Below are positions 1 through 64,000 of a stretch of DNA of 64,000 nt, one piece after another (positions within the stretch are counted from its first letter, which is position 1; each line of letters begins with the position of its first letter). Location: the NCBI RefSeq assembly GCF_900091465.1, contig NZ_FMHV01000002.1, positions 4,526,001 to 4,590,000 on the forward strand, given 5' to 3'. This stretch comes from Micromonospora rhizosphaerae (GTDB taxonomy: Bacteria; Actinomycetota; Actinomycetes; Mycobacteriales; Micromonosporaceae). The notes beneath the pieces were generated by a model. That model worked only from the letters and a program-made list of their open reading frames with translations. It ran no database searches and was not told the DNA's origin. Both the position numbers and the translations under genes were made by a program.

Positions 1-512
1 AACTCGTGCTCCGCCCGTGGCGCCGTCACGACCTCGACGCCCTGCTGGCGGCGTACCGGGATCCGGTGCTGCGCAGCTGGACCCGGTACCCGGTCACCAC
101 GAGGGCGGAGGCCGTGGCGTTCCTGCGGCGCAGCCGGCAGGGCTGGGCGGCCGACCGCCGGTTCAGCTTCGCGGTGCTCGAGCCGTGGCCGGACGGGGAA
201 CGGTTGGTGGCGAACGTGGTCCTCAAGGACGTCACGGCGGGACGGCCGTACGCGGAGGTGGGTTACTGGACGGCGGCGCCCGCGCGGGGCCGCGGGGTGG
301 CGCCCCGGGCCGTCGCCGCCGTGACCGAGTGGGCGTTCGCGCGCTTCGCCGCAAGCGGCCTGGCCCGGCTGGAGCTGCTGCACCAGGTCGACAATCCGGC
401 CTCCTGCCGGGTGGCGGCGAAGAGCGGGTACGTCCTGCAGGAGGTGCTGCCCGCCCGGCCGCCGTTCCCCCGCGACGGGCACCGGCACGTCCGCTGGCGC
501 GGCCGATCATGA
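1..512 (+). CDS. GNAT N-acetyltransferase (5' end outside window)
   Basis: The frame is open from the first bases. The GTG at position 6 is preceded in frame by a Leu codon and followed by LRPW, which matches the usual internal LVLRPW start of RimJ/RimL-type acetyltransferases, so the true start lies upstream. The acetyl-CoA binding motif A is visible as ARGRGVAPRA (about residues 94-103), followed by LLHQVDNPASCRVAAKSGY, the typical N-x-A-S-x-x-V-A-x-K-x-G-Y end of the family. It would transfer acetyl from acetyl-CoA to an amine; the substrate cannot be read from the sequence. The TGA stop at 510 is firm. Confidence 0.85.
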   Translation, partial: LVLRPWRRHDLDALLAAYRDPVLRSWTRYPVTTRAEAVAFLRRSRQGWAADRRFSFAVLEPWPDGERLVANVVLKDVTAGRPYAEVGYWTAAPARGRGVAPRAVAAVTEWAFARFAASGLARLELLHQVDNPASCRVAAKSGYVLQEVLPARPPFPRDGHRHVRWRGRS

Positions 513-591
513 CCCCGGTGGGTGCATCCGCGCGGGATCACCAGCCAGCCAGGACGGGCGCCGCCGCTGAGGCGGCGCGGAGCTGGCGGCG

Positions 592-1002
592 TCAGCGGTC
601 GGCCGGTTCGGGGTTGGTGGGGCCGAGCAGCCGGTTCAACAGGCGCGGTTCGCCCGGCCAGGCGGCGAGCAGCACCTCCCGGGGGACCTGCCGGCCGGCG
701 TAGCGCAGGGCGAGGGCGACCACGACGATGTCGTCGAGCGGGCCGATGACCGGCAGGAACTCGGGGATGAGGTCGATCGGGCTGGCCAACCAGAGCCCGG
801 CGAAGACGATGGCGATCTTCGCCCGGCGCGGGACCCGCGGGTCCTTTCGCAGCCGACGCACGGTGGTGAGGCAGTCGGGGATGAACGCGGCCAGGTCGCG
901 CAGGATGCCCGGGGGCAGCCGCCGGGCCAGCAGCACCAGCAGCGCCCAGCTGGCGATCAGACAGGCCAGCGCCACGCCGAGCCCGATCAGCCAGTCGCGC
1001 AC
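592..1002 (-). CDS. DUF1232 (YkvA-like) small membrane protein
   Basis: A 136-residue protein. The GTG start at 1002 is chosen for the strong AGGAGGG ribosome site at about 1012-1018; longer upstream readings lack one. An N-terminal hydrophobic helix (residues about 5-25) is followed by the DUF1232 core, with SPIDLIPEFLPVIGPLDD as the diagnostic segment and a second hydrophobic stretch before it. DUF1232 proteins are short membrane-associated proteins without an agreed biochemical function. It is transcribed divergently from the DUF1992 gene at 1174. No catalytic residues are apparent and no function is assigned. Confidence 0.85.
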   Translation of the reverse strand: MRDWLIGLGVALACLIASWALLVLLARRLPPGILRDLAAFIPDCLTTVRRLRKDPRVPRRAKIAIVFAGLWLASPIDLIPEFLPVIGPLDDIVVVALALRYAGRQVPREVLLAAWPGEPRLLNRLLGPTNPEPADR

Positions 1003-1173
1003 GCCGGTGGTCCCTCCTGACGCCGGTACGGGCCGTCGCCGGCGACCCCACCGAGGAATGTACGCCGGGTCACCGCCGGCTGCCGGGCACGAGGGGCGGG
1101 GAATTCCCCGGCCACCGCGCGCGCTGAACCCGACCGCAGGCAGCGGATACGGTGGGTGCGGGAGGTGTCGAGG

Positions 1174-1659
1174 GTGACGACTGGCTGGGAGGCGACCGTC
1201 GAGGCGCAGATCCGTTCGGCTCAGGAGCGCGGCGAGTTCGACGGCCTGCCCGGGGCGGGCAAGCCGATCCCCGGCCGGGACCTGCCGTACGACGAGTCCT
1301 GGTGGATCAAGAGCTTCCTGGAGCGGGAGGCGCTCCCCACCGACCTGCTGCTGCCGACCCCGCTGCAGCTGCGCCGCCGCATCGAGCAGCTCCCCGACGA
1401 GGTGCGCGACCTGCCCACCGAGGAGTCGGTGCGAACGTTCGTCGCCGAGCTCAACGCGCAGATCGTGGCCTGGCTGCGTACCCCGACCGGGCCGCGGGTG
1501 GTGGTCCGCCCGGTCAACGCCGACGACACCGTACGCAGGTGGCGCGCGGATCGGGAGCGGACGGCGGCGGAACGGGTCGCGGCGGCGGCCGTGGAACCGG
1601 CAACCGCCCCGCCGAAGGCCCGCCGCCGCTGGCGTCTGCCGTGGCGGCGCGGCCGCTGA
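1174..1659 (+). CDS. DUF1992 (DnaJC28 conserved domain) protein
   Basis: About 161 residues. The family signature lies near the N-terminus: WEATVEAQIRSAQERGEFDG followed by LPGAGKPI and a DESWW segment, which is the DnaJ homologue C28 conserved domain found alone in many bacteria. The GTG at 1174 is preferred over the GTG at 1156 because GGGAGG at 1160-1165 sits 8 bases before it. A basic, arginine-rich tail closes the protein. The family has no established bacterial function, and no J-domain (HPD motif) is present. Confidence 0.85.
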   Translation: MTTGWEATVEAQIRSAQERGEFDGLPGAGKPIPGRDLPYDESWWIKSFLEREALPTDLLLPTPLQLRRRIEQLPDEVRDLPTEESVRTFVAELNAQIVAWLRTPTGPRVVVRPVNADDTVRRWRADRERTAAERVAAAAVEPATAPPKARRRWRLPWRRGR

Positions 1660-1693
1660 AGGTTTCCCTGCCGGCTGGGCGAGCACTTTCCGT

Positions 1694-2269
1694 TCACTGA
1701 ATCGCCGCCCGCCAGCTCCAGCTGGTGCGCCGTGGACGGTCGCCGAGTTCGGCGCGGCCGGTCATCCAGAGCAACACCTCCGGAGCGTTCCCGGCCGGGT
1801 CGCCGGGGAAGAGCCGGCGCAGCACCCCGGCGGACAGCCGCGCGGGTGGTTGCCAGGAGAGGCCGAGCCCCCGGGTGATGTCGTACGTGTGCAGCAGGGT
1901 CTCGGCGACGCCCATCGCGGCGAATCCGCCGGGGTCGCAGGGCCCCCAGTGCCAGGCGCGGACCTGTGGATCGGCGGTGTCGACGGCGGCGGAGAGCAGT
2001 CCCGCGCACGCGGCGACGACCGCCAGGACCTCCGCGGGCCTCGCGTCGTCGCGTACCCGCAGGTCGAAGGGGAGGTAGCGGGCGGCGGGGCGGCCGGTCA
2101 CCTGGCCGGCGTAGGCCAGCAGGTCGTGCGCCACATGAGCGGCGGTGGTCCAGCAGGACCACTCCAGGCCCCCGGCCGGCACCGCCCAGTCCCGGTCGGT
2201 GACCGGACCGAGCACCCGCGCCATCTCGTCGACCGCGGCCCGCACGTCCGCCCCGGACATCCCCGTCAT
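1694..2269 (-). CDS. DinB-like / maleylpyruvate isomerase N-terminal domain protein
   Basis: About 191 residues of the four-helix DinB/MDMPI_N fold, which in actinobacteria includes mycothiol-dependent enzymes. Visible signatures are EWSCWTTAAHVAHDLLAYAGQ (helix with a metal-ligand-type histidine) and ETLLHTYDITRGLG (a second His in the conserved LLHTYD motif). ATG at 2269 or 2260 are both plausible starts; a TTG at 2290 would add seven residues. The substrate is unknown. Placing it in a mycothiol-dependent group is inferred from fold and phylum, not from a neighbouring pathway. Confidence 0.7.
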   Translation of the reverse strand: MTGMSGADVRAAVDEMARVLGPVTDRDWAVPAGGLEWSCWTTAAHVAHDLLAYAGQVTGRPAARYLPFDLRVRDDARPAEVLAVVAACAGLLSAAVDTADPQVRAWHWGPCDPGGFAAMGVAETLLHTYDITRGLGLSWQPPARLSAGVLRRLFPGDPAGNAPEVLLWMTGRAELGDRPRRTSWSWRAAIQ

Positions 2270-2315
2270 GCGGCCCAACCCTGCCAGCAATCCCGCCAGG
2301 CGTCGATCCGGGGAA

Positions 2316-2339
2316 TTATCAGATAACCGTTACTGGTAA
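2316..2339. promoter_or_regulatory. AT-rich paired palindromes upstream of DinB-like gene
   Basis: Two short perfect palindromes lie side by side in an unusually AT-rich island: TTATCAGATAA (2316-2326) and TTACTGGTAA (2330-2339). They sit just upstream of the reverse-strand gene starting near 2269 and next to the decayed region that follows. They could be an operator, or the core of an old recombination site. No regulator gene beside them explains them. Confidence 0.35.
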
Positions 2340-2549
2340 TCCGATAGCTAAGAGCGGGGGGACAGAACGGACATAGCGCCGCTACATCATAATGACAGTT
2401 CCTTGGCGTAAGGAATCACGCTGGTGTGCGCCGTGGGCGGCTGGCCGGACGGCGCGCCTGATGGTGTCCTCCGGGTAGGAGGTGAGGCGCGCCGTCCATG
2501 TTCGGGTGTTCCGGGGGAGAGGGCGACGGCGAGCAGGCGTTGAGGTACC

Positions 2550-2725
2550 GCACCGCCAGCCTGGTGCGTCAGCGGCCGCGCTGCTGCGATGGTCGACCGT
2601 GATCGTCAGCGCCAGCCGGCACGCGCTGGGTCCGGTCGGGTCCAGACGCCAGCACAGCTGCTGCCCTGCCCGGGTGCATTCGAGCAGGCGCGGTGGATCG
2701 ACCCGGATCACCTGTCCGGACTGGG
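2550..2725 (-). pseudogene. Remnant of an SRPBCC / AHSA1-like gene
   Basis: The reverse frame reads GQVIRVDPPRLLEC, then LCWRLDPTGPSACRLALTIT and VDH, the recognisable middle of an Activator-of-Hsp90 / SRPBCC protein (pattern G-x-V-L-x-V-D-P-P-R-x-L, then W-x-L-x-P and R-L-x-L-T). The N-terminal half of the domain is absent, and after DAPGW the reading is lost, probably by frameshift. There is no credible start. It lies directly beyond the VOC remnant, so two adjacent short enzymes have decayed here. The assignment rests on motif recognition only. Confidence 0.5.
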
Positions 2726-2784
2726 CCGGGAAGAGGTGGTTGTCCTGACATGGTTCCCCCTCATCCGTGACCGCGACGAGTCGA

Positions 2785-2943
2785 TCAGACGGGCCTGGCG
2801 CACAGGCAGAAGGGCTTGCCGACCGGGTCCAGGAAGACGTCAAACGTCCTACCGTTGCGCGGGACCCGCGTGGAGCCCGGTGCCTGGGCCGCCTCCTCTG
2901 CCGTTCTCAGGTCGCCGTGAAACCTCGCCGTCGGGCTGCCAGT
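2785..2943 (-). pseudogene. C-terminal remnant of a VOC (glyoxalase-like) gene
   Basis: A 52-codon open stretch with no start codon ends in RTFDVFLDPVGKPFCLCARPV and a stop. This is the C-terminus of a vicinal-oxygen-chelate protein, and the intact VOC gene at 37248 ends the same way (VVLIDPIGQPFCICPRP). It is closed upstream by an in-frame TGA at 2944. It is therefore a relic, sharing its decay with the SRPBCC remnant next to it. Confidence 0.6.
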
Positions 2944-3026
2944 TCAGGCGGCAGGAGGTCGTACACGGTCATGGTGAGCATCTCACCATTTCCGGCATGC
3001 CGTAGTGCGAGTGCTCTGGGATACGC

Positions 3027-3057
3027 CAGCGCCCGCAGCGACATCCTGCGGGCGCTG
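3027..3057. terminator. Hairpin downstream of the ABC exporter operon
   Basis: A perfect 12-bp stem (CAGCGCCCGCAG at 3027-3038 and its complement at 3046-3057) with a 7-base loop lies about 60 bases beyond the stop of the reverse-strand permease gene. There is no T-run, as is usual in high-GC actinobacteria. Confidence 0.5.
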
Positions 3058-3118
3058 TTGCGGACGTACGGCGACTCGATACCACAGGGGCCAGCGATCG
3101 GCGACGCGGGAAGTTCCC

Positions 3119-3904
3119 CTACAGCCCGGCGCGGGCGAAGCGGCGTACCGACAGCGGCACGAAGATCACCAACAGCAGGGCGAGCCACAGCAGGGTCGAG
3201 GTCACCGGATGCGCCAGCGGCCAGGCGGAGTCCGGCCCGGGGATGCCGGGATTGCCGAACAACGTCCGGCACGCCGCGACCGTCGAGCTGATCGGGTTCC
3301 ACTCGCAGACCGCCCGTAGCCAGGCCGGCATCCCGCCGGTGGGCACGAAGGCGTTGGACAGCATGCTGATGGGGAATGTCAGCGGCGCCAGGTTGTCCGC
3401 GGTCTGAGCCGACGGTGCCACCAGCCCGAGGAAGGTGCCGATCCACGACATCGTGTAGCGGAACAGCAGGAGCAGACCGATCCCGGCCAGGACCGATCCG
3501 ACGCCGTGGTGGGCCCGCCAGCCGACGGCGAGCCCGCAGGCCAGCAGGACCGTCAGCCCGAACAGTCCGGTGAGCCCGTCCGCACCGGTCTGGCCGAGCG
3601 GCACGGCCGCCCGACGGGTCGGCATCGAGCGCAGGCGATCCATCACGCCACGCTCCTGGTCCGTCGCGACGGTCACCATCGCCGTGGACATGGCGGTCAC
3701 GGTGGTCATCACGAACAGCCCGGGCATCAGGTACTCGCGGTAGTTCCCGCCGCCTGGTACGGCGATGGCACTGCCGAACACGAATCCGAACAGCACCACG
3801 AAGACGGCCGGCCCCATCAGCATGGCGGCCAGGGTTCCGGGCTGGTGACGCAGTTGGAGGAGCTTCCGTACGGTCAGGGTCCAGCCGTCGGCCAGGAGAG
3901 TCAT
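3119..3904 (-). CDS. ABC-2 type permease of drug-exporter type (DrrB-like)
   Basis: A 261-residue membrane subunit of an ABC-2 exporter. An N-terminal amphipathic segment is followed by six hydrophobic segments. The daunorubicin-resistance-type features are visible: FVFGSAIAVPGG, then KEY-type LMPGLFVMTTVTAMS and ATDQERGVMDRLRSMPTRRAAV, the ERE/DRLRSMP loop of DrrB permeases. Its ATG overlaps the stop of the ATPase gene upstream (ATGA, 3901-3904), so the two are translationally coupled. It probably pairs with the ATPase at 3901-4866 to export a hydrophobic compound. The substrate is unknown. Confidence 0.88.
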   Translation of the reverse strand: MTLLADGWTLTVRKLLQLRHQPGTLAAMLMGPAVFVVLFGFVFGSAIAVPGGGNYREYLMPGLFVMTTVTAMSTAMVTVATDQERGVMDRLRSMPTRRAAVPLGQTGADGLTGLFGLTVLLACGLAVGWRAHHGVGSVLAGIGLLLLFRYTMSWIGTFLGLVAPSAQTADNLAPLTFPISMLSNAFVPTGGMPAWLRAVCEWNPISSTVAACRTLFGNPGIPGPDSAWPLAHPVTSTLLWLALLLVIFVPLSVRRFARAGL

Positions 3905-4866
3905 GCCATCACCTTCGGGGTCTCGGCCGTCGACGCGGTCTGCTTGCCGGTCAGGGACAGGAAGACGTCGTCGAGGCTCGGCTCGCGGACCCCGACGTCG
4001 CGGATCCCGATGCCGGCCGCGTCGAGCTCGCGCACGACCCGCGGCAGCGGCGGCACCGCGCCCACGGCGGCGACCACGATGTGCGGCCCGTCCGCCTCCG
4101 GCGGCTGACCGGTAAGGTTCTCCAGCACCGCCATGGCGCCCGGCAGGTGGTCGGTTGACTCCACCACGACGTCGATGTGGCTGCCGATCCGGGACTTGAG
4201 CTGGGCCGGGCTGCCCTCGGCGATCAGGTGACCGTGGTCGATCACGGCGACGGCCGAGGCGAGCTGGTCCACCTCCTCCAGGTACTGGGTGGTGAGCAGC
4301 ACGGTGGTGCCGTCGACCACCAGGTCGCGGACGGACTCCCAGACCCCGATCCGGCTCCGGGGGTCCAGCCCGGTGGTGGGCTCGTCGAGGAAGAGCACTT
4401 TGGGGGCGCGCAGCAGGCTGGCGATCAGGTGGATGCGGCGACTCATGCCGCCGGAGTAGGTGCCGACCAGCCGGTCGCCGGCGTCGGCGAGATCGAAGCG
4501 CTCCAGCAACTCATCGGCACGCCGCCGGGCGCCACGCACGCCCAGCCGCGAGAGCCGGCCGAAGATCCGCAGATTCTCCCGGCCCGTCAGCGCGTCGTCG
4601 AGTGCGGCGTCCTGGCCGGCCAGCCCGATCACCCTGCGAACGCTGTCCGGTTCGCGGGCCACGTCGAACCCGGCGACGACGGCCTGCCCGCCACTGGCTC
4701 TGGTGAGCGTGCTCAGGATCCGCACGGTGGTGCTCTTGCCCGCGCCGTTCGGGCCGAGCAGCCCGAAGACGACGTGCGGCGGCACCGCTAAGTCCAGGCC
4801 GGTCAGCGCGGCGACGTCGCCGAAGTCCTTCCGCAGGCCGGTGGTGTACACGATCGGATCATCCAT
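3901..4866 (-). CDS. ABC exporter ATPase (DrrA-like)
   Basis: 321 residues. The ATG at 4866 is supported by AAGGGG a few bases upstream and by the position of the N-terminal beta strand. Walker A is GPNGAGKST, the signature is YSGGMSRR, Walker B is VLFLDEPTTGLDP, and the switch region is LLTTQYLEE. The C-terminal extension beyond the ATPase core (with REPSLDDVFLSLTG) is the DrrA-type regulatory domain. It hydrolyses ATP to drive the permease encoded immediately downstream. The divergent TetR gene and the repeats between them point to repression relieved by the exported ligand. Confidence 0.92.
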   Translation of the reverse strand: MDDPIVYTTGLRKDFGDVAALTGLDLAVPPHVVFGLLGPNGAGKSTTVRILSTLTRASGGQAVVAGFDVAREPDSVRRVIGLAGQDAALDDALTGRENLRIFGRLSRLGVRGARRRADELLERFDLADAGDRLVGTYSGGMSRRIHLIASLLRAPKVLFLDEPTTGLDPRSRIGVWESVRDLVVDGTTVLLTTQYLEEVDQLASAVAVIDHGHLIAEGSPAQLKSRIGSHIDVVVESTDHLPGAMAVLENLTGQPPEADGPHIVVAAVGAVPPLPRVVRELDAAGIGIRDVGVREPSLDDVFLSLTGKQTASTAETPKVMA

Positions 4867-4878
4867 GACCAACCCCTT

Positions 4879-4931
4879 AACTGGGTACGCCGTATGCGGT
4901 TTCACCGTAGCCAACTGGGTACGGCGTACGC
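4879..4931. promoter_or_regulatory. Two direct-repeat operators between drrAB-like operon and tetR
   Basis: AACTGGGTACGCCGTATGC (4879-4897) and AACTGGGTACGGCGTACGC (4913-4931) match at 17 of 19 positions and are 34 bases apart, about three helical turns. Each holds a near-palindromic core of the type GTACGSCGTAY. They occupy the whole divergent promoter region, so the TetR product at 4954 is the obvious binder and would control both itself and the exporter. Confidence 0.7.
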
Positions 4932-4953
4932 AAGTCGCTGGTGGGCGCGTAGA

Positions 4954-5700
4954 ATGGCTGGCGTGGCCGAGCTGGAACCGATCATCTGGATGCGACCGGA
5001 GAAGCCCGCCCGAGGCCCGGCGCCGACGTACAGCCGTGAGCGGATCGCCGCGGTCGCGATCGAGATCGCGGACTCCGAAGGCATCGACGCTGTCTCGATG
5101 CGACGCATCGCCAAGGAGCTCGGCACCGGCGCGATGACGCTCTACCGCTACCTGCCCGCCAAGGAAGACCTGTACGCGGTGATGATCGATCATGCGGTCG
5201 GCTTCGAGCCTCAGGAGCCGACCGGCGACGTCCGCGCCGACCTGGCGACCCTGGCTCGCCGCCACCGGCAGATCCTGTGTCGGCACCCCTGGCTCGCTCC
5301 ACTCCTCGCCGGCCGGCCGATCATCGGCCCCAACGTCCTGCGCGGCACGGAGCGCGACCTCGCCCTGCTCGGCGGTTGCGGCCTGAGCATCGACGAGATG
5401 CTCGACGTGCTCAACCCGATTCGCCACTGGGTCAACGGTGCCGTGCAGGCCGAGTTGGCCGAGCGGGCCGCCGCGGACCAGTCCGGCGTCGATCGCCTCG
5501 CCTGGCAGCAGCGCATGGGCCCGTACCTGACGACCCTGCTCGCGACCGGCGAGTTCCCTCACCTGAGCCAGATGATCGAGGAGTCCGAGTTCGGTGACGC
5601 CGACGAGCGGTTCGAGAACGGGCTGGCGATCCTCCTGGCCGGAGTCGAGACCCGGCTTCCGGCGATCGCCGGGAGCACCAGGCCGCCATCTGCCGCGTAG
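4954..5700 (+). CDS. TetR family repressor
   Basis: About 248 residues. The HTH is RERIAAVAIEIADSEGIDAV then SMRRIAKELGTGAMTLYRYL (residues about 27-68), with the classical TxLYRYxxxKEDL recognition helix. The C-terminal half is a TetR_C_1-like ligand domain (PTGDVRADLATLARRHRQIL). ATG 4954 is taken as start, but TAGAAT at 4950-4955 looks like a -10 box overlapping it, so a leaderless start at GTG 4963 is possible. Divergent from the DrrAB-like exporter, with which it shares the repeat operators. Confidence 0.88.
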   Translation: MAGVAELEPIIWMRPEKPARGPAPTYSRERIAAVAIEIADSEGIDAVSMRRIAKELGTGAMTLYRYLPAKEDLYAVMIDHAVGFEPQEPTGDVRADLATLARRHRQILCRHPWLAPLLAGRPIIGPNVLRGTERDLALLGGCGLSIDEMLDVLNPIRHWVNGAVQAELAERAAADQSGVDRLAWQQRMGPYLTTLLATGEFPHLSQMIEESEFGDADERFENGLAILLAGVETRLPAIAGSTRPPSAA

Positions 5701-5708
5701 GCGCACCG

Positions 5709-5740
5709 GCGCGGACGCCCCAGCCCCGGGGCGTCCGCGC
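5709..5740. terminator. Terminator of tetR
   Basis: A perfect 13-bp GC stem (5709-5721 with 5728-5740) and a 6-base loop begins 8 bases after the tetR stop. Confidence 0.6.
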
Positions 5741-5759
5741 GGCACTCCGCGGCGCTACC

Positions 5760-5851
5760 CGACGGCCGTGCACACCACCCCGTTGACCGTGAACGCCGAC
5801 GGCACCTCGTTGCTCCCCGTCGAGGTGGCGCTGAAGCCAACGGTGGCCTAA
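5760..5851 (+). pseudogene. 3' fragment of an unknown gene, with its own terminator
   Basis: A short frame reads TAVHTTPLTVNADGTSLLPV followed by EVALKPTVA and a TAA stop, the style of the last strands of a secreted beta-rich domain. There is no start, because the frame runs back into tetR. A hairpin follows at 5868-5894 exactly where a gene end would have one. I read it as the tail of a gene whose body has been lost. The family is not recognised. Confidence 0.35.
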
Positions 5852-5867
5852 AGCCCTTCAAGCGAGT

Positions 5868-5894
5868 GGCTCCGTGGCATCCGGCCACGGAGCC
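5868..5894. terminator. Terminator following the 5851 gene end
   Basis: GGCTCCGTGGC (5868-5878), loop ATCCG, then the exact complement (5884-5894). It supports the view that a coding unit ended at 5851. Confidence 0.55.
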
Positions 5895-6074
5895 TCCACA
5901 AAAACCTGTAGGCGGACCACGGCGACTACTGCTAGTTTTCCGGAGGCCGTGCGAGAGAACGCCGAGGTGGTACCCGTGAACGCAGTATCGACATGGGTGC
6001 TCCCCTCCGGGGTCACGGTCGGGCGATAGGTCGTCCGGGAGCGCCGTTCAAGGGCACTCCCGAAAGGCACGACC
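5895..6074. other. Non-coding stretch upstream of the hydrolase gene
   Basis: Together with the gene fragment and hairpins at 5709-5894 this makes a 374-base gap. No gene or clear promoter was recognised. A GAAAGG ribosome site immediately precedes the ATG at 6075. Confidence 0.4.
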
Positions 6075-6812
6075 ATGCAATTCACTTCCGAACAGCGCCT
6101 CGACGACAGCGTCCTCGAACGCAAATTCACCCTCGGCGAGATCCCCGGCGTCCTGTGGACGCCTGGATCCGCATCCGCATCCGCACCGGCGCCGCTGATC
6201 CTGGTTGGCCACCCCGGCGGACTGCACATGATGTACCCCCGACTGGTGGCCCGGGCCCGGCACTCCGCGGCGGAGGGCTTCGCCGCGGCCACCATCGAAC
6301 TCCCCGGGAGCGGTGACCGGCCCCGTTCCGCCGCCGCCGAGGAGGCCCGCGCCGACCTGCGCCGGGCGCTGGAGGCCGGCGAGCCGGTCGACGACGAGAT
6401 CGTCGACCGGCTCGTCCTCCCGCTGGTCGAAAAGGCGGTCCCGGAATGGCGGGCCGCCCTGGACGCCCTCCTTTCGCTGCCCGAGATCGGCGGCCCGGTC
6501 GGGTACGCGGGAGGGGTGATCGCCATCGGTCTCCGGCTGGCGGTGGTCGAGCCGCGCATCTCGGCCGCCCTTCTGTTCGCCGGGAGTTTCGTGCCCCGCA
6601 CCATGTTCGAGGAGGCCCGGCAGGTCACCATTCCGCTGCAGGTCCTGCTGCAGTGGGACGACGAAGGAAACGACCGGCAGCTGGCCCTGGACCTGTTCGA
6701 CGCCTTCGGCTCCAAGGAGAAGACGCTGCACGCCAATATGGGCGGGCACACCGGCGTCCCGCAGTTCGAGGGGGACGACGGGAACCGGTTCTTCGCCCGG
6801 CACCTGAAGTGA
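6075..6812 (+). CDS. Alpha/beta hydrolase fold protein lacking the serine nucleophile
   Basis: 245 residues of the dienelactone-hydrolase-like fold. The oxyanion-strand motif LILVGHPGG (41-49) and the second strand AATIELPGSGDRP are intact. The acid (WDDEG, Asp195 or Asp196) and the catalytic-type His (GGHTGVP, His225) are in their usual places. Where the family has a nucleophile elbow of the form G-x-S-x-G, this protein reads GYAGGVIAIG (143-152) with no serine, as if two residues were deleted. It may be a non-hydrolytic member or an inactivated enzyme. ATG 6075 has a GAAAGG site in front. It stands alone. Confidence 0.75.
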   Translation: MQFTSEQRLDDSVLERKFTLGEIPGVLWTPGSASASAPAPLILVGHPGGLHMMYPRLVARARHSAAEGFAAATIELPGSGDRPRSAAAEEARADLRRALEAGEPVDDEIVDRLVLPLVEKAVPEWRAALDALLSLPEIGGPVGYAGGVIAIGLRLAVVEPRISAALLFAGSFVPRTMFEEARQVTIPLQVLLQWDDEGNDRQLALDLFDAFGSKEKTLHANMGGHTGVPQFEGDDGNRFFARHLK

Positions 6813-6960
6813 GGCCGGGCCGTCAGGCCGGCAGCAGACGATAGGAGCTGTCGGCCAGGATGCCGCTCATCGAGGACAGGTCCCGGCCTCCTCGACGGTT
6901 ATGGCCGGCAGATGCACAACCGCCCCGACCGCGGCGGCTAGCTAGTTCATGCAGCCGCTG

Positions 6961-7464
6961 TCAACCCGCTGGGCGGCCGTAGCTGGCGCGGCCTTCGGCA
7001 ACCTGGCGTGCTTGCCGTTCGCGCCACCGCTTCTGCGCATCGCTGTTGCAGTGCCGGCAGACCTTGCGATAGCGGCCGGTGCGGGGATCGATCTCGCGGT
7101 CGTGTCCATTGCGGCACTGAGGTTGCTGTTTCCGGCTGCGGCAGTTCTCGGCATGACTGACCTGACGCAGGTGGGTGGGCTCAATACAGTCCGGCGCACC
7201 GCAGACGTGGTGAACGTCCAACTCAGGGTTGTAGTCGCCAACGAAGACAACAAACGCGGCGATGTGGGCCCACGCCCGACCCGCCACCTTCTGGTGCACG
7301 CCACGCTGGTTACCGTAGCCATGCACGACGAGGCAGCCGTCTTCCGTGCGTACTGAGCGGTCCAGCAAGTACGTCTGGAGCGTTTCCGCCGTGAAATGGC
7401 GGGACAAGCCAGTGATTTGCGAGAGCACGTCGCGAGGGTAGAGCCCCCCTCTGACATCCCCCAC
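6961..7464 (-). CDS. HNH endonuclease
   Basis: About 167 residues. The HNH core is LDVHHVCGAPDCIEPTHLRQ followed by VSHAENCR, with the His-His pair, the two cysteines of the first zinc knuckle and the conserved P-x-H-L. A second cysteine set (CRNGH and KVCRHCNSDAQKRWRERQ) completes the zinc site. The layout is typical of phage-borne and homing-type nucleases that cut DNA nonspecifically or at intron homes. GTG 7464 is a guess; GTG 7512 would overlap the 3' end of the Rieske gene. No phage genes are adjacent, so it is probably an isolated mobile gene. Confidence 0.75.
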   Translation of the reverse strand: MGDVRGGLYPRDVLSQITGLSRHFTAETLQTYLLDRSVRTEDGCLVVHGYGNQRGVHQKVAGRAWAHIAAFVVFVGDYNPELDVHHVCGAPDCIEPTHLRQVSHAENCRSRKQQPQCRNGHDREIDPRTGRYRKVCRHCNSDAQKRWRERQARQVAEGRASYGRPAG

Positions 7465-7481
7465 GGTCGGCGACGGCCGCC

Positions 7482-8741
7482 TCACTGTCCACCGGCCGCT
7501 GTCCCGGGCCACCGCTCCCGACCAGCGAGAAGTGCCCGTCCATCAAGTGAATCTGGGCTGCCGTCGGGTTCTTGGTCGCCGTTGCGGGATACGCAGGCGG
7601 CCGTGACCGCGGCCACGGGGTCCTGGTAGGCCCGGGCGAGGAAGCTCATCCACTGATAGACCGCGTCCTCGTTCGGCGCCAACGGTCCTACCCGGTAGTG
7701 GGGCGACGACAGCCCACGCTGGACCGACTCGCACGCCGCCCAGTCCTCGCGATTCGTGATGTCCCAGAACTCCACCGCGTACGCCACCTCCGTCACGTCC
7801 TGCGGCACGTACCAGCTGCACTCGACTCGCGTCCGGTCCGGCGCGAGCGGGTCGATGCGGTGCGTCATGACGTAGTCGGGGTGTGCCGAGATCAGCAGGT
7901 TGGGCAAGAGCCCGACGTACCGGACCGTGCGGCGGGGAGCCCCGTCGATGAACAGCCCGCGTGACCGACCGTCCAGCGACATGGTTTCGGCGTGCTCCCG
8001 CAGGTCCATCGAACCGCCGATCCAGGCACCCGGCAGGTCCCAGTTGTCGCCCGATGTCGGCGGCGAGACCCGGCAGAGCTCCGGGTGGATGCGCGGGCAG
8101 TGGTAACACTCGTGGTAGTTCTCCACGATCACTTTCCAGTTCGCCGCGACGTCGTACACGTGGCGGTCGCCAAGGCGCAGGCGCTGGGGCTGGTACGGCT
8201 CGATCAGCCCGTCCAGGGCGCCGAGGTATTCGGCGAACGGGGGAGCCTCGCCCGCCGCGTTGACGAACACCCAGCCCTGCCATTGCGTTACCGGCAGCTC
8301 GATCAGGCCGTGGTCCGCGGGATCGAACCCCTCCACTCCGCCCATGGCAGCCGCCGCCGCCAGCGTGCCGTCCAGCCGGTAGGCCCATCCATGGTAGGGG
8401 CACACGATCGCCGCCCGGTCCGCTGTCGCGCCCGCGGCCAGCAGTTCGTGGCCGCGGTGCCGGCACACGTTCGCCAACGCTCGCACAGTCGCGCCGTCGA
8501 AGGTCAGGAGCACCCCGATGTCGCCGACGGTGACCGCCCGCTGGTTGGCCGTCCCGCGCAGCTCCTCGTGCCGGCCGACGCAGACCCAGCTTCCGCCGAA
8601 GAGGTGTCTGCGTTCCCATGCCAGCACCGCCGGCGAGGTGTAGGCGCGGGCCGGCAAGGTCCGTGAGCTGCCGAATGGCAACGACGCCGCGACGAGGTCG
8701 TGCGCGTCCAACGGTGCGGCTGGGCCATCGAAGCGATCCAC
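7482..8741 (-). CDS. Rieske non-haem iron oxygenase, alpha subunit type
   Basis: 419 residues. The GTG at 8741 is set by GGAGG 5 bases upstream of the spacer. The Rieske 2Fe-2S ligands are C-R-H-R-G-H and C-P-Y-H-G-W, and the mononuclear iron site is NYHECYHCPRIHPE, the arrangement of choline monooxygenase / carnitine- and betaine-demethylating oxygenases. It needs a ferredoxin reductase, which is not encoded nearby. The substrate is probably a small quaternary amine or aromatic; neither can be decided here. An isolated gene, with the HNH gene immediately downstream. Confidence 0.88.
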   Translation of the reverse strand: MDRFDGPAAPLDAHDLVAASLPFGSSRTLPARAYTSPAVLAWERRHLFGGSWVCVGRHEELRGTANQRAVTVGDIGVLLTFDGATVRALANVCRHRGHELLAAGATADRAAIVCPYHGWAYRLDGTLAAAAAMGGVEGFDPADHGLIELPVTQWQGWVFVNAAGEAPPFAEYLGALDGLIEPYQPQRLRLGDRHVYDVAANWKVIVENYHECYHCPRIHPELCRVSPPTSGDNWDLPGAWIGGSMDLREHAETMSLDGRSRGLFIDGAPRRTVRYVGLLPNLLISAHPDYVMTHRIDPLAPDRTRVECSWYVPQDVTEVAYAVEFWDITNREDWAACESVQRGLSSPHYRVGPLAPNEDAVYQWMSFLARAYQDPVAAVTAACVSRNGDQEPDGSPDSLDGRALLAGRERWPGTAAGGQ

Positions 8742-8921
8742 CGCAACCTCCTGCCGCCCGTCATCACCCGCGCGGCGCTCCCGGGTGGCCCCGATCAAAC
8801 CATCGCAGGGGTACGAGCGGTCAAGGGGTGGTGACGGGAGCACGACATCGGGCTTGTCAGGATATTTGCGCGCACGGATAATTCAAGGCCACCACGTTGC
8901 TACCCACGGGGGGTGGTGGGG

Positions 8922-9629
8922 ATGGCAGCCGCGGAGGCACCTGTCGCACACCGCGCCATGGACGGCCGCCGGTTCCTGCTCAGCGGCCCACTCGACTTCA
9001 GCGCGCCGTTCACCTCGGTGGTCGAGCTGACCATCGCCGGCCGGGAGCACGAGTTCACGGCCGGCTCGGTCGGCCTGGCCGACGAGCTGGCCCAGGCGCT
9101 CGGCGTCACCGACTTCGACGAGCAGCTCAACTATCAGGGCGGTGCCCTGTTGACGGCGCGCGTGACGTCGTACGACGCGCAGGTCCAGCTCGACGAGGAC
9201 CGGCTGGTGGCGGCGTGGCGAGGGCGCCGGTACTGCTTCGTCACCCAGCTGTACGGCGCCTCGACCGCAGATCTGCTCGCGGTGCTGCGGACACTTCGGA
9301 TCGCTGAGCACGGCGACGGTCTCGCGGTGCGTCCCGATGCCAGTGCCGGCAGCCGGATCGCGGCGCCGGCAACCGTGATCAAGCAGGTGCCCGGACTCGG
9401 CCTGCTGGACCTGGCGCCGCTCACCGCCGAGCGCGCGCGACAGTTGCCGTCGTGGCGCGGATTGCGGACCCGGGCGGGAGAGCTCTTCCGGGACACGCTC
9501 TCGGACGGCAAGCCGTATTTTGTGCTCGCCGCCGCGGACACCTGGGTGACCGTGCTACCACTGGCCGACACCGTGGTCGACCGGGTACCGGACCTGGTGG
9601 ACCGGCTACGCGTCCAGTCGGTCGAGTAG
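8922..9629 (+). CDS. Unknown protein, first gene of the MauED-like cluster
   Basis: About 235 residues with no family I recognise. It has no signal peptide or membrane segment. It contains two alternating beta/alpha-rich halves and only one cysteine (RRYCFVTQLYG). ATG 8922 is chosen because GGGGGG at 8908-8913 is well spaced; a GTG at 8913 is possible. It is followed after 6 bases by the MauE-like gene, and the next three genes all overlap, so it belongs to the same operon. In methylamine utilisation operons this slot holds the dehydrogenase heavy chain, but the length and composition here do not fit a beta-propeller. Confidence 0.65.
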   Translation: MAAAEAPVAHRAMDGRRFLLSGPLDFSAPFTSVVELTIAGREHEFTAGSVGLADELAQALGVTDFDEQLNYQGGALLTARVTSYDAQVQLDEDRLVAAWRGRRYCFVTQLYGASTADLLAVLRTLRIAEHGDGLAVRPDASAGSRIAAPATVIKQVPGLGLLDLAPLTAERARQLPSWRGLRTRAGELFRDTLSDGKPYFVLAAADTWVTVLPLADTVVDRVPDLVDRLRVQSVE

Positions 9630-9635
9630 GCCGTC

Positions 9636-10199
9636 GTGTCCGCCCTGGTGGCCAGCGTGGCGGCGTACACCGTGCTGCTCACCCTGCTCACCGCCTGCGG
9701 TGAGCACCTCTCGAAGCCGGCGGCCCTGTCGACCGCGGTGGCCGCCCACCGGGTGGTTCCGGCGCCGTCCATCGTCGCGGCGCTGGTGATCGCGACCGAG
9801 GGCCTGCTCGGCGCAGCCGGAGTCGTCGCCCTGCTCCGCGACGGCAGTGGCCGGCTGCTGGCCGTGGTCCTGGCCGGCAGTGCCGCACTCCTTGCCACGT
9901 ACGTGGGCTACGGCCTGTACGTGAGGTCGACTGGGCGGGCCGTCCCCTGTGGGTGCTCGCGGGTGGAAGTGCCGATGACCGGCTGGGTGGTGGCGCGCGC
10001 GGCCACGCTCGCCGGCCTGGCCGTGGTCGGATCACTGCTGTCCGGCGCGGTCGTGCCGGTGGGGCGAGCCAGCACCTCACTCACGATCGTCCTGCTCGCC
10101 GCAGCGACGTTCACCGCGCTCCTGGCGCACCTGCCCGCCGCCATGCACGACCCGGATCAGCCGCCCGTGCCGGTGGAACAAGGAGGCGTACCCGGATGA
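9636..10199 (+). CDS. MauE/DoxX-like membrane protein
   Basis: 187 residues, four to five hydrophobic helices. The MauE hallmark of a Cys-Gly-Cys pair after the second helix pair is visible as AVPCGCSRVEVP. MauE proteins are thought to work with MauD in forming or shuffling disulfides of the cysteine-rich methylamine dehydrogenase light chain in the periplasm. Here it directly precedes a MauD-like gene (ATGA overlap at 10196-10199) and a 12-cysteine exported protein, so the same role is inferred. GTG start at 9636. Confidence 0.75.
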   Translation: MSALVASVAAYTVLLTLLTACGEHLSKPAALSTAVAAHRVVPAPSIVAALVIATEGLLGAAGVVALLRDGSGRLLAVVLAGSAALLATYVGYGLYVRSTGRAVPCGCSRVEVPMTGWVVARAATLAGLAVVGSLLSGAVVPVGRASTSLTIVLLAAATFTALLAHLPAAMHDPDQPPVPVEQGGVPG

Positions 10200-10744
10200 G
10201 TTTCCAGACGAGCGCGCTGATCCTGAGCTGGATCGCGATTCTGCTGCTGGCCCTCGTGGTGTCCGGCCTGGTACGTCAGGTGCACGCCCTGTCCAACGGC
10301 GCGGTCGGCCGCCCTGCGTCCGTCGGCCTGCGGCCCGGCTCGCCGGCGCCCCGGTTCCGTGACCTGGCGCCGCCGGCCCCGAACACCCTGGTCCTGCTCT
10401 TTCTGGTCCCCAGCTGCACGACCTGCGGCCAACTGCTCGACGAGGCCGCGGAACAAAGTCAACGGACCGATGCCGTGCTTCGAGTCCTCTACCGGCAGGC
10501 TGTCCCGCCACAAGCGGCAGACCTGCCGATGACCGTCCTCGGCGAACAGGGGGACCTGTTCGACCGGTACGACGTCATCGCCACCCCGTTCGCGGTCGTG
10601 ATCGACGCGACCGGGCGCATCCGGCGATCCGAGCCGGTCGGCTCCCGGGCGGCACTGCGCCACCTGCTCGACCAGGCCGACAACTCGTCCGGCGGCGGTG
10701 CCGGGCCGACCGTCCACCCGAGCCCACAGGGAGGCACGCTGTGA
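10196..10744 (+). CDS. MauD-like membrane-anchored thioredoxin
   Basis: 182 residues. A single N-terminal transmembrane helix (about 7-28) is followed by an extracytoplasmic thioredoxin-like domain with the redox motif C74-T-T-C77 in VPSCTTCGQLLDE and the cis-Pro segment IATPFAVVID. MauD is the partner of MauE in maturing disulfide-rich proteins. It overlaps both neighbours by 4 bases, so it is co-translated with them. The redox partner is probably the MauE-like protein encoded upstream, and the client the cysteine-rich protein encoded downstream. Confidence 0.8.
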   Translation: MSFQTSALILSWIAILLLALVVSGLVRQVHALSNGAVGRPASVGLRPGSPAPRFRDLAPPAPNTLVLLFLVPSCTTCGQLLDEAAEQSQRTDAVLRVLYRQAVPPQAADLPMTVLGEQGDLFDRYDVIATPFAVVIDATGRIRRSEPVGSRAALRHLLDQADNSSGGGAGPTVHPSPQGGTL

Positions 10745-11682
10745 CCACCCTCGACGCCGTACCCCCGCTGAGGGGGACAGACCCCGGTACCGGCACCGCG
10801 TCCCGGCGGCGCGGGCCGGCGAATCGGACCAGGAGTCGTTTCACCCTGTCCTGGGCGCTGTCCCGGCGCACGCTGCTCCAGGCCGGCACTGCGGTGGGAA
10901 TGGCCGCGTTGAGCATCTTCCCGGCCGCGCGCCGCGCCTACGCCGACGGATACACGATCTACGGCGGGTGCCCGACGTACGCCACGGACCACAACTGTTC
11001 CCCCGGCTGCGGTCCGAGCCCGATCTTCGGCGATGCCTGCAACACCAGCGGCACGTACGCCGGCTTCCACAAGAACAACGGCACGACCTGGAAACTGCGG
11101 CCGAACCAGTGCTACGCCGGCACGTACGACGGCTGGCTGTGGCGCTACCAGGGCGCGTGCGGCGCCTGCGCGTGCCATGTGGAGCGCCGGTGCCACGACG
11201 GGTACAAGAAGACCAGCTCGGGCTGGGTCAGGTCGATCTGCCGCTGGAACACCAGCTGCGGCTGCCTCTCCTCGGTCAGCTGGCCGACGACGAAGCGGGG
11301 CCAGACCGGCACGAACGTCTACACCGTGCAACACCTGCTGACCGCGCGCGGCTATCCCACCACGATCGACGGGATCTTCGGCAGCGGCACGGAGACCAGG
11401 GTGAAGCAGTTCCAGACGGCCAAGGGAATCACAGCGAGCGGTGTTGTCGACGCCAAGACGTGGTCCGCCCTCGTGATCACCGTGCGCTACTCGAACAGCG
11501 GTCAGGCCGTGAGCGGCGTGCAGCGGCAACTCAGGAAACACGGATACAGCCTGCCCGTCACCGGGTACTTCGGTTCGCAGACCGATGCCGCGGTACGGGA
11601 CTTCCAGCGGAAGAACGGGCTCTACGTCGACGGAATCGTGGGACAGAACACCTGGCGCACGCTCACCGGCGGCAGGGTATGA
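10741..11682 (+). CDS. Tat-exported 12-Cys (MauA-like) protein with two peptidoglycan-binding domains
   Basis: 313 residues. A twin-arginine signal (SRRTLLQ, then a hydrophobic core and a YADG cleavage region) exports it folded. Residues about 77-185 form a compact domain with exactly 12 cysteines, the number that makes the six disulfides of methylamine dehydrogenase light chain, and several tryptophans (GTTW, DGWLW, SGWV, RWN). Two PG_binding_1 repeats follow, each with the D-G-x-F/Y-G-x-x-T core (IDGIFGSGTETRVKQFQ and VTGYFGSQTDAAVRDFQ). No heavy chain or MauG is encoded nearby, so an amine dehydrogenase cofactor is not assumed. A wall-anchored, disulfide-rich protein matured by the neighbouring MauED pair is the best reading. 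Confidence 0.7.
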   Translation: MTTLDAVPPLRGTDPGTGTASRRRGPANRTRSRFTLSWALSRRTLLQAGTAVGMAALSIFPAARRAYADGYTIYGGCPTYATDHNCSPGCGPSPIFGDACNTSGTYAGFHKNNGTTWKLRPNQCYAGTYDGWLWRYQGACGACACHVERRCHDGYKKTSSGWVRSICRWNTSCGCLSSVSWPTTKRGQTGTNVYTVQHLLTARGYPTTIDGIFGSGTETRVKQFQTAKGITASGVVDAKTWSALVITVRYSNSGQAVSGVQRQLRKHGYSLPVTGYFGSQTDAAVRDFQRKNGLYVDGIVGQNTWRTLTGGRV

Positions 11683-12443
11683 CGAGTCGTCAGCCATCCG
11701 TAGGACCCGTGCGGCCGCTGCGCCGCTGGGTCACTGACCCGCTCGTACCCGTCCTGCTGCTCACCGCCGGCGCGATGCTCTCCGCCGCGTACGGGCACGT
11801 GCTCACCTGGGCGATTGTCGGCGGGCTCGCCGGCTACACCCTCTCCGGCTCGGTTTGAACCCGCAACAGCGCGTACGCGCTGGCCTCGCCCGGGCGGCGA
11901 GATCGCAACCCGCAGGGGAAGCTCCTCACCCTGTTCGTCCTGGGGCTGATCGCCGGCGGCCTGCTCAGCGGGGTGGTCCTCGGGGCGCTCTCCGGGCTGT
12001 CCGCGCCGCTGCCGGCGTCCTGGCGGTACGCGACCATCGTGACGGTGGCGCTGCTGGGAGTGCTCCGGGAGGCCGGGGTGGTGACCATCCCCCTGCCACA
12101 GAACCCCCGCCAGGTGCCGCAGGACGTGCTGCGGCGGAGCCCCCGGCGCGGAGCGCTGCGATTCGGCTTCGAACTCGGCACCGGCGTGCGGACGTACGTG
12201 TCGGCCACCGCCCCGTACGTGCTCGCGGTGGCGGTCTTCCTCGGCGGTCAGCGCCTGCAGGTCGCCGCGCTCGCCGGTGTCGGTTTCGGCGCGGGGCGCG
12301 CCGCCACCCCGCTCATCCGCCGCGCCTCCGGGGCAGTCGAGGACTGGGACGCCGACCTGGCCGCACGACTTCGCATCATCACCGTGGTGGGGTGCCCCGC
12401 GCTCGCCGCCGCCTTCGGCCTGCTCCTCCTGCACCACTTGTAG
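11679..12443 (+). pseudogene. Membrane protein gene interrupted by an in-frame TGA
   Basis: ATG 11679 overlaps the stop of the preceding gene. After 59 codons (a polar N-terminus and one long hydrophobic region ending LAGYTLSGSV) a TGA occurs at 11856-11858. The same frame then stays open to 12443 and continues as a sensible membrane protein: a polar loop RNSAYALASPGRRDRNPQGK, then LLTLFVLGLIAGGLLSG and further helices. The only late start, GTG 11973, would cut off a transmembrane helix. A Trp codon changed to TGA, or a sequencing error, explains this best. The intact product would have about 254 residues with 4-5 helices, in the MauED-like operon. The family is not recognised. Confidence 0.6.
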
Positions 12444-12557
12444 CGGTAGCGCGACGTCCTCCTGGCATTGCGCGTACAACGCGCGGCCGGAACAGCGAAA
12501 ACGAGCCGCTCATCGGGCTTGAAGACGTCCTCTACCTTGATTCCCGAGGTGGTAGGC

Positions 12558-13862
12558 GTGACTCTCGTTCGCGGACCGGCAACCATTGCGACACGACTTC
12601 CGGACGTCCGACGTCGCCTCCGTCGCACCCCTGGGCGGCTGGCGCTCGCCACCGCCGTACTCATCGTGCTCGGCGTCGCCACCGGCGCGGCCGGCGCGGT
12701 CGGCGTACGTCAGCGGATCGACCTCGTCAACGGCGCCACCGCGCGCAGCGGTGATCTGACGGTTGCCGCGCAGCGGCTCTACCGCGCGCTGTCCGACGCC
12801 GACGCCACCGCGGCGAGCGCCTTCCTCACCGGCGGCGTCGAACCCGTGGCCCTACGCGAGCGCTACCAGTCCGACATCGCCGACGCGGGCGCGGCGCTGG
12901 CCGTGGTGTCCGCAGGGCGCGCCGGCGGCGGCCGGGGTGACGCGGCGGTCGTGCAGATCATCGGCCAGCTGCCGGTTTACACGGGACTCGTCGAGGCCGC
13001 CCGGGCGTACAACCGGCAGGGCGTGCCGCTCGGCGGTGCGTACCTGCGCGAGGCGTCGGGGCTGATGCGGGAGCGGCTGCTGCCCGCGGTCCAGGAGCTC
13101 TATGAGGCGACGTCCAGCGAGCTCGACGACGCGCGCGGCGCCGCCGGAGCGTTTCCGTGGTTCGCGGTCCTGCTCGGGCTGCTGACGATCGCCGCGCTCG
13201 TCATGGTGCAGCGCTACCTGGCCCGGCGCACCAACCGGTTGTTCAACATCGGGTTGGTGGGCGCAACCGCTGCCGCGGCCGTCCTGGTCGTGTGGCTGGG
13301 GGTGTCGGCGGTGCTGGCGGCCGGGAGGCTCGACGCGAGCCGGGAGCAGGGCTCGGAACCGGTCGCGCAGCTCGCCGGGGTTCGCATCGCGGCGTTGCAG
13401 GCGCGCGCCGACGAGGCGCACACGCTGATCGCCCGCGGCAACGGCGCACGGTTCGAGGAGGACTACGTCCGGGCCATGGCGAGCGTGACCGGGCGGGGCG
13501 GGCTGCCGGCCGTCTCGGACGCGGACCCGGACACCCGAAGCGCGGCGCAGGCGGCGACCGGTGAGGCGCAGAAGTGGCTTGCGGCCCACAAGAATCTGCG
13601 CGCGCTCGACGACGGCGGACAGTACGCGCAGGCGGTCGCCGCAGCGGTCGGCACGGGCCCGGACTCGACGGCCAGCATCTTCAACCAGCTCGACGAGCAC
13701 CTGGCCGCCGCCATCGAACACAACGGGCAGCGGTTCGACCGGGAGGTGGGCCGCGCCGCCGGGGCACTCGCCGGTACGGACATCGGCGTCGTCGTTCTGG
13801 CGACGCTGCTGATCGTCGGTGCGGCCCTCGGGATCCAGCGGCGATTGGCGGAGTACCGATGA
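12558..13862 (+). CDS. glnX: GlnX-like membrane protein of the PknG system
   Basis: About 434 residues. Two related halves each have a hydrophobic helix (TPGRLALATAVLIVLG near the start and FAVLLGLLTIAALVMV in the middle, with NIGLVGATAAAAVLVVWLG following) and a long extracytoplasmic alanine-rich helical region; a final helix (IGVVVLATLLIVGAALGIQ) ends it. In mycobacteria GlnX is the membrane partner through which the binding protein GlnH signals amino-acid supply to PknG. Order, topology and coupling to the next gene (ATGA) fit that role. GTG 12558 is chosen for GAGGTGG upstream; the longer frame from 12468 is unlikely. Confidence 0.75.
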   Translation: MTLVRGPATIATRLPDVRRRLRRTPGRLALATAVLIVLGVATGAAGAVGVRQRIDLVNGATARSGDLTVAAQRLYRALSDADATAASAFLTGGVEPVALRERYQSDIADAGAALAVVSAGRAGGGRGDAAVVQIIGQLPVYTGLVEAARAYNRQGVPLGGAYLREASGLMRERLLPAVQELYEATSSELDDARGAAGAFPWFAVLLGLLTIAALVMVQRYLARRTNRLFNIGLVGATAAAAVLVVWLGVSAVLAAGRLDASREQGSEPVAQLAGVRIAALQARADEAHTLIARGNGARFEEDYVRAMASVTGRGGLPAVSDADPDTRSAAQAATGEAQKWLAAHKNLRALDDGGQYAQAVAAAVGTGPDSTASIFNQLDEHLAAAIEHNGQRFDREVGRAAGALAGTDIGVVVLATLLIVGAALGIQRRLAEYR

Positions 13863-14827
13863 AACGATGTGCAGTCGCGCTGGTGGCCGTCCTCTGCGTG
13901 ACCGGGTGTGCGACGAGCCGGTCGCTGCCCGACGGGCGGGTGGACGCGACCGCGCCCCGCCCGGTCGGCGCGCAGGACCCGGCGGCCATCCCGACCTCGG
14001 CCGCGGTGCCGCCCGGCTCGTGCGACCCGCGCGCCAGCCTCCGGCCGTCCGGCGCGCTGCCCACGCCGGGGCGGATGCCGGCCGACTCGACGATGGCGCA
14101 GATCGCCAGGCGAGGACGGCTCGTCGTCGGTGTCGACCAGAACAACTACCGCTTCGGATACCGCGACCCGGGCACGGGTGACCTGGTGGGCTTCGAGATC
14201 GACCTGGCGCACGAGATCGCCAGGGCGATCTTCGGCGACCCCGGCAAGGTGCTGTTCCGGGCGGTCAGGACCGCCGAACGGGAGCAGGCGGTCCAGACGG
14301 GTGCCGTCGACATCGTCATCCGCAGCATGACGATGAACTGCGACCGATGGCAGCGAGTGTCGTTCTCCACCGAGTACTTCAGCGCCGGCCAGGCCATCCT
14401 GGTCGCCAAGGGTTCGCCGATCAAGGGCCTCAGGGATCTCACCGGCCGAAAGGTCTGCGCGGCCACCGGCAGCACATCCATCCGGAACATCGCGGCGAAG
14501 GCCCCGCAGGCGCTGCCGGTGTCGGCGGCGGACGCGCTGGACTGCCTGGTGATGCTGCAGCAGAACCAGGTCGCCGCGGTCTCGACGGACGACGCCATCC
14601 TGGCCGGCTTCGCGGCACAGGACCCGGGTACGACCGTCCTGCCCGAGCGGTTCACCGAAGAGCCGTACGGCATGGCGATGCAGAAGGAGTCGCCCGACCT
14701 GGTGCGGTTCGTCAACGGAGTGCTCGAGCGGCTACGCGCGGACGGCACCTGGACCCGGCTCTACAACAAGTGGCTCACCGCGCTGGGCAGCACGCCGCAG
14801 CCACCGGCCGCCCGCTATCGGGACTGA
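13859..14827 (+). CDS. glnH: Amino-acid-binding lipoprotein (GlnH-like)
   Basis: 322 residues. A lipoprotein signal ends in the lipobox VTGC, so the mature protein is anchored outside the membrane. The SBP_bac_3 domain follows, with GRLVVGVDQNNYRFGYRDPG and GFEIDLAHEIARAIFGDP at the start of lobe 1 and the central YFSAGQAILVAKGS hinge segment. Such proteins bind polar amino acids; mycobacterial GlnH binds aspartate and glutamate. There is no ABC transporter partner here. It is coupled to the GlnX-like gene, which argues for sensing rather than uptake. The stop lies 2 bases before the next gene. Confidence 0.88.
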   Translation: MKRCAVALVAVLCVTGCATSRSLPDGRVDATAPRPVGAQDPAAIPTSAAVPPGSCDPRASLRPSGALPTPGRMPADSTMAQIARRGRLVVGVDQNNYRFGYRDPGTGDLVGFEIDLAHEIARAIFGDPGKVLFRAVRTAEREQAVQTGAVDIVIRSMTMNCDRWQRVSFSTEYFSAGQAILVAKGSPIKGLRDLTGRKVCAATGSTSIRNIAAKAPQALPVSAADALDCLVMLQQNQVAAVSTDDAILAGFAAQDPGTTVLPERFTEEPYGMAMQKESPDLVRFVNGVLERLRADGTWTRLYNKWLTALGSTPQPPAARYRD

Positions 14828-14829
14828 CC

Positions 14830-16032
14830 GTGACGACGCCAGCGCCGATGAGCCGCGACGAGGTCGACTTCGCCATCGTCGGGCTCGTCGCGGCGCACGA
14901 CCGGATCTCGGCCGCCATGTACGCGCTGGACGCCCATCCCGGCCTCGTCGTGCTGCGGGGCGACGACCTGCGGGGCAAGACGCGCCGGGTCGCCATCGAG
15001 ACACTCCCGCGGCTCGACGTCCTGTGGTCGCAGTTCGCCGCGGTGCGGTCCGTGCTGGACCGGGTGAAGACGGTACGCGGGGAGCGGTCGAGGCCCGGCG
15101 ACGACGAGTTGCACGAGCTGACCGTGCTGCTGCGCGGTCCCGTCCTACCGCTTGCGCCCGACGGCATGGTGGTCGACGACCCGCTGGCCGGGGCGCCGCC
15201 GAACTGGGTGACCGCGATGGGTCTGGCCCAGGAGCTGGAGCGGGCCAGCGCCGAGGTCACCGGGACGCTCGACGGCGTCCAGTCGGCGTACGCGGAGATC
15301 GCGGCTCGGTTCGAGCCGCTGACCAAGGCGTTGGACCGGGCCCGGGCGGCCGCCGAGGCGCTGGGGTACGCCGCCACGGGGTCCGAGGTGGAGCGTCTCG
15401 ACGTACGCCTGGCCGAGGCGACCTTCGACGCGATGTGTGACCTGCTGGACACAGCTGGACCCCCGTCGGCGCTGGCTGCCGAGATCGAGGCGGTCACCGC
15501 CCGGCTGGCCGACCTGACCCGGCTGCGCGACGCCTACCCGGACCGGGTGCGGCGGCTGCGGGCCGCCGTGGACGAGGTGGCCGCGGCCGAGGACGAGACC
15601 GGCCGGGCGTACGCCGTCGCGAACGAGAAGATCGCCAACCCTGGCCTGCCGCCGGCTCCCGACGCGGTCCCGGCGCTGCGGGCGCACCTGGCCCAGCTCG
15701 ACCAACTGCACCGCGAGCAGCGCTGGCCCCGGCTCGCGGACGAGCTGTCCGTGGTGGAGCGGTCGGTGGCGGAGGCCCGGGAGCGCGCGGCCCACCTGCG
15801 CGAGGCAGCCGAAGGACTGCTGCGCCGCCGGGCTGAGCTGCGCGGCCGGCTCGACGCCTACCGCGCCCGAGCGGGGCGGCTTGGCCTGGCCGAGCACGCC
15901 GAGCTCGCCGTGCGGCATCGGACCGCGCAGGACCTGCTCTACACCAGCCCCTGCGACCTGCCGGCGGCCACCCGCGCCATGGTCGCCTACCTGCGATACC
16001 TCAACGAGCTCACGGAGAGGGGGCACCAATGA
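14830..16032 (+). CDS. Alpha-helical protein of the PknG cluster, function unknown
   Basis: 400 residues, almost entirely helical and rich in Ala, Arg, Glu and Leu, with long heptad-like stretches (for example ALAAEIEAVTARLADLTRLR and VERSVAEARERAAHLREAAE). No signal peptide or membrane segment is visible, so it is cytoplasmic. It sits between the sensor lipoprotein and the kinase in a run of overlapping genes, so it may be a scaffold linking GlnX to PknG. That role is inference from position. GTG start 2 bases after the previous stop. Confidence 0.7.
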   Translation: MTTPAPMSRDEVDFAIVGLVAAHDRISAAMYALDAHPGLVVLRGDDLRGKTRRVAIETLPRLDVLWSQFAAVRSVLDRVKTVRGERSRPGDDELHELTVLLRGPVLPLAPDGMVVDDPLAGAPPNWVTAMGLAQELERASAEVTGTLDGVQSAYAEIAARFEPLTKALDRARAAAEALGYAATGSEVERLDVRLAEATFDAMCDLLDTAGPPSALAAEIEAVTARLADLTRLRDAYPDRVRRLRAAVDEVAAAEDETGRAYAVANEKIANPGLPPAPDAVPALRAHLAQLDQLHREQRWPRLADELSVVERSVAEARERAAHLREAAEGLLRRRAELRGRLDAYRARAGRLGLAEHAELAVRHRTAQDLLYTSPCDLPAATRAMVAYLRYLNELTERGHQ

Positions 16033-18281
16033 GGTGTGTCCGGTCCGGTTGCCCCGGCTCGTACGGCGCCGAGGGCTACTGCGACGAATGCGGGCGCCGA
16101 GCGCCGGCGGGCGCAGCTGTGACGTCCCCGGGCGCCAGCGTGGCGACCGCCGCAGCGACGCTACCGTCCGTCGCCACGGTCAGCGCCGGCTCGGTGCGCA
16201 CCGGATCCGGTCGCAGCCGCCCCGCCGCGCGCGGCGGTCTCGGCGCCGGGCTGATCGACATCCCGCGGGTACCGCTGCGCGACCCGGCCACGGCAGTCAT
16301 GAGCGACCCGAAGGTGGCCGAGTCGCGGCGCTTCTGTACGCAGTGCGAGGCGGCGGTGGGCCGCGGGCGGGACGGCAAGCCGGGCCGGGCCGAAGGCTTC
16401 TGCCCCAGCTGCGGCCACCCGTTCTCGTTCCTGCCGCGGCTGCGCGCCGGCGACCTCGTCAACGGCCGGTACGAGGTGCTCGGCGCGCTCGCGTACGGCG
16501 GGCTGGGCTGGATCTACCTGGCCCGGGACCGCAACGTGAGCGACTCGGTCAGCGATCGCTGGGTCGTCCTCAAAGGGCTGATCAACACCGGCGACGGCGA
16601 CGCCATGGCGTCGGCGGTGACCGAGCGGCGGTTCCTGGTCGAGATCGACCACCCCAACATCGTGAAGATCCACGATTTTGTGCAGCACCCCGATCCGAAG
16701 ACGGGCGAGCTGGTCGGCTACATCGTCATGGAGTACGTCGGCGGCCAGTCGCTGCGGGACATGCTGGTGGCCCGGCGCGCCGAGGGCGCGCGGGTGCTGC
16801 CGCTGCCGGAGGTGATCGCGTACGGGGTGGAGATTCTGCCCGCGCTGGGTTACCTGCACGACCGCGGCCTGATCTTCTGCGACTTCAAGCCGGACAACGT
16901 CATCCACGCCGAGGAGCAGCTCAAGCTCATCGACCTGGGCGGCGTCCGGCGGGCCGACGACGACGTCAGCGCAATCTACGGAACGCCCGGATACCAGGCG
17001 CCGGAGGTGGCCGCCGTGGGCCCGTCGGTGGCCTCCGACATCTATACCGTCGGGCGGTCGCTCGCCGTGCTCAGCTTCGAGTTCCGCGGGTTCTCCAGCA
17101 CGTACGCCGACCGGCTGCCCGACCCGTCGGAGGTGCCGCTGCTGGCCCAGGAGGAGTCGTACCACCGGCTGCTGCGCCGGGCCACGCACCGGGAACCGGC
17201 CCGGCGATTCCAGTCCGCGGCCGAGATGAGCGAGCAGCTGCTCGGCGTACTCCGGGAGGTGGTGTCGGCCGCCGACGGCGTGCCGCGGCCGACGCTGTCC
17301 CGCCGGTTCACGCCCGAGCGGCGGGCGTTCGGCACCGGTGCCGGCGAGGTCGGTGACGCGGTGGTCACCGATCTCCGCCCGGCGAGCGTCGCCGCCGCGT
17401 TGCCGCTGCCGCAGGTCGACGTCCTCGATCCCGGTGCCGGCCTCCTGGCCACGCTGAGCGTCACCGACCCGGACGAGGTCATCCGAGAGCTGACGGCCGC
17501 GCCGGTGCAGAGCGTCGAGGTGGCGCTCCGGCTGGTCCGGGCGCGCATCGAGCAGGGCGATCTCGCCGGCGCGCTCGCCGGCCTCGACGAGCTGGCAGCG
17601 GCCGATCCGTTCGACTGGCGGATGGACTGGTACCGCGGCCTGGCCGCGCTGGCCGCGAACACCCCGGGAGAGGCTCGGGTCGCGTTCGACGCGGTCTACA
17701 ACGAGCTGCCGGGCGAGCCGGCCGCCCGGCTGGCGCTGGCCGCCGCGGTCGAGTGCACCGGCGACCCGAGCGCGGCCGAGCGGCTCTACGAGCGGGTGTG
17801 GCGGGTCGACCACGGCTACCTCAGTGCCGCCTTCGGGCTGGCCCGGATCCGGCTGGCGGTCGAGGACCGGGCTGGCGCGCTGGCCGTACTCGACCAGGTG
17901 CCGGACAGCTCCAGCCTGCACGTCGTCGCCCAGGTGGCCGCCGTGCGCGCCAGCCTGCGCGCCACCGCGCACCCGGTCAAGCCCGACGACCTGCTGCACG
18001 CGTCCGGGCGGCTGGAACGGCTCAGCCTCGATGTCGAGCGCCGCGCTCGGCTCGCCGTCGAGGTGCTGGAGGCGGCCCTTGCCTGGATCACCGCGACCCG
18101 GTTGCCCGGGCATCGCCTGCCGCCCGGCGCCGGGGTGCTGGGCCATGAGCTGACCGAGCGAGGGCTGCGCCTCGGGCTGGAGCAGGCGTACCGGGCGATG
18201 GCGCAGCTGGCCCGCGACACGGACACCCGGATCGCGCTCGTCGACCGGGCCAACGCCGTTCGACCCAGGACGCTCGTGTGA
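16029..18281 (+). CDS. pknG: PknG-like serine/threonine protein kinase
   Basis: 750 residues with the PknG architecture. An N-terminal zinc-knuckle-like set (C3, C8, C18, C21) and a linker precede the rubredoxin-like metal site (C103-x-x-C106 and C125-x-x-C128). Next comes the kinase domain: glycine-rich loop ALAYGGLGWIYLA, Lys182 in VVLKGL, catalytic FCDFKPDN (Asp285) and DLGG in place of DFG, as in PknG. The C-terminal third is TPR-like (AALAGLDELAAADPFDWRMD and following repeats). Mycobacterial PknG phosphorylates the FHA protein GarA and thereby steers 2-oxoglutarate metabolism. Overlaps both neighbours by 4 bases. Confidence 0.93.
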   Translation: MRCVRSGCPGSYGAEGYCDECGRRAPAGAAVTSPGASVATAAATLPSVATVSAGSVRTGSGRSRPAARGGLGAGLIDIPRVPLRDPATAVMSDPKVAESRRFCTQCEAAVGRGRDGKPGRAEGFCPSCGHPFSFLPRLRAGDLVNGRYEVLGALAYGGLGWIYLARDRNVSDSVSDRWVVLKGLINTGDGDAMASAVTERRFLVEIDHPNIVKIHDFVQHPDPKTGELVGYIVMEYVGGQSLRDMLVARRAEGARVLPLPEVIAYGVEILPALGYLHDRGLIFCDFKPDNVIHAEEQLKLIDLGGVRRADDDVSAIYGTPGYQAPEVAAVGPSVASDIYTVGRSLAVLSFEFRGFSSTYADRLPDPSEVPLLAQEESYHRLLRRATHREPARRFQSAAEMSEQLLGVLREVVSAADGVPRPTLSRRFTPERRAFGTGAGEVGDAVVTDLRPASVAAALPLPQVDVLDPGAGLLATLSVTDPDEVIRELTAAPVQSVEVALRLVRARIEQGDLAGALAGLDELAAADPFDWRMDWYRGLAALAANTPGEARVAFDAVYNELPGEPAARLALAAAVECTGDPSAAERLYERVWRVDHGYLSAAFGLARIRLAVEDRAGALAVLDQVPDSSSLHVVAQVAAVRASLRATAHPVKPDDLLHASGRLERLSLDVERRARLAVEVLEAALAWITATRLPGHRLPPGAGVLGHELTERGLRLGLEQAYRAMAQLARDTDTRIALVDRANAVRPRTLV

Positions 18282-19267
18282 ACGGGAACGCCTGCCCCGA
18301 GCACGGGCCTCCGAGCGAGCCGGAGCACCGGTTCTGCGAGGTGTGCGGACGCAACCTGGTGACCGGTGAGCTGGCGTCGCTCTCGGTCCCCACCATCTGG
18401 CTGTCGTCGCGAGCCGCCGGCGCTTCCTGCGCCGCGTGCGGCGCGGCGTACGTCGACGAAGACGCCTACTGCGACCATTGTGGGCGCCGGCGGTCGATCG
18501 GGCGGGATCACGCCGAGCTGGACCTGGGTACGGTCGCCGGGGTGACCGACCGCGGCCTGCGCCGACGCCGCAACGAAGACGCGGTCGCGGTCGGCCGGGC
18601 CGGCAGCGTCAACGCGGCCGTGGTGTGCGACGGGGTGTCGACATCCACCCGCTCGGACGCCGCGGCGTACGGCGCGGCCGAGGCCGGCCTCGGGACACTC
18701 CTGGCGGCGCTGGCCCGCGGCGTCGACCCGCCCAAGGCCACCGTCGAAGGCGCGCGGGCGGCCGCGGCGGCGGCCCGCGCCGCCGCCGCCGGTCCGGACG
18801 CCGGGGACACGCCGCCGAGCTGCACGTACGTTTCCGGGATCGTCACCGCCGACGCGGTGACCGTGGGCTGGATCGGCGACAGCCGGGCGTACTGGCTGGG
18901 GCCGGACCCCTCCTGCCTCACCGTCGACGACTCGGTGGCCGGCCAACTCGCCGCCGGGCGTTCGGTCCCGGCGACCCTCGACGCCGACCCCGGGTCGCGG
19001 GCGCTCATCCGCTGGCTCGGCGCCGACTCGGACGACGTCGAGGCACAGGTCGTCTCGCTGCGGCCGGCCGCCCCCGGACGGGTGCTGCTCTGCTCCGACG
19101 GACTGCACCACTACCTGTCCGACCCGTCCGCGCTGGCGGCGGCGTCGTCCGGCCGGCTGATCGACGTCGCGCGGCACCTCACGACCGTCGCGCTGGACGG
19201 CGGGGGCCACGACAACATCGCCGTCGCCGTTCTCTCCTATTCACCATCAGGAGGCTCTGTTCCATGA
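18278..19267 (+). CDS. PP2C-type protein phosphatase with N-terminal zinc ribbons
   Basis: 329 residues. The first 70 carry two CxxC zinc-ribbon halves (C20-x-x-C23, C51-x-x-C54 and C65-x-x-C68) that echo those on the kinase and FHA proteins. The PP2C domain follows: TDRGLRRRRNED (metal-binding Asp near 101), VVCDGVS (Asp118), WIGDSRAYW, LLCSDGL and GGHDNIAV. These are the Mn/Mg ligands of a PPM phosphatase. The usual DGMGG is DGVST here, a loop change that may alter the third metal site. It probably reverses the kinase action on a shared substrate. GTG start overlaps the pknG stop. Confidence 0.88.
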   Translation: MNGNACPEHGPPSEPEHRFCEVCGRNLVTGELASLSVPTIWLSSRAAGASCAACGAAYVDEDAYCDHCGRRRSIGRDHAELDLGTVAGVTDRGLRRRRNEDAVAVGRAGSVNAAVVCDGVSTSTRSDAAAYGAAEAGLGTLLAALARGVDPPKATVEGARAAAAAARAAAAGPDAGDTPPSCTYVSGIVTADAVTVGWIGDSRAYWLGPDPSCLTVDDSVAGQLAAGRSVPATLDADPGSRALIRWLGADSDDVEAQVVSLRPAAPGRVLLCSDGLHHYLSDPSALAAASSGRLIDVARHLTTVALDGGGHDNIAVAVLSYSPSGGSVP

Positions 19268-20553
19268 GCGCACTGTTCTCCGCCGAGGTCGACCAGAACG
19301 AGTACCTGCCCGAGGGCGGGCGGGTCGTCGACGCAATCATCACGGTGACCGCCCAGGGCGGCGACCTGCGCAACACGGATGCCGCGCCGAGCGCGGCGGA
19401 AGTCATCATGGTCGATGTCTCTGGATCCATGGGGATGCCGGCCAAGAAGATCGCCGAGGCGAAGAAGGCGACAGCCATCGCCATCGACACGCTCCGGGAC
19501 GGGGTCGCGTTCGCTGTCGTCGCCGGCACATCGGGAGCGCACATGGTCTACCCGGCCGACGCCCGGATGGTCCCGGCGTCCGGGCAGACCAGGGCCGAGG
19601 CGAAGGCGGCGGTCGCCCGACTGCGAGCCGACGGGGGTACGGCCATCGGCCGGTGGCTGGACCTCGCGAACCACCTCTTCGCCGGCGAGCAGGCCGAGGT
19701 GAAGCACGCGATCCTGCTCACCGACGGGCAGAACCAGCACGAAAGCCCGCGGGATTTCCAGCGGGTGCTGGACGCCTGCGAGGGCAGATTCGTCTGCGAC
19801 AGCCGCGGCGTCGGCGACGACTGGGTGGCGCGCGAGCTGCGCCTGATCGCCTCCACCCTGCTGGGCACCGCCGACGGCTTGGAGGACCCGGCCGAACTGC
19901 CGGCCGCGTTCCAGGCCATGACGGAGACCGCGATGGGCAAGTCGGTGGCCGACGTGTCGCTGCGGGTGTGGACCCCGGCCGGCGCCACCATCCGGTTCGT
20001 GAAACAGGTGTACCCGCAGGTGGAGGACCTCACCGGCCGGCGAGCGGAGGTGAGCGGCCGGATCGGCGACTACCCGACCGGGGCGTGGGGCGCGGAGAGC
20101 CGCGACTACCACGTCTCGATCGAGGTCGAGCCGGACGCGGTCGGCGAGGAGGTGCTCGCCGCGCGGATCAGCCTCGTCAGCGGAGGCCAGGTGCTCACCG
20201 AGAAGCTGGTCCTGGCCCGGTGGACCGACGACACCGCTCTCTCCACGAAGATCAACCCGCAGGTGGCGCACTACACCGGCCAGGCCGAGTTGGCGGCGGT
20301 GATCCAGGAAGGGCTCACGGCGCGCGACGCAGGCGACGTGGAGACCGCCACCGCGAAGCTCGGCCGGGCCGTGCAACTCGCCGTGGCGTCCGGCCATGAA
20401 GACACCGCCAAGCTGCTCGCCCGCGTGGTGGACGTGGTCGACGCGCCTACCGGCACGGTACGGCTCAAGAAGCAGGTGGCCGGCGTCGACGCGGAGATCA
20501 CGAACGTGCGGTCCGTCAAGACGGTCCGGGTGAAGAAGAAGCAGGAGGGCTGA
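19264..20553 (+). CDS. VWA-domain protein with intact MIDAS
   Basis: 429 residues. An N-terminal beta segment is followed by a von Willebrand A domain whose metal-ion-dependent adhesion site is intact: D51-V-S53-G-S55, the Thr in GGTAIGRWL and Asp in ILLTDGQNQ. A beta-rich domain comes next, then a helical, TPR-like tail ending in a lysine-rich KKKQEG. No signal peptide, so it is intracellular. Such proteins in kinase/phosphatase/FHA clusters are thought to be scaffolds or effectors. It overlaps the phosphatase stop and abuts the FHA gene (TGATG). Confidence 0.88.
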   Translation: MSALFSAEVDQNEYLPEGGRVVDAIITVTAQGGDLRNTDAAPSAAEVIMVDVSGSMGMPAKKIAEAKKATAIAIDTLRDGVAFAVVAGTSGAHMVYPADARMVPASGQTRAEAKAAVARLRADGGTAIGRWLDLANHLFAGEQAEVKHAILLTDGQNQHESPRDFQRVLDACEGRFVCDSRGVGDDWVARELRLIASTLLGTADGLEDPAELPAAFQAMTETAMGKSVADVSLRVWTPAGATIRFVKQVYPQVEDLTGRRAEVSGRIGDYPTGAWGAESRDYHVSIEVEPDAVGEEVLAARISLVSGGQVLTEKLVLARWTDDTALSTKINPQVAHYTGQAELAAVIQEGLTARDAGDVETATAKLGRAVQLAVASGHEDTAKLLARVVDVVDAPTGTVRLKKQVAGVDAEITNVRSVKTVRVKKKQEG

Positions 20554-21281
20554 TGGCGACCTGCCCCAAGGGACACGAGTCCGCGACCCTGGACTACTGC
20601 GACGTCTGCGGCGCCCTGATGGGCGGCGCCTCCGCACCACCGGCGGCGGCTTCCGCCGCACCGCCGCCGGCTTCGGCGGGGCCGCCCGCACCGCCGCCGG
20701 TCGCGCCGCCCGACGTCAAGTCGTGCCCCGTGTGCAGCACGCCCCAAACGGGGCGCTTCTGCGAAGAGGACGGGTACGACTTCCTGCTCGCGCCCCCCGT
20801 GAACCCCGCAAACACCGTGCCCTCAGCCGCCCGGACACCGCCCGCGTCCGGGCCGGCGCCGTCCGGGCCGGCGTCTCAGGGGTGGACGGTCGTCGTGCGC
20901 GCGGACTCGGCGTACTTCGAGGTCGTCAAGGCGATGGGTGGCGAGGACGCCGGGGGGATGGCGTTCCCGCAGTTCGCGCCCGAGCGGCGCTTCGTGTTGA
21001 CCGGCGAGCAGATGGTGATCGGGCGGCGCAGCCGGTCGCGCGGCGTCAATCCGGACATCGATCTGGTCGGCCCGCCCGAAGATCCTGGCGTGTCCCATCT
21101 GCACGCGCTCCTGGTCGCTCAGCAGGACGGCTGGGCGGTGGTCGACCTGGAGTCGGCCAACGGCACGTACCTCAACGACCCGTCGTCGAACCCGATCGAC
21201 CCGCTCGTCCAGGTACCGATCAAGGACGGCGACAAGATCTACCTGGGGGCCTGGACTGCTCTGACCATCCACGTCGCGTGA
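20553..21281 (+). CDS. FHA-domain protein with zinc ribbons (possible PknG substrate)
   Basis: 242 residues. Two zinc-ribbon halves (C4, C16-x-x-C19; then SCPVCSTPQTGRFC) flank a Pro/Ala linker. The C-terminal FHA domain is complete: VIGRRSRSR, the GVSHLHALL core with Ser and His, and ESANGTYLN. FHA domains bind phosphothreonine. The GarA ETTSVF-type phosphoacceptor motif is missing from the N-terminus, so the site by which this protein would be regulated differs; RTPPASG is the only obvious Thr-Pro in the linker. Last gene of the cluster, one base overlap with the VWA gene. Confidence 0.88.
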   Translation: MATCPKGHESATLDYCDVCGALMGGASAPPAAASAAPPPASAGPPAPPPVAPPDVKSCPVCSTPQTGRFCEEDGYDFLLAPPVNPANTVPSAARTPPASGPAPSGPASQGWTVVVRADSAYFEVVKAMGGEDAGGMAFPQFAPERRFVLTGEQMVIGRRSRSRGVNPDIDLVGPPEDPGVSHLHALLVAQQDGWAVVDLESANGTYLNDPSSNPIDPLVQVPIKDGDKIYLGAWTALTIHVA

Positions 21282-21288
21282 GGCCTAC

Positions 21289-22443
21289 TTACCGTTGGTT
21301 GCCTGGTCGGCGCGCATGTGTCCGCCGCCAGGGAGCCGCGACGACCAGGACCACCACTGCGGCAGTGGCGCCGAGGCCGAGGCCGGTCAGCAACGCCAGT
21401 GCCGACGACTTCTTTTCCTCGGGTGTGACCAGGCGGCCGACGGACGCGTCCGCAGGAAGAGCGAAGCCCCATTCGAGCAGGGCTATCGCCTCCCCCAGAC
21501 TTCCCAGCGGTGCGGTCTCCGCCCCGAGCAGGGTGACGGCGAGCCGCCGGCCGTCGCGCTCCACCACGCCGACGTACGTTTGCCGAGCCAGAGAGGTGAA
21601 GCCGGTCTTCCCGCCGAGCATGCCGGGAACGCGGTCCAGCAGGGTGTTGTCGTTGGTGATCTGGAACGCCGGCTTTCCCGGCTGTGCCGGTACCTCCGCC
21701 ACCCTGGTTGCGGCATATCGCCGAAAGTCCTCGCGGGCGAAGGTGGCCCGGGCGATGAGCGCCAGGTCGTACGCGCTGGTGTACTGACCTGGGCCGTCCA
21801 GGCCCGAGGGGGTTGCGGCGTGGGTCTGGTTCGCGCGCAGCCGGCGTGCTTCGTCGTTCATCGCGTCGACTCCGCCCTGCCTGGCTCTCTCGCCGCCGCC
21901 GGCTCGGGCCAGCACGTTGGCCGCGTCGTTGCCCGATCTGAGCAGGAGCCCCTGCCACAGGTTCTCGATCGAGTACCGGCCACCCTCGACCACCCCCATC
22001 AATGAACTGGCCGGGTCGAGATCCGCCAGATCCTCCCGCTTCACCTCGACGACCTGCTTCGGATCGAGGCGGGGCATCAGGGCCGCGGCCAGCAGCAGTT
22101 TCTGCACGCTGGCCGGCGTTCGCCGCTCGTGCGGGGCACATCCACCCAGCACCTCACCACTGTTGAGGTCGGCCACGAGCCACGAGGTGGCGGTCACCGC
22201 CGGCGCCGACGGCGCACCCTCGGGGATCGCCAGTCCGGACGTCGCCAGCGCCGTTCCCCCGACTTCCCGCTGGGCGCGGTCAACCGGTGGTGGAGACGGT
22301 GTGGCGGGCGGAGGCACCGGCGGCGCGGCCCTCGGGCACGCCACGTCCGGCGCGGCCGCCGCCCCTGTTGGGGGCAGGACCGCAACAGCCGACATCGCCA
22401 GGGTGACACTCATCGTCGCAGCAGCAACACGAGAGGTAGTCAC
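21289..22443 (-). CDS. D-alanyl-D-alanine carboxypeptidase (peptidase S11)
   Basis: 384 residues. A signal peptide (residues about 8-32) is followed by a Pro-rich spacer. The penicillin-binding motifs are T-P-A-S-V-Q-K (nucleophile Ser), RSGN for SxN, and GGKTGFTSLA for KTG. A C-terminal transmembrane helix (ALLTGLGLGATAAVVVLVVA) anchors it outside the membrane. It trims the terminal D-Ala from pentapeptide stems. GTG 22443 is chosen so that the signal has a polar N-region; ATG 22413 is the alternative. Divergent from the L,D-transpeptidase gene, which uses the tetrapeptides this enzyme makes. Confidence 0.9.
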   Translation of the reverse strand: MTTSRVAAATMSVTLAMSAVAVLPPTGAAAAPDVACPRAAPPVPPPATPSPPPVDRAQREVGGTALATSGLAIPEGAPSAPAVTATSWLVADLNSGEVLGGCAPHERRTPASVQKLLLAAALMPRLDPKQVVEVKREDLADLDPASSLMGVVEGGRYSIENLWQGLLLRSGNDAANVLARAGGGERARQGGVDAMNDEARRLRANQTHAATPSGLDGPGQYTSAYDLALIARATFAREDFRRYAATRVAEVPAQPGKPAFQITNDNTLLDRVPGMLGGKTGFTSLARQTYVGVVERDGRRLAVTLLGAETAPLGSLGEAIALLEWGFALPADASVGRLVTPEEKKSSALALLTGLGLGATAAVVVLVVAAPWRRTHARRPGNQR

Positions 22444-22732
22444 GCAACGTACGGTAATGCTCGGCAGCCTGGGCGCGGCCGGGTTGGAGAAAGCAGCCCC
22501 TGCGGCGGCGGCGAGACTTGTGCGCGGCCGAGTCAGAATAGGATGCCCCGCCCGCCGGTGACCCTTTCCCTCCAACCCGGCACGGAAGGAAATCGTCGGT
22601 CCATTTCTACCGATGGCACAGCCCGGGGAAAACGTCGCGCACCGGCGGCCTTCCGAATCTGTAGAAGTTGCGCATATACCTCGGCTCCCTGGGGAGAAGG
22701 CGGCGGAGGGGAAGACAGGAACGGGGGACAGT

Positions 22733-23998
22733 ATGGGGTTCAGGCGACGATTGACGTTGTTGTCGGTGCTCGCGGCCACACCGTTGGTCCTCGATGGATG
22801 TACCGCTGACCGCATGCCGGGCGCCCGGCATCCGGAGAGAAAGGTGGCGCCGCCGGAACTCACGGTGACGCCCGGCGACCAGTCGCGGGACGTGCCGATC
22901 AGCGCCGAGGTCGGTACCCGGGTCAGCGGCGGTCGGATCACCGCCGTGCGGATCACCGACGACAAGGGCGCCGAGGTCAAGGCCGAGCCCCGCGAAGACG
23001 GGTCGGCCTGGGTCCCGAGCAAGCCGCTGCAGCCCAAACGGACCTACACCGCCGAGGTCACCGCCACCGGCGACAAGGGAAAGACGACCACCCGGAAGAC
23101 CACCTTCACCACCACGCCGAAATCGACAAAGCCGGCGATCACCAGCACCTTGTACTTCGACGGCAACCAGACGTACGGCACGGCGATGCCGGTGACCGTC
23201 GCGTTCGACCCGCCCATTCCCAAAGCCGCCAGGGCGGATGTGCAGCGCCGGTTGTTCGTGAAGACGAACCCCCCGCAGCCGGGCACCTGGTCCTGGCTGG
23301 ACGACGGCAGCGAGGTCTATTACCGCGCACCCGACTTCTGGCGGCCGGGCACCACGATCAGTGTGCGGTCCGGCCTGGAGGGCCTGCCGATCGGCAAGGA
23401 CCGCGTCGGTGACGCCGACCGGACCGCTACCTCCAAGATCGGTCGCCAGGTGTCCCTGGAGATCGACAACGCCACCAAGCAGATGTCGGTACTGCGCGAC
23501 GGGAAGTTGATCCGCAAGATCCCCGTCAGCCTCGGCAAGCCGAGTACGCCCACCTCCAGCGGCAAGATGGTGATCATGGAAAAGCACCAGTACACGACGT
23601 TCGACACCCGGGGCGACCCGATGGGCGGCTACGTCGTGGACGTCGAGGACGCCCAGCGGCTCACCGATGGAGGCGAGTTCATCCACGGCGCGCCGTGGTC
23701 CGAGGGGGATCAGGGCCAGACCAACGTCTCGCACGGCTGCACCAACGTCTCCGCCGCTGCCGCCGACTGGCTGATGGGCGTTACGCAGGTCGGCGACCTG
23801 GTCACCTTCACCGGCACCGAGGTGAAGTTGGAAGCGGGCAACGGCTGGACGGCCTGGAACGTCGGCTGGGACGAGTTCGTCAAGGGCAGCGCCCTGCCCG
23901 TACCGGCCGGGCTCGGGCCGGCCCCGACCAACACGCCGCATCCGGGTGCCGTGGCCGGCGGCTCGCCCGCGCCGACGCCGTCGGTCCGCGGCGGCTGA
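22733..23998 (+). CDS. L,D-transpeptidase lipoprotein (Ig-like + YkuD)
   Basis: 421 residues. The signal ends in LDGC, a lipobox. Two Ig-like domains follow (one starting ELTVTPGDQSRDVPISAEVG), then the YkuD domain with the catalytic motif HGAPWSE...NVSHGCTN (Cys nucleophile, His). This is the layout of mycobacterial LdtB-type enzymes that make 3-3 crosslinks in peptidoglycan and are carbapenem-sensitive. ATG 22733 is chosen over the longer frame because GGGGGA lies just upstream and the signal starts there. A Pro/Thr-rich tail ends the protein. It faces the D,D-carboxypeptidase gene. Confidence 0.92.
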   Translation: MGFRRRLTLLSVLAATPLVLDGCTADRMPGARHPERKVAPPELTVTPGDQSRDVPISAEVGTRVSGGRITAVRITDDKGAEVKAEPREDGSAWVPSKPLQPKRTYTAEVTATGDKGKTTTRKTTFTTTPKSTKPAITSTLYFDGNQTYGTAMPVTVAFDPPIPKAARADVQRRLFVKTNPPQPGTWSWLDDGSEVYYRAPDFWRPGTTISVRSGLEGLPIGKDRVGDADRTATSKIGRQVSLEIDNATKQMSVLRDGKLIRKIPVSLGKPSTPTSSGKMVIMEKHQYTTFDTRGDPMGGYVVDVEDAQRLTDGGEFIHGAPWSEGDQGQTNVSHGCTNVSAAAADWLMGVTQVGDLVTFTGTEVKLEAGNGWTAWNVGWDEFVKGSALPVPAGLGPAPTNTPHPGAVAGGSPAPTPSVRGG

Positions 23999-24158
23999 TC
24001 CGGGCGTACGTGGCGCGGACCGGCCCGCCACGCAACAGATCGTCGCGACCGGGCCGCAACAGACACCATGCATGGCGCGGCGCCGCGCATGATCTGCACT
24101 CTTGACCCGATTCGAGGAGCTGGCGGTTAGGGCGTGCGCCCGGGGGTAGGCACGGGCG

Positions 24159-24848
24159 GTGGCCAGGCCAATCGAGGACCCCGGCACCCGGTCGGACATC
24201 AGCCGTGCCATCACTTTCAGCGACGCGGTTCTCGCCATCATCATCACTCTGCTGGTGCTGGACCCCGTACTGCGGGTGCCGGACGTCGAGCCCGGCCATC
24301 TGCTGTCCGCGCTGCTGGACCACTGGCCGACCTACGCGGCATATTTCGCGTCGTACTCGTACGTGGCCGTCGTCTGGCTCAACCACAAGGCGGCGTTCCA
24401 CCGCATCCGCAAGACCGATCGGGGCCTGCACTGGGCAAACCTCTTCATCCTGTTCGCCACGGCGCTGATGCCGTTCCCGACCGCGGTCGTCTCGCACGCG
24501 CTCCTCGGGCACAACCGGCCGGACCAGCGGGTGGCCATTGCCTTCTACGCGCTGATCGGCGCGTTGCTGTGTGCGAGCTGGCTGGTGTTCTTCCACTACC
24601 TGGCCCGGCACCCCGACCTGGTCAAGGAAGAGGTCCCCGAGCGGTTCTATCCCGCCGAGCGGGTCCGGGCGCTGGTCGGGGTCGTCCTGTACGCCGCGGC
24701 CGGGCTCGTCGGCTACCTGGTCGCGCCGCTGGTCGGCCTGTTGATCTTCGCGGTGCTGCCCGTGTTCTACGCGATTACCAGCGCTGGCCTGTACGCGGCG
24801 CCCTTCGCCCGCCGGATCGCACACCGGCCGCCGCCGCCGGGCGCATGA
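24159..24848 (+). CDS. TMEM175-family (DUF1211) channel-like membrane protein
   Basis: 229 residues with six hydrophobic helices. The family hallmark is the first-helix sequence ITFSDAVLAIIITLLVL; the F-S-D motif lines the pore in bacterial TMEM175 potassium channels. A second characteristic loop, VVWLNHKAAFHRIRKTDRGL, and LLFATALMPFPT-like helices are present. Bacterial members form tetrameric K+-permeable channels. GTG 24159 is the start used. It has no operon partner. Confidence 0.85.
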   Translation: MARPIEDPGTRSDISRAITFSDAVLAIIITLLVLDPVLRVPDVEPGHLLSALLDHWPTYAAYFASYSYVAVVWLNHKAAFHRIRKTDRGLHWANLFILFATALMPFPTAVVSHALLGHNRPDQRVAIAFYALIGALLCASWLVFFHYLARHPDLVKEEVPERFYPAERVRALVGVVLYAAAGLVGYLVAPLVGLLIFAVLPVFYAITSAGLYAAPFARRIAHRPPPPGA

Positions 24849-24941
24849 GTTGACCCACGTCCGGGCGGCCGGCGGGGATGAGCCGGTAGATCCCCGGCTG
24901 CGCGGGTACCCGCCACCATCCGGTTCGAGAGGAGATCCGAG

Positions 24942-25349
24942 GTGAACTACATCGAGTTCATCCAGTCGGTCGCGAGTCGACCGATGGCGTCGCCGGCGCC
25001 GGCCGAGCCCATCACCCGCGCCACGCTGCAGACGTTGGCGGAACGGATCAGTGGCGGCCAGGCGCGGGACCTCGCCTCGCAGCTCCCGGAGGAGCTGCGG
25101 GGATGCGTAGCCAAGCGCACCGAAAATGCCGAACCGTTCGGACTCGCCGACTTCCTCGAGCGGGTGCAGGCCCGGGCCGGGGTGGATCTTCAGTCGGCGA
25201 CCGACGGTGCGCGTGCCGTGTTGGACACGTTGCGCGAGTCGATCAGCGCAAAGGAGTACGGGGATTTCGTCGACCAGCTACCAAAGGACTTCTGGCAGCT
25301 GAGCGGGCCGGCTTCGACCACGCTCGAAACACGCCGGGTCGGCACGTAG
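24942..25349 (+). CDS. DUF2267 protein
   Basis: 135 residues. The DUF2267 pattern is clear: a first helix MNYIEFIQSV, then ATLQTLAERISGGQARDLAS with QLPEEL, and a repeat of the same layout ending ISAKEYGDFVDQLPKDFWQL. The two half-domains have matching QLP motifs. GAGAGGAG precedes the GTG start. The family has no established biochemical role. It lies alone between two unrelated genes. Confidence 0.88.
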   Translation: MNYIEFIQSVASRPMASPAPAEPITRATLQTLAERISGGQARDLASQLPEELRGCVAKRTENAEPFGLADFLERVQARAGVDLQSATDGARAVLDTLRESISAKEYGDFVDQLPKDFWQLSGPASTTLETRRVGT

Positions 25350-25354
25350 GCCGG

Positions 25355-26320
25355 TCAGCGTTGTAGCCGGATTTCGGCCGGATCGCGGTCGCTACGGAGC
25401 CCCTTCCACGAGGGGTGGCGCAGTCGACGGTCGGCGGTCCAGGATCGGAAGGTGACGTCGCCGACCAGGACCGGGTCGACCCAGACGGCGTGGCGGGCGT
25501 GTTCGCGCGGCACGGGGGAGTCGAACGGGGAGTCCGCTCGGCGGAGCGGATTCAGGCGTTCCTGCAGGTCCCGTAGCACGGTCTGGGTGAAGCCCGTGCC
25601 GACGTGGCCGATGTAGGTCAGCTTTCGGTGCGGGTCGTACATGCCGAGCAGCAGGGAGCCGATGGTGCCGGCCCGCCGGCCGGCGCCGGGTTTGTAGCCG
25701 CCCACGATGACTTCGATGGTGTCGTTGAGGGGCACCTTGACCCACGCGGGTGACCGGCGGCCCGGCTCGTACGGCGAGCCGAGCTGCTTGGCGACGACGC
25801 CTTCCAGGCCCAGGTCGGCCGCTGCGGTGGCCAGGTCCCGTCCGGCGTCGCCGGTCCAGTGGGGCGGGGTGTCGACGCTCTGACCGCTGAGCGCCAACTC
25901 CTCGAGGGCGGTGCGACGCTCGGCGTACGGCCTTGGGGTGAGGTCCCGCCCGTCGAGGTGGAGGAGATCGAACAGGTACAGCCGTACGGGAGTCTTGGCG
26001 ACGAGCGCGGCGGACGGTGCGCGTACGTGCATCCGGTGCTGCAGCGCGGAGAAGCTGGGCCGATCGTTGGCGTCGAGTGCGACGATCTCGCCGTCCAGCA
26101 CCGCCCGCCGCCCAGCCAGCAGCTCGGCAAGCTCGCCGAGCTCGGGATACGCCCGCGTGACGTCACGGTCGTTGCGGCTGAGCAGCCGCACCCCGTCGGC
26201 GACGTACGCGATCGCGCGCACGCCGTCCCACTTGAACTCGTATCCCCAGCCGGAGCCGCCGGGCAACGCGCCGCTCGTGGCGAGCATCGGCGGCACGAGA
26301 GTCGGCATCCTGGCGCTCAC
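25355..26320 (-). CDS. ATP-dependent DNA ligase (LigD-type ligase domain)
   Basis: 321 residues. The adenylation site is EFKWDGVRAIAY, with Lys30 as the AMP-accepting lysine. Motifs III and IV (VLDGEIVALD, LYLFDLLHLDG), the motif EGVVAKQLGSPYEPGRRS and the WVKVP motif V all follow in order. A C-terminal OB-fold (TIGSLLLGMY) is present. It matches the ligase part of LigD used in non-homologous end joining and repair. Neither a Ku gene nor polymerase or nuclease domains are in the window, so it is a stand-alone ligase. GTG 26320 or ATG 26308 may be the start. Confidence 0.9.
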   Translation of the reverse strand: MSARMPTLVPPMLATSGALPGGSGWGYEFKWDGVRAIAYVADGVRLLSRNDRDVTRAYPELGELAELLAGRRAVLDGEIVALDANDRPSFSALQHRMHVRAPSAALVAKTPVRLYLFDLLHLDGRDLTPRPYAERRTALEELALSGQSVDTPPHWTGDAGRDLATAAADLGLEGVVAKQLGSPYEPGRRSPAWVKVPLNDTIEVIVGGYKPGAGRRAGTIGSLLLGMYDPHRKLTYIGHVGTGFTQTVLRDLQERLNPLRRADSPFDSPVPREHARHAVWVDPVLVGDVTFRSWTADRRLRHPSWKGLRSDRDPAEIRLQR

Positions 26321-26399
26321 GCCTCGATCATCACCAACTCCACCGCCGAAAGCGGGTATTTCCGGTCATCCCGACCGGTTGCTCGAGCCGGGAGGCGGC

Positions 26400-27869
26400 T
26401 CAGGCCCGCGCGCCGCCGAGGCCCAGCAGGACGGCGAGCCCCAGGGCGCTGCGGGGCGCGTACGGCACCCGCCACAGTCCGCCGTGCGCCGCCCCGGACG
26501 CCTCGTCCTGCCAGGGATGCGCCAGCGCCGGACCGCCGCCGGTGCGCAGATCGTGCACCAGGAGCGCGGCCATCAGGGTGTTGCTGGTGGCGGGCTCGAA
26601 CACCTCGATGCCGAACCGGTGCGCGCCGGCGTACGCGGCGGCGAGCGCCCGGTTGCGCAGCACCGAGCGGGTACGCGTCGGTGGCGCCACCTTGAACGAG
26701 ACCGTCGCCCCCGCGTCCCGGGCCACCGTCGCCCGCCACCGCTGCAGTCGCTTGGCGAGCGCGTAGTTCGGACCCTGCTGCGGCACCAGGCTGTCATTGA
26801 TGCCGGGGTCGGCGCCCGGGGGATAGTTGCGGTGCAGCAGCCGGCCGCCGGACAGCACCCGCAGCGACCGCCGGGCGAGGCCGCGGGCCGCGTAGCCCCG
26901 CTCGGCGTGGCGTACCGCCTCGGCCGGGACGGCGAACACGTCGGTGGGGGTGGCCAGGAACGCGAGCGCCGCGTCGTCGCGACGTTCCTGCAGGTGACGG
27001 GTGAGCGCGTCGACCGCCATGGCGACCCGCACGTTGGTCGCCCCGTCGGCGTAGACGTAGTTGCCCAGCACGAGCCGGCCGTCCACGCCGAGCAGCCACT
27101 CGGCGGCCTGTGGGAGGCGGTGCAGCAGGTCCGCGCCGGCGTGGGCGGTCAGCGCCGCGTCGTCGTCCGCCGTGCCGGGCGGCACCGGCAGGTGCAGCCG
27201 CCCGCCGTACCGGCGCGCGGTACGCAGCAGGCGCCGCCAGATCTCCGGGCGCGGCAGGTCGACCGCCACCACGTCGCCGCCCCAGCGCAGCACGGACGGC
27301 AGCGGGCCCATCTCGGCGCCCGCGCCGAGCACGACGATGCGCTGATCGCGCAGGTCGAGCCAGTCCGGGTTCGCCATGACGGCGCGTACCGCCTCGGCGC
27401 ACGACGGCTCGATGATGCCGCGGGCGGCCCAGTCGTCGAGCCTGCGGTGCAGGTCGTCGCCGCGCAGCCGCTGACCCCGGTACGGCAGCGACAGTTCCCG
27501 CTCCACCTCGCCGGTGCCGGCCACCGTGGCCGTGCTCAGCGGCTGGTGATCGGTGGGGAGCGAGAAGACCTGGTCCAGCGCGGTTTCGGGGCCGCCGTCC
27601 GGGACTACCCGCATGCGCGAATGCAGCGAGGCGAGCCCGTCGCGGGCGATGGTCACCGCGGCATCCCGGGAGAGCAGGCCCGCCTCGACCAGTCGTCGGA
27701 AGTGTCCGAGGTAGCCGTGCCGCCAGTTCGTCTCGTGCTCCGCCGAGCGCGCACCGACGGGGTCGACGGCGCGCAGCGCGTCGGCGACGACCGCGCGGCC
27801 GAGCGACGTCGTGCTGCGCCCTCCGCCGGACTCGGGAAACACCACCCCGGTCGGTCCCTCCACGGTCAT
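26400..27869 (-). CDS. Uncharacterised protein with a central Rossmann-like motif
   Basis: 489 residues. ATG 27869 is set by GGAGGG 5-6 bases upstream. A helical N-terminal third leads into RIVVLGAGAEMGPLPSVLRW and GGDVVAVDLPRPEIW, which looks like a dinucleotide- or SAM-type glycine loop followed by an acidic strand end. Later parts include LGNYVYADGATNVRVAMAVD, NYPPGADPGINDSLVPQQGP and VFEPATSNTLMAALLVHDL. No signal peptide, and I do not recognise a named family. An NAD(P)- or SAM-dependent enzyme is possible but not shown. Transcribed divergently from the aldo/keto reductase. Confidence 0.65.
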   Translation of the reverse strand: MTVEGPTGVVFPESGGGRSTTSLGRAVVADALRAVDPVGARSAEHETNWRHGYLGHFRRLVEAGLLSRDAAVTIARDGLASLHSRMRVVPDGGPETALDQVFSLPTDHQPLSTATVAGTGEVERELSLPYRGQRLRGDDLHRRLDDWAARGIIEPSCAEAVRAVMANPDWLDLRDQRIVVLGAGAEMGPLPSVLRWGGDVVAVDLPRPEIWRRLLRTARRYGGRLHLPVPPGTADDDAALTAHAGADLLHRLPQAAEWLLGVDGRLVLGNYVYADGATNVRVAMAVDALTRHLQERRDDAALAFLATPTDVFAVPAEAVRHAERGYAARGLARRSLRVLSGGRLLHRNYPPGADPGINDSLVPQQGPNYALAKRLQRWRATVARDAGATVSFKVAPPTRTRSVLRNRALAAAYAGAHRFGIEVFEPATSNTLMAALLVHDLRTGGGPALAHPWQDEASGAAHGGLWRVPYAPRSALGLAVLLGLGGARA

Positions 27870-28024
27870 CGCCCTCCTCGCCGAGCCGTACCGGCCACTC
27901 TGCCCCATCTCGAGCAGAGCCGCGAGTGCCGGTCGGCCGCTCGTGGCCTTGCCGACCCCGCGCTGCCGCCCGCCACCAGCGGTGGCAGGATCGGCGGCGT
28001 CTCGTCGACGATCGGAAGGAAGCC

Positions 28025-29053
28025 ATGCGCTACCGCACCCTCGGCGCCACCGGAACGGTGGTGTCGAACCTCTGTCTGGGCACGATGACCTTTGGCGCGG
28101 AGACCGACGAGGCGGGCAGCTTCGCCCAGCTCGACCGGTTCGTCGAGGCCGGTGGCACCTTCATCGACACCGCCGACGTCTACTCCGCCGGCGGGTCGGA
28201 GGAGATCGTCGGACGCTGGCTGCGCGACCGGCCCGGCATGCGGGACCGGGTGGTGATCGCCACCAAGGGGCGGTTCCCGATGGGGCCCGGGGCCAACGAC
28301 GCCGGGCTGTCCCGGGTGCACCTCACCCGCGCCCTCGACGCCAGCCTGCGGCGGCTCGGCGTCGAGGCGGTCGACCTCTACCAGGCGCACGCCTGGGATC
28401 CGCTGACGCCGCTGCCGGAGACGCTGCGCTTCTTCGACGACGCGGTCCGCGCCGGCAAGATCCGCTACGCCGGCGTGAGCAACTTCACCGGCTGGCAGCT
28501 GCAGAAGGCCGCCCTGTTGAGCCAGCACCTCAACCTCACCCCGATCGTGACCCTGCAGCCGCAGTACAACCTGCTGGTCCGTGAGATCGAGTTCGAGATC
28601 GTGCCGGTCTGCGAGAACGAGGGCATCGGCATCCTGCCCTGGTCGCCGCTGGGTGGGGGCTGGTTGACCGGCAAGTACCGGCGGGACACCCCACCGACCG
28701 GGGCCACCCGGCTCGGCGAGGACCCGGAGCGGGGCGTCGAGGCGTACGCCGGGCGCAACGCGCAGGAGCGCACCTGGCGGGTGCTCGACGCGGTACGTCA
28801 GGTGGCCGAGCAGCGGGGCGTGTCCATGTCCGCGGTGGCGCTGGCCTGGCTGGCGGACCGGCCGGCGGTCACCTCGGTGATCCTCGGCGCCCGGACCACC
28901 GAGCAGCTCGACGACAACCTCACCGCCGCCAATTTGAGCCTGGACGCCGAGCAGACCCGGCTGCTGGACGAGGCGAGCGCCCCACTGGTGGCCGACTACC
29001 CGTACGGCGGCGCGGGCGTGCGGCAACGTTCCCGCGAGCTGCCCCGCGGTTGA
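28025..29053 (+). CDS. Aldo/keto reductase
   Basis: 342 residues of the AKR (alpha/beta)8 barrel. Catalytic tetrad residues are visible: Asp in FIDTADVYSAGGSEEIVG with its Tyr, Lys in VIATKGRF and His in DLYQAHAWDP. Late barrel motifs GVSNFTGWQLQ and SVILGARTTEQLDDNL bind the NADPH. ATG 28025 is preceded by GAAGGAAG. It reduces a carbonyl with NADPH; the substrate is unknown. Divergent from the uncharacterised gene ending at 27869. Confidence 0.9.
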   Translation: MRYRTLGATGTVVSNLCLGTMTFGAETDEAGSFAQLDRFVEAGGTFIDTADVYSAGGSEEIVGRWLRDRPGMRDRVVIATKGRFPMGPGANDAGLSRVHLTRALDASLRRLGVEAVDLYQAHAWDPLTPLPETLRFFDDAVRAGKIRYAGVSNFTGWQLQKAALLSQHLNLTPIVTLQPQYNLLVREIEFEIVPVCENEGIGILPWSPLGGGWLTGKYRRDTPPTGATRLGEDPERGVEAYAGRNAQERTWRVLDAVRQVAEQRGVSMSAVALAWLADRPAVTSVILGARTTEQLDDNLTAANLSLDAEQTRLLDEASAPLVADYPYGGAGVRQRSRELPRG

Positions 29054-29077
29054 CAACCGGACGGGTGCCCGCCCCGG

Positions 29078-29650
29078 TCACAGGTCGCCGGCGAGGCGTG
29101 CGTGCAGGTGCATGTCGTGCCAGCCGTCGGCGTGGCGGCCCTCGCGTCGTTTGGTGCCCTCCGCGGCGAAGCCGGCGTACCCCGCCACCCGGCAGGAGGC
29201 GACGTTCGCGGTGGAGTGGCACAGCTCGGCGCGGTGCAGCTTGAGCGTGTCGAAGCACCAGGCAGCCAGCGCGGTGAGCGCGCGCGTGGCGACGCGACGA
29301 CCGCGTGCGTCCGGCAGCACCCAGTACGACACCTCGGCCAGGCCCTCGGCGAGCGCGACCCGACGCAGGCTGATCTGTCCGACGACGTTCCGCGCGTCGA
29401 GCACGGCCCACCCGGCGCCGGTCTCCCCGCGCCACCGGTCCGGCCAGGCGGCTATCCAGTCGTGGGCCTCGTCGTCGGTCATCGATCGGCAGTGCCAGCG
29501 TTGGATGGCGGGATCGGCGTACGCCGCCACGACGGCCGGGCGGTCCGACGGCTGCCAGGGCCGCAGCAGCAGGCCCTCCGCGTGGATCTCGGGCTGCGTC
29601 AGCGCCGCCATCGTGCCGGGCGGCACGGCGGGGGTGGCAAGAAACGGCAC
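29078..29650 (-). CDS. GNAT N-acetyltransferase (RimJ/RimL type)
   Basis: 190 residues. LLLRPWQPSDRPAVVAAYAD opens the domain, ISLRRVALAEGLAEVSYWVL and ARGRRVATRALTALAAWCFD form the acetyl-CoA site, and HSTANVASCRVAGYAGFAAEG is the family end. The length and N-terminal extension suit the GTG at 29650; ATG 29611 is possible. The family acetylates protein N-termini or small amines; the target is unknown. It is convergent with the aldo/keto reductase. Confidence 0.85.
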   Translation of the reverse strand: MPFLATPAVPPGTMAALTQPEIHAEGLLLRPWQPSDRPAVVAAYADPAIQRWHCRSMTDDEAHDWIAAWPDRWRGETGAGWAVLDARNVVGQISLRRVALAEGLAEVSYWVLPDARGRRVATRALTALAAWCFDTLKLHRAELCHSTANVASCRVAGYAGFAAEGTKRREGRHADGWHDMHLHARLAGDL

Positions 29651-29716
29651 CTGCCGACTGTAGGAAGTCGCGCCGCGGGCAGGCGAACGAAGGCCGGCGT
29701 CGGCGGTGACGGACGG

Positions 29717-30529
29717 TCAGGGGCGCTTGGCGGAGGCGGCCGGCCGGGTGCGCTCGGGGTCGACGCCGACGAGTTGAGCGAACGCGGGCTCGACGGCCAG
29801 CAACGGGCGCGGCCCGAACAACGCCATCGCGGTGAGCAGCTCGTCCGTGCCGTGCTCGCTCCATGCCGGTCGGTGTTCCGGCGCCAGCTCGGCGTGTTCC
29901 CGTCGGAGCCGGCGCAGCAGGCGGCGGGCGGCCGCCCCGGTCTCGGGCACCTCGCACAGCCACCAGCCGGTCAGCAGGGTCGCCACACAGGCGAGCAGGA
30001 GGCCGACCACGGAGGCGGGACCACCGGCTTCGCGCCCCTCGACGGCGCTCTCCAGGAGCCGGGTCAGTCCGACGACGGCCACGCCGAACAGCGGCAGGGT
30101 GCCGAGCGCGATGCGTCGTCGCTGGGCCGGGGTCAGCAACCAGCCGTCGCGGACGAGCCCGCCGACCAGCCGCCGCAGCGCCCGGGCCACCCCGGGGTCG
30201 GCGAGCAGGGCGGCCCAGGTCTGCGGCTGCCTCAGTGCGGCGTGCAGGGCTCGCACCAGCGGGGTCGACCGGGCCGGGGGTGGGGCGTCCACCGACAGCG
30301 TCGACAGCTCGCCCACGTGCACCGCTCCGGCGCGGCGGAGCGCGGCCAGGCCCACCTGGCAGGCCAGGAGCGCCCGGTCGCGGAGGTAGGCCAGCTCCAC
30401 CGTCGTCAGGGGCGCGCCCCGGGTACGCCAGCCGGTCAGCGACCTGATCGACAGGGCGACGGCCAGCGCCCCGGCGACCGCCGTCACGTAGTCGACCAGG
30501 AAGAGCGGACCGCTGACACCCCAGAGCAT
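29717..30529 (-). CDS. TIGR04222-type membrane protein
   Basis: 270 residues. The actinobacterial TIGR04222 hallmark APLTTVELAYLRDRALLACQ followed by VGLAALRRAGAVHV lies after the first helix (VDYVTAVAGALAVALSI). Two more helices (IALGTLPLFGVAVVGLT and ASVVGLLLACVATLLTG) follow a cytoplasmic helical domain. The C-terminus of such proteins is often repeat-rich, but here it is short. No function is established. ATG 30529. Confidence 0.8.
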   Translation of the reverse strand: MLWGVSGPLFLVDYVTAVAGALAVALSIRSLTGWRTRGAPLTTVELAYLRDRALLACQVGLAALRRAGAVHVGELSTLSVDAPPPARSTPLVRALHAALRQPQTWAALLADPGVARALRRLVGGLVRDGWLLTPAQRRRIALGTLPLFGVAVVGLTRLLESAVEGREAGGPASVVGLLLACVATLLTGWWLCEVPETGAAARRLLRRLRREHAELAPEHRPAWSEHGTDELLTAMALFGPRPLLAVEPAFAQLVGVDPERTRPAASAKRP

Positions 30530-30607
30530 GGCGACAAGTATGAAACGCGCCCCGGCCGGCCCACCGCGCTGTCCGAAGAGATCTGGATCACCGGCTTCTG
30601 AACGCGT

Positions 30608-30760
30608 TCACCCTGGCCTGACCTCCCGGTAGCTGGCCAGCTTGTCGATCCGCTCGGCGTTGCGCATCGGGTCCTCCAGGTAGGCGCGGTTCGCGGCACG
30701 CAGCGCGTCCGGCAGCACCCGCGCCGCGCCACCGCCGGAAAGCGGGTCGCCGGCGATCAA
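30608..30760 (-). CDS. Small orphan reading frame, perhaps a C-terminal gene remnant
   Basis: The frame ends in ARVLPDALRAANRAYLEDPM and RNAERIDKLASYREVRPG, a composition like a genuine protein C-terminus. TTG 30760 is the only nearby start and has no good ribosome site. It runs into the start of the divergent GNAT gene. Either a 50-residue protein or the tail of a lost gene; not recognised. Confidence 0.25.
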   Translation of the reverse strand: MIAGDPLSGGGAARVLPDALRAANRAYLEDPMRNAERIDKLASYREVRPG

Positions 30761-30782
30761 GCGTCCGGCTATCGTGCCGCGA

Positions 30783-31268
30783 ATGCGGATCCGTGAATTC
30801 ACCGAGGCCGACTGGGACCAGGTCTGGCCGATCGTCGAGGACGTCATCACCGCTCAGGAGACCTTCCCGTACGACCCGGCCTGGACCTCGGAAGTGGCTC
30901 ACGACGTCTGGGTGGAGCGGGCACCCGGCCACACGGTGGTGGCCGAGGAGGACGGGAAGGTCCTCGGCACCGCGAAGATGGGCACCAACCGGCCGGGGCC
31001 GGGCTCGCATGTCGCCACAGCCAGCTTCATGGTGGCCGCCCACGCCCGGGGCCGTGGCGTGGGCCGGGCCCTGGCGGAGTACGCGCTGGACTGGGCCAGC
31101 CGGCAGGGCTACGCGGCGATGCAGTTCAACGCGGTGGTGGAGAGCAACGAGGGGGCGGTGGAGCTGTACCGGCGGCTCGGCTTCGCGGTGATCGGTACGG
31201 TGCCGGAGGCCTTCGCGCATCCCACGCTCGGCCGGGTGGGCCTGCACGTCATGCACCGTCGGCTGTGA
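30783..31268 (+). CDS. GNAT N-acetyltransferase
   Basis: 161 residues. MRIREFTEADWDQVWPIVED is the typical phosphinothricin-acetyltransferase-like opening. The acetyl-CoA loop is HARGRGVGRALAEYAL, and the end AVELYRRLGFAVIGTVPEAF with HVMHRRL is standard. ATG 30783 is preferred; a GTG at 30774 would add three residues. The target amine is not known. Possibly cotranscribed with the cupin gene 30 bases downstream. Confidence 0.88.
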   Translation: MRIREFTEADWDQVWPIVEDVITAQETFPYDPAWTSEVAHDVWVERAPGHTVVAEEDGKVLGTAKMGTNRPGPGSHVATASFMVAAHARGRGVGRALAEYALDWASRQGYAAMQFNAVVESNEGAVELYRRLGFAVIGTVPEAFAHPTLGRVGLHVMHRRL

Positions 31269-31298
31269 CCGGTTGCCGACGAGAGTGAGGATGGGCCG

Positions 31299-31694
31299 AT
31301 GAGAGATGAGCCGACGGACCTGGCGACCGCGCTGGCGGGCTTCGACCAGCTGTGGAGCCCGCGGATCGTGACCCGGGTCAACGACTACGACGTGCGGATC
31401 GCCAAGGTGGCCGGGGAGCACGTCTGGCACGCCCACGACCACACCGACGAGTTCTTCCTGGTGCTCGACGGGGAGCTGAACATCGCGTTGCGTGACGGCG
31501 CCGACGCAACCGTTCGCGAGGTGGTGCTGCCGCGCGGCGCGGTTTTCGTGGTGCCGCGCGGGGTCGAGCACCGGCCGTCCGCCCCGCAGGGCGCGTCGAT
31601 CCTGATGTTCGAGCCGTCGGGCACGTCCAGCGTCGGGGACCGGCACGAGGCCGTTCCCGACCACGTGGACGCCACCACCGGGCACGCGCTGTGA
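31299..31694 (+). CDS. Cupin-domain protein
   Basis: 131 residues with one cupin barrel. The two cupin motifs are GEHVWHAHDHTDEFFLVLDG (His-His-Glu metal ligands) and VPRGVEHRPSAP (fourth-ligand His). A GTGAGGAT ribosome site precedes the ATG. Small single-domain cupins bind metal or a small ligand; no substrate can be inferred. It probably shares an mRNA with the upstream GNAT gene. Confidence 0.88.
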   Translation: MRDEPTDLATALAGFDQLWSPRIVTRVNDYDVRIAKVAGEHVWHAHDHTDEFFLVLDGELNIALRDGADATVREVVLPRGAVFVVPRGVEHRPSAPQGASILMFEPSGTSSVGDRHEAVPDHVDATTGHAL

Positions 31695-31700
31695 CCACGC

Positions 31701-31751
31701 GGTCAGCGCCCCGCCGGTACCGTCTCCGCGGGTGCGGGCGGGGCGCTGACC
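31701..31751. terminator. Bidirectional terminator-like hairpin between cupin and MFS genes
   Basis: GGTCAGCGCCCCGCC at 31701-31715 pairs exactly with 31737-31751. The stem covers the last codons of the convergent MFS gene and starts 6 bases after the cupin stop. Confidence 0.5.
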
Positions 31752-32938
31752 GGCCAGCCCAGCCGGCGTACGGCGGGAACGGCGGCGGTGCCGGCGCAGG
31801 CCAGGGCGACCAGCGCGGCGGCCACGGCCAGGGGGACGGGTGGTCCCCAGGCCCGGGAGGCGAGCGGGGCGAGGGCGTACCCGATCGGCATCGCGCCCAG
31901 CGATACCAGCCAGTCGTACGAGGTCACCCGGGCCAGTACCTGCGGCGGGAACTGGCCCTGCACCAGGGTCTCCCAGACCGGGTTGAGGAAGCCCAGCGCG
32001 GTCAGCGCGATGCAGTAGGCGGTGATGACGGCCGGGGCGGGCGCGGCGACGGCGAGCAGGAGCAGCGGCGCCGCGTACGTGGCCAGCCCGAGGTTGGCCA
32101 CCAGCACCGGCCGGCGGGGCCGGACCCGGGCGGCCAGCAGGGACCCGGCGAGCATGCCGACGGCGCCGCCCTGTTGCAGCAGCACCCAGACCCCCTCGCC
32201 GCCGAGCCGGTCCACCGCGACCACCGGGCCGAGGGTCAGCAGCACGGCGGCTGCGCCGTTCCACACGCCGTGCGCGAGCAGGCTGCTCCAGAACCAGTCG
32301 CGGGAGCGGACCTCCCGCCAGCCGAGCACCAGGTCGGTGCGGATGGACCGGCGCGGCACCGGTACGTGCCGCACCCGGATGACCGACAGCAGCAGGGCGC
32401 TGAGGGCGAACGAAAGCGCGTCGAGGACGAACGCCCAGCCGGGGCCGGCGGTCCAGATCAGCAGGCCGGCCAGGGCCGGGCCGGCCAGCCGGCTGGCGTT
32501 GGCGGTGACGCCCATCAGGGCGTTGGCGCGCTGCCGCCCGGCGGCCTCGACGGTGCCGGCGACCAGCGGCGAGGCGGTGGGCATGGCGAAGGCCGAGGCG
32601 ACGCCGCCGACGGCCGAGGCCGCCGCGATGTGGGTGAGCGCGGGTGCGCCGCCGAGCAGTTCGGCACCGACGACCAGTTGCGCGGCGCAGCGCACCAGGT
32701 CGGTGCCGATCGCGACCCGCCGGGCGTCGAAGCGGTCGGCGACCACGCCGCCGAGGGGCAGTAGGAGCAGCCGGGGGACCATCGCGCAGCCGAGCACGAT
32801 GGCCAGCGCGGCGGTGGAGCCGGTGGCGCGGAGAACGGCCAGGGCCAGCGCGGTGGGCACCACCGCGTCGCCGACGGCGGAGACGGTACGGCCGAGGAAG
32901 AGCAGGCGGAACGAGCGGAGCCGGAGCGGATGCGTCAC
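31703..32938 (-). CDS. MFS transporter (drug efflux type)
   Basis: 411 residues and about 12 transmembrane helices. The opening RSFRLLFLGRTVSAVGDAVVPTALALAVL and the loop LPLGGVVADRFDARRVAIGTD (the MFS motif A position) place it with the enterobactin-exporter-like MFS_3 family. GTG 32938. It diverges from a MarR-type regulator over a 68-base AT-rich gap, so it is probably repressed by that regulator and induced by its substrate. Confidence 0.88.
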   Translation of the reverse strand: MTHPLRLRSFRLLFLGRTVSAVGDAVVPTALALAVLRATGSTAALAIVLGCAMVPRLLLLPLGGVVADRFDARRVAIGTDLVRCAAQLVVGAELLGGAPALTHIAAASAVGGVASAFAMPTASPLVAGTVEAAGRQRANALMGVTANASRLAGPALAGLLIWTAGPGWAFVLDALSFALSALLLSVIRVRHVPVPRRSIRTDLVLGWREVRSRDWFWSSLLAHGVWNGAAAVLLTLGPVVAVDRLGGEGVWVLLQQGGAVGMLAGSLLAARVRPRRPVLVANLGLATYAAPLLLLAVAAPAPAVITAYCIALTALGFLNPVWETLVQGQFPPQVLARVTSYDWLVSLGAMPIGYALAPLASRAWGPPVPLAVAAALVALACAGTAAVPAVRRLGWPVSAPPAPAETVPAGR

Positions 32939-32949
32939 GCCGACAAACT

Positions 32950-32995
32950 ACTTTGATGTCGAACCTTTTGACAACGAATATTTCGAAGTTGACGT
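32950..32995. promoter_or_regulatory. Divergent promoter region of MFS and marR genes
   Basis: An AT-rich 68-base gap between two divergent genes. TTGATGTCGAA and TTCGAAGTTGA form an imperfect inverted repeat around TTTTGACAACG, with TTGACA at 32968-32973 as a possible -35 box. The MarR product is the likely binder. Exact boundaries are not certain. Confidence 0.45.
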
Positions 32996-33006
32996 ACGGT
33001 GGTCGG

Positions 33007-33504
33007 GTGAGCGACCGCGACCGCATCGACCGCCACGTCGAACGCTGGCTGCCCGTCCTGCCCGACCTGGACCCGGACGTCGAGGGCCCGGTGACCCGGA
33101 TGTCGTTCCTCACCCGGCAGCTGCGTGCCGTCAAGGAGCGGGCGCTGGCGGACCTCGACCTGCAGGCACACGAGTTCGGGACCCTGCACGCCCTGGCCGG
33201 TCGACGCGGTCGCGCCGCACCGTCGGCACTGGCCGCCGACCTCGGCATGGCCCCCGCCTCGATCACCGCCCGGGTGGACGCGCTGCTGCGGCGGGGCTTC
33301 GTCCATCGGATTCCGTCCAGCGCGGACCGGCGCCGGGTCGACGTGGAGCTGACCGACGCCGGCCGGGCCGCCTGGCTGCGCGCGATGGACGTCGTGGGCG
33401 ACGAGGAGCGCCGCCTGCTCGGCGCGCTCGACCCGGACGAGCGGCGGCTGCTGTCCGACCTGCTGCGCCGCATCGTCCTGGTCGCCGAGCGGCCCACCGG
33501 CTGA
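33007..33504 (+). CDS. MarR family regulator
   Basis: 165 residues. The winged helix is LDLQAHEFGTLHALAGRRGR followed by APSALAADLGMAPASITARV, and the wing RVDVELTDAGRAAW follows. The TxLVDRLxxRG equivalent is ITARVDALLRRGFVHRI. GTG 33007 sits just past the divergent promoter; longer upstream frames would cross it. It probably controls the efflux gene next to it in response to a small aromatic or drug ligand. Confidence 0.88.
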   Translation: MSDRDRIDRHVERWLPVLPDLDPDVEGPVTRMSFLTRQLRAVKERALADLDLQAHEFGTLHALAGRRGRAAPSALAADLGMAPASITARVDALLRRGFVHRIPSSADRRRVDVELTDAGRAAWLRAMDVVGDEERRLLGALDPDERRLLSDLLRRIVLVAERPTG

Positions 33505-33591
33505 GCGGCAGCCCGGCTGCACGGCGCACCGGCCGAGCGTCAGCCCGGAAAAACCTCGCCGGGACCGCAGCCGGGCTGGCAGGCTGCCGCC

Positions 33592-34122
33592 ATGACCGCA
33601 CAGACTCTCGCGGGCGCGCTCGCCGACGACCGGCGCCGCCTGGTCTTCGCCGCGATCGTGCTCGGCGACCGTGATGCCGCCGGCGTCGCCGCGCGTACCG
33701 GACTGTCCGCCCGCGACGTTGCCACCGCCGTCCGTCGACTGGTCGACGCGGAGATCCTGGCCGACGACGGGGCGGGCTTGCGGGTCGACGGGGAACGGCT
33801 GCGGGACCTGGCCCGGGCGGGCGGTCCGCCGTCGCCACTACCCGCGGAGAGCCCGCCGGCGGCGATCCTGCGGACGTTTCTCCGCGACGGGGTCCTGGTC
33901 CGGCTGCCCGCCCAGCGTGGACGCCGACGGGTGCTGCTCGAACACATCGCCGAGCGGTCGTTCGAGCCGGGCGTACGGTATCCGGAGCGCGCGGTCGACG
34001 CGGCGCTGCGCGCCTGGTGCGAGGGCGGCGAGGCGGATCACGTGTCGCTGCGGCGCTACCTGGTCGACGATGCGCTGCTGGCCCGCGAACACGGCGTCTA
34101 CTGGCGTCCGGCGCAGCCCTGA
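33592..34122 (+). CDS. DUF2087 protein with N-terminal HTH
   Basis: 176 residues. The first half is ArsR-like winged helix (AARTGLSARDVATAVRRLVDAEILADDG). The second is DUF2087, seen as RRVLLEHIAERSFEPGVRYPE then RAVDAALRAWCEGGEADHVS with LRRYLVDDALLAREHGVYWR. The family is thought to be regulatory; its signal is unknown. ATG 33592. A remnant acetyltransferase gene follows closely. Confidence 0.85.
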   Translation: MTAQTLAGALADDRRRLVFAAIVLGDRDAAGVAARTGLSARDVATAVRRLVDAEILADDGAGLRVDGERLRDLARAGGPPSPLPAESPPAAILRTFLRDGVLVRLPAQRGRRRVLLEHIAERSFEPGVRYPERAVDAALRAWCEGGEADHVSLRRYLVDDALLAREHGVYWRPAQP

Positions 34123-34168
34123 CGGCCGGAAATGCCGTTGACGGCCCGGTGAGGATCGGACGGTGACA

Positions 34169-34291
34169 ATGACTGCCACCTGGACGACGATCCCCGCCCG
34201 CCCCGACACCCCCGAGGCGGCCACTCTGGTGTCGGAGTACATGGAGGAGATGGTTCGCGCCTACCACCGGCGCCCGGTTCGCCCGGGCTAG
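34169..34291 (+). pseudogene. N-terminal remnant of a GNAT gene
   Basis: A 40-codon frame starts at ATG 34169 and reads PDTPEAATLVSEYMEEMVRA then YHRRPVRPG before a TAG. The pattern is the start of small acetyltransferases (two-helix opening LLREYxxEMVxRYxxRP) and breaks off just before the acetyl-CoA domain. Nothing of the rest of the domain is found before the next gene. It is a truncated relic. Confidence 0.6.
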
Positions 34292-34328
34292 GTGACACCA
34301 GGTCGTCACTCTGGAACTCGGCCAGCGC

Positions 34329-35324
34329 TCACGCGGGCGGCCGGTCGACCGGCGCGGGATACAGTCCGGCCAGCGCGTGCGCGGTTGCGGTGAACCGGTC
34401 CCGCAGCTCCGCCGGGGCGAGCACTTCCACCTCGGCGCCGAGCTTGAGCAGCTCGACGTGCCCCTGCTTGACCGATTCGATCGGCACCCTGGTGTGCACC
34501 CAGCCGTGCTCGTCGGGCTCACCGGCCGCGGCCCGGGCCGCCCGGCTCATCGCCGGCGGGAAGACGTACGTCATGAACTCCAGCGCCGCCACGGTCATCC
34601 GCACCCGGGCCTCGTCGCGGTAGACGCCCCGCTCGTAGCGGTCGGTCCACTCCCGCCAGTACGCGGCCAGATCGAAGTCGCCCGGCCGGTCGAACCGCTC
34701 GTCCCGCACCACCAGATCGAGCACCTCCGCGACCCGGTACGTGCGCAGCTGGTCGCCGGAGCGGGCCACCAGGTACCACCGGCCGGCCTTGAGCACCACG
34801 GCCAGCGGGGCGAGCAGGCGGGTCACCTCGCGCGGCGTCTTCCAGCGCCGGTAGCGCAGCTCGACCATCCGGTCCTCCCAGACCGCCCGGGCCAGCGCGG
34901 CCAGGTGCGGGGTCGGCTCCGGGTCCCGGAACCACCCCGGGGCGTCCAGGTGGAACCGCTGCCGCATCCGGCCACCCCGGTCGGCCAACTCGTCGGGGAG
35001 CGCGGCGAGCAGCTTCAGCTCCGCCGCGGCCAGCACCGGGCCGAGCCCGAGCTCGGCGGCAGGGCCGGGCATGCCGGCCAGGAAAAGCGCCTCCGCCTCC
35101 GAGGCGGTCATCCCGGTCAGCCGGGTCCGATAGCCCTCCAGCAGCCGGTATCCGCCGGCCGGGCCGCGGTCGGCGTACACCGGCACCCCGGCGGCGCCGA
35201 GTGACTCGACGTCCCGGTAGACGGTGCGGACCGACACCTCCAGGGCGTCGGCGAGTTCCTGGGCGGTCATCCGCCTCCGGGTCTGCAGGAGCAGCAGCAA
35301 GGAGACCAGCCGGCTGGCGCGCAC
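34329..35324 (-). CDS. WYL-domain transcriptional regulator (DeoR-type HTH)
   Basis: 331 residues. The HTH is ASRLVSLLLLLQTRRRMTAQ then ELADALEVSVRTVYRDVESL, in the YafY/DeoR style. The WYL domain follows, with W-Y-L in LLAPLAVVLKAGRWYLVARS, and a WCX-like tail. WYL domains bind nucleic acid or nucleotides and often respond to DNA damage or phage. GTG 35324 is used; the longer frame to 35498 has no support. Its target genes are not evident. Confidence 0.88.
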   Translation of the reverse strand: MRASRLVSLLLLLQTRRRMTAQELADALEVSVRTVYRDVESLGAAGVPVYADRGPAGGYRLLEGYRTRLTGMTASEAEALFLAGMPGPAAELGLGPVLAAAELKLLAALPDELADRGGRMRQRFHLDAPGWFRDPEPTPHLAALARAVWEDRMVELRYRRWKTPREVTRLLAPLAVVLKAGRWYLVARSGDQLRTYRVAEVLDLVVRDERFDRPGDFDLAAYWREWTDRYERGVYRDEARVRMTVAALEFMTYVFPPAMSRAARAAAGEPDEHGWVHTRVPIESVKQGHVELLKLGAEVEVLAPAELRDRFTATAHALAGLYPAPVDRPPA

Positions 35325-35510
35325 CCGCCGACGGTAACGCCGCGCCCGACCGGCGCCGACACCGGGAAGGAGACTCACTCGCCGCCGCCGTCCACCGGCT
35401 GACAGATTCGGCCATGACACGCGGTCGCATCCGGCGGGAGGCCGCTTCGGCGCGGAGGGCACGATCGCCGAGGAGATTGCCGGCGTCCTCGCCTGCACCG
35501 GGCGACAAGC

Positions 35511-35930
35511 CTAGTCTTGCGCCGGGCGCTCGGCGAAGACTTCAGTTGCGACCTGGTAGCCGTCGAACGCGCGAGCCACGCCGGCATAGGCCGCGATCTG
35601 GATGAAGACCTCGACGATCTCCTCTTTCCTGGCTCCGCTGTTGAGGGCGATGCGGACCTGGCCACGCAGGGGCTCAAGAACGCCGAGCGTGGCCGCGATC
35701 GTCACGGACACGAGCGCCCGCGTCCGGGTGTCGAGGTGCTCCGTGCGCGGCCAGGCGTCGCCGAACGCGTGCATGGTCGCGATGCGCTTGAAGTCGTCCC
35801 CGTTGACCGGTTCGCCCGGTGCCGGGCCGAGGAAACGTTCCAGCCGGAAGCCCAGCAGAGTCTCGGCCGTGTCGAGCGCAGCCGCGTATCCGGCGTCCGA
35901 CGTTGCGGGGGTGCCGTCACTCCTGGTCAT
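35511..35930 (-). CDS. Carboxymuconolactone decarboxylase family protein
   Basis: 139 residues of the CMD/AhpD-like helical fold. Family signatures are HAFGDAWPRTEHLDTRTRAL and VSVTIAATLGVLEPLRGQVR with ALNSGARKEEIVEVFIQIAAYAG. The CxxC of AhpD is absent, so it belongs to the CMD branch rather than to the disulfide-reductase branch. AAAGGA lies 5 bases before ATG 35930. No aromatic-degradation genes are nearby. The substrate is unknown. Confidence 0.85.
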   Translation of the reverse strand: MTRSDGTPATSDAGYAAALDTAETLLGFRLERFLGPAPGEPVNGDDFKRIATMHAFGDAWPRTEHLDTRTRALVSVTIAATLGVLEPLRGQVRIALNSGARKEEIVEVFIQIAAYAGVARAFDGYQVATEVFAERPAQD

Positions 35931-36173
35931 GATGTCCTTTCTTCTTTCGGCCCCGTGGTTCCGAATCCAAGACAGCGTCGTGAGCGAAAGCCGCAATCCA
36001 ATCGCACCACGGGTGGGATACCTAAATCCCTCCGTTTCCGCACGTTGCTGTCAGGAACGTCAGTTCCGCATTCCGGTCGGTTGACGGCGGAGGCGGCCTG
36101 ACCGGAGTGCTGTCGGATACCCGTCGGGCGCGCCTCGTCGCGATTCGCGGCCGGGGCTGAGAACCTTTCTCAC

Positions 36174-37172
36174 ATGCTGCGTTCCGACGTCCCGGTGCTG
36201 CCCCGCACGTCGGCCCGACCCGCCCTGCCTGGCGGGCCGGCCAACTTCACCGAGGCGTGGCTGCGCAACCGGCGGCTGTCCGAGCACACCCGCGACGCGT
36301 ACCGGCGGGACATCGCGGGCTGGCTGAGCTGGTGCGCCGGGCGGGGGCTGGACCCGCTGCGGGCGAACTTCCTCGACGTCAACGCCTACGGCCGGGCGTT
36401 GGAGTCCACTCTCGGCGTCCGCAGCGGACGGCCGCTCACCCCGGCCACCGTCGCGCGCCGGCTCTCCGCCCTGTCCAGCTGGTACGACTTCCTGGTCAAA
36501 CTGCGCGCGGTCGACGCCAACCCGGTCTCCGGTGCCGACCGGCCTCGGATCGACCGGGACCACTCCGCCACCATCGGCCTCACCCCCGAGGAGGTCGACG
36601 CCCTGCTCGCGGCCGCCGAGGCGGAAGCCGGCCCGACCGCCGCGCGCAACCGCGCCGCCATCGCCCTCCTGGCCGACCTGGGCCTGCGGGTGGGCGAGCT
36701 GGTCTCACTCAACCTCGACGACCTCGGCGCGGAGCGGGGGCACCGCAGCGTGCGCTTCGTCGGCAAGGGCGGCAAGGTGCGCCGGCGGGCGTTGACCCCG
36801 GGCACCGCGTACGCGGTGGACGCCTACCTGGCGGGGCGGGCCGCCGCACAGCGGGTGACCGTGCCGGAGCTGACCGGTCCGCTGCTGGTCACCGCCACCG
36901 GCGCCCGCCTGGACCGGCACTCGGTGTTCCGGCTGGTGCGCCGGCTCGCCCGGGCGGCCGGGATCCCGGCGTGGGCGAAGCTGTCGCCGCACTCGCTGCG
37001 GCACGCCTTCGCCACCACCGCCCGCGCCGAGGGGGTGCCGCTGGAGGACGTGCAGGACGCCATGGGGCACGCCGATCCCCGCACCACCCGCCGCTACGAC
37101 CGGGACCGGCACAACCTGGACCGCGACCCGGCGTACGTCATCTGGGCGGCCCGGGCCCGCCGCCGCGGCTGA
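36174..37172 (+). CDS. Tyrosine recombinase (XerC/D-like, solo)
   Basis: 332 residues. An N-terminal SAM-like core-binding domain (NFTEAWLRNRRLSEHTRDAYRRD) precedes the catalytic domain. Catalytic residues are R172 (GLRVGEL), K201 (VGKGGKVRR), H273 and R276 (SPHSLRHAF), H299 (MGHADPRTT) and Tyr308 (RRYDR). The set is complete, so it should be active. It could be a chromosome-dimer XerC/D or the integrase of an old element; no excisionase, att repeat or tRNA is visible beside it. Confidence 0.88.
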   Translation: MLRSDVPVLPRTSARPALPGGPANFTEAWLRNRRLSEHTRDAYRRDIAGWLSWCAGRGLDPLRANFLDVNAYGRALESTLGVRSGRPLTPATVARRLSALSSWYDFLVKLRAVDANPVSGADRPRIDRDHSATIGLTPEEVDALLAAAEAEAGPTAARNRAAIALLADLGLRVGELVSLNLDDLGAERGHRSVRFVGKGGKVRRRALTPGTAYAVDAYLAGRAAAQRVTVPELTGPLLVTATGARLDRHSVFRLVRRLARAAGIPAWAKLSPHSLRHAFATTARAEGVPLEDVQDAMGHADPRTTRRYDRDRHNLDRDPAYVIWAARARRRG

Positions 37173-37199
37173 CGGCCCGGACAGCCCACTGCCATGACG

Positions 37200-37236
37200 C
37201 GGTTCGCCGGGTGAGCGCCACTCACCCGGCGAACCG
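37200..37236. terminator. Bidirectional terminator between recombinase and VOC genes
   Basis: A perfect 16-bp stem (37200-37215 with 37221-37236), 5-base loop CGCCA, sits exactly between two convergent genes. Confidence 0.75.
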
Positions 37237-37247
37237 GCCACCGGGGC

Positions 37248-37619
37248 TCAGCCCCGCGGGCGGGGACAGATGCAGAATGGCTGGCCGATCGGGTCGATCA
37301 GCACCACCCACCGCTCGCCGCCAGGCTGGAAGTCCGGCTTCGACGCGCCGGCCGCCACGAACTCCTTCTCGGCCAGGGCCAGGTCGTCCACGTACAGGTC
37401 GAGGTGGTAGCGCTTGCCGGCGGTCTCGTCCGGCCAGGTCGGCGGCGCGTAGCCCGGCACCAGCCCGAAGCCGATCGAGACGCCGTCCTTGCTGATCATG
37501 GCGTACTCGGCCTGGCTGTGGGTGATCTCCCAACCCAGGGCGCGGTGGTAGAACCCGGCGTGGGCGACCGGGTCGGAACTGTCGAGGTTGACCATGGCGA
37601 GGTCGGCGTTGACTGTCAT
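37248..37619 (-). CDS. VOC family (glyoxalase/bleomycin-resistance fold) protein
   Basis: 123 residues with the paired beta-alpha-beta-beta-beta modules of VOC proteins. Opening ADLAMVNLDSSDPVAHAGFY and GWEITHSQAEYAMI with the end ERWVVLIDPIGQPFCICPRP are typical. It may bind a metal or small hydrophobic ligand; the substrate is unknown. Its C-terminus is a close match to the VOC remnant at 2785-2943, which helps identify that relic. ATG 37619. Confidence 0.85.
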   Translation of the reverse strand: MTVNADLAMVNLDSSDPVAHAGFYHRALGWEITHSQAEYAMISKDGVSIGFGLVPGYAPPTWPDETAGKRYHLDLYVDDLALAEKEFVAAGASKPDFQPGGERWVVLIDPIGQPFCICPRPRG

Positions 37620-37763
37620 GCCGGCCAGTCTGTCGACAGGATCCTGACACCCTCTGGCAGGTACTCGCGCCGACTTTCGGCAGAGCAGTTCCAGTTGCCG
37701 GGGCGCGCGGGACAGGGGCGAGTTTCCTGCGCGCCGGCCCGCGGTTCTCTACGGTCGGGGGTG

Positions 37764-38222
37764 ATGGGCGAGGAGCAGCCCTGGACCCGGCCGGCCCGGC
37801 CCCGCCGGCCGGTGCACACCGGTCTGGTGCTGGGCGGCTGGGGGCTGGGCCTGTGTCTGGTCGGAGTGGCCGGTCTGGCCGTCTGGAACGTGCAGGTGGT
37901 GCTGCAGGCCAAGGGGCCGGTGCGGCAGACCGCCGAGGACTTCTTCCGGGAGGTCGCCGCCGGCGACACCGACCGGGCCTACGACAGGTTGTGCTCCGAC
38001 ACCCGCAGCCGGTGGAGCCAGGTCGGCTTCGGCAGCTGGGTGCGGACCCCGCCGCAGGTCAACGGCTGGGAGATCACCGACGTGTCAGTGGCCACCCTGG
38101 GTGGCCGTCCGCGGGGGACGGTGACCGTGCGGGTGACCCGCGACGGCGGCGACAGCGAGGAGCGCAAGCTGCCGGTGGTGCAGGAGCACGGAAAGTGGCG
38201 GGTCTGCGGCGATCCTTTCTGA
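37764..38222 (+). CDS. Membrane-anchored NTF2-like (DUF4878-type) protein
   Basis: 152 residues. A short polar N-terminus and one transmembrane helix (LVLGGWGLGLCLVGVAGLAV) anchor an extracytoplasmic domain of about 100 residues (AEDFFREVAAGDTDRAYDRL and GWEITDVSVATLGGRPRGTV) in the style of DUF4878/lumazine-binding-like NTF2 folds. A Cys pair (LCSDT and VCGDPF) could form a disulfide. Function unknown. ATG 37764. Confidence 0.75.
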   Translation: MGEEQPWTRPARPRRPVHTGLVLGGWGLGLCLVGVAGLAVWNVQVVLQAKGPVRQTAEDFFREVAAGDTDRAYDRLCSDTRSRWSQVGFGSWVRTPPQVNGWEITDVSVATLGGRPRGTVTVRVTRDGGDSEERKLPVVQEHGKWRVCGDPF

Positions 38223-38232
38223 CCGGCGCGCG

Positions 38233-38952
38233 TCAGCCGCGGGGGCCGAGGTCGCCGCTGCGGTAGTGGCGGCGGCAGAGCACCTGGTAGCGGACCTCGG
38301 CGCTGTCCACGGTGTCGCCGATGACGACCTGTTCGCCCTCGCGGACCACCCGCCCCTCGACCACCCGGGCGTTGAGCAGGCCTTCCCGGCCGCACCAGCA
38401 GAGCACCTCGACCTGGATCCGGGCCACCTCGTCGGCCAGCTCGAACAGCCGTTGCGCGGCCGGGAACAGGCAGGAGCGGAAGTCGGTGGCCAGGCCGAAG
38501 GCGTACACGTCGACGTCGTAGTTGTCGACCAGTTCGGCCATCTGCTCGACGTGCTCCAGGTTGTAGAAGGACGCCTCGTCGCAGATCAGGTAGTCGACGC
38601 GTACCCCCTCGGCCCAGGCGCCGCGGACCAGGTCGCGCAGGTCGAGCGAGTCGGTGACCTCGATGGCGGAGTGGGCCAGGCCGATCCGGGTGGTGACCTG
38701 CGGGCCGAGCGACCGGTCGATGCGGGTGGTGACCAGGCCGCGCCGGCCCTGCCGGGCGTGGTTGTAGTTCATCTGCAGGGCCATCGTGGACTTGCCACAG
38801 TCCATCGGCCCCCAGAAGAACTTCAGCGCGGCGGCGTGCAGCGGCCGCCCGTCGACGGCGCGCGCCGCGGCGCAGCCACCGGCGAGGGGGTCGTCCGGGC
38901 CCGGGAGGGGTCGGGCCAGGCAGATCGGGGCGGCAGCGGCGTCGTCGGTCAC
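38233..38952 (-). CDS. tdk: Thymidine kinase
   Basis: 239 residues. The P-loop is GPMDCGKST (48-56); the Walker B-like CDEASFY and the FGLATDFR lasso segment bind ATP and thymidine. Zinc ligands are in VLCWCGREG and VLCRRHY. It phosphorylates thymidine in the salvage pathway. The GTG at 38952 gives an N-terminal extension of about 40 residues before the P-loop, longer than in most bacterial enzymes; no better start is visible inside it. Confidence 0.93.
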   Translation of the reverse strand: MTDDAAAAPICLARPLPGPDDPLAGGCAAARAVDGRPLHAAALKFFWGPMDCGKSTMALQMNYNHARQGRRGLVTTRIDRSLGPQVTTRIGLAHSAIEVTDSLDLRDLVRGAWAEGVRVDYLICDEASFYNLEHVEQMAELVDNYDVDVYAFGLATDFRSCLFPAAQRLFELADEVARIQVEVLCWCGREGLLNARVVEGRVVREGEQVVIGDTVDSAEVRYQVLCRRHYRSGDLGPRG

Positions 38953-39007
38953 GTCCGGGCAGCCTAGTCCATCGACCAGACCGGATCCGGTCGGCGCGTG
39001 GCCGGGC

Positions 39008-40405
39008 TCAGAGCACCCGGGGCGGCGTGTTGCCCGCGGCCACGATGGCCCGCCGGATCGGCACGGCGGCCAGCAGCAGGAACCCGACCACGAAGAAGAT
39101 TAGCAGTGAGACCAGGCCCACCCGGTAGGAGGCGGTGAGCTGGAACACCAGGCCGAAGGCGAGCGGCCCGAGCCAGCTGGTGCCCTTGTCGCTGATCTCG
39201 TAGAAGCCGTAGTACTCGCCCTCCTTGCCGGCGGGGATGAGCTGGCTGAACAGCGACCGGCTCAGCGCCTGGCTGCCGCCGAGCACCAGCCCGATCGCCC
39301 CGCCGAGCAGCATGAACGGCAGCGGCTCCTCGGCGGGCAGCCGGAACGCGGCGATGATCACACCGATCCAGAGCACCAGACTGAGCAGCACGGTCTTCCA
39401 CGCGCCGACGCGCCCGGCGAGCGCGCCGAGGGCGAGCGCCCCGCCGAAGGCGAGGAACTGCACCAGCAGGATCGTCGTGATCAGGGTGCTCTGCTCCAGC
39501 CGCAGCTCCTTGGTGCCGTACTGGCTGGCCAGGGTGATGACGGTCTGGATGCCGTCGTTGTAGACCAGGAAGGCGAGCAGGAAGAACAGCGTCAGCGGGT
39601 ACGCCTTGATGTTCCGCAGGGTGTGGCCGAGCTGCCGGAACCCGTCGGCGACCACGTTGCGGCCGCCGGCCCGGGCCGCGACGGCGGCCGCGGCGGCGGG
39701 ATGTTCGCGCAGCCAGCGCAGCGGCACCAGGGTGAACGCGGCCCACCACACGCCCGCCGACACGATCGACCAGCGGGCCAGGTCGAGGGTGCGCTGCGGG
39801 TTGCCCTCCTCGCTGAGCACGGTGATCGCGACCAGGTTGAGCGCGAGCAGCAGACCGCCGCCGAGATAGCCGATACCCCAGCCGCGGCTGGAGATGGCGT
39901 CGCGTTCGTCGGGGCCGCCGAGCTGCGGCAGGAACGAGTTGTAGACCACCACGGCCGCGCCGAAGGAGATGTTCGCGATCAGGAACAGCGCCCCGCCGAG
40001 CAGGTAGCGCCCGCCGGTCACGAAGGCCATCGCGATCGTCGCGGCGGCGCCGGTGAACGCGGCGGCGGCCAGCAGCCGCTTCTTGTGCGCGGAACGGTCC
40101 GCGATCGCACCCATCACCGGCAGCACGAAGACGGTGAGGAAGACGGACAACGAGATGAGGTACGGGTAGTAGGAGCCGGCGGCGACCCGGATGCCCAGCG
40201 GGTGCACGTACCCCTCACAGTGGTCCGCGCCGAGTTCGCAGCCGGCCGCCAGCTCGGTGACGGTGGTCAGGAACGGGCCGAGGAAGACCGTGATGACGGT
40301 GGTCTGGAAGGCAGAGTTGGCCCAGTCGTAGAAGTACCAGCCGGTGCGCTCGCGGCGGGTGCTCGACGGGGGCTCGTGCAGGGTGGGGCTGACCGTCTCG
40401 GCCAT
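39008..40405 (-). CDS. MFS transporter of the UMF1 / Atg22 type
   Basis: 465 residues, about 12 helices. The Atg22-family opening GWYFYDWANSAFQTTVITVF and the D-R-S-A-H-K-K-R loop are unmistakable. In yeast Atg22 exports amino acids from the vacuole; bacterial members are uncharacterised permeases. GAGGAG precedes ATG 40405. Downstream of the GDPD gene on the same strand, with 18 bases between. Confidence 0.88.
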   Translation of the reverse strand: MAETVSPTLHEPPSSTRRERTGWYFYDWANSAFQTTVITVFLGPFLTTVTELAAGCELGADHCEGYVHPLGIRVAAGSYYPYLISLSVFLTVFVLPVMGAIADRSAHKKRLLAAAAFTGAAATIAMAFVTGGRYLLGGALFLIANISFGAAVVVYNSFLPQLGGPDERDAISSRGWGIGYLGGGLLLALNLVAITVLSEEGNPQRTLDLARWSIVSAGVWWAAFTLVPLRWLREHPAAAAAVAARAGGRNVVADGFRQLGHTLRNIKAYPLTLFFLLAFLVYNDGIQTVITLASQYGTKELRLEQSTLITTILLVQFLAFGGALALGALAGRVGAWKTVLLSLVLWIGVIIAAFRLPAEEPLPFMLLGGAIGLVLGGSQALSRSLFSQLIPAGKEGEYYGFYEISDKGTSWLGPLAFGLVFQLTASYRVGLVSLLIFFVVGFLLLAAVPIRRAIVAAGNTPPRVL

Positions 40406-40423
40406 GGGCTCCTCTGCCAGGGT

Positions 40424-41191
40424 TCAGGCGGCCCAGTGGCCGCGGCTGCGGTAGACGTCGCGCAGCACGCCGACGTGATCGGTCATGATGCCATCCACAC
40501 CAAGATCAAGTAAGTCGTGCATTTCGGCAGGATCGTCGATCGTCCAGACGTGCACCTGCAAGCCCAACCGGTGGCAGTACGCGAGGAACCGCCGGTCCAC
40601 CACCGGGATACGCCCGTAGCGGACCGGGACCTGGGCGGCCACCACGGACGGCGGCAGCCGCAGCGACCGCCCGTGCAGGGAGGCCATCCGCAGCCGGGCC
40701 ACCCCGCGCATGCCGAGGCTGGTGGCGACCTTCGGCCCGGCCTGCTCCCGCAGGCGGGTCAGCCGGGCGTCGCTGAACGAGGCGAGCAGCACCCGCTCCC
40801 CGGCGCCGGCCCGGGTCACCGTGTCCACCGTGGGCTGGACGCCGCGGTCGGCCTTGACGTCGATGTTGAACCGGACCTCCGGCCAGGCGGCGAGGACCTC
40901 GTCGAGCCGGGGCAGCACCGCGGCGCCGCCGACCCGTACCGAGGCCAGGTCGGCCCAGCGCAGGTCGGCGATGCGCCCGTGCTCGCCGGTGACCCGGTGC
41001 AGGGTGGCGTCGTGGAAGATCACCGCCACCGCGTCGGCGGTGGCGTGCACGTCGGTCTCCACGTACCGGTAGCCGAGCGCGATGGCGCGGGCGAACGCGG
41101 CGGCGGTGTTCTCGTCACCGTCCGCGGCGCCGCCCCGGTGGGCGAAGGCGAGCGGCGCGGGGGCGTCGAGGTAGCCGGAGCGGGGCAGCAC
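40424..41191 (-). CDS. Glycerophosphodiester phosphodiesterase
   Basis: 255 residues of the GDPD TIM barrel. Catalytic and metal residues are in FAHRGGA, DENT, YVETDVHATAD and VIFHDATLHRVTG (HD pair), with FNIDVK and VWTIDDP completing the barrel. It hydrolyses glycerophosphodiesters to glycerol-3-phosphate and an alcohol. No signal peptide, so it is cytoplasmic. It lies with an acyltransferase gene of lipid metabolism just upstream. Confidence 0.9.
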   Translation of the reverse strand: MLPRSGYLDAPAPLAFAHRGGAADGDENTAAAFARAIALGYRYVETDVHATADAVAVIFHDATLHRVTGEHGRIADLRWADLASVRVGGAAVLPRLDEVLAAWPEVRFNIDVKADRGVQPTVDTVTRAGAGERVLLASFSDARLTRLREQAGPKVATSLGMRGVARLRMASLHGRSLRLPPSVVAAQVPVRYGRIPVVDRRFLAYCHRLGLQVHVWTIDDPAEMHDLLDLGVDGIMTDHVGVLRDVYRSRGHWAA

Positions 41192-41298
41192 GCAGCGCAG
41201 TATGCCTCCCGGCGGTGGCCGCAGGGTGACCGCCCGGCGGCCAGGGGGCGATCATCGGGGCGGCAGTTGTCGTGCGACGCCGCTACGGTCGCCGGCGG

Positions 41299-42066
41299 TC
41301 AGGCTGGTCGGCGCCGCCGGTGCGAGCGGGCGGTGTCCACCGGGCGGCTGGGGTCGACGTGGCGGGGGCGGTCCGGCTCGTCGGGGCGCAGCGGGATCAG
41401 TTCGTCCGTGATCGCGTCGATGATCCGGTCGATGGCCTGCCGGGCCGCGCCAGGCGTGCCGGGGTCACGCAGGTGGACCGGGTCGCCGAAGTGCACCCGG
41501 ATCAGCGGCCGGCGCACCAGCGCCCGGGCGAGTCCGCGCAGCACCCCCTGAGGCGTCGTCCGGTACGGCAGCACCTCGTGGGAGCCCCACTGGGCCACCG
41601 GGATCACCGGGGCGCCGCTGGCGAAGGCGAGCCGGGCGGCGCCGGTCTTGCCGCGTTCGGGCCACATGCCGGGGTCCAGGCCGATCCTCCCCTCGGGATA
41701 GACCAGGATCACCGAGCCGGCGGCGACCGCCGCGGCGGCGTCGTCGAGGGCCTGGTGGACCGAGGCGGTGCCCCGGTTGACGCGGATGTGCCCGGCGCGG
41801 CGCATGGCCGACCCGACCACGGGGGCCCGGAACAGCCCTCCGGTGGCCATGAACCGGGGAGCGACGTCCCGGGCGCGGGAGGCGGCGGCGAGCACCACCG
41901 GGTCGAACGGGCTGATGTGGTTGGCGGCCAGGATGAGCGGCCCGCGGCGCAGGTCGGCCGGCACGTCGCCGGTGACCTCAAGGCGGGCGAAGAGGCCCAC
42001 GATGCCGCGGGCGAGCAGTTGGGCGGCGCGCCAGATCAGCGGCGGCCGCCAAGCGGTGCTGTTCAT
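41299..42066 (-). CDS. 1-acyl-sn-glycerol-3-phosphate acyltransferase
   Basis: 255 residues. The acyltransferase motif I is ANHISPFDP (HX4D), motif III is VYPEGRIG, and motif II-like GHIRVNRG lies between. ATG 42066 removes a poor N-terminal extension. It acylates lysophosphatidic acid to phosphatidic acid in phospholipid synthesis. The C-terminal tail is arginine-rich. Confidence 0.9.
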   Translation of the reverse strand: MNSTAWRPPLIWRAAQLLARGIVGLFARLEVTGDVPADLRRGPLILAANHISPFDPVVLAAASRARDVAPRFMATGGLFRAPVVGSAMRRAGHIRVNRGTASVHQALDDAAAAVAAGSVILVYPEGRIGLDPGMWPERGKTGAARLAFASGAPVIPVAQWGSHEVLPYRTTPQGVLRGLARALVRRPLIRVHFGDPVHLRDPGTPGAARQAIDRIIDAITDELIPLRPDEPDRPRHVDPSRPVDTARSHRRRRPA

Positions 42067-42198
42067 CAGTGCTGGATGGTCGCACGGGCCGGGGTGACGG
42101 TGGGGCCCGATCCCGGGCCGGGCGGCAGAGGTGATCAGGGTCATTGGTCCCGGGTCGGGTCGGGACCCCCGGCCCTGCCGCTGTTCTACGACGCCCGG

Positions 42199-42222
42199 TA
42201 GTATTTACTACGTCTCGTAGTA
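42199..42222. promoter_or_regulatory. cydA promoter with a BlaI/MecI-type operator
   Basis: TACTACGTCTCGTAGTA at 42206-42222 is a perfect 7-bp inverted repeat around TCT, the form TACTACR-N3-YGTAGTA bound by BlaI/MecI/CopY-type repressors. TAGTAT at 42199-42204 is a good -10 box just before it, so a bound repressor would cover the transcription start. A second half-match (TAGTA-TT-TACTA) overlaps the -10 box. No blaI gene is in the window. Confidence 0.7.
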
Positions 42223-42242
42223 TGCACGGCTGGGGGTTTCAG

Positions 42243-43655
42243 GTGGACGCGTTGGACGTCGCCCGCTGGCAGTTCGGTGTCACCACCGTCTACCACTTTC
42301 TCTTCGTGCCGTTGACCATCGGCCTGTCGATCCTGGTGGCCATCCTCCAGACCCTGTGGCACCGCACCGGCAACGAGCGCTACCTCAAGCTCACCAAGTT
42401 CTACGGCAAGCTCTTCCTGATCAACTTCGCGATGGGCGTGGTCACCGGCATCGTGCAGGAGTTCCAGTTCGGCATGAACTGGAGCGACTACTCCCGCTTC
42501 GTCGGCGACATCTTCGGCGCGCCCCTGGCCATCGAGGCGCTGGTCGCGTTCTTCCTCGAGTCGACCTTCATCGGCCTGTGGATCTTCGGCTGGGACCGGC
42601 TGCCGAAGCGGCTGCACCTGGCCGCCATCTGGGCCGCCGCGATCGGCACCAACCTGTCCGCGTACTTCATCCTCGCCGCGAACTCGTTCATGCAGAACCC
42701 GGTCGGCTACCGGGTCAACCCGACCACCGGCCGGGCCGAGCTGACCGACTTCGGCGCCGTGCTCACCAACAAGGTCGCGCTGGTCACCTTCCCGCACACC
42801 CTGGCCGGCGCGTTCCTGGTCGCCGGCTCGCTGATCGTCGCCGTCGGCCTGTGGCACGTCATCCGCAACTCCGGCAGCGCCGACACCGGCGCCTACCGGT
42901 TCGCCACCAAGTTCGGCGCCTGGGTGGTCATGGTCGCCTCGGCCCTGGTGCTGATCACCGGAGACACTCAGGGCAAGATCATGACCGAGGTGCAGCCGAT
43001 GAAGATGGCCGCCGCCGAGGGCCTCTACACCACCGAGAGCCCCGCCTCGTTCTCCGTATTCACCGTCGGCAGCCTCGACGGCAGCCGCGAGGTCTTCGCC
43101 CTCAAGATCCCGTACCTGCTGTCGTTCCTCGGCACCGGCGACCCCAACGGCACGGTGCAGGGCATCAACGACCTGCAGGCCCAGTACGCCAGCCAGTACG
43201 GCGCCGGCAGCTACACCCCGATCATCCCGGTCACCTACTGGAGCTTCCGCTTCATGATCGGCTTCGGGCTGACCGCCGCCGCAATCGCCCTGCTGGTGCT
43301 CTGGGCGCAGCGCAAGGGCCGCACCCCGACCAGCCGGTGGCTGCTGCGCGCCGGGCTGGTCATGCCGGTGCTGCCCCTGCTAGCCAACTCCTTCGGCTGG
43401 ATCTTCACCGAGATGGGCCGCCAGCCGTGGATCGTCTTCGGCGAGATGCTCACCCGCAACGGCGTCTCCCGGAGCGTCTCGCTGACCGAGGTGCTCACCT
43501 CGTTCACCGCCTTCACCCTGATCTACGCCGCCCTCGCCGTCGTCGAGTTCAGGCTGCTGGTCCGCTACGCCAAGGCCGGCGTCCCCGACCTCACCCCGGC
43601 CCCCGTTGACGACGACACCGACGACGCCGAGCGCCCGCTGGCGTTCGCCTACTGA
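42243..43655 (+). CDS. cydA: Cytochrome bd ubiquinol oxidase subunit I
   Basis: 470 residues. The N-terminal haem b595 ligand His18 is in TVYHFLFVPLT; the second haem His is in VTFPHTLAGAF, and EMGRQPW marks the haem b558 Met region. A short Q-loop is consistent with the actinobacterial form. GTG 42243 is preferred over ATG 42222 because GGGGG lies 6 bases upstream and the ATG is inside the operator. The enzyme reduces O2 to water with menaquinol in the membrane. cydB follows. Confidence 0.95.
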   Translation: MDALDVARWQFGVTTVYHFLFVPLTIGLSILVAILQTLWHRTGNERYLKLTKFYGKLFLINFAMGVVTGIVQEFQFGMNWSDYSRFVGDIFGAPLAIEALVAFFLESTFIGLWIFGWDRLPKRLHLAAIWAAAIGTNLSAYFILAANSFMQNPVGYRVNPTTGRAELTDFGAVLTNKVALVTFPHTLAGAFLVAGSLIVAVGLWHVIRNSGSADTGAYRFATKFGAWVVMVASALVLITGDTQGKIMTEVQPMKMAAAEGLYTTESPASFSVFTVGSLDGSREVFALKIPYLLSFLGTGDPNGTVQGINDLQAQYASQYGAGSYTPIIPVTYWSFRFMIGFGLTAAAIALLVLWAQRKGRTPTSRWLLRAGLVMPVLPLLANSFGWIFTEMGRQPWIVFGEMLTRNGVSRSVSLTEVLTSFTAFTLIYAALAVVEFRLLVRYAKAGVPDLTPAPVDDDTDDAERPLAFAY

Positions 43656-43669
43656 TCCCGGAGCCCATC

Positions 43670-44668
43670 GTGGAACTGACGACCGTCTGGTTTCTCCTCG
43701 TCGCCGTGCTCTTCACCGGCTACTTCATCCTCGAAGGCTTCGACTTCGGCGTCGGCATGCTGCTGCCCGTGCTCGGCCGCGACGACCGGGAACGGCGCGT
43801 CCTGATCAACACCATCGGCCCGGTCTGGGACGGCAACGAGGTCTGGCTGATCACCGCCGGTGGTGCCATGTTCGCCGCCTTCCCCGAGTGGTACGCCACC
43901 CTCTTCTCCGGCTTCTACCTGCCGCTGCTGCTGATCCTGCTGGCGTTGATCGCCCGGGGCGTCGCCTTCGAGTACCGGCACAAGCGGCCCGAGGCGTCCT
44001 GGAAGCGCCGCTGGGATCAGGCGATCTTCTTCGGCTCGCTGCTGCCGGCGATCCTGTGGGGCGTCGCCTTCGCCAACATCCTGCGCGGCGTGCCGCTGGA
44101 CGCCGACCACGAGTACGTCGGCGGCCTGCTCGACCTGCTCAACCCGTACGCCCTGCTCGGCGGGGTGACCACCCTCGGGCTGTTCCTGACCCACGGCGCG
44201 GTGTTCATCGCCCTGAAGACCACCGGTGAGATCCGCGAGCGCGCCGGCGCCCTGGCGGTGCGCCTCGGCGTCGGCACCGCCGTGGTCGCGGTGGCGTTCC
44301 TGGCCTGGACGCTGACCATCCGCTCCAGTGTGGCCGCCGTCGTGCTCGCCGTCGGCGCGGCCCTCGCCCTGGTCGGTGGTCTGGCCGCCGCCCGGGTACG
44401 CCGGGAGGGCTGGGCGTTCACCGGCACCGCCGTGGCGATCGCCCTGGCCGTGGCGACCCTGTTCGCGGCGCTGTTCCCGAACGTGCTGCCGTCGACCCTG
44501 GACGCCGCCGGCACGCTGACCGTCAGCAACGCCTCCTCCACCCCGTACACCCTGAAGATCATGGCCTGGGTGGCGGTGGTGTTCACCCCGATCGTGCTGG
44601 CCTACCAGGGCTGGACGTACTGGGTGTTCCGCAAGCGCATCGGGGTGGCGCACATCCCGCAGCACTGA
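43670..44668 (+). CDS. cydB: Cytochrome bd ubiquinol oxidase subunit II
   Basis: 332 residues, eight to nine helices. The CydB opening VLFTGYFILEGFDFGVGMLL and PVWDGNEVWLITAGGAMFAA are diagnostic; FSGFYLPLLLILLALIARGVAFEYR follows. GTG 43670 starts 15 bases after cydA. The two subunits form the bd oxidase. cydDC, usually next in actinobacteria, is not here: a strong terminator follows at once. Confidence 0.95.
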   Translation: MELTTVWFLLVAVLFTGYFILEGFDFGVGMLLPVLGRDDRERRVLINTIGPVWDGNEVWLITAGGAMFAAFPEWYATLFSGFYLPLLLILLALIARGVAFEYRHKRPEASWKRRWDQAIFFGSLLPAILWGVAFANILRGVPLDADHEYVGGLLDLLNPYALLGGVTTLGLFLTHGAVFIALKTTGEIRERAGALAVRLGVGTAVVAVAFLAWTLTIRSSVAAVVLAVGAALALVGGLAAARVRREGWAFTGTAVAIALAVATLFAALFPNVLPSTLDAAGTLTVSNASSTPYTLKIMAWVAVVFTPIVLAYQGWTYWVFRKRIGVAHIPQH

Positions 44669-44677
44669 GCGACGCGT

Positions 44678-44712
44678 GCGGGGCCGGTGCCAGGGGGTCG
44701 CACCGGCCCCGC
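44678..44712. terminator. cydAB terminator
   Basis: GCGGGGCCGGTGC (44678-44690), 9-base loop, exact complement (44700-44712), starting 10 bases after the cydB stop. Confidence 0.8.
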
Positions 44713-44733
44713 GGGGCGTTTCAGCCCCGGCGG

Positions 44734-45489
44734 TCAGAGGGAGTTGCTGAGGCCGCCGTCGAGGCCGGCCGCCTCATTCCAGAAGTTCTCTCCAGCGTCC
44801 TGGAGTCGTTCGGCGGCCCGCCTCATGTGCATGCGCGCGGCGGCCGCCGCGGCCGAGGAGTCGCCGGACTCGATGGCCTCGGCGATGGCGTGGTGCTCGC
44901 GCCGGACCTGCTGGATGAAGTCGTCGCGCCGGGCCTCGTTGGCGCGGGTGACGCGGATGCCGCCGCGCATGACCTCGCCGAGGTAACCCAGCGTCGCGAC
45001 AAGGACGGGATTGTGGGTCGCCTCCGCGATGCAGCGGTGGAACGCCAGGTCCTCGTCCACGCCGTCACGGCCCTCGGCGACGGCCGAGTCGATGGCGACG
45101 AGCGCCTCCCGTATCCGCGCCACGTCGTCGGCCGTCACCCGTGCGGCCGCGAGAGCTGCGGCCTCGGCCTCGATGGCACGCCGGACCTCGACGATCTGGA
45201 GGACCTTCGCCCTTGTCTCCAGGGCCTCCATCGACAGGTCGAGCGGCTCCGTCCGTGGGGCCATGACGAAGACGCCCAGCCCCTGCCGGGGCTCGACCAG
45301 TCCGGCGTTGCGCAGCCGCGAGACGGCCTCCCGGACCACCGTACGGCTCACGCCCAGCTGCTTGACGAGCTCGACCTCGGTCGGGAGCTTGCCGCCGACG
45401 GCGAGACGCCCGGAGCGGATCTCGTCGGTGAGGAGCTCGGCGACGCGGTCGGCCAACCGGACGGGGCCACGCACCTTGGGAAGCACCAT
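44734..45489 (-). CDS. GntR/FadR-type regulator of the threonate cluster
   Basis: 251 residues. The GntR winged helix is GGKLPTEVELVKQLGVSRTV then VREAVSRLRNAGLVEPRQGL with GVFV. The FCD ligand domain has the metal-binding Asp/His set (DLAFHRCIAEATHNP and REHHAIAEAIESGD). It is the last gene of the tetronate catabolic cluster and probably binds a tetronate or its oxo-derivative. The 29-bp palindrome at 51661 is its likely operator. Confidence 0.88.
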   Translation of the reverse strand: MVLPKVRGPVRLADRVAELLTDEIRSGRLAVGGKLPTEVELVKQLGVSRTVVREAVSRLRNAGLVEPRQGLGVFVMAPRTEPLDLSMEALETRAKVLQIVEVRRAIEAEAAALAAARVTADDVARIREALVAIDSAVAEGRDGVDEDLAFHRCIAEATHNPVLVATLGYLGEVMRGGIRVTRANEARRDDFIQQVRREHHAIAEAIESGDSSAAAAAARMHMRRAAERLQDAGENFWNEAAGLDGGLSNSL

Positions 45490-45495
45490 CCGAGT

Positions 45496-46542
45496 CTATC
45501 CACCCATCGTTTCGGATCCCGGGTGCGCCAGCACCGCCGGGGACACCGCATCGCGGTGGTCACCGAGGTACTGGCGCACGACGGACTCGAAGTCGGGATC
45601 CGGTGAGAGGCCCAAGGTCGCCGCCCGGGTGTTGTCGAACACCGCGGGCCAGGAGGCGACGATGGCCTCGACGGCGGGGTCAGGGGCGAACGTCACGAGA
45701 TCGGCGACCGCATCCCCGGCGACGCGTCGAAGCGTGTCGAGCATCTCGGACACGGTCACGGTGAGCGCCGGAAGGTTGACCGGGAGGCGGCCGACGAGCT
45801 GCCCCTGCCGGTGGCCGCGGTCGGCTTCAGCGACGGCGAGGATCCCCTTGACCGTGGTCCGCGGCGAGGCGAGGGCGACGCGAAGGTCAGGATCGACAGG
45901 GCAGGTGGCGGGACTGCCCGCCAGGGGCTCGCGGATGATTCCGGAGAGGAACCCGGAGGCAGCGGCATTCGGCTTGCCCGGCCGGATCGCCACGGTCATC
46001 AGCCGTGCGACGCGTCCGTCGACGAAGTCCTTGCGGGTGTAGTCGGCGATGAGCTGCTCGCACAAGAGCTTCTGGGTGCCATAGCTCGACTGGGGCGTGG
46101 CGAGGGTCGACTCGCTCACGGGCGAGCGCAGCGGAAGGGAGTCGTCCGACCCGTACACCGCGACGCTGCTGGAGAAGAAGACGACGGGGACCGGCCCGCC
46201 CGACTCGCTCTGCCGCCGCGCCGAGTCCAGCAGGGTACGCGTCGAGTCGAGGTTGGCCCGGATCCCGAGGTCGAAGTCTGCCTCCGACTCGGCGGAGACT
46301 GCCGACGCCAGGTGGATGACGACGTCGACGGGTTCGGCGAACAGGGCGTCGAGGGAGGCGAGCAGGTCGCCCTCGACCACGCGGACGCGGGGGTCGGCTG
46401 CGATGGGGAGGTCACGTCGGACGAAGCGGTCGGCAAGGACCACCTCGCTGATGGCCGTGCCGCGGAACGAACCTCGGGCCAGCAGCTCGGCGGCCACCTG
46501 GATGCCGATGAAGCCGAAACCACCGGTGATGACGATCCTCAT
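45496..46542 (-). CDS. denD: D-erythronate dehydrogenase
   Basis: 348 residues of the extended short-chain epimerase/dehydrogenase fold. NAD binding is through GGFGFIG, the catalytic YxxxK is in SSYGTQK, and [12 protein letters not shown] holds the Ser. Length and cluster position fit DenD, which oxidises D-erythronate to 2-oxo-D-erythronate in the pathway worked out for DUF1537 kinases. The ATG overlaps the otnI stop (46539-46542). Confidence 0.85.
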
Positions 46543-47342
46543 GCCGACACCCCCTGCCAGGCGGTGAGCCAGCCCAAGCCCTCACTCGTGCCGGCTCGTG
46601 GGCGGTACTCGCAGCCGATCCAGCCGTCATAGCCGAGGTCGTCGATGACGCTGAACAGGTAGGGCACGTTGAGTTCTCCCGTGTCGGGCTCGTGGCGGTC
46701 CGGGACGCCGGCCACCTGGAGGTGACCGACGCGCCCGGTGGGCAGGTCGCGGCGCAGGGTCGTGGTGAGGTCGCCCTCGACGATCTGGCAGTGGTAGAGG
46801 TCGAGCTGCACCTTGAGGTTCGGCGCCCCGATGCGCTCGACGATCTCGTGCGCGTCCCGCTGACCGCAGAGCAGGTAGCCGGGCATGTCGCGCGGGTTGA
46901 TCGGCTCGATGAGCACGTCGACTCCCGCGTGGGCGGCCTGCTCGGCCGCCCACGCGAGGTTGCCCTGGTAGACGTCGAGCCTGCGCTCCCGGTCGCGGGC
47001 ATCCTCGGTGGACGGCACGAGGCCGGCCATGACGTGGATGCGCGACGACCCCAGCCCCGCGGCATACTCGAGGGCCTGACCGAAGGAGGAGTGGAACTCC
47101 GCCTCGCGGCCCGGGATCGAGGCGATGCCCCGCTCCCCGGCAGCCCAGTCGCCGGGAGGCGCGTTGAACAGCACCTGCCGAAGCCCGTGGTCGTCCAGAC
47201 GAGTCCGCAGCTCGGAGACGTCGTGGTCGTAGGGGAAGAGGTACTCCACACCCTGGAACCCGTCCGCCGCGGCGGCGGCGAAACGATCCAGGAATTCGTG
47301 CTCGGCGTACATCATCGACAGGTTTGCCGCGAATCTGGGCAT
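46539..47342 (-). CDS. otnI: 2-oxo-tetronate isomerase
   Basis: 267 residues, hydroxypyruvate-isomerase-like TIM barrel. [20 protein letters not shown] opens it; the metal and catalytic carboxylates are in [21 protein letters not shown] and [10 protein letters not shown]. It converts 2-oxo-tetronate to the 3-oxo form used by the kinase. ATG 47342 has GAAGGAAG upstream. It overlaps denD by 4 bases. Confidence 0.88.
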
Positions 47343-47379
47343 GAGGGCTTCCTTCGGGAAGAGCTGTGCGGCCGGGTCG

Positions 47380-48690
47380 TCAGCGGTTGACGACGTCCTT
47401 CTTGGTGGTGAGGACGACGGCGGCGCCGACGGCCAGAACCAGAGCCAGGATGTACATCGGGGTCTCGATGGATCCCGTGGCGTCCTTGATGGCACCGATC
47501 ATGTACGGGCTGACGAAGCCGGCGAGGTTGCCGACCGAGTTGATCACCGCGATGCCAGCTGCCGCAGCCGTACCGCCGAGGAACGACGTGGGCAGCGACC
47601 AGAACAGCGGGGCACAGGTCAGCACGCCGGCGGCCGCGATCGACAGGGCGACGAGGGACAGGGCGGTCGAGCCGCTCCACGCTGAGGCGAGGGTGAAGCC
47701 GACCGTTCCCATCAACGCGGGGACGACGAGGTGCCAGCGCCGCTCGCGACGCTTGTCGGCCGACCAGCCGAAGAGGTTCATCGCAACGAGGGCGGCGAGG
47801 TAGGGAATCGCGCTCAGCACGCCGACGGCCAGGGCTCCCTCGATACCGGTCGACTTGACGAAGGTGGGCATCCAGAACGTCAGGGCGTACTGGCCCATGA
47901 CGAAGCAGAAGTAGATGAGGGACATGAGCCACACCTTCGGCTCCTTGAACGCGGTCCACAGGGGTGCGTGGACGTCCTTGTGCGCGCTGTCCTGCGCGAT
48001 CGCGGTCTCGACGAGCTGCTTCTCCTCCTCGTCGAGCCACTTGGCGCTGCGCACGCCGCTGTCGAGGTAGAACAGCGTCCAGATGCCGACCAGGACAGCA
48101 GGGATCGCCTCGAGGAGGAACATCCACTGCCAGCCCTGCAGGCCGTTCCGGCCGTCGAACTGGTCCATGATCCAGCCGGAGAGCGGGTTGCCGAAGATGC
48201 CGGCGAGCGGAATCGCGGACATGAACAGGGCGATGACCTTGGCGCGACGCTGCGACGGGAACCAGTAGGTGCAGTAGAGGATCACGCCCGGGTAGAAGCC
48301 GGCCTCGGCGGCACCGAGCAGGAAGCGCAGGACATAGAAGATCGCCTCGTTGGTCACGAACATGAAGGCCGCGGACACGAGCCCCCAAGTGATCATGATC
48401 CGGGCGATCCAGACCCTGGCCCCGACCTTCTGCAGCAGGACGTTGGACGGGACCTCGAAGATGAAGTAGCCGATGAAGAACAGTCCGGCTCCGAGACCGA
48501 AGGCTGCCTCGCTGAAGCCCAGGTCGTCCGACATCTGGAGCTTGGCAAATCCGACGTTGACCCGGTCGAGGTACGAGACGACGTAGCAGAGCATGAGGAA
48601 CGGGACGACCCGCAGGACGACCTTGCGGAACACCGCGTTCTCCCGCTGTCGGTCGACGGCGGCGGTGGGTTGGGAGACTGAGGTGGACAT
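47380..48690 (-). CDS. MFS sugar-acid transporter (ACS family)
   Basis: 436 residues, 12 helices. [20 protein letters not shown] and the [20 protein letters not shown] loop are hallmarks of the anion:cation symporter family that takes up hexuronates, galactonate and tetronates. Its place between otnI and otnC makes it the probable L-threonate / D-erythronate importer. GAGAGG precedes ATG 48690. Confidence 0.9.
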
Positions 48691-48722
48691 GCGACCTCTC
48701 CATGTGGGGGACGGGAGTGGTG

Positions 48723-49400
48723 TCACCAGGGCGCGCGGAACATGTCCTTGAGCTCCTGGATCGCTTCGGGGGTGAGTGGATCCGGTTGGCGGTTGGTGAG
48801 GAGCCAGAGTTTGGCCGTTTCCTCGAGCTCTTCGAGAACGGCCATGGCGGCCGCCGCGGAGGGACCCCAGACCACGGGCCCGAGGCGCTCGAGCATCACC
48901 GCGCCGAGCCGGATGCCGCGGCGGGCGCTCGTGACGATGGCTTCCTCGACGAGATCGACGACGGCAGGGTCGCCCGGACGGTGGTAGGGGATGAGCGGGA
49001 CGTGCCCGACCTTCATGACGTAGTAGGGCGTGATCGGCGGGAGGATGTCCTCGGGGGAGTGGACACCCGAGAGCGTCAGCGCCACGAGGTGCGTCGAATG
49101 GGTGTGGATGACGAACGCCGCGTCGGACGTGGCCGCGTAGATCCTGCGGTGCAGCGCGACGGTCTTGCTGGCGCGCTCTCCTGAGCGCTGCCGCCCCTCG
49201 CTGTCGACGACAGCGATCCGCTGCGGCTCGAGGAAGCCCAGAGCGGCATCGGTCGGGGTGATGAGGACATCGTCGCCGACCCGGGCGCTGAGGTTGCCGG
49301 CGCTCGCATGGACGTATCCGCGCTGGTAGAGGCTGATACCGACCCGGACGATCTGCTCCCGAGCCGCGTCGATGAGGGTCTCGTCGAGGACCTGCTCCAT
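48723..49400 (-). CDS. otnC: 3-oxo-tetronate 4-phosphate decarboxylase (class II aldolase fold)
   Basis: 225 residues of the class II aldolase/adducin fold. Zinc-binding HTHSTHLVALT and the opening GYVHASAGNLSARVGDDVLI are clear. OtnC decarboxylates 3-oxo-tetronate 4-phosphate to dihydroxyacetone phosphate, feeding glycolysis. AAAGGAG lies 9 bases before ATG 49400, and the start overlaps the otnK stop by one base (TGATG). Confidence 0.88.
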   Translation of the reverse strand: MEQVLDETLIDAAREQIVRVGISLYQRGYVHASAGNLSARVGDDVLITPTDAALGFLEPQRIAVVDSEGRQRSGERASKTVALHRRIYAATSDAAFVIHTHSTHLVALTLSGVHSPEDILPPITPYYVMKVGHVPLIPYHRPGDPAVVDLVEEAIVTSARRGIRLGAVMLERLGPVVWGPSAAAAMAVLEELEETAKLWLLTNRQPDPLTPEAIQELKDMFRAPW

Positions 49401-50689
49401 CAGGCGTTGCTCCTTTCGAGCACGGCGAAAGCCTTGGTAAAGAAGTCCGGTGTGCCGAAGTTGCCGGACTTGAGTGCCACGTGCAGCGTCTCGCCGCCGG
49501 CGAGCGGCGCGGCGCACCACGGCACACCGGGGTCGATCTGCTCGCCGATGCGGAGCTGATCGACACCGAGCGCCTGGATGACCGCCCCTGACGTCTCGCC
49601 GCCGGCGACGATGAGCTGGCGCACGCCCCGGTCGACGAGTCCCCGGGCGATGCGCCCGAGCGCGTCCTCGACGAGCGCCCCCGCCTCCACCGCCCCGAGC
49701 CGGCCTTGTACCGACCTGACGCCTTCCGGACCGTCCGTCGAGTACACGAGGACCGGCCCGGACGCGAGATGCTGGTCGGCGAACTCGAGCGCCTGCCCGA
49801 CGACGTCCTGCCCGCTTCCGATGCTGAGCGGGTCGACCGAGTATGCCGGCAGGCCGCGTCGGAGGTAGTCGCTCACCTGGCCGTTGGTGGCCTCCGAGAC
49901 CGAACCCGAGATCACGGCCTGGTGACCCGTGGTCGGCGGCAGGGCCGAGGCGGATCTCGAGGGCACGATGCCCCAGTTGGCCGGGAGTCCGATGGCGACA
50001 CCGGAGCCGGCTGTGACGAGCGGCATACCGGCGAGGGCAGGTCCGAGTCGGAGCAGGTCGTCGTTGCTCACCGCGTCAACGATGGCGATGCCCACGCCTT
50101 CGCTGCGCAGCTGCTCGACACGCGCGCGGATCGCGGAGTCGCCCTGGCTGACAACGCGGTGGTCGATCAGTCCGACGGGCCTCGTGGCCTGCGCGGCCAG
50201 GATCCTGACGAGGTTGGCATCGGTCATCGGGGTGAGCGGGTGGTGTCGCATCCCGCTGTCACTGAGCAGAACGTCACCGACGAACAGGTGACCCTTGAAG
50301 ACCGTTCGCGCGTTGTCCGGGAAGGCGGGCGTGGCGATGGTGAAGTCGGTGTCGAGGGACTTCATGAGTGCCTCGGTGACCGGGCCGATGTTCCCGGTAG
50401 GAGTGGAGTCGAAGGTCGAGCAGTACTTGAAGTAGATCTGTTCGGCACCCGCCGCCCGCAGCCAGGCGAGGGCGGCGAGGGACACGTCCACGGCCTCTGC
50501 GGCCGGGATGGTTCGTGACTTCAGCGCGATGACGACCGCGTCGGCGTCCACGCTCTCCGCGATCGAGAGGTCGGGCACGTTGATCATCTGCACGACGCGC
50601 ATGCCGGCGCGGACGAGGTTGTTGGCGAGGTCGGTCGCACCGGTGAAGTCGTCGGCGATGCAGCCCAGCTTGAGCCCCTTGTCAGGCAT
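49400..50689 (-). CDS. otnK: 3-oxo-tetronate kinase (DUF1537)
   Basis: 429 residues. The N-terminal DUF1537 motif is CIADDFTGATDLANNLV; the C-terminal nucleotide-binding module has IVAGGETSGAVIQALGV. KYCSTFDSTPTGNIGPV is a conserved substrate loop. OtnK phosphorylates 3-oxo-tetronate with ATP. It overlaps ltnD by 8 bases and touches otnC, so the catabolic genes are co-translated. Confidence 0.93.
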   Translation of the reverse strand: MPDKGLKLGCIADDFTGATDLANNLVRAGMRVVQMINVPDLSIAESVDADAVVIALKSRTIPAAEAVDVSLAALAWLRAAGAEQIYFKYCSTFDSTPTGNIGPVTEALMKSLDTDFTIATPAFPDNARTVFKGHLFVGDVLLSDSGMRHHPLTPMTDANLVRILAAQATRPVGLIDHRVVSQGDSAIRARVEQLRSEGVGIAIVDAVSNDDLLRLGPALAGMPLVTAGSGVAIGLPANWGIVPSRSASALPPTTGHQAVISGSVSEATNGQVSDYLRRGLPAYSVDPLSIGSGQDVVGQALEFADQHLASGPVLVYSTDGPEGVRSVQGRLGAVEAGALVEDALGRIARGLVDRGVRQLIVAGGETSGAVIQALGVDQLRIGEQIDPGVPWCAAPLAGGETLHVALKSGNFGTPDFFTKAFAVLERSNA

Positions 50690-51623
50690 CTGACGTCACC
50701 TCGCCGGACGGCTCGGCAGGTACCGGCAGGTCGACCCCCGGGAAGATCTTGATGACGGCGCTGTCGTCCTCCCGGCCCAGTCCCGCGGCAGACGCCTGGA
50801 GGAACATCTGGTGGGCCGCCGCGGCGAGTGGAAGGGGCGCCCGCAGGGGTGCCGCGCTGTCGAGGACGAGCCCGAGGTCCTTGACGAAGATGTCCACCGC
50901 CGAGAGGGGGGTGTAGTCGCCCGCCAGGACATGGGCCATCCGGTTCTCGAACATCCACGAGTTGCCGGCGCTGTGGGTGATGACCTCGTACAGGTCCTCC
51001 GCGCGCACCCCCGCCTTGATGCCGAGCGCCATCGCCTCGCTCGCCGCGGCGATGTGCACCCCGGCGAGCAGCTGGTTGATGATCTTCACCTTCGAGCCGG
51101 CTCCGGCGGTGTCGCCCAGGCGGTAGACGGTCTGGCTCATCGCCTCGAGCACCGGGTCGGCGATGGCGTAGGCCTCGGGGGCACCGGATGTCATCATGGT
51201 CAGCTCTCCAACGGCGGCCTTGGCCGCACCGCCGGAGATCGGGGCGTCGAGATAGCGGATGTGCCGCTCGGCGAGTCGGCGCTCGAGGGCGATCGACCAC
51301 TGCGGGTCGACCGTCGAGCACATCACGAACACGCTGCCCGGGCGGAGCCGTTCCGCGGCGCCGTCGACACCGAACAGGACCTCCTCCACCTGGGCGGCGT
51401 TGACGACCACGCTGACCAGGACGTCCACGGTCTCGGCGAGTCGAGCCGGGGAGGTGAACGCAGTCCCGCCGTCGCGGGCGAACGATGCGGACGCCTCGGA
51501 CCGGACGTCGAAGACGCCGACCTCGAAGCCCGCGGCACGCAGCGAGGCCGCCATGCCCATCCCCATCGCGCCGAGCCCGATCACTCCGACCCGTTTTGGC
51601 GCCATCCTCGCGGCGTCGTGCAT
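50682..51623 (-). CDS. ltnD: L-threonate dehydrogenase (beta-hydroxyacid dehydrogenase family)
   Basis: 313 residues. The Rossmann loop is GVIGLGAMGMGMA, the substrate loop DAPISGGAAKA and the catalytic Lys segment GSKVKIINQLLAG. LtnD oxidises L-threonate to 2-oxo-L-threonate with NAD. As first gene after the palindrome it sets the reading direction of the operon. ATG 51623 is used; ATG 51605 is possible. Confidence 0.9.
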   Translation of the reverse strand: MHDAARMAPKRVGVIGLGAMGMGMAASLRAAGFEVGVFDVRSEASASFARDGGTAFTSPARLAETVDVLVSVVVNAAQVEEVLFGVDGAAERLRPGSVFVMCSTVDPQWSIALERRLAERHIRYLDAPISGGAAKAAVGELTMMTSGAPEAYAIADPVLEAMSQTVYRLGDTAGAGSKVKIINQLLAGVHIAAASEAMALGIKAGVRAEDLYEVITHSAGNSWMFENRMAHVLAGDYTPLSAVDIFVKDLGLVLDSAAPLRAPLPLAAAAHQMFLQASAAGLGREDDSAVIKIFPGVDLPVPAEPSGEVTSDA

Positions 51624-51660
51624 GCCGTGCGCTCCGTCTCCATTGGTTCGTCACCCGGAT

Positions 51661-51689
51661 CTCATCAGGTCATATGATGACCTGATGAG
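51661..51689. promoter_or_regulatory. 29-bp perfect palindrome, likely FadR-type operator
   Basis: CTCATCAGGTCAT (51661-51673), centre ATG, exact complement ATGACCTGATGAG (51677-51689). The inner GGTCAT-N3-ATGACC is the GntR/FadR operator style. It lies 38 bases upstream of ltnD, so the regulator encoded at 44734 probably binds it. Confidence 0.8.
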
Positions 51690-52093
51690 GCACGCTAGCG
51701 CGTGACGTAGAACACCACAAGGTGTCGGGGCGGACCGCCTCATCCAGGCGACCCCTGCGAACCGACGATGCGGGCTGCGGCCAGCGTGGACAACGGAAAA
51801 CGCAGCTCGGCTCCTACGGTGGCGCCCTCGCCACGCTGGCCGAACTAGAGAAGCACCAATGAGATCATCGGATCGACTCGACGGGTGTTCTCGGTCGGCG
51901 GCACACACCGGCGACGACGGTGGCTGGCGCTGGCTCACCCACGACGAGATCAGCGATGGCGTCTACCGGGTCGTGGCCGGCGCGACCGGCGGGCAACTCA
52001 GCGGCGTCACGACCATCGGGGACGGCCGACCTACGGCCGGCCCTCACGAGTGCGGCCGGGAGAACCGGGCGCGGCAACGGCCGTGGCCGGTGG
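51690..52093. other. 404-base gap with two coupled reading-frame fragments
   Basis: A frame ends QLGSYGGALATLAELEKHQ at 51859-51861 and its stop overlaps an ATG (ATGA) that opens MRSSDRLDGCSRSAAHTGDD and GGWRWLTHDEISDGVYRVVA before turning into low-complexity shadow of the next gene. The coupling is gene-like, but neither part has a recognised family or a full-length frame. Probably remnants. Confidence 0.3.
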
Positions 52094-52771
52094 TCACTGG
52101 GCCTCGCGCAGCTCCGCCAGTCGTGCCTCGATCTCGGCCAGTTCGGCGCGCAGCTTCTCGGCCTGCTGCTCCGCCTCCGCCCGCTCGGCGGCCAGGATCT
52201 GCTCGACCGCCTCCTGCACCCCGGGCACGTCCACCAGCGCCACCATCCGCAGCGCCTCCGCCGGCTTCACCACGTACGGCTTGGCGAGGACCTTGCTGCC
52301 CTGCTGCGCCGCCACGGTCCACTCACCCTCGGCGTACGCCAACGTCACCGTCAGACCCGCCGGGCCCTTCGGCTTCGCCGCCTTCACCCCCCGACGCGCC
52401 GGCTTCGCCTCCGCCTGCTCCACCTTCTGCTCCTCCCGACGCGGCGCCGGCACCGGCGGCGTGTCCAGCACGAACTCCGGCTCCGCCGGCGCCGCCGGCT
52501 CCTCGACCGCCGGCTTCGGCTCCGCCGCCTTCCGGCCCGCGCCCCGCGGCGCGATTGCCACGTCGGCGGGGGAGAAGGGCAGCTCGTCCCGGCCGAACCG
52601 GACCACCAGGAACTCGTCGGAGACCTCCGGATCGGTCAACTCCACCACCTGACCGACCTGACCGGCGATCTGCCCCGCGGCGGCGGTGAACACCACCTTC
52701 GGCTTACGACCCGCGGCCAACGCCTCCCGGATGCTCCGCACCTCGTCAGTGGACAAACCCTGGCCCGCCAT
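52094..52771 (-). CDS. Conserved actinobacterial protein (DUF6319-like)
   Basis: 225 residues. The conserved N-terminal module reads STDEVRSIREALAAGRKPKV then FTAAAGQIAGQVGQVVELTD and RFGRDELPFSPADVAI. A Pro/Glu/Ala linker follows, then a second module with VTLAYAEGEWTVAAQQGSKV and a coiled-coil tail (AERAEAEQQAEKLRAELAEI). No signal peptide. The family is probably DUF6319; no function is known. GAGGG lies 5 bases before ATG 52771. Confidence 0.7.
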   Translation of the reverse strand: MAGQGLSTDEVRSIREALAAGRKPKVVFTAAAGQIAGQVGQVVELTDPEVSDEFLVVRFGRDELPFSPADVAIAPRGAGRKAAEPKPAVEEPAAPAEPEFVLDTPPVPAPRREEQKVEQAEAKPARRGVKAAKPKGPAGLTVTLAYAEGEWTVAAQQGSKVLAKPYVVKPAEALRMVALVDVPGVQEAVEQILAAERAEAEQQAEKLRAELAEIEARLAELREAQ

Positions 52772-52838
52772 CACTGCCCTCTTCCGTACCCACGTCTGAT
52801 GGCAGCCTTGATACCAGGCGGGTACGACACCGGAAAGA

Positions 52839-53300
52839 TCAACCCCCCAACGCCCGCAGCGCGGCGTCGGCGTGCTCGTTCATGCTCAGCTCGCTGTGCA
52901 CCACCGCCAGCGCCCGGCGATCCTGACCGATCACGAACGTCATCCGCCGCGTGCTCAACGCCCCCAACGGCAACCGCCGCCGCACCCCGAACGCCTCCGC
53001 CACCACACCGTCGACGTCCGACAGCAGCGGATAGTCGAACCCGTGCCGCCGGGAGAACTCCGCCTGCTTCGACACCGGGTCCCGGCTGATTCCCACCCGC
53101 TGCGCGCCCACCGCCGCGAACTCCGCCGCCAGGTCCCGGAAGTGGCAGCTCTCCGCGGTACACCCCCGCGTCATCGCCGCCGGGTAGAAGAACAACACCA
53201 CCGGGCCGGCGGCCAGGAACTCCGACAACCGCCGCGGCGTGCCCGTCTCGTCCGGCAGTTCGAAGTCCTCGACCAGGTCACCGACACCCACACCCGCCAC
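52839..53300 (-). CDS. Peroxiredoxin (BCP/PrxQ type)
   Basis: 153 residues. The peroxidatic motif is PAAMTRGCTAESCHFRD, with the peroxidatic Cys and a second Cys five residues later, the PrxQ arrangement that forms an intramolecular disulfide. GTPRRLSEFLAAGPVVLFFY and VGISRDPVSKQAEF complete the fold. It reduces hydroperoxides using thioredoxin-like donors. GTG 53300. Confidence 0.92.
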   Translation of the reverse strand: MAGVGVGDLVEDFELPDETGTPRRLSEFLAAGPVVLFFYPAAMTRGCTAESCHFRDLAAEFAAVGAQRVGISRDPVSKQAEFSRRHGFDYPLLSDVDGVVAEAFGVRRRLPLGALSTRRMTFVIGQDRRALAVVHSELSMNEHADAALRALGG

Positions 53301-53406
53301 CGCGCACCTCCACCGCTGATCGACCCGCCGCTGTGATCATCCTCTCCGCCGCCGGAGCGGGCGCACCGGGGTAACGTCGCGGCGAAGCCACGGCAGGAGA
53401 GGTCCC

Positions 53407-54135
53407 TTGAATCCCGTCACCATCATCACCGGCGGCAGCCGCGGCATCGGCGCCGCGACCGCCCGCCGGCTCGCCGCCGCCGGCCACGACGTCGCCATCG
53501 GCTACCGCCGCGACCAGGCCGCCGCCGACGCGGTCGTCGCCGACATCCACGCCGCCGGCCGCCGCGGCATCGCCGTCCGGGCCGACACCACCGACCCCGA
53601 CCAGGTGCGGCAGCTCTTCGACGCCGCCGCGGACCTCGGCCCGCTCACCGGCCTGGTCAACAACGCCGGCATCACCAGCCCGATCGGCCCCTTCGTCGAC
53701 CTGCGCCCCGACGACCTGCGCCAGGTCGTCGACGTCAACCTCATCGGGTACGTCCTCTGCGCCCAACAGGCCGCCCGCCGGATGGCCCGCGGCGGCGCCA
53801 TCGTCAACGTCTCCTCCTCCGCCGCCACCCTCGGCAGCCCCGGCGAATACATCCACTACGCGGCCGTCAAGGCCGCCACCGACACCCTCACCATCGGCCT
53901 GGCCAAGGAACTCGCCCCGCACGGCATCCGGGTCAACGCCGTCGCCCCCGGCGTCATCCGCACCGACATCCACGCCCTCTCCGGCGTACCCGACCGGGCC
54001 GACAGCGCCGCCGGACGCATCCCCATGGGCCGCGCCGGCGAACCCGACGAGATCGCCGGCGCCATCGCCTGGCTGCTCGGCCCCGACGCCTCCTACACCA
54101 CCGGCGCGGTGCTCCGCGTCGCCGGCGGCCTCTGA
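53407..54135 (+). CDS. Short-chain dehydrogenase/reductase
   Basis: 242 residues. The cofactor loop is TGGSRGIGAATARR, NNAG is present, the catalytic Ser is in NVSSSAATLG and the YxxxK is in HYAAVKAATD. GIRVNAVAPGVIRTD and the C-terminal YTTGAVLRVAGG are typical. TTG 53407 has AGGAGAGG in front. It resembles 3-oxoacyl-ACP reductase-like SDRs; the substrate is unknown. A strong terminator follows. Confidence 0.92.
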   Translation: MNPVTIITGGSRGIGAATARRLAAAGHDVAIGYRRDQAAADAVVADIHAAGRRGIAVRADTTDPDQVRQLFDAAADLGPLTGLVNNAGITSPIGPFVDLRPDDLRQVVDVNLIGYVLCAQQAARRMARGGAIVNVSSSAATLGSPGEYIHYAAVKAATDTLTIGLAKELAPHGIRVNAVAPGVIRTDIHALSGVPDRADSAAGRIPMGRAGEPDEIAGAIAWLLGPDASYTTGAVLRVAGGL

Positions 54136-54154
54136 CCGTCCCCGTCATGACAAA

Positions 54155-54182
54155 CGGCCCGGGGGAGTGAGCCCCCGGGCCG
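54155..54182. terminator. Terminator after the SDR gene
   Basis: An 11-bp perfect stem (54155-54165 with 54172-54182) and 6-base loop, between the convergent SDR and small-subunit genes. Confidence 0.75.
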
Positions 54183-54188
54183 CCCCGG

Positions 54189-54314
54189 TCAATGGGTGAA
54201 CAACTTCGCCGCCGTGATGGCCGTCTGCACCACGCCGTAACCCAGCAGCACCGACACCACCAACCAGGAAATCCACAACCGGGCCTGCTGCCGGTGCTGG
54301 TTGACCTCGTTCAT
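54189..54314 (-). CDS. 41-residue MFS transporter small subunit
   Basis: A single-helix protein: polar MNEVNQHRQQARLW, then a membrane helix ISWLVVSVLLGYGVVQTAIT and a short tail AAKLFTH. AAAGGAG lies 9 bases before ATG 54314, and the ATG overlaps the stop of the oxalate/formate-type transporter gene. Small single-helix proteins in exactly this place are annotated as small subunits of OFA-family MFS transporters. This one is intact although its large partner is broken. Confidence 0.7.
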   Translation of the reverse strand: MNEVNQHRQQARLWISWLVVSVLLGYGVVQTAITAAKLFTH

Positions 54315-55338
54315 CGCGTACCGCTCCTTTCCGCCGTCGCCGGCTCCGTGGCTTCATCCGCGTCCCGGCCCGCCGCCGGCTCGTGGAACCGCTCCGGCAC
54401 CGGCCGGATCAACAGGTTGGCGATGAACCCCACCGCGAGCACCCCGACCATCGTGAACAACGCCGGCCGGTACGCCGCCGCGGTCAACGTCCCCGGCTTG
54501 CCCTGGGCGTCCAGGAACCCGTTGACGATCAGCGGCCCGGCGACCCCCGCCGCCGACCACGCCGTCAGCAGCCGCCCGTGGATCGCCCCCACCTGGAAGG
54601 TGCCGAACAGATCCCGCAGATACGCCGGCACGGTGGCGAAACCGCCTCCGTAGAACGACAGGATCACGCACGCCAGCAGCACGAAAAACGCCGTCGCCGT
54701 CTGCCCGACCAGGGCCAGCAGCGTGTACAGCACCATGCCGACGCCCAGGTACAGCAGGTAGATCGGCTTCCGCCCGATCAGGTCCGACGTCGACGACCAC
54801 ACGAACCGACCCGCCATGTTGAACAGCGACAGCAGCCCCACGAAGCCACCCGCCGCCGCCACCGACACCGTCGACGTGCCGCCCTCCCGGAAGAAGTCCT
54901 GGATCATCGGGCTGGCCTGCTCCAGGATCCCGATCCCGGCGGTCACGTTGCAGAACAGCACCACCCACAGCAGCCAGAACGATCGGGTCTTCACCGCGTT
55001 CGCCGCCGACACGTTCGCGGTGGTCACCAGCGGCCAGCCACACCAGCGCGCCGCCCGAGGCCGTCGAGCCCGCGTTCGCCGGGTCGTAACCCGGGTCGTA
55101 GAACGACAGCAGCTGCCGCGACAGGGGAGAGGCCACCATCGCGCCACCGCCGAAGCCCATGATCGCCAGCCCGGTCGCCAGGCCCGGCCGGTCCGGGAAC
55201 CACTTGATCAACGTGGAGACGGGGGAGATGTAGCCGATCCCGAGACCGATGCCGCCCAGCAGCCCGTACCCCAGGTACAGCAGCCACAACTGCCGCGTCG
55301 CGATGCCCAGCGCGCCGACCAGGAAACCGGCCGTTAGG
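54311..55338 (-). pseudogene. OFA-type (oxalate/formate antiporter family) MFS gene, truncated and deleted
   Basis: Two frames carry parts of one transporter. The first (about 55338-55040) reads [31 protein letters not shown] and [20 protein letters not shown]. The second (about 55035-54311) reads [20 protein letters not shown] and [20 protein letters not shown]. About 80 N-terminal residues are missing, and a further internal stretch is lost between GGALV and VTTANV with a change of frame near 55030-55050. The gene cannot make a working transporter. The 5' break lies about 50 bases before the inserted IS element. Confidence 0.8.
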
Positions 55339-55388
55339 GCCTTGGTCGGCGGCGGAATCGCTCGGCCGGGGCCAGCCTATTTGGGGGA

Positions 55389-55420
55389 CTAGGGCGCGTA
55401 TCGGGTCGTGATCAATGAGC
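55389..55420. repeat. Left terminal inverted repeat plus CTAG target site
   Basis: CTAG (55389-55392) followed by the 28-base repeat starting GGCGCGTATCGGGTCG. It is a perfect complement of 57889-57920. Confidence 0.85.
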
Positions 55421-55467
55421 GCGGGTTCTTCCCTCGTGCTGATCTTCGATCCGGTAGATCGTCTTGC

Positions 55468-56682
55468 GTGACGCGTGCGCAGCTGACCGATGTGGAGTGG
55501 GAGTTCATCGAGCCGTACCTGCCGATCGGCGAGTATGGCCCGTACCCCGAGCGGTTGCGCCAGCAGTTCGAGGGCGTGGTCTGGCGGTTCAGGACCGGCG
55601 GGCAGTGGCGGGAGATGCCGCAGGAATTCGGTGCCTGGTCGACGGTGTCCAATCGTTTCCGGCAGTGGCGTGACGCCGGCGTGTTCGAGGCCCTGCTGGA
55701 GGGCCTGATCGCGGAGGCCGCGAAGCGGGGTGAGGTGGATCTGTCGCTGGTCAGTATCGACTCCACCACCGTGCGGGCCCATCACGATGCCGCCGGGATG
55801 CACACGAGCCAGGACGTGCTCGCCGCTTTGGAGAAGGCTGCCGCCGAAGAGGAGGAGGCCAGGTCAAAGGGGGTCGGTCCCGAGGGACGAAGCGGGCAGG
55901 ACGGTGGTGCCGATCCCGAGCGGGACGAGCAGCGACGCGTCCGGCGCCGGCGCAGGGTCCGGCTGAAGGCCGCTCTGCTGGGGCGCTCACGGGGCGGGCA
56001 GACGTCAAAGGTCCATCTCGCCGCCGACCGCAAGTGCCGGCCGTTGGCGTTCGTCTTGACCGCGGGACAGGCGGCCGACAGCCCACAGTTCATTCCGGTG
56101 CTGGGGAAGATCCGGATCCGCGGCCCAGTGGGGCGGCCTCGCACCAGGCCGGACGCGGTCGCCGGGGACAAGGCGTACTCGTCCCGCGGCAACCGCGCCC
56201 ACCTGCGCAGGCGCGGCATCAAGGCCGTCATCCCGGAGAAACGGGACCAGGCCGCCAACCGGAAGACGAAGGGTCGCAAAGGGGGACGCCCCGTCGACCA
56301 CGACGCCGAGTTCCACAAGGAGAGGAACACCGTCGAGCGCCTGATCAACAAGCTCAAGGCGTGGCGGGGCATCGCGACCCGCTACGACAAGACCCCGGAA
56401 AGCTACCTCGCCGGGCTTCGGCTGCGTGCCTCGGTGATCTGGATCAAAGACCTCACCCGAATCAGAGCCGGGAGCCGCGCAGGTCATCGAGGGGCGCAGT
56501 TGTCGGGATCGCAGTTGTGGCTCTCAGCGGCAGCTGCATTCCCGGATGTCGGGATTTCGGTGGCCCGCTGCCGCCCGGGCAGTGGGGATTGTGCGCCACG
56601 GGCGTGGTGTCGGCCCGCGGGTCAGGTGAGGGCGGCGACCAGCAGGGCGAAGGCGGCGATGATGACGGCGACGCGGACGTAG
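55468..56682 (+). CDS. IS5-family DDE transposase with altered C-terminus
   Basis: About 404 residues. The N-terminal IS5-type DUF4096 domain is visible (LTDVEWEFIEPYLP, VVWRFRTGGQWREMPQEFG). DDE residues are in SLVSIDSTTVRAHHDAAG (first Asp), AVAGDKAYSSRGNRAHLR (second Asp) and HKERNTVERLINKLKAWRGI (Glu). After ASVIWIKDLTR, where such proteins normally stop, the frame runs on for about 80 unrelated residues into passenger DNA. GTG 55468 is taken as start; the longer frame begins inside the terminal repeat. It may still be active. Confidence 0.85.
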   Translation: MTRAQLTDVEWEFIEPYLPIGEYGPYPERLRQQFEGVVWRFRTGGQWREMPQEFGAWSTVSNRFRQWRDAGVFEALLEGLIAEAAKRGEVDLSLVSIDSTTVRAHHDAAGMHTSQDVLAALEKAAAEEEEARSKGVGPEGRSGQDGGADPERDEQRRVRRRRRVRLKAALLGRSRGGQTSKVHLAADRKCRPLAFVLTAGQAADSPQFIPVLGKIRIRGPVGRPRTRPDAVAGDKAYSSRGNRAHLRRRGIKAVIPEKRDQAANRKTKGRKGGRPVDHDAEFHKERNTVERLINKLKAWRGIATRYDKTPESYLAGLRLRASVIWIKDLTRIRAGSRAGHRGAQLSGSQLWLSAAAAFPDVGISVARCRPGSGDCAPRAWCRPAGQVRAATSRAKAAMMTATRT

Positions 56683-57067
56683 TGGAAGCGGTCCCAGCGG
56701 TTCATCTGCTGCTTCCAGTCGGCGGGCCGGTTGTCAGGGGTCCACGTCTTGCCCCGGTTGTTGATCGGGACGAGCAGCAGGATCGACATGATCACGCTGA
56801 GGATCAGCAGCGCGCCGGCGGTGACGACGAGGCCGTTGCCGTGGTGGTGCCATCCGGCGATGGCCCAGACCGCGACGAGGACGAGCGAGGTGATGTACCA
56901 GACCGGCATCACGGCGCCGAGCATCCGGCCCCGTGGGCGCGCCCGAGTTGGCCACTGTCACCGGGGAGTGCGTTGAGGATCGGGTTGATGACGAAGGCGA
57001 CGGAGAACTCCACCCCCACCATCAGGCCGACGACCACGGTGGTGAACACCTCGAGCGCGTTGAGCAT
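56622..57067 (-). pseudogene. DUF1772 membrane protein gene with a one-base frameshift
   Basis: From ATG 57067 the frame reads MLNALEVFTTVVVGLMVGVE then FSVAFVINPILNALPGDSGQ and LGRAHG. It then stops, while the other frame continues MLGAVMPVWYITSLVLVAVW with PINNRGKTWTP and DRFHYVRVAVIIAAFALLVA. The break is at a run of four C (56929-56932); one more base would join GRAHG to GRMLGAV. DUF1772 proteins are small four-helix membrane proteins, often beside TetR genes. The frameshift may be real or a homopolymer error. Confidence 0.75.
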
Positions 57068-57137
57068 GGTTGACCCCTCCTGGGATCTAGCATTGATAGC
57101 TGGCGTGGCAACGCTAGTACTGCTGCCGCTTGCTTGT

Positions 57138-57150
57138 CTAGCGGTGCTAG
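57138..57150. promoter_or_regulatory. Palindrome in the tetR / DUF1772 divergent promoter
   Basis: CTAGC-GGT-GCTAG lies 10 bases before tetR. Related half-sites CTAGC (57088 region) and GCTAG (57111 region) lie in the same 92-base gap. It is the likely operator of the TetR product. Confidence 0.55.
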
Positions 57151-57159
57151 GATCGAATC

Positions 57160-57738
57160 ATGTCGGTACAGGCACGCAAGGAGCGCGAACGGGCGGCGCG
57201 CGAGCGCCTCATCGTGGCGACAGCCCGCGAACTCGCCGAGCAGCAGGGCTGGGACGCGGTCACGACCCGCCGGCTCGCCGAGCGCATCGAATACAGCCAG
57301 CCCGTCCTCTACAGCCACTTCCGCGGCAAACGCGAGATCATCGGCGCCGTCGCCCTCGACGGCGCCGCCGAGATGGCCGCGGCGCTGCGGGCCGCGACCT
57401 CCGCCGCGGACGGCCCGCGCGCCCGGGTCACCGCCCTCGCCCGCACCTACCTCGACTTCGCCGCACGCAACCCGGCGGTCTATGACGCCATGTTCGAGCT
57501 CGACGGCGGCTTGGCCTTCGCGAGCGAGGACACCCCACAACCTCTTAAGGACGCCTTCGCCGCCCTGCTGGAAAGCCTCGGAGAGGTCGCCGGCGACGGC
57601 GTCCACCCAGCACTGTTCACCGAGGTGTTCTGGGCGGCCCTGCACGGGCTGGCCACCCTGACCCGAGCGGGACGGCTGCCACCGGAGGACACCGAGCCGA
57701 GGGTGGAGCTGCTGGTGGACCGGCTCGCCATGGTCTGA
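57160..57738 (+). CDS. TetR family regulator (IS passenger)
   Basis: 192 residues. The HTH is LIVATARELAEQQGWDAVTT then RRLAERIEYSQPVLYSHFRG with KREII. The C-terminal domain is of the WHG/TetR_C_13 type (YLDFAARNPAVYDAMFELDG and LFTEVFWAALHGLATLTRAG). It is divergent from the DUF1772 gene it probably controls. Both lie inside the terminal repeats of the IS, so they move together. Confidence 0.88.
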   Translation: MSVQARKERERAARERLIVATARELAEQQGWDAVTTRRLAERIEYSQPVLYSHFRGKREIIGAVALDGAAEMAAALRAATSAADGPRARVTALARTYLDFAARNPAVYDAMFELDGGLAFASEDTPQPLKDAFAALLESLGEVAGDGVHPALFTEVFWAALHGLATLTRAGRLPPEDTEPRVELLVDRLAMV

Positions 57739-57888
57739 CACACCATCCCGGCGGGCATGCAGCCGCGGCCCTCGGACCCCGCCGCTGCCTGCCTGCGGCA
57801 TCGCTTCCGGTCACTCGCGCCCACACGGCGCAGCCGCAGATCGCCGGGCCCCGTACCCCAGACGGGCACCCGCCCCGGAAGCTGCGAT

Positions 57889-57920
57889 GCTCATTGATCA
57901 CGACCCGATACGCGCCCTAG
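57889..57920. repeat. Right terminal inverted repeat plus CTAG target site
   Basis: The 28-base repeat (57889-57916) ends in CGCGCC, then CTAG (57917-57920). The CTAG contains the TAG stop codon of the serine recombinase fragment on the other strand. Confidence 0.85.
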
Positions 57921-59116
57921 TGGTCTTCCGAGGGCCGGACGAACGTGATGGACACGCGGGACTCAATCGGCGGGCGGGTCATGCCGTCGGGGGACTTCCG
58001 GACGGTGATCTCGCGGACGAACAGAGACACGAACGCGCGACGCTCGGCGACCGGGGCCCGGTCCCACCAGGACCCCGGACCGATCGGGTCCTCGCCCGGC
58101 TCGCCCAGCCATTCGGCGATCGGGAGGAGGGGCGAGGCGGCGGCGTCGATCGCCGCTAGTTGCTCGGTCAGGACGTCGATACGCGCCGACAGGGCCCGCT
58201 CGGCGTCCAGGAATCGGCGCTGGCCAACCTTCCCCGAGTAGCCGCCCTGTTCCCGGTCGTCGTACAGGGTGTCTAGCGCCCGCTCGGCGTCGTCCAGTTC
58301 GCCAGCGATCGCGCCGCGCTTCGCGGCGGTCGCTGGGTCAGCCGAGGCGAGGCCGAACAGTCGGGCGGCCTCGGCGAGGACGTCCAGGGTGTCCGGGTCG
58401 GCGTCGGCGTCGGCGGTAGAGATCAGCGCGAAGATCCGGCGGGCGACGTAGTCGTCTAGGGCGTCCATCGCGATCGCGCAGTCGTTCGCATGCTGACCCG
58501 GTCGGCGTAGTCCTCGCGGGCGGGCGCACCGGTAGGACGACCGGGACCGCTGGGCGGCGGACCGGTGAGATTTCATGATCGCGCCGCATTCACAGCGCAG
58601 GATCCCGAGGGAAGACAGGAGGGCCTGAATCCCGGTCGGCACCGGGGCGGCCCCGGGACGCCCGTCTAGGCGGGCCTGTAGGGCGTGCCATGTCTCGGCG
58701 TCGATGATCGCCGGGTGCGCCACGACCGGGGCCCCGTCGGCGTCCCGGATGATCCGGTAACCGGCGACGTTCGCCGACTTCCGGCCGTCCGGGCGGGTCG
58801 CGTAGATGATCTCGGCGTCGTACCCGGCGAGGCGCGGATCCCGCAGGATGCGGTTAAGGGTGTGCGCCCACCAGGCGGACCCGGAGGTGTTCTTCCCGGT
58901 CGTCCCGCCCCGGGTCGGAACCTGGTCCCGGTTCAGTTCGGCCGCGACGGCGGCGAGGGTGGTCGGTTCGTCGTCCAGGACCCGGCCGACCATGCGCCGG
59001 ATCACGGCGGCCTCATCCTCGCGGCGGGCCAGGGTCTTGATCGCGATCGGGCGGCCGTCGGCGTTGTGGCGGATCTCGGACGCCAGGGCGAAGCCGTAGG
59101 GAGGCTTCCCGGACAC
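57917..59116 (-). pseudogene. Large serine recombinase lacking its catalytic domain
   Basis: About 399 residues from a GTG at 59116, but the first recognisable residues (SGKPPYGFALAS) already belong to the DNA-binding Recombinase domain. The zinc ribbon (LRCECGAIMKSH and SYRCARP) and the coiled-coil motif (LDDAERALDTLYDDREQGGY) follow, ending ITFVRPSEDH. The resolvase domain with its catalytic serine is missing. Upstream the sequence turns abruptly into the 3' part of the DUF5919 gene. It is the rump of an integrase from a lost phage or integrative element. Confidence 0.8.
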
Positions 59117-60093
59117 GCCCGCTGCGCGTCCTCGTCCACCCGGGCCAGCCGGTACCGGGTACCCGACCAGCCGTCCACCGCCAGCGGCCGGGACAACTCG
59201 ACCTCCAACGGCCCGGTACCGTGGTCGGTCAACTGGTCCACGATCGGCGAACCGTCGATGCAGCATCCGTCGGTCAGCATGACGAAGTGCACCGCGCAGG
59301 AACGCAGCACCACCCCGTCGTACCGCAGCGCCAGCGGCAGGCAGATGTACTCGTCCAGCCGCCGGGTGCTCGGATGCCGCCACAACTCGTCGAAGCGACT
59401 CTCCACGAACTCGCCGAGCGGGCTGCCCACGAACACCTCCAGGTGCGGCGCGGTGTGCGCGCGCACCCCCACCGGGAAGAACGAGATCAGCGCCTTGTCG
59501 TCCCACTGGAACATGTGCACCGTCGGCGAGGCGTCGTAGATGCGCACCTGGAACCGGGCCCGGGCCTCCGCGTCGAGCGCCTCGGCGAAGTCGTTCAGCC
59601 GGCGCAGGTTGTCCACGATCACCTCGCGGACGTTCACCGGTCGGATCTCCTCCGCCCGCTGCGACGCCGCCGCCGAGTCCGGATCCAGCAGCAGCACCCG
59701 CACGAGCACCCCGTTGCCCAACGCCGTCCGCAGCGCGCGCAGGAAACGGTCCCGCCCCGCTCCCTCCAGCAGGTGACTGCCACTGTCCATGATGGATACC
59801 ATCGAGGTCGCGGTCGCCACGTGCGCGCTGAACTCCTCGTCGTCGAAGCGCGGATGCTCCTCGACCCGTGAGCGGCGCAGCTCCTCGAACAGCGGATCGA
59901 CGATCGCGTACGAGAAGGCCACGATGACGATGCTGGCGCCGATGTTGAGCAGCAGTTGCTGGTTGTAGCCGGTGACCCCCCGACCCCAGGCCAGCAGCGC
60001 CGCGGACAGCGCCAACAGCCCCAGGAAGCCGGCCGCTCGACGGCCACGCCACCGCAGGCGCCGACGGAGAACCCCCGCAATCCGTGTGCCCAC
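59002..60093 (-). CDS. DUF5919-type membrane protein, 3' end replaced
   Basis: 363 residues as read. GTG 60093 follows GGGGAGG. Two membrane helices (AAGFLGLLALSAALLAWG and LLLNIGASIVIVAFSYAIVD) precede a cytoplasmic domain with ISDGSH-like MDSGSHLLEGAGRDRFLRAL and VRVLLLDPDSAAASQRAEEI, typical of DUF5919. Family-like sequence ends near RYRLARVDEDAQR (about 59125); the last 40 residues are an out-of-frame reading of the recombinase. The natural C-terminus has probably been lost to the neighbouring deletion. Function unknown. Confidence 0.65.
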   Translation of the reverse strand: MGTRIAGVLRRRLRWRGRRAAGFLGLLALSAALLAWGRGVTGYNQQLLLNIGASIVIVAFSYAIVDPLFEELRRSRVEEHPRFDDEEFSAHVATATSMVSIMDSGSHLLEGAGRDRFLRALRTALGNGVLVRVLLLDPDSAAASQRAEEIRPVNVREVIVDNLRRLNDFAEALDAEARARFQVRIYDASPTVHMFQWDDKALISFFPVGVRAHTAPHLEVFVGSPLGEFVESRFDELWRHPSTRRLDEYICLPLALRYDGVVLRSCAVHFVMLTDGCCIDGSPIVDQLTDHGTGPLEVELSRPLAVDGWSGTRYRLARVDEDAQRACPGSLPTASPWRPRSATTPTAARSRSRPWPAARMRPP

Positions 60094-60204
60094 GCGTCCT
60101 CCCCACTGACGCCGGTGAACTCGATAATGCCGACCACAGTGGACGGGCGCAACGGCGAGTGGCGGGGAAGCTAACCGAGACGGGCGAGTTTACCGCGGAC
60201 CTGC

Positions 60205-62065
60205 GCGGCGGGTGCAGGTAGTGGTCAAGGACGCGGGCAAGCGCCCGCGCTCCGGTCCGTGTCGGCGTCGACCGCTTCGACGAGTTCGGTGGCGTAGGCA
60301 CGCAGCAGGTCGTGGAACGCGAACCGGCCGGCAGGGTGCTCGGTCACCAGGTGCGCCCGGGCCAGCTCGGCCAGCAGCGGACGCACCTGCCCCGGCGGCG
60401 CACCGATCAGGCTGGCCGCGGCGGTCGTGGCGATGTCCGGGCCGGGGTGAACGGCCAGGAGCCGGAACAGGCGGGCCGCGCTCGGGCTGAGCGTCCGGTA
60501 CGACCAGGAGAAAACGGCCCGCACGTCGGTGCTCGGGTCCCCGCCGCTGAACGGCTCGAGGCCACCGGAGCTGTCGCCCAGGTCGGCGACGAGCATGCCA
60601 AGGGGAAACTCCGGATGGGTCGCGGCGCGGGCGGCCACGATGGCCAGGGCCAGCGGCAGTTGCGCGCACCGGGCGATGATGTCGTCCACCGACCGAGGTT
60701 CGGCCGCCACGCGCTCCGGTCCGAGGCGGCGGGCCAACATCTGCCGCGCATCGTCGGTCGAGAGCAGGCCGAGCGTCAACGGGTGAGCGCCCTCGGCGGC
60801 GACCAGGCCCGGAAGTTGATTGCGACTGGTCACGACGACGAGGCAGCCGGGGGAGCCGGGCAGGAGCGGACGGACCTGGTCCGCGTCGCTGGCGTTGTCC
60901 AGCACCACCAGCACTCTCCGGTCGGCGAGCAGGCTGCGGTACAGGCCGACCTGTGCCGCCAGGCTGGCGGGCACGCGCTGCGGCGGCACCTGCAACGCGT
61001 CGAGAAGAGCACGTAGCGCCTCGTCTGGGCGGGTGGCGGGTGAGTTCGCGTCGAAACCCCGCAGGTTCACATACAGCTGCCCGTCCGGGAACCGGTTGGC
61101 CACCCGGTGGGCCCAGTGCATCGCCAGCGCGGTCTTTCCCACCCCGGCGGTACCGGTCAGGGCGAGGATGGCCACCGTGGTGGGTTCCTCGCCGGCCGCT
61201 GTCAGGATCGCGTCGAGCTGGCACAGTTCCGTGTCTCGGCCGGCGAAGCCGTGCACATCCAGCGGCAGTTGCGCCGGTACGGCGTGCCCGCTTCTCTCCC
61301 GTCCCCATCCGGATGCCTGGTCGAGGTCGCCACGCAGGATCGCCCGGTGCAGCTGCTGCAGTTCGGCGCCGGGTTCCATGCCCACCTGGTCGACCAGCCG
61401 TCGGCGCATCGCGACGTAGCAGTCCAGGGCGGTTGCGGTGCGCCCGGTCGAGTGCAGTGCCCGCATCAGCAGCGCGGCAAGGGGCTCCACCAAGGGGTGT
61501 TCGGCGATGAGGTCGGTCAACGGGCCGACCAGATCGCCGGCGTTGCCCCGGCGCAGCTCGGCCTCTGCCCAGCACACGACCGCGTCGAGGCGCTGCTGCT
61601 GCAACCCCTCGCGCACCCGCGCCGCCCAGTCACCCGGCAGGTCCGCCAGGGGGGTACCCCGCCACAGGGCGAGCGCCTGCCGCAGCAGTGCCACCCGCTT
61701 CGTGTCCGGACAATGCGGGTCGCGGGCCTGCTCGACCAGCCGACGGAACCGGTGCACGTCCACCCGGTCGGGGTCGACGTCCAGCACGTACCCACGCGAG
61801 CGGCGCACGACGGCCGCCACGGTTCCATCGGCGGCCGCGGCCGCGGCGATCAACCCTCGCAGCCGGGCGATGTAGACGTACAGCGTGTGCCGCACCCGAT
61901 CCGGCGGAGCCTGGCCCCAGGCACGATCAACGAGGTGTCCACCATCACCGGCCGGCCGACGTCCACCGCCAGCGCGGCCAGCACACAACGCTGCCTTGGA
62001 CCCCCCACGTCCACGAGCCGCCCGGCCGCCTGCAGTTCCACCGGACCTAACACCCGAAGCTCCAT
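60205..62065 (-). pseudogene. SARP/AfsR-type regulator with NB-ARC domain, two frameshifts, TPR region lost
   Basis: From ATG 62065 the frame reads MELRVLGPVELQAAGRLVDV then RQRCVLAALAVDVGRPVMVD. A missing base near 61935 shifts it to the frame that continues VDRAWGQAPPDRVRHTLYVY (OmpR-type DNA binding), the BTAD helices and NB-ARC with LTGTAGVGKTALAMHW (P-loop) and VLVVLDNASDADQVRPLLPG. Near 60248 a second shift moves ALARVLDHYLHP to another frame, after which homology ends. Normal AfsR-like proteins carry several hundred more residues of TPR. It is a pseudogene unless both shifts are errors. Confidence 0.75.
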
Positions 62066-62336
62066 CACGCCCCCGTTATGGAACCGATGGGTAGTCCGCC
62101 GCCACCAGCCGGCGGATCAACGACCCGGCAGAAGCCGCCCCATCCCAGGTCAACGCTCGACCGGTCGACCGAACGCGGTCAATGCCTCTGTCACCAACCT
62201 GACCCCGTGTCCGATACACCCCTGACCTGCCCCGCGGGTTTCAGAATTCTGCAGGGTTTTGCCACATGCCTTCCCTCGACCCTCAACAGCAGGCCGGACG
62301 GGTGACGGTCCGGTGAGGCCACGAGAGGGGTGGAAC
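62066..62336. other. 271-base divergent gap before the protease gene
   Basis: The gap between the regulator and the protease, transcribed apart, holds no recognisable gene. A GAGAGGGG ribosome site lies just before ATG 62337. No clear promoter boxes or repeats were found. Confidence 0.4.
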
Positions 62337-64000
62337 ATGAGTAGGTCATTACGGGGAGGCCGTACTCTGCGCGGGGGTCCCCGCAGAACAGCCATGGCGG
62401 CGCTGCTCGTCGTCGCCATGGTCGCTGCCGTCTCCGCCATCGGATCGCCGGCCGCGGCCGATTCGCTGGACAAGGTCGAGAAGAAGGTCCTCGAACAGAC
62501 CGCCGGGACGAAGCAGGCGACGTTCTGGGCGGTACTGCGCGACAAGGCCGACCTGGGTCGGGCGGCCGGGATGCAGGACCGCAACGCCCGCGGCAAGTTC
62601 GTGATGGATCAGCTGAAGCGGACCGCGGACCAGAGCCAGGCGGGCCTGCTGGCGCTGCTGAAGAAGCGGGGTGTGAAGCATCAACGCTTCTGGATCACGA
62701 ACACCGTCAGGGTCACCGCGGGTCAGTCGGTGCTCAAGGAGATAGCGGCCGACCCGGGCGTGGAACGGGTCCTCGCCGACCGCACCTACCACATTCCCGA
62801 CCCGAAGCCGAACAAGGAGCAGCCCGAGGTCAACGCGGTCGAGTGGAACATCGACCGCATCCACGCGCCCCAGGTCTGGTCGACCTTCGGCATCCGGGGC
62901 GAGGGGATCGTCGTCGCCAACATCGACACCGGCGTCCAGTTCGACCACCCGGCTCTCGTCGCGCACTACCGCGGCAACCAGGGCGGCGGCAACTTCGACC
63001 ACAACTACAACTGGTTCGATCCGTCCAACGTGTGCGGCAGCCCGTCACTGGCTCCCTGTGACAACGCCGACCACGGGACGCACACCATGGGCACCATGGT
63101 CGGCGACGACGGCGAACCGGGGCCGAACCAGATCGGCGTCGCGCCGGGCGCTCGCTGGATCGCGGCCAAGGGCTGCGAGTCGTTCTCGTGCTCGCTGTCC
63201 GCGCTGCTCGCCTCCGGTGAGTGGGTACTCGCGCCGACCGACCTCAACGGGCAGAACCCGCGGCCGGACCTGCGGCCGCACATCGTGAACAACTCGTGGG
63301 GCGGCGGCGGTGGCGACCCGTTCTACCAGGCGATCGTGAACGCCTGGGTGGCCTCGGGCATCTTCCCCGCGTTCTCCAACGGCAACAGCGGCCCGGGCTG
63401 CAACAGCTCGGGATCGCCCGGCGACTACATCGAGAGCTACAGCGCCGGCGCGTTCGACATCGGCAACAACATCGCCGACTTCTCCAGCCGCGGGCCGTCC
63501 GGATTCAACGGCGAGCCGAAGCCGAACATCGCGGCTCCCGGCGTCGCCGTGCGCAGCAGCGTGCCGCCCAACTCGTACGCGTCGTTCGACGGCACGTCGA
63601 TGGCCTCGCCGCACGTCGCGGCCACCGTCGCGCTCATGTGGTCGGCGGCGGCGACGCTGGTGGGAGACATCGCCGGCACCAGGGCACTGCTGGACAGCAC
63701 CGCCATCGACACCTCCGATCTGTCCTGTGGCGGCACGGACGCCGACAACAACGTGTGGGGGGAGGGACGCCTCGACGCATTCGCCGCGGTCGACCAGTCC
63801 CCGCGCGGCCCGGTCGGGACGTTGAGCGGCACGGTCACGAACGCCGCCGACGGCAGCCCGATCAGCGGGGCCACCATCCGCGTCGCCGGGCCGGCCGACC
63901 GGACGACGGCAACGGACGCCAACGGCCGGTACACCATGGTCCTCCCGGTCGGCACCTACGAGGTGACCGCGACCGCGTTCGGGTTCCGCCAGCAGGCGGT
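62337..64000 (+). CDS. Secreted subtilisin-like (S8) protease, 3' end outside window
   Basis: 554 residues are present. A signal peptide (RRTAMAALLVVAMVAAVSAI, cleavage near AAA-DS) and a propeptide (about residues 45-150) lead to the S8 domain: VVANIDTGVQ (Asp), DHGTHTMGTM (His), VNNSWGGGGG (oxyanion Asn region) and FDGTSMASPHVAA (Ser). A carboxypeptidase-regulatory-like beta domain begins after the protease (GTLSGTVTNAADGSPISGAT) and runs off the window end. It is exported and probably degrades external protein, in the style of bacillopeptidase F. Confidence 0.92.
   Translation, partial: MSRSLRGGRTLRGGPRRTAMAALLVVAMVAAVSAIGSPAAADSLDKVEKKVLEQTAGTKQATFWAVLRDKADLGRAAGMQDRNARGKFVMDQLKRTADQSQAGLLALLKKRGVKHQRFWITNTVRVTAGQSVLKEIAADPGVERVLADRTYHIPDPKPNKEQPEVNAVEWNIDRIHAPQVWSTFGIRGEGIVVANIDTGVQFDHPALVAHYRGNQGGGNFDHNYNWFDPSNVCGSPSLAPCDNADHGTHTMGTMVGDDGEPGPNQIGVAPGARWIAAKGCESFSCSLSALLASGEWVLAPTDLNGQNPRPDLRPHIVNNSWGGGGGDPFYQAIVNAWVASGIFPAFSNGNSGPGCNSSGSPGDYIESYSAGAFDIGNNIADFSSRGPSGFNGEPKPNIAAPGVAVRSSVPPNSYASFDGTSMASPHVAATVALMWSAAATLVGDIAGTRALLDSTAIDTSDLSCGGTDADNNVWGEGRLDAFAAVDQSPRGPVGTLSGTVTNAADGSPISGATIRVAGPADRTTATDANGRYTMVLPVGTYEVTATAFGFRQQA

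Follow-up and report, generated by a model that had tools for sequence, protein, structure and literature searches.

A conserved actinobacterial operon with MauE- and MauD-like proteins, a cysteine-rich exported protein and a candidate membrane selenoprotein

Thiol carriers of the DsbD/CcdA family have a pair of redox cysteines placed in two helices. A selenoprotein of related type, TsoB (NF045694), resembles a rhodanese/DsbD fusion; a table in a 2026 selenoprotein catalogue describes it as DsbD-like, with two selenocysteines (UxxxxU) and a rhodanese part (PMC13188914). In Streptomyces, decRiPPter delineated three families of candidate RiPPs that include mauE, in one case mauD as well, and have precursors of at least eight cysteines; in the sections of that paper drawn on here, no further mau orthologues are reported for the genomes of these families (PMC7794033).

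The locus described here is located in a 64,000-nt stretch of the Micromonospora rhizosphaerae genome (the window). The whole gene array is tightly packed, with 4-base overlaps between mauE and the mauD-like gene, between the latter and the gene of the 12-Cys protein, and between the 12-Cys gene and the next one (Table 1). The genes for p1, the MauE and MauD-like proteins and the Cys-rich protein, together with a gene split by an in-frame UGA, were found co-located across 53 loci; these loci are mutually related, so the counts and Fisher values overstate their independence. A scan for related loci gave 61, of which four full-length orthologues (L001–L004) were retained, while 57, matching mainly the PG-binding part, were dropped. 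Three of the seven matches of a later search (G018, G033 and G095), short, close to the signal region and with E-values from 1e-4 to 6e-4, were excluded from the 53 loci. Two of these three matches were retrieved as loci L090 and L091, and a search of one of the two revealed no operon gene; L084, L088 and L089 are extra copies of loci already in the set and were not counted.

Table 1. Features of the operon; positions are counted from the first nucleotide of the window
Feature	Positions	Strand	Evidence
p1, first operon gene, 235 aa, family unknown	8922..9629	+	
mauE, MauE-family membrane protein, CGC motif	9636..10199	+	PF07291, 48.9 bits
MauD-like membrane-anchored CxxC protein (CTTC here)	10196..10744	+	CxxC in 53/53 loci; under the MauD cut-off
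Cys-rich protein, 313 aa, predicted Tat-type export, two PG_binding_1 repeats	10741..11682	+	
Cys-rich domain: 12 Cys, invariant WxW and RCHDG	10942..11292	+	
Two PG_binding_1 repeats	11290..11664	+	
Gene of putative membrane selenoprotein, 254 aa if UGA is Sec (U60)	11679..12443	+	
In-frame UGA, proposed selenocysteine codon	11856..11858	+	TGA in 52/52 loci; Cys codon in 6 distant relatives
Lower hairpin, proposed SECIS region	11867..11882	+	80.4% of cells paired (45 sequences)
Upper hairpin, proposed bSECIS, GG in loop	11885..11901	+	97.0% of cells paired; RNAalifold; published limits

The last reading frame of the operon, 11679-12443, is open save for a single TGA. A reading made earlier from the sequence alone had described four coupled genes; the tight packing and the 4-base overlaps agree with it, but the start it gave to the fourth gene, near 11976, was wrong: that gene is the 3′ part of the longer frame, divided by the UGA. 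The separating codon is TGA in all 52 loci, with the protein conserved on either side. At the same position in 27 loci of distant relatives (one of them a fragment) we observed TGA in 20 and a Cys codon in six, and the Cys-type homologues run through this position uninterrupted. One could suppose two ordinary genes here, the first terminated normally by the UGA to give a membrane peptide of 59 aa, the second translated by downstream re-initiation into a separate membrane protein; codon 7 past the TGA is indeed of start type, usually GTG, in 25 of 52 loci. Such an arrangement is very improbable, however, in view of the invariant TGA, the conserved residues between it and the first downstream start, the uninterrupted Cys-type homologues and the link to tRNA-Sec considered below. 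In 26 of the 52 loci, the window among them, the first 11 codons past the TGA contain no start codon. We hold with high confidence, from comparison of the sequences, that the UGA encodes selenocysteine. Residues encoded by UGA are easily lost in annotation, and because of this databases probably contain the membrane protein in split or truncated form.

Directly downstream of the UGA there is a bSECIS-like hairpin, and RNAalifold recovers the same upper hairpin. Published bSECIS limits were passed by sequences from 50 of 52 loci versus 17 of 72 codon-shuffled controls (24%); for 12 of the 50 that passed, another hairpin, with loop CGCC, was the first choice of the test. Rare codons were favoured in the loop, where CCA makes up 28 of 39 Pro codons (background 2.8%) and GGT 30 of 34 Gly codons (background 8.7%). 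Covariation in the hairpin was weak: pair changes on both sides numbered 2 versus 1.2 expected, and 166 of 500 shuffles scored as high.

Genes of tRNA-Sec were called at scores of at least 59 bits, the remaining matches reaching 53 bits at most. Such a gene was present in 52 of 53 genomes with the operon versus 15 of 27 control genomes; within group f92 the counts were 30 of 30 with the operon versus five of nine without it, and within genus g8, inferred to be Streptomyces, 12 of 12 versus one of nine. In Micromonospora this association is uninformative because all nine controls carry tRNA-Sec without the operon. Among the distant relatives, tRNA-Sec accompanied 17 of 20 UGA-type versus none of six Cys-type sequences. 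The genomes with no clear tRNA-Sec, one with the operon (G927) and three of the 20 with UGA-type relatives, are all four apparently drafts. Sel genes were recorded over the 52 loci as follows: selA 21, selB 16 and selD 21. The M. rhizosphaerae genome itself (G000) has tRNA-Sec, selA and selB away from the operon, and selD was absent from the two places searched, the 64-kb window and a 13-kb sel stretch. Some genomes contain a second tRNA-Sec, with one of the pair near the operon. Decoding of the UGA as Sec is very likely, and the computational support for a selenoprotein family is strong.

The product of the split gene is predicted to be a small polytopic membrane protein. We saw no second conserved cysteine in it, the U/C position alone being conserved. 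DsbD_2 and DsbD_TM models matched none of 22 operon-type proteins; of four broader relatives scanned, one matched DsbD_2 above the cut-off and three fell below. The best reading of these comparisons is that the protein, with its topology predicted, would be a distant relative of DsbD/CcdA-type thiol carriers. At E≤0.001 the family, with Sec- and Cys-type relatives, had matches in 34 of the 396 actinobacterial genomes sampled. The seven proteins scanned against NCBIfam had no match, and the family was not found in NCBIfam 20.0 or in the consulted part of the 2026 catalogue (PMC13188914). No description of the UGA-encoded membrane protein was met in literature searches, and this membrane selenium protein of Actinobacteria is apparently new to description.

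Assignment of the second gene to mauE in the sequence-only reading was borne out by a PF07291 score of 48.9 bits, above the cut-off of 27; both cysteines of its CxC (CGC here) are retained in 51 of 52 loci. The neighbouring product, read then as MauD, is MauD-like, with CxxC kept in all 53 loci, but was not confirmed as MauD: with the equivalog model TIGR02661 it scored 16.7 bits against a cut-off of 188.6. In the exported protein the two PG_binding_1 repeats proposed earlier were found in two stretches (E 6.8e-37), and the twin arginine is present, though the TAT_signal model matches it weakly and does not reach its cut-off (E 0.024). Its 12 cysteines are real and invariant among 40 aligned relatives, but the number is not a fixed property of the system: across orthologous operons the matched stretch holds between 6 and 14; WxW and RCxDG outlast half of the cysteines. 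The Cys-rich domain is conserved over its full length, and forms consisting of the domain only are mostly 160–210 aa long.

The gene order, MauE, MauD-like and Cys-rich protein, and the 12 cysteines of the present branch had suggested that the maturation machinery of methylamine dehydrogenase was redeployed for a MauA-like protein. The varying cysteine count speaks against this, as do the profile and fold comparisons, and we consider such reuse quite unlikely. The 12-Cys domain had no match to the MauA profile PF02975; a search of the M. rhizosphaerae genome with this profile was also empty, but so were the 14 control genomes of that search. Fold modelling gave no link to MauA, and the domain model had no PDB match in two fold comparisons, a negative result that leaves room for a MauA fold. 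Nothing usable for MauA homology came from Pfam, NCBIfam, PDB profiles, hhalign or these fold comparisons; a local hhalign match between the Cys-rich domain and MauA (P 0.012, probability 3.5%, 31 columns) was discarded. A RiPP-like system, with a Cys-rich precursor processed by MauE and MauD, is suggested by the three mauE-bearing candidate families, whose precursors, in the sections consulted, are Cys-rich (PMC7794033); we give it very little credence for the present operon, whose Tat-type product measures 313 aa, bears PG-binding repeats and has a domain conserved from end to end.

To the operon, the conserved UGA, the cysteine that relatives carry in its place, the hairpin and the genomic link to tRNA-Sec, all of them computed observations, we add a proposal that we think rather probable: a Sec-dependent DsbD-like membrane relay working with MauD and MauE on the disulfides of the exported protein. 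The UGA of the last gene would be read through as selenocysteine, directed by the hairpin just 3′ of it and by SelA, SelB and tRNA-Sec encoded elsewhere in the genome, thus placing one selenol where non-selenium relatives have Cys. Most likely the selenoprotein would exchange electrons with two partners on the other side of this transmembrane relay, the CxxC protein of MauD type and the CGC protein of the MauE family, and these would form, correct or reduce disulfides of the Tat-exported Cys-rich protein, which p1 may help inside the cell. For this scheme we infer Sec insertion, the membrane topology, the direction in which electrons move and the role of the Cys-rich protein, which is without a recognised fold, as client of the redox operon. 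The UGA could also encode Sec for some other process, e.g. transport or signalling of a selenium or metal compound, in which case the Cys-rich protein would be its partner and not a client for disulfide chemistry. The single conserved redox residue, the DsbD models unmatched by operon-type proteins and the persistence of WxW and RCxDG, a hint of another site, would fit such a process; we judge it unlikely, given the constant company of CxxC (53/53) and CxC (51/52) proteins and the DsbD_2 match of one relative.

Going further, and only tentatively, the disulfide relay could represent an actinobacterial selenium-dependent extracytoplasmic thiol pathway, with a single-selenol carrier unlike the two-Cys DsbD/CcdA proteins, with MauD and MauE and with a dedicated exported client; upkeep of the operon would then perhaps be a main reason for Sec retention in some lineages (g8). 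If the proposal is true, one more selenoprotein family is added, occurring with its relatives in the sampled actinobacterial genomes counted above; the 12 of 12 versus one of nine contrast would acquire a possible reason, namely why some Streptomyces-type genomes retain selenocysteine; and selenium-dependent disulfide chemistry beyond the cytoplasm would become testable, with a concrete candidate client in hand.

The decRiPPter families share with the operon mauE, once together with mauD, beside a Cys-rich product, and differ in that their products are termed RiPP precursors and that a selenoprotein is not mentioned in the portion of the text examined (PMC7794033). Genes of methylamine utilisation (mau) likewise include a MauE family member, a MauD-like CxxC protein and an exported Cys-rich product, whereas the MauD and MauA models are unmatched here. 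DsbD/CcdA carriers (PF13386, PF02683) are similar as small polytopic membrane proteins adjoining a thioredoxin-like protein; the operon protein has a single U/C position in place of their redox Cys pair. TsoB, as tabulated in the catalogue, is DsbD-like as is the operon selenoprotein, and is distinguished by its two Sec and its rhodanese part (PMC13188914).

The relatives, the machinery, the position of the sel genes and the RNA agree on selenocysteine (Sec, U) at the in-frame TGA of the split gene, the membrane protein gene that closes the operon. Translation of 11835-12443 gives LSGSV, a stop and a protein resuming in the same frame; with TGA read as U, the product has 254 residues with U60. 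The TGA precedes the second membrane piece (the part after the TGA) in all 52 loci holding that piece. The preceding residues are LSGSV in 48 loci with a recognised first piece, TSGSV in L163, SGAI in L082, SGST in L083 and AASP in L081; those that follow read [TSN]xN[SAG] (52 loci). In the window the first start codon after the TGA appears only at codon 30; 26 of the 52 loci have no start-type codon before codon 12, while in 25 such a codon is first met at codon 7 and in one at codon 6.

With a profile built from the read-through protein, matches at E<=0.001 were obtained in 34 of 396 phylum genomes. Among 27 loci with broader relatives (L221-L247, L221 being a fragment), TGA stands immediately before G-x-S in 20 and is replaced by Cys in six (L223, L224, L227, L238, L240 and L242). 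Among the 20 TGA loci the commonest form is WSP-TGA-GxSM, and L246 is the most divergent. In many of the 3-kb loci L222-L247 a mauD-like frame is found close to the gene of this UGA/Cys membrane family, thus a wider Sec-dependent module without the Cys-rich protein may exist.

We took matches of at least 59 bits as clear tRNA-Sec genes, the remaining matches scoring 53 bits or less. By Fisher tests that ignore shared ancestry, clear tRNA-Sec was more frequent in operon genomes than in controls (52/53 versus 15/27, P = 3.0e-6), also within family f92 (30/30 versus 5/9, 1.5e-3) and genus g8, inferred to be Streptomyces (12/12 versus 1/9, 4.4e-5), and in genomes with UGA-type rather than Cys-type broader relatives (17/20 versus 0/6, 3.6e-4). 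Four unclassified genomes from the broader-relative search had it in three cases and lacked it in one; it was present in all nine Micromonospora-genus controls and in 3 of 10 mycobacterial-side genomes without a match. Among 52 loci, the window not counted, selA turned up in 21, selB in 16 and selD in 21, and in 12 the selD midpoint lies within 900 bases of p1, a gene of the operon; ARAGORN detected tRNA-Sec in 23/23 loci with a Sel cluster versus 0/11 others scanned. The window's own genome carries selA, selB and tRNA-Sec ∼160 kb from the operon; selD was not found in the window or the 13-kb sel stretch. Two clear tRNA-Sec genes, one within the stretch around the operon, were seen in G771 (L164), G1042 (L165), G1007 (L179) and G956 (L156); at least six more operon genomes (G1029, G965, G997, G928, G973, G978) and at least one control (G932) also have two.

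Downstream of the TGA, RNAalifold picks the same upper hairpin as listed in the table; the lower hairpin has 80.4% of cells paired (45 distinct sequences). Within the published limits for bSECIS, the bacterial Sec-directing hairpin, as given in PMC13188914, fell 50 of 52 sequences versus 17 of 72 codon-shuffled controls, another hairpin being picked first in 12 of the 50. In 51 distinct sequences, loop Pro codons are CCA in 28/39 (background 69/2508) and loop Gly codons GGT in 30/34 (background 386/4426), a bias that the needs of the protein do not readily account for. True covariation in the region is weak.

Features in and around the operon (window coordinates)
Feature	Position	Strand	Remark
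Upper hairpin, 6 bp	11885-11901		97.0% of cells paired, 45 distinct sequences
Rieske-type ring-hydroxylating oxygenase frame (by eye)	7482-8843	-	immediately upstream of operon, opposite strand
Long frame with Ser/Thr-kinase-like part (by eye)	16029-18281	+	downstream of operon

The closely packed genes of the sequence-only reading are present in the window. Its MauE scores above the Pfam cut-off, and the third product indeed combines an RR signal with 12 Cys and two PG_binding_1 repeats; its MauD is MauD-like in position and CxxC, but scores far under the MauD model. Iterated profiles were used to seek the partners in 53 loci, all with the Cys-rich protein (the window, L001-L004, L081-L083, L085-L087, L098-L102 and L143-L179). 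They recovered p1 and mauE in 52 each, mauD and the Cys-rich protein in 53 each, the first membrane piece in 48 and the second in 52. L145, whose stretch begins inside mauE, lacked p1, L163 lacked mauE, and neither membrane piece was found in L086. The commonest orders are p1-mauE-mauD-Cys-split gene and p1-mauD-Cys-split gene-mauE; in L082 the Cys gene is followed by mauE and then by the split gene. Searches that scored a share of candidates per genome, so that counts may be low, gave hits in 7/396 genomes of the phylum sample (three of the seven doubtful), 6/394 of the class, 7/200 of the family, 30/150 of f92 and 11/199 of g8.

All 12 Cys of the Cys-rich protein, whose nearest named full-length orthologue is from Micromonospora phytophila, are invariant in an alignment of 40 relatives. 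In alignments A1 and A3 the WxW pair and CxDG motif of the domain persist even with half of the Cys gone, hinting at a possible functional site beyond disulfides.

The Cys pair of MauD is kept in 53/53 loci and that of MauE in 51/52. One of four broader relatives scanned reached DsbD_2 (26.2 bits, cut-off 24.9), the other three matching DsbD_2 or DsbD_TM under cut-off; DsbD models had no match among 22 operon-type proteins. From the DsbD_2 match of a relative and these Cys pairs, we propose that the split-gene product may be a membrane selenol/thiol relay which, partnered with MauD and MauE, would act on disulfides of the co-encoded exported Cys-rich protein. Both directions of electron flow appear possible: DsbD-like reduction or isomerisation, or oxidation, as PMC7794033 suggests for MauE.

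Seven read-through proteins matched nothing in NCBIfam 20.0 with E below 0.09, and a literature search of incomplete coverage found no earlier report of this selenoprotein. The accessible part of a 2020 study on Streptomyces describes candidate precursors rich in Cys whose neighbours include mauE/mauD, with no selenoprotein mentioned there (PMC7794033). Among the families in Table 1 of a 2026 catalogue (PMC13188914), none was recognised as the split-gene selenoprotein, and the DsbD-like entry, TsoB, differs from it.
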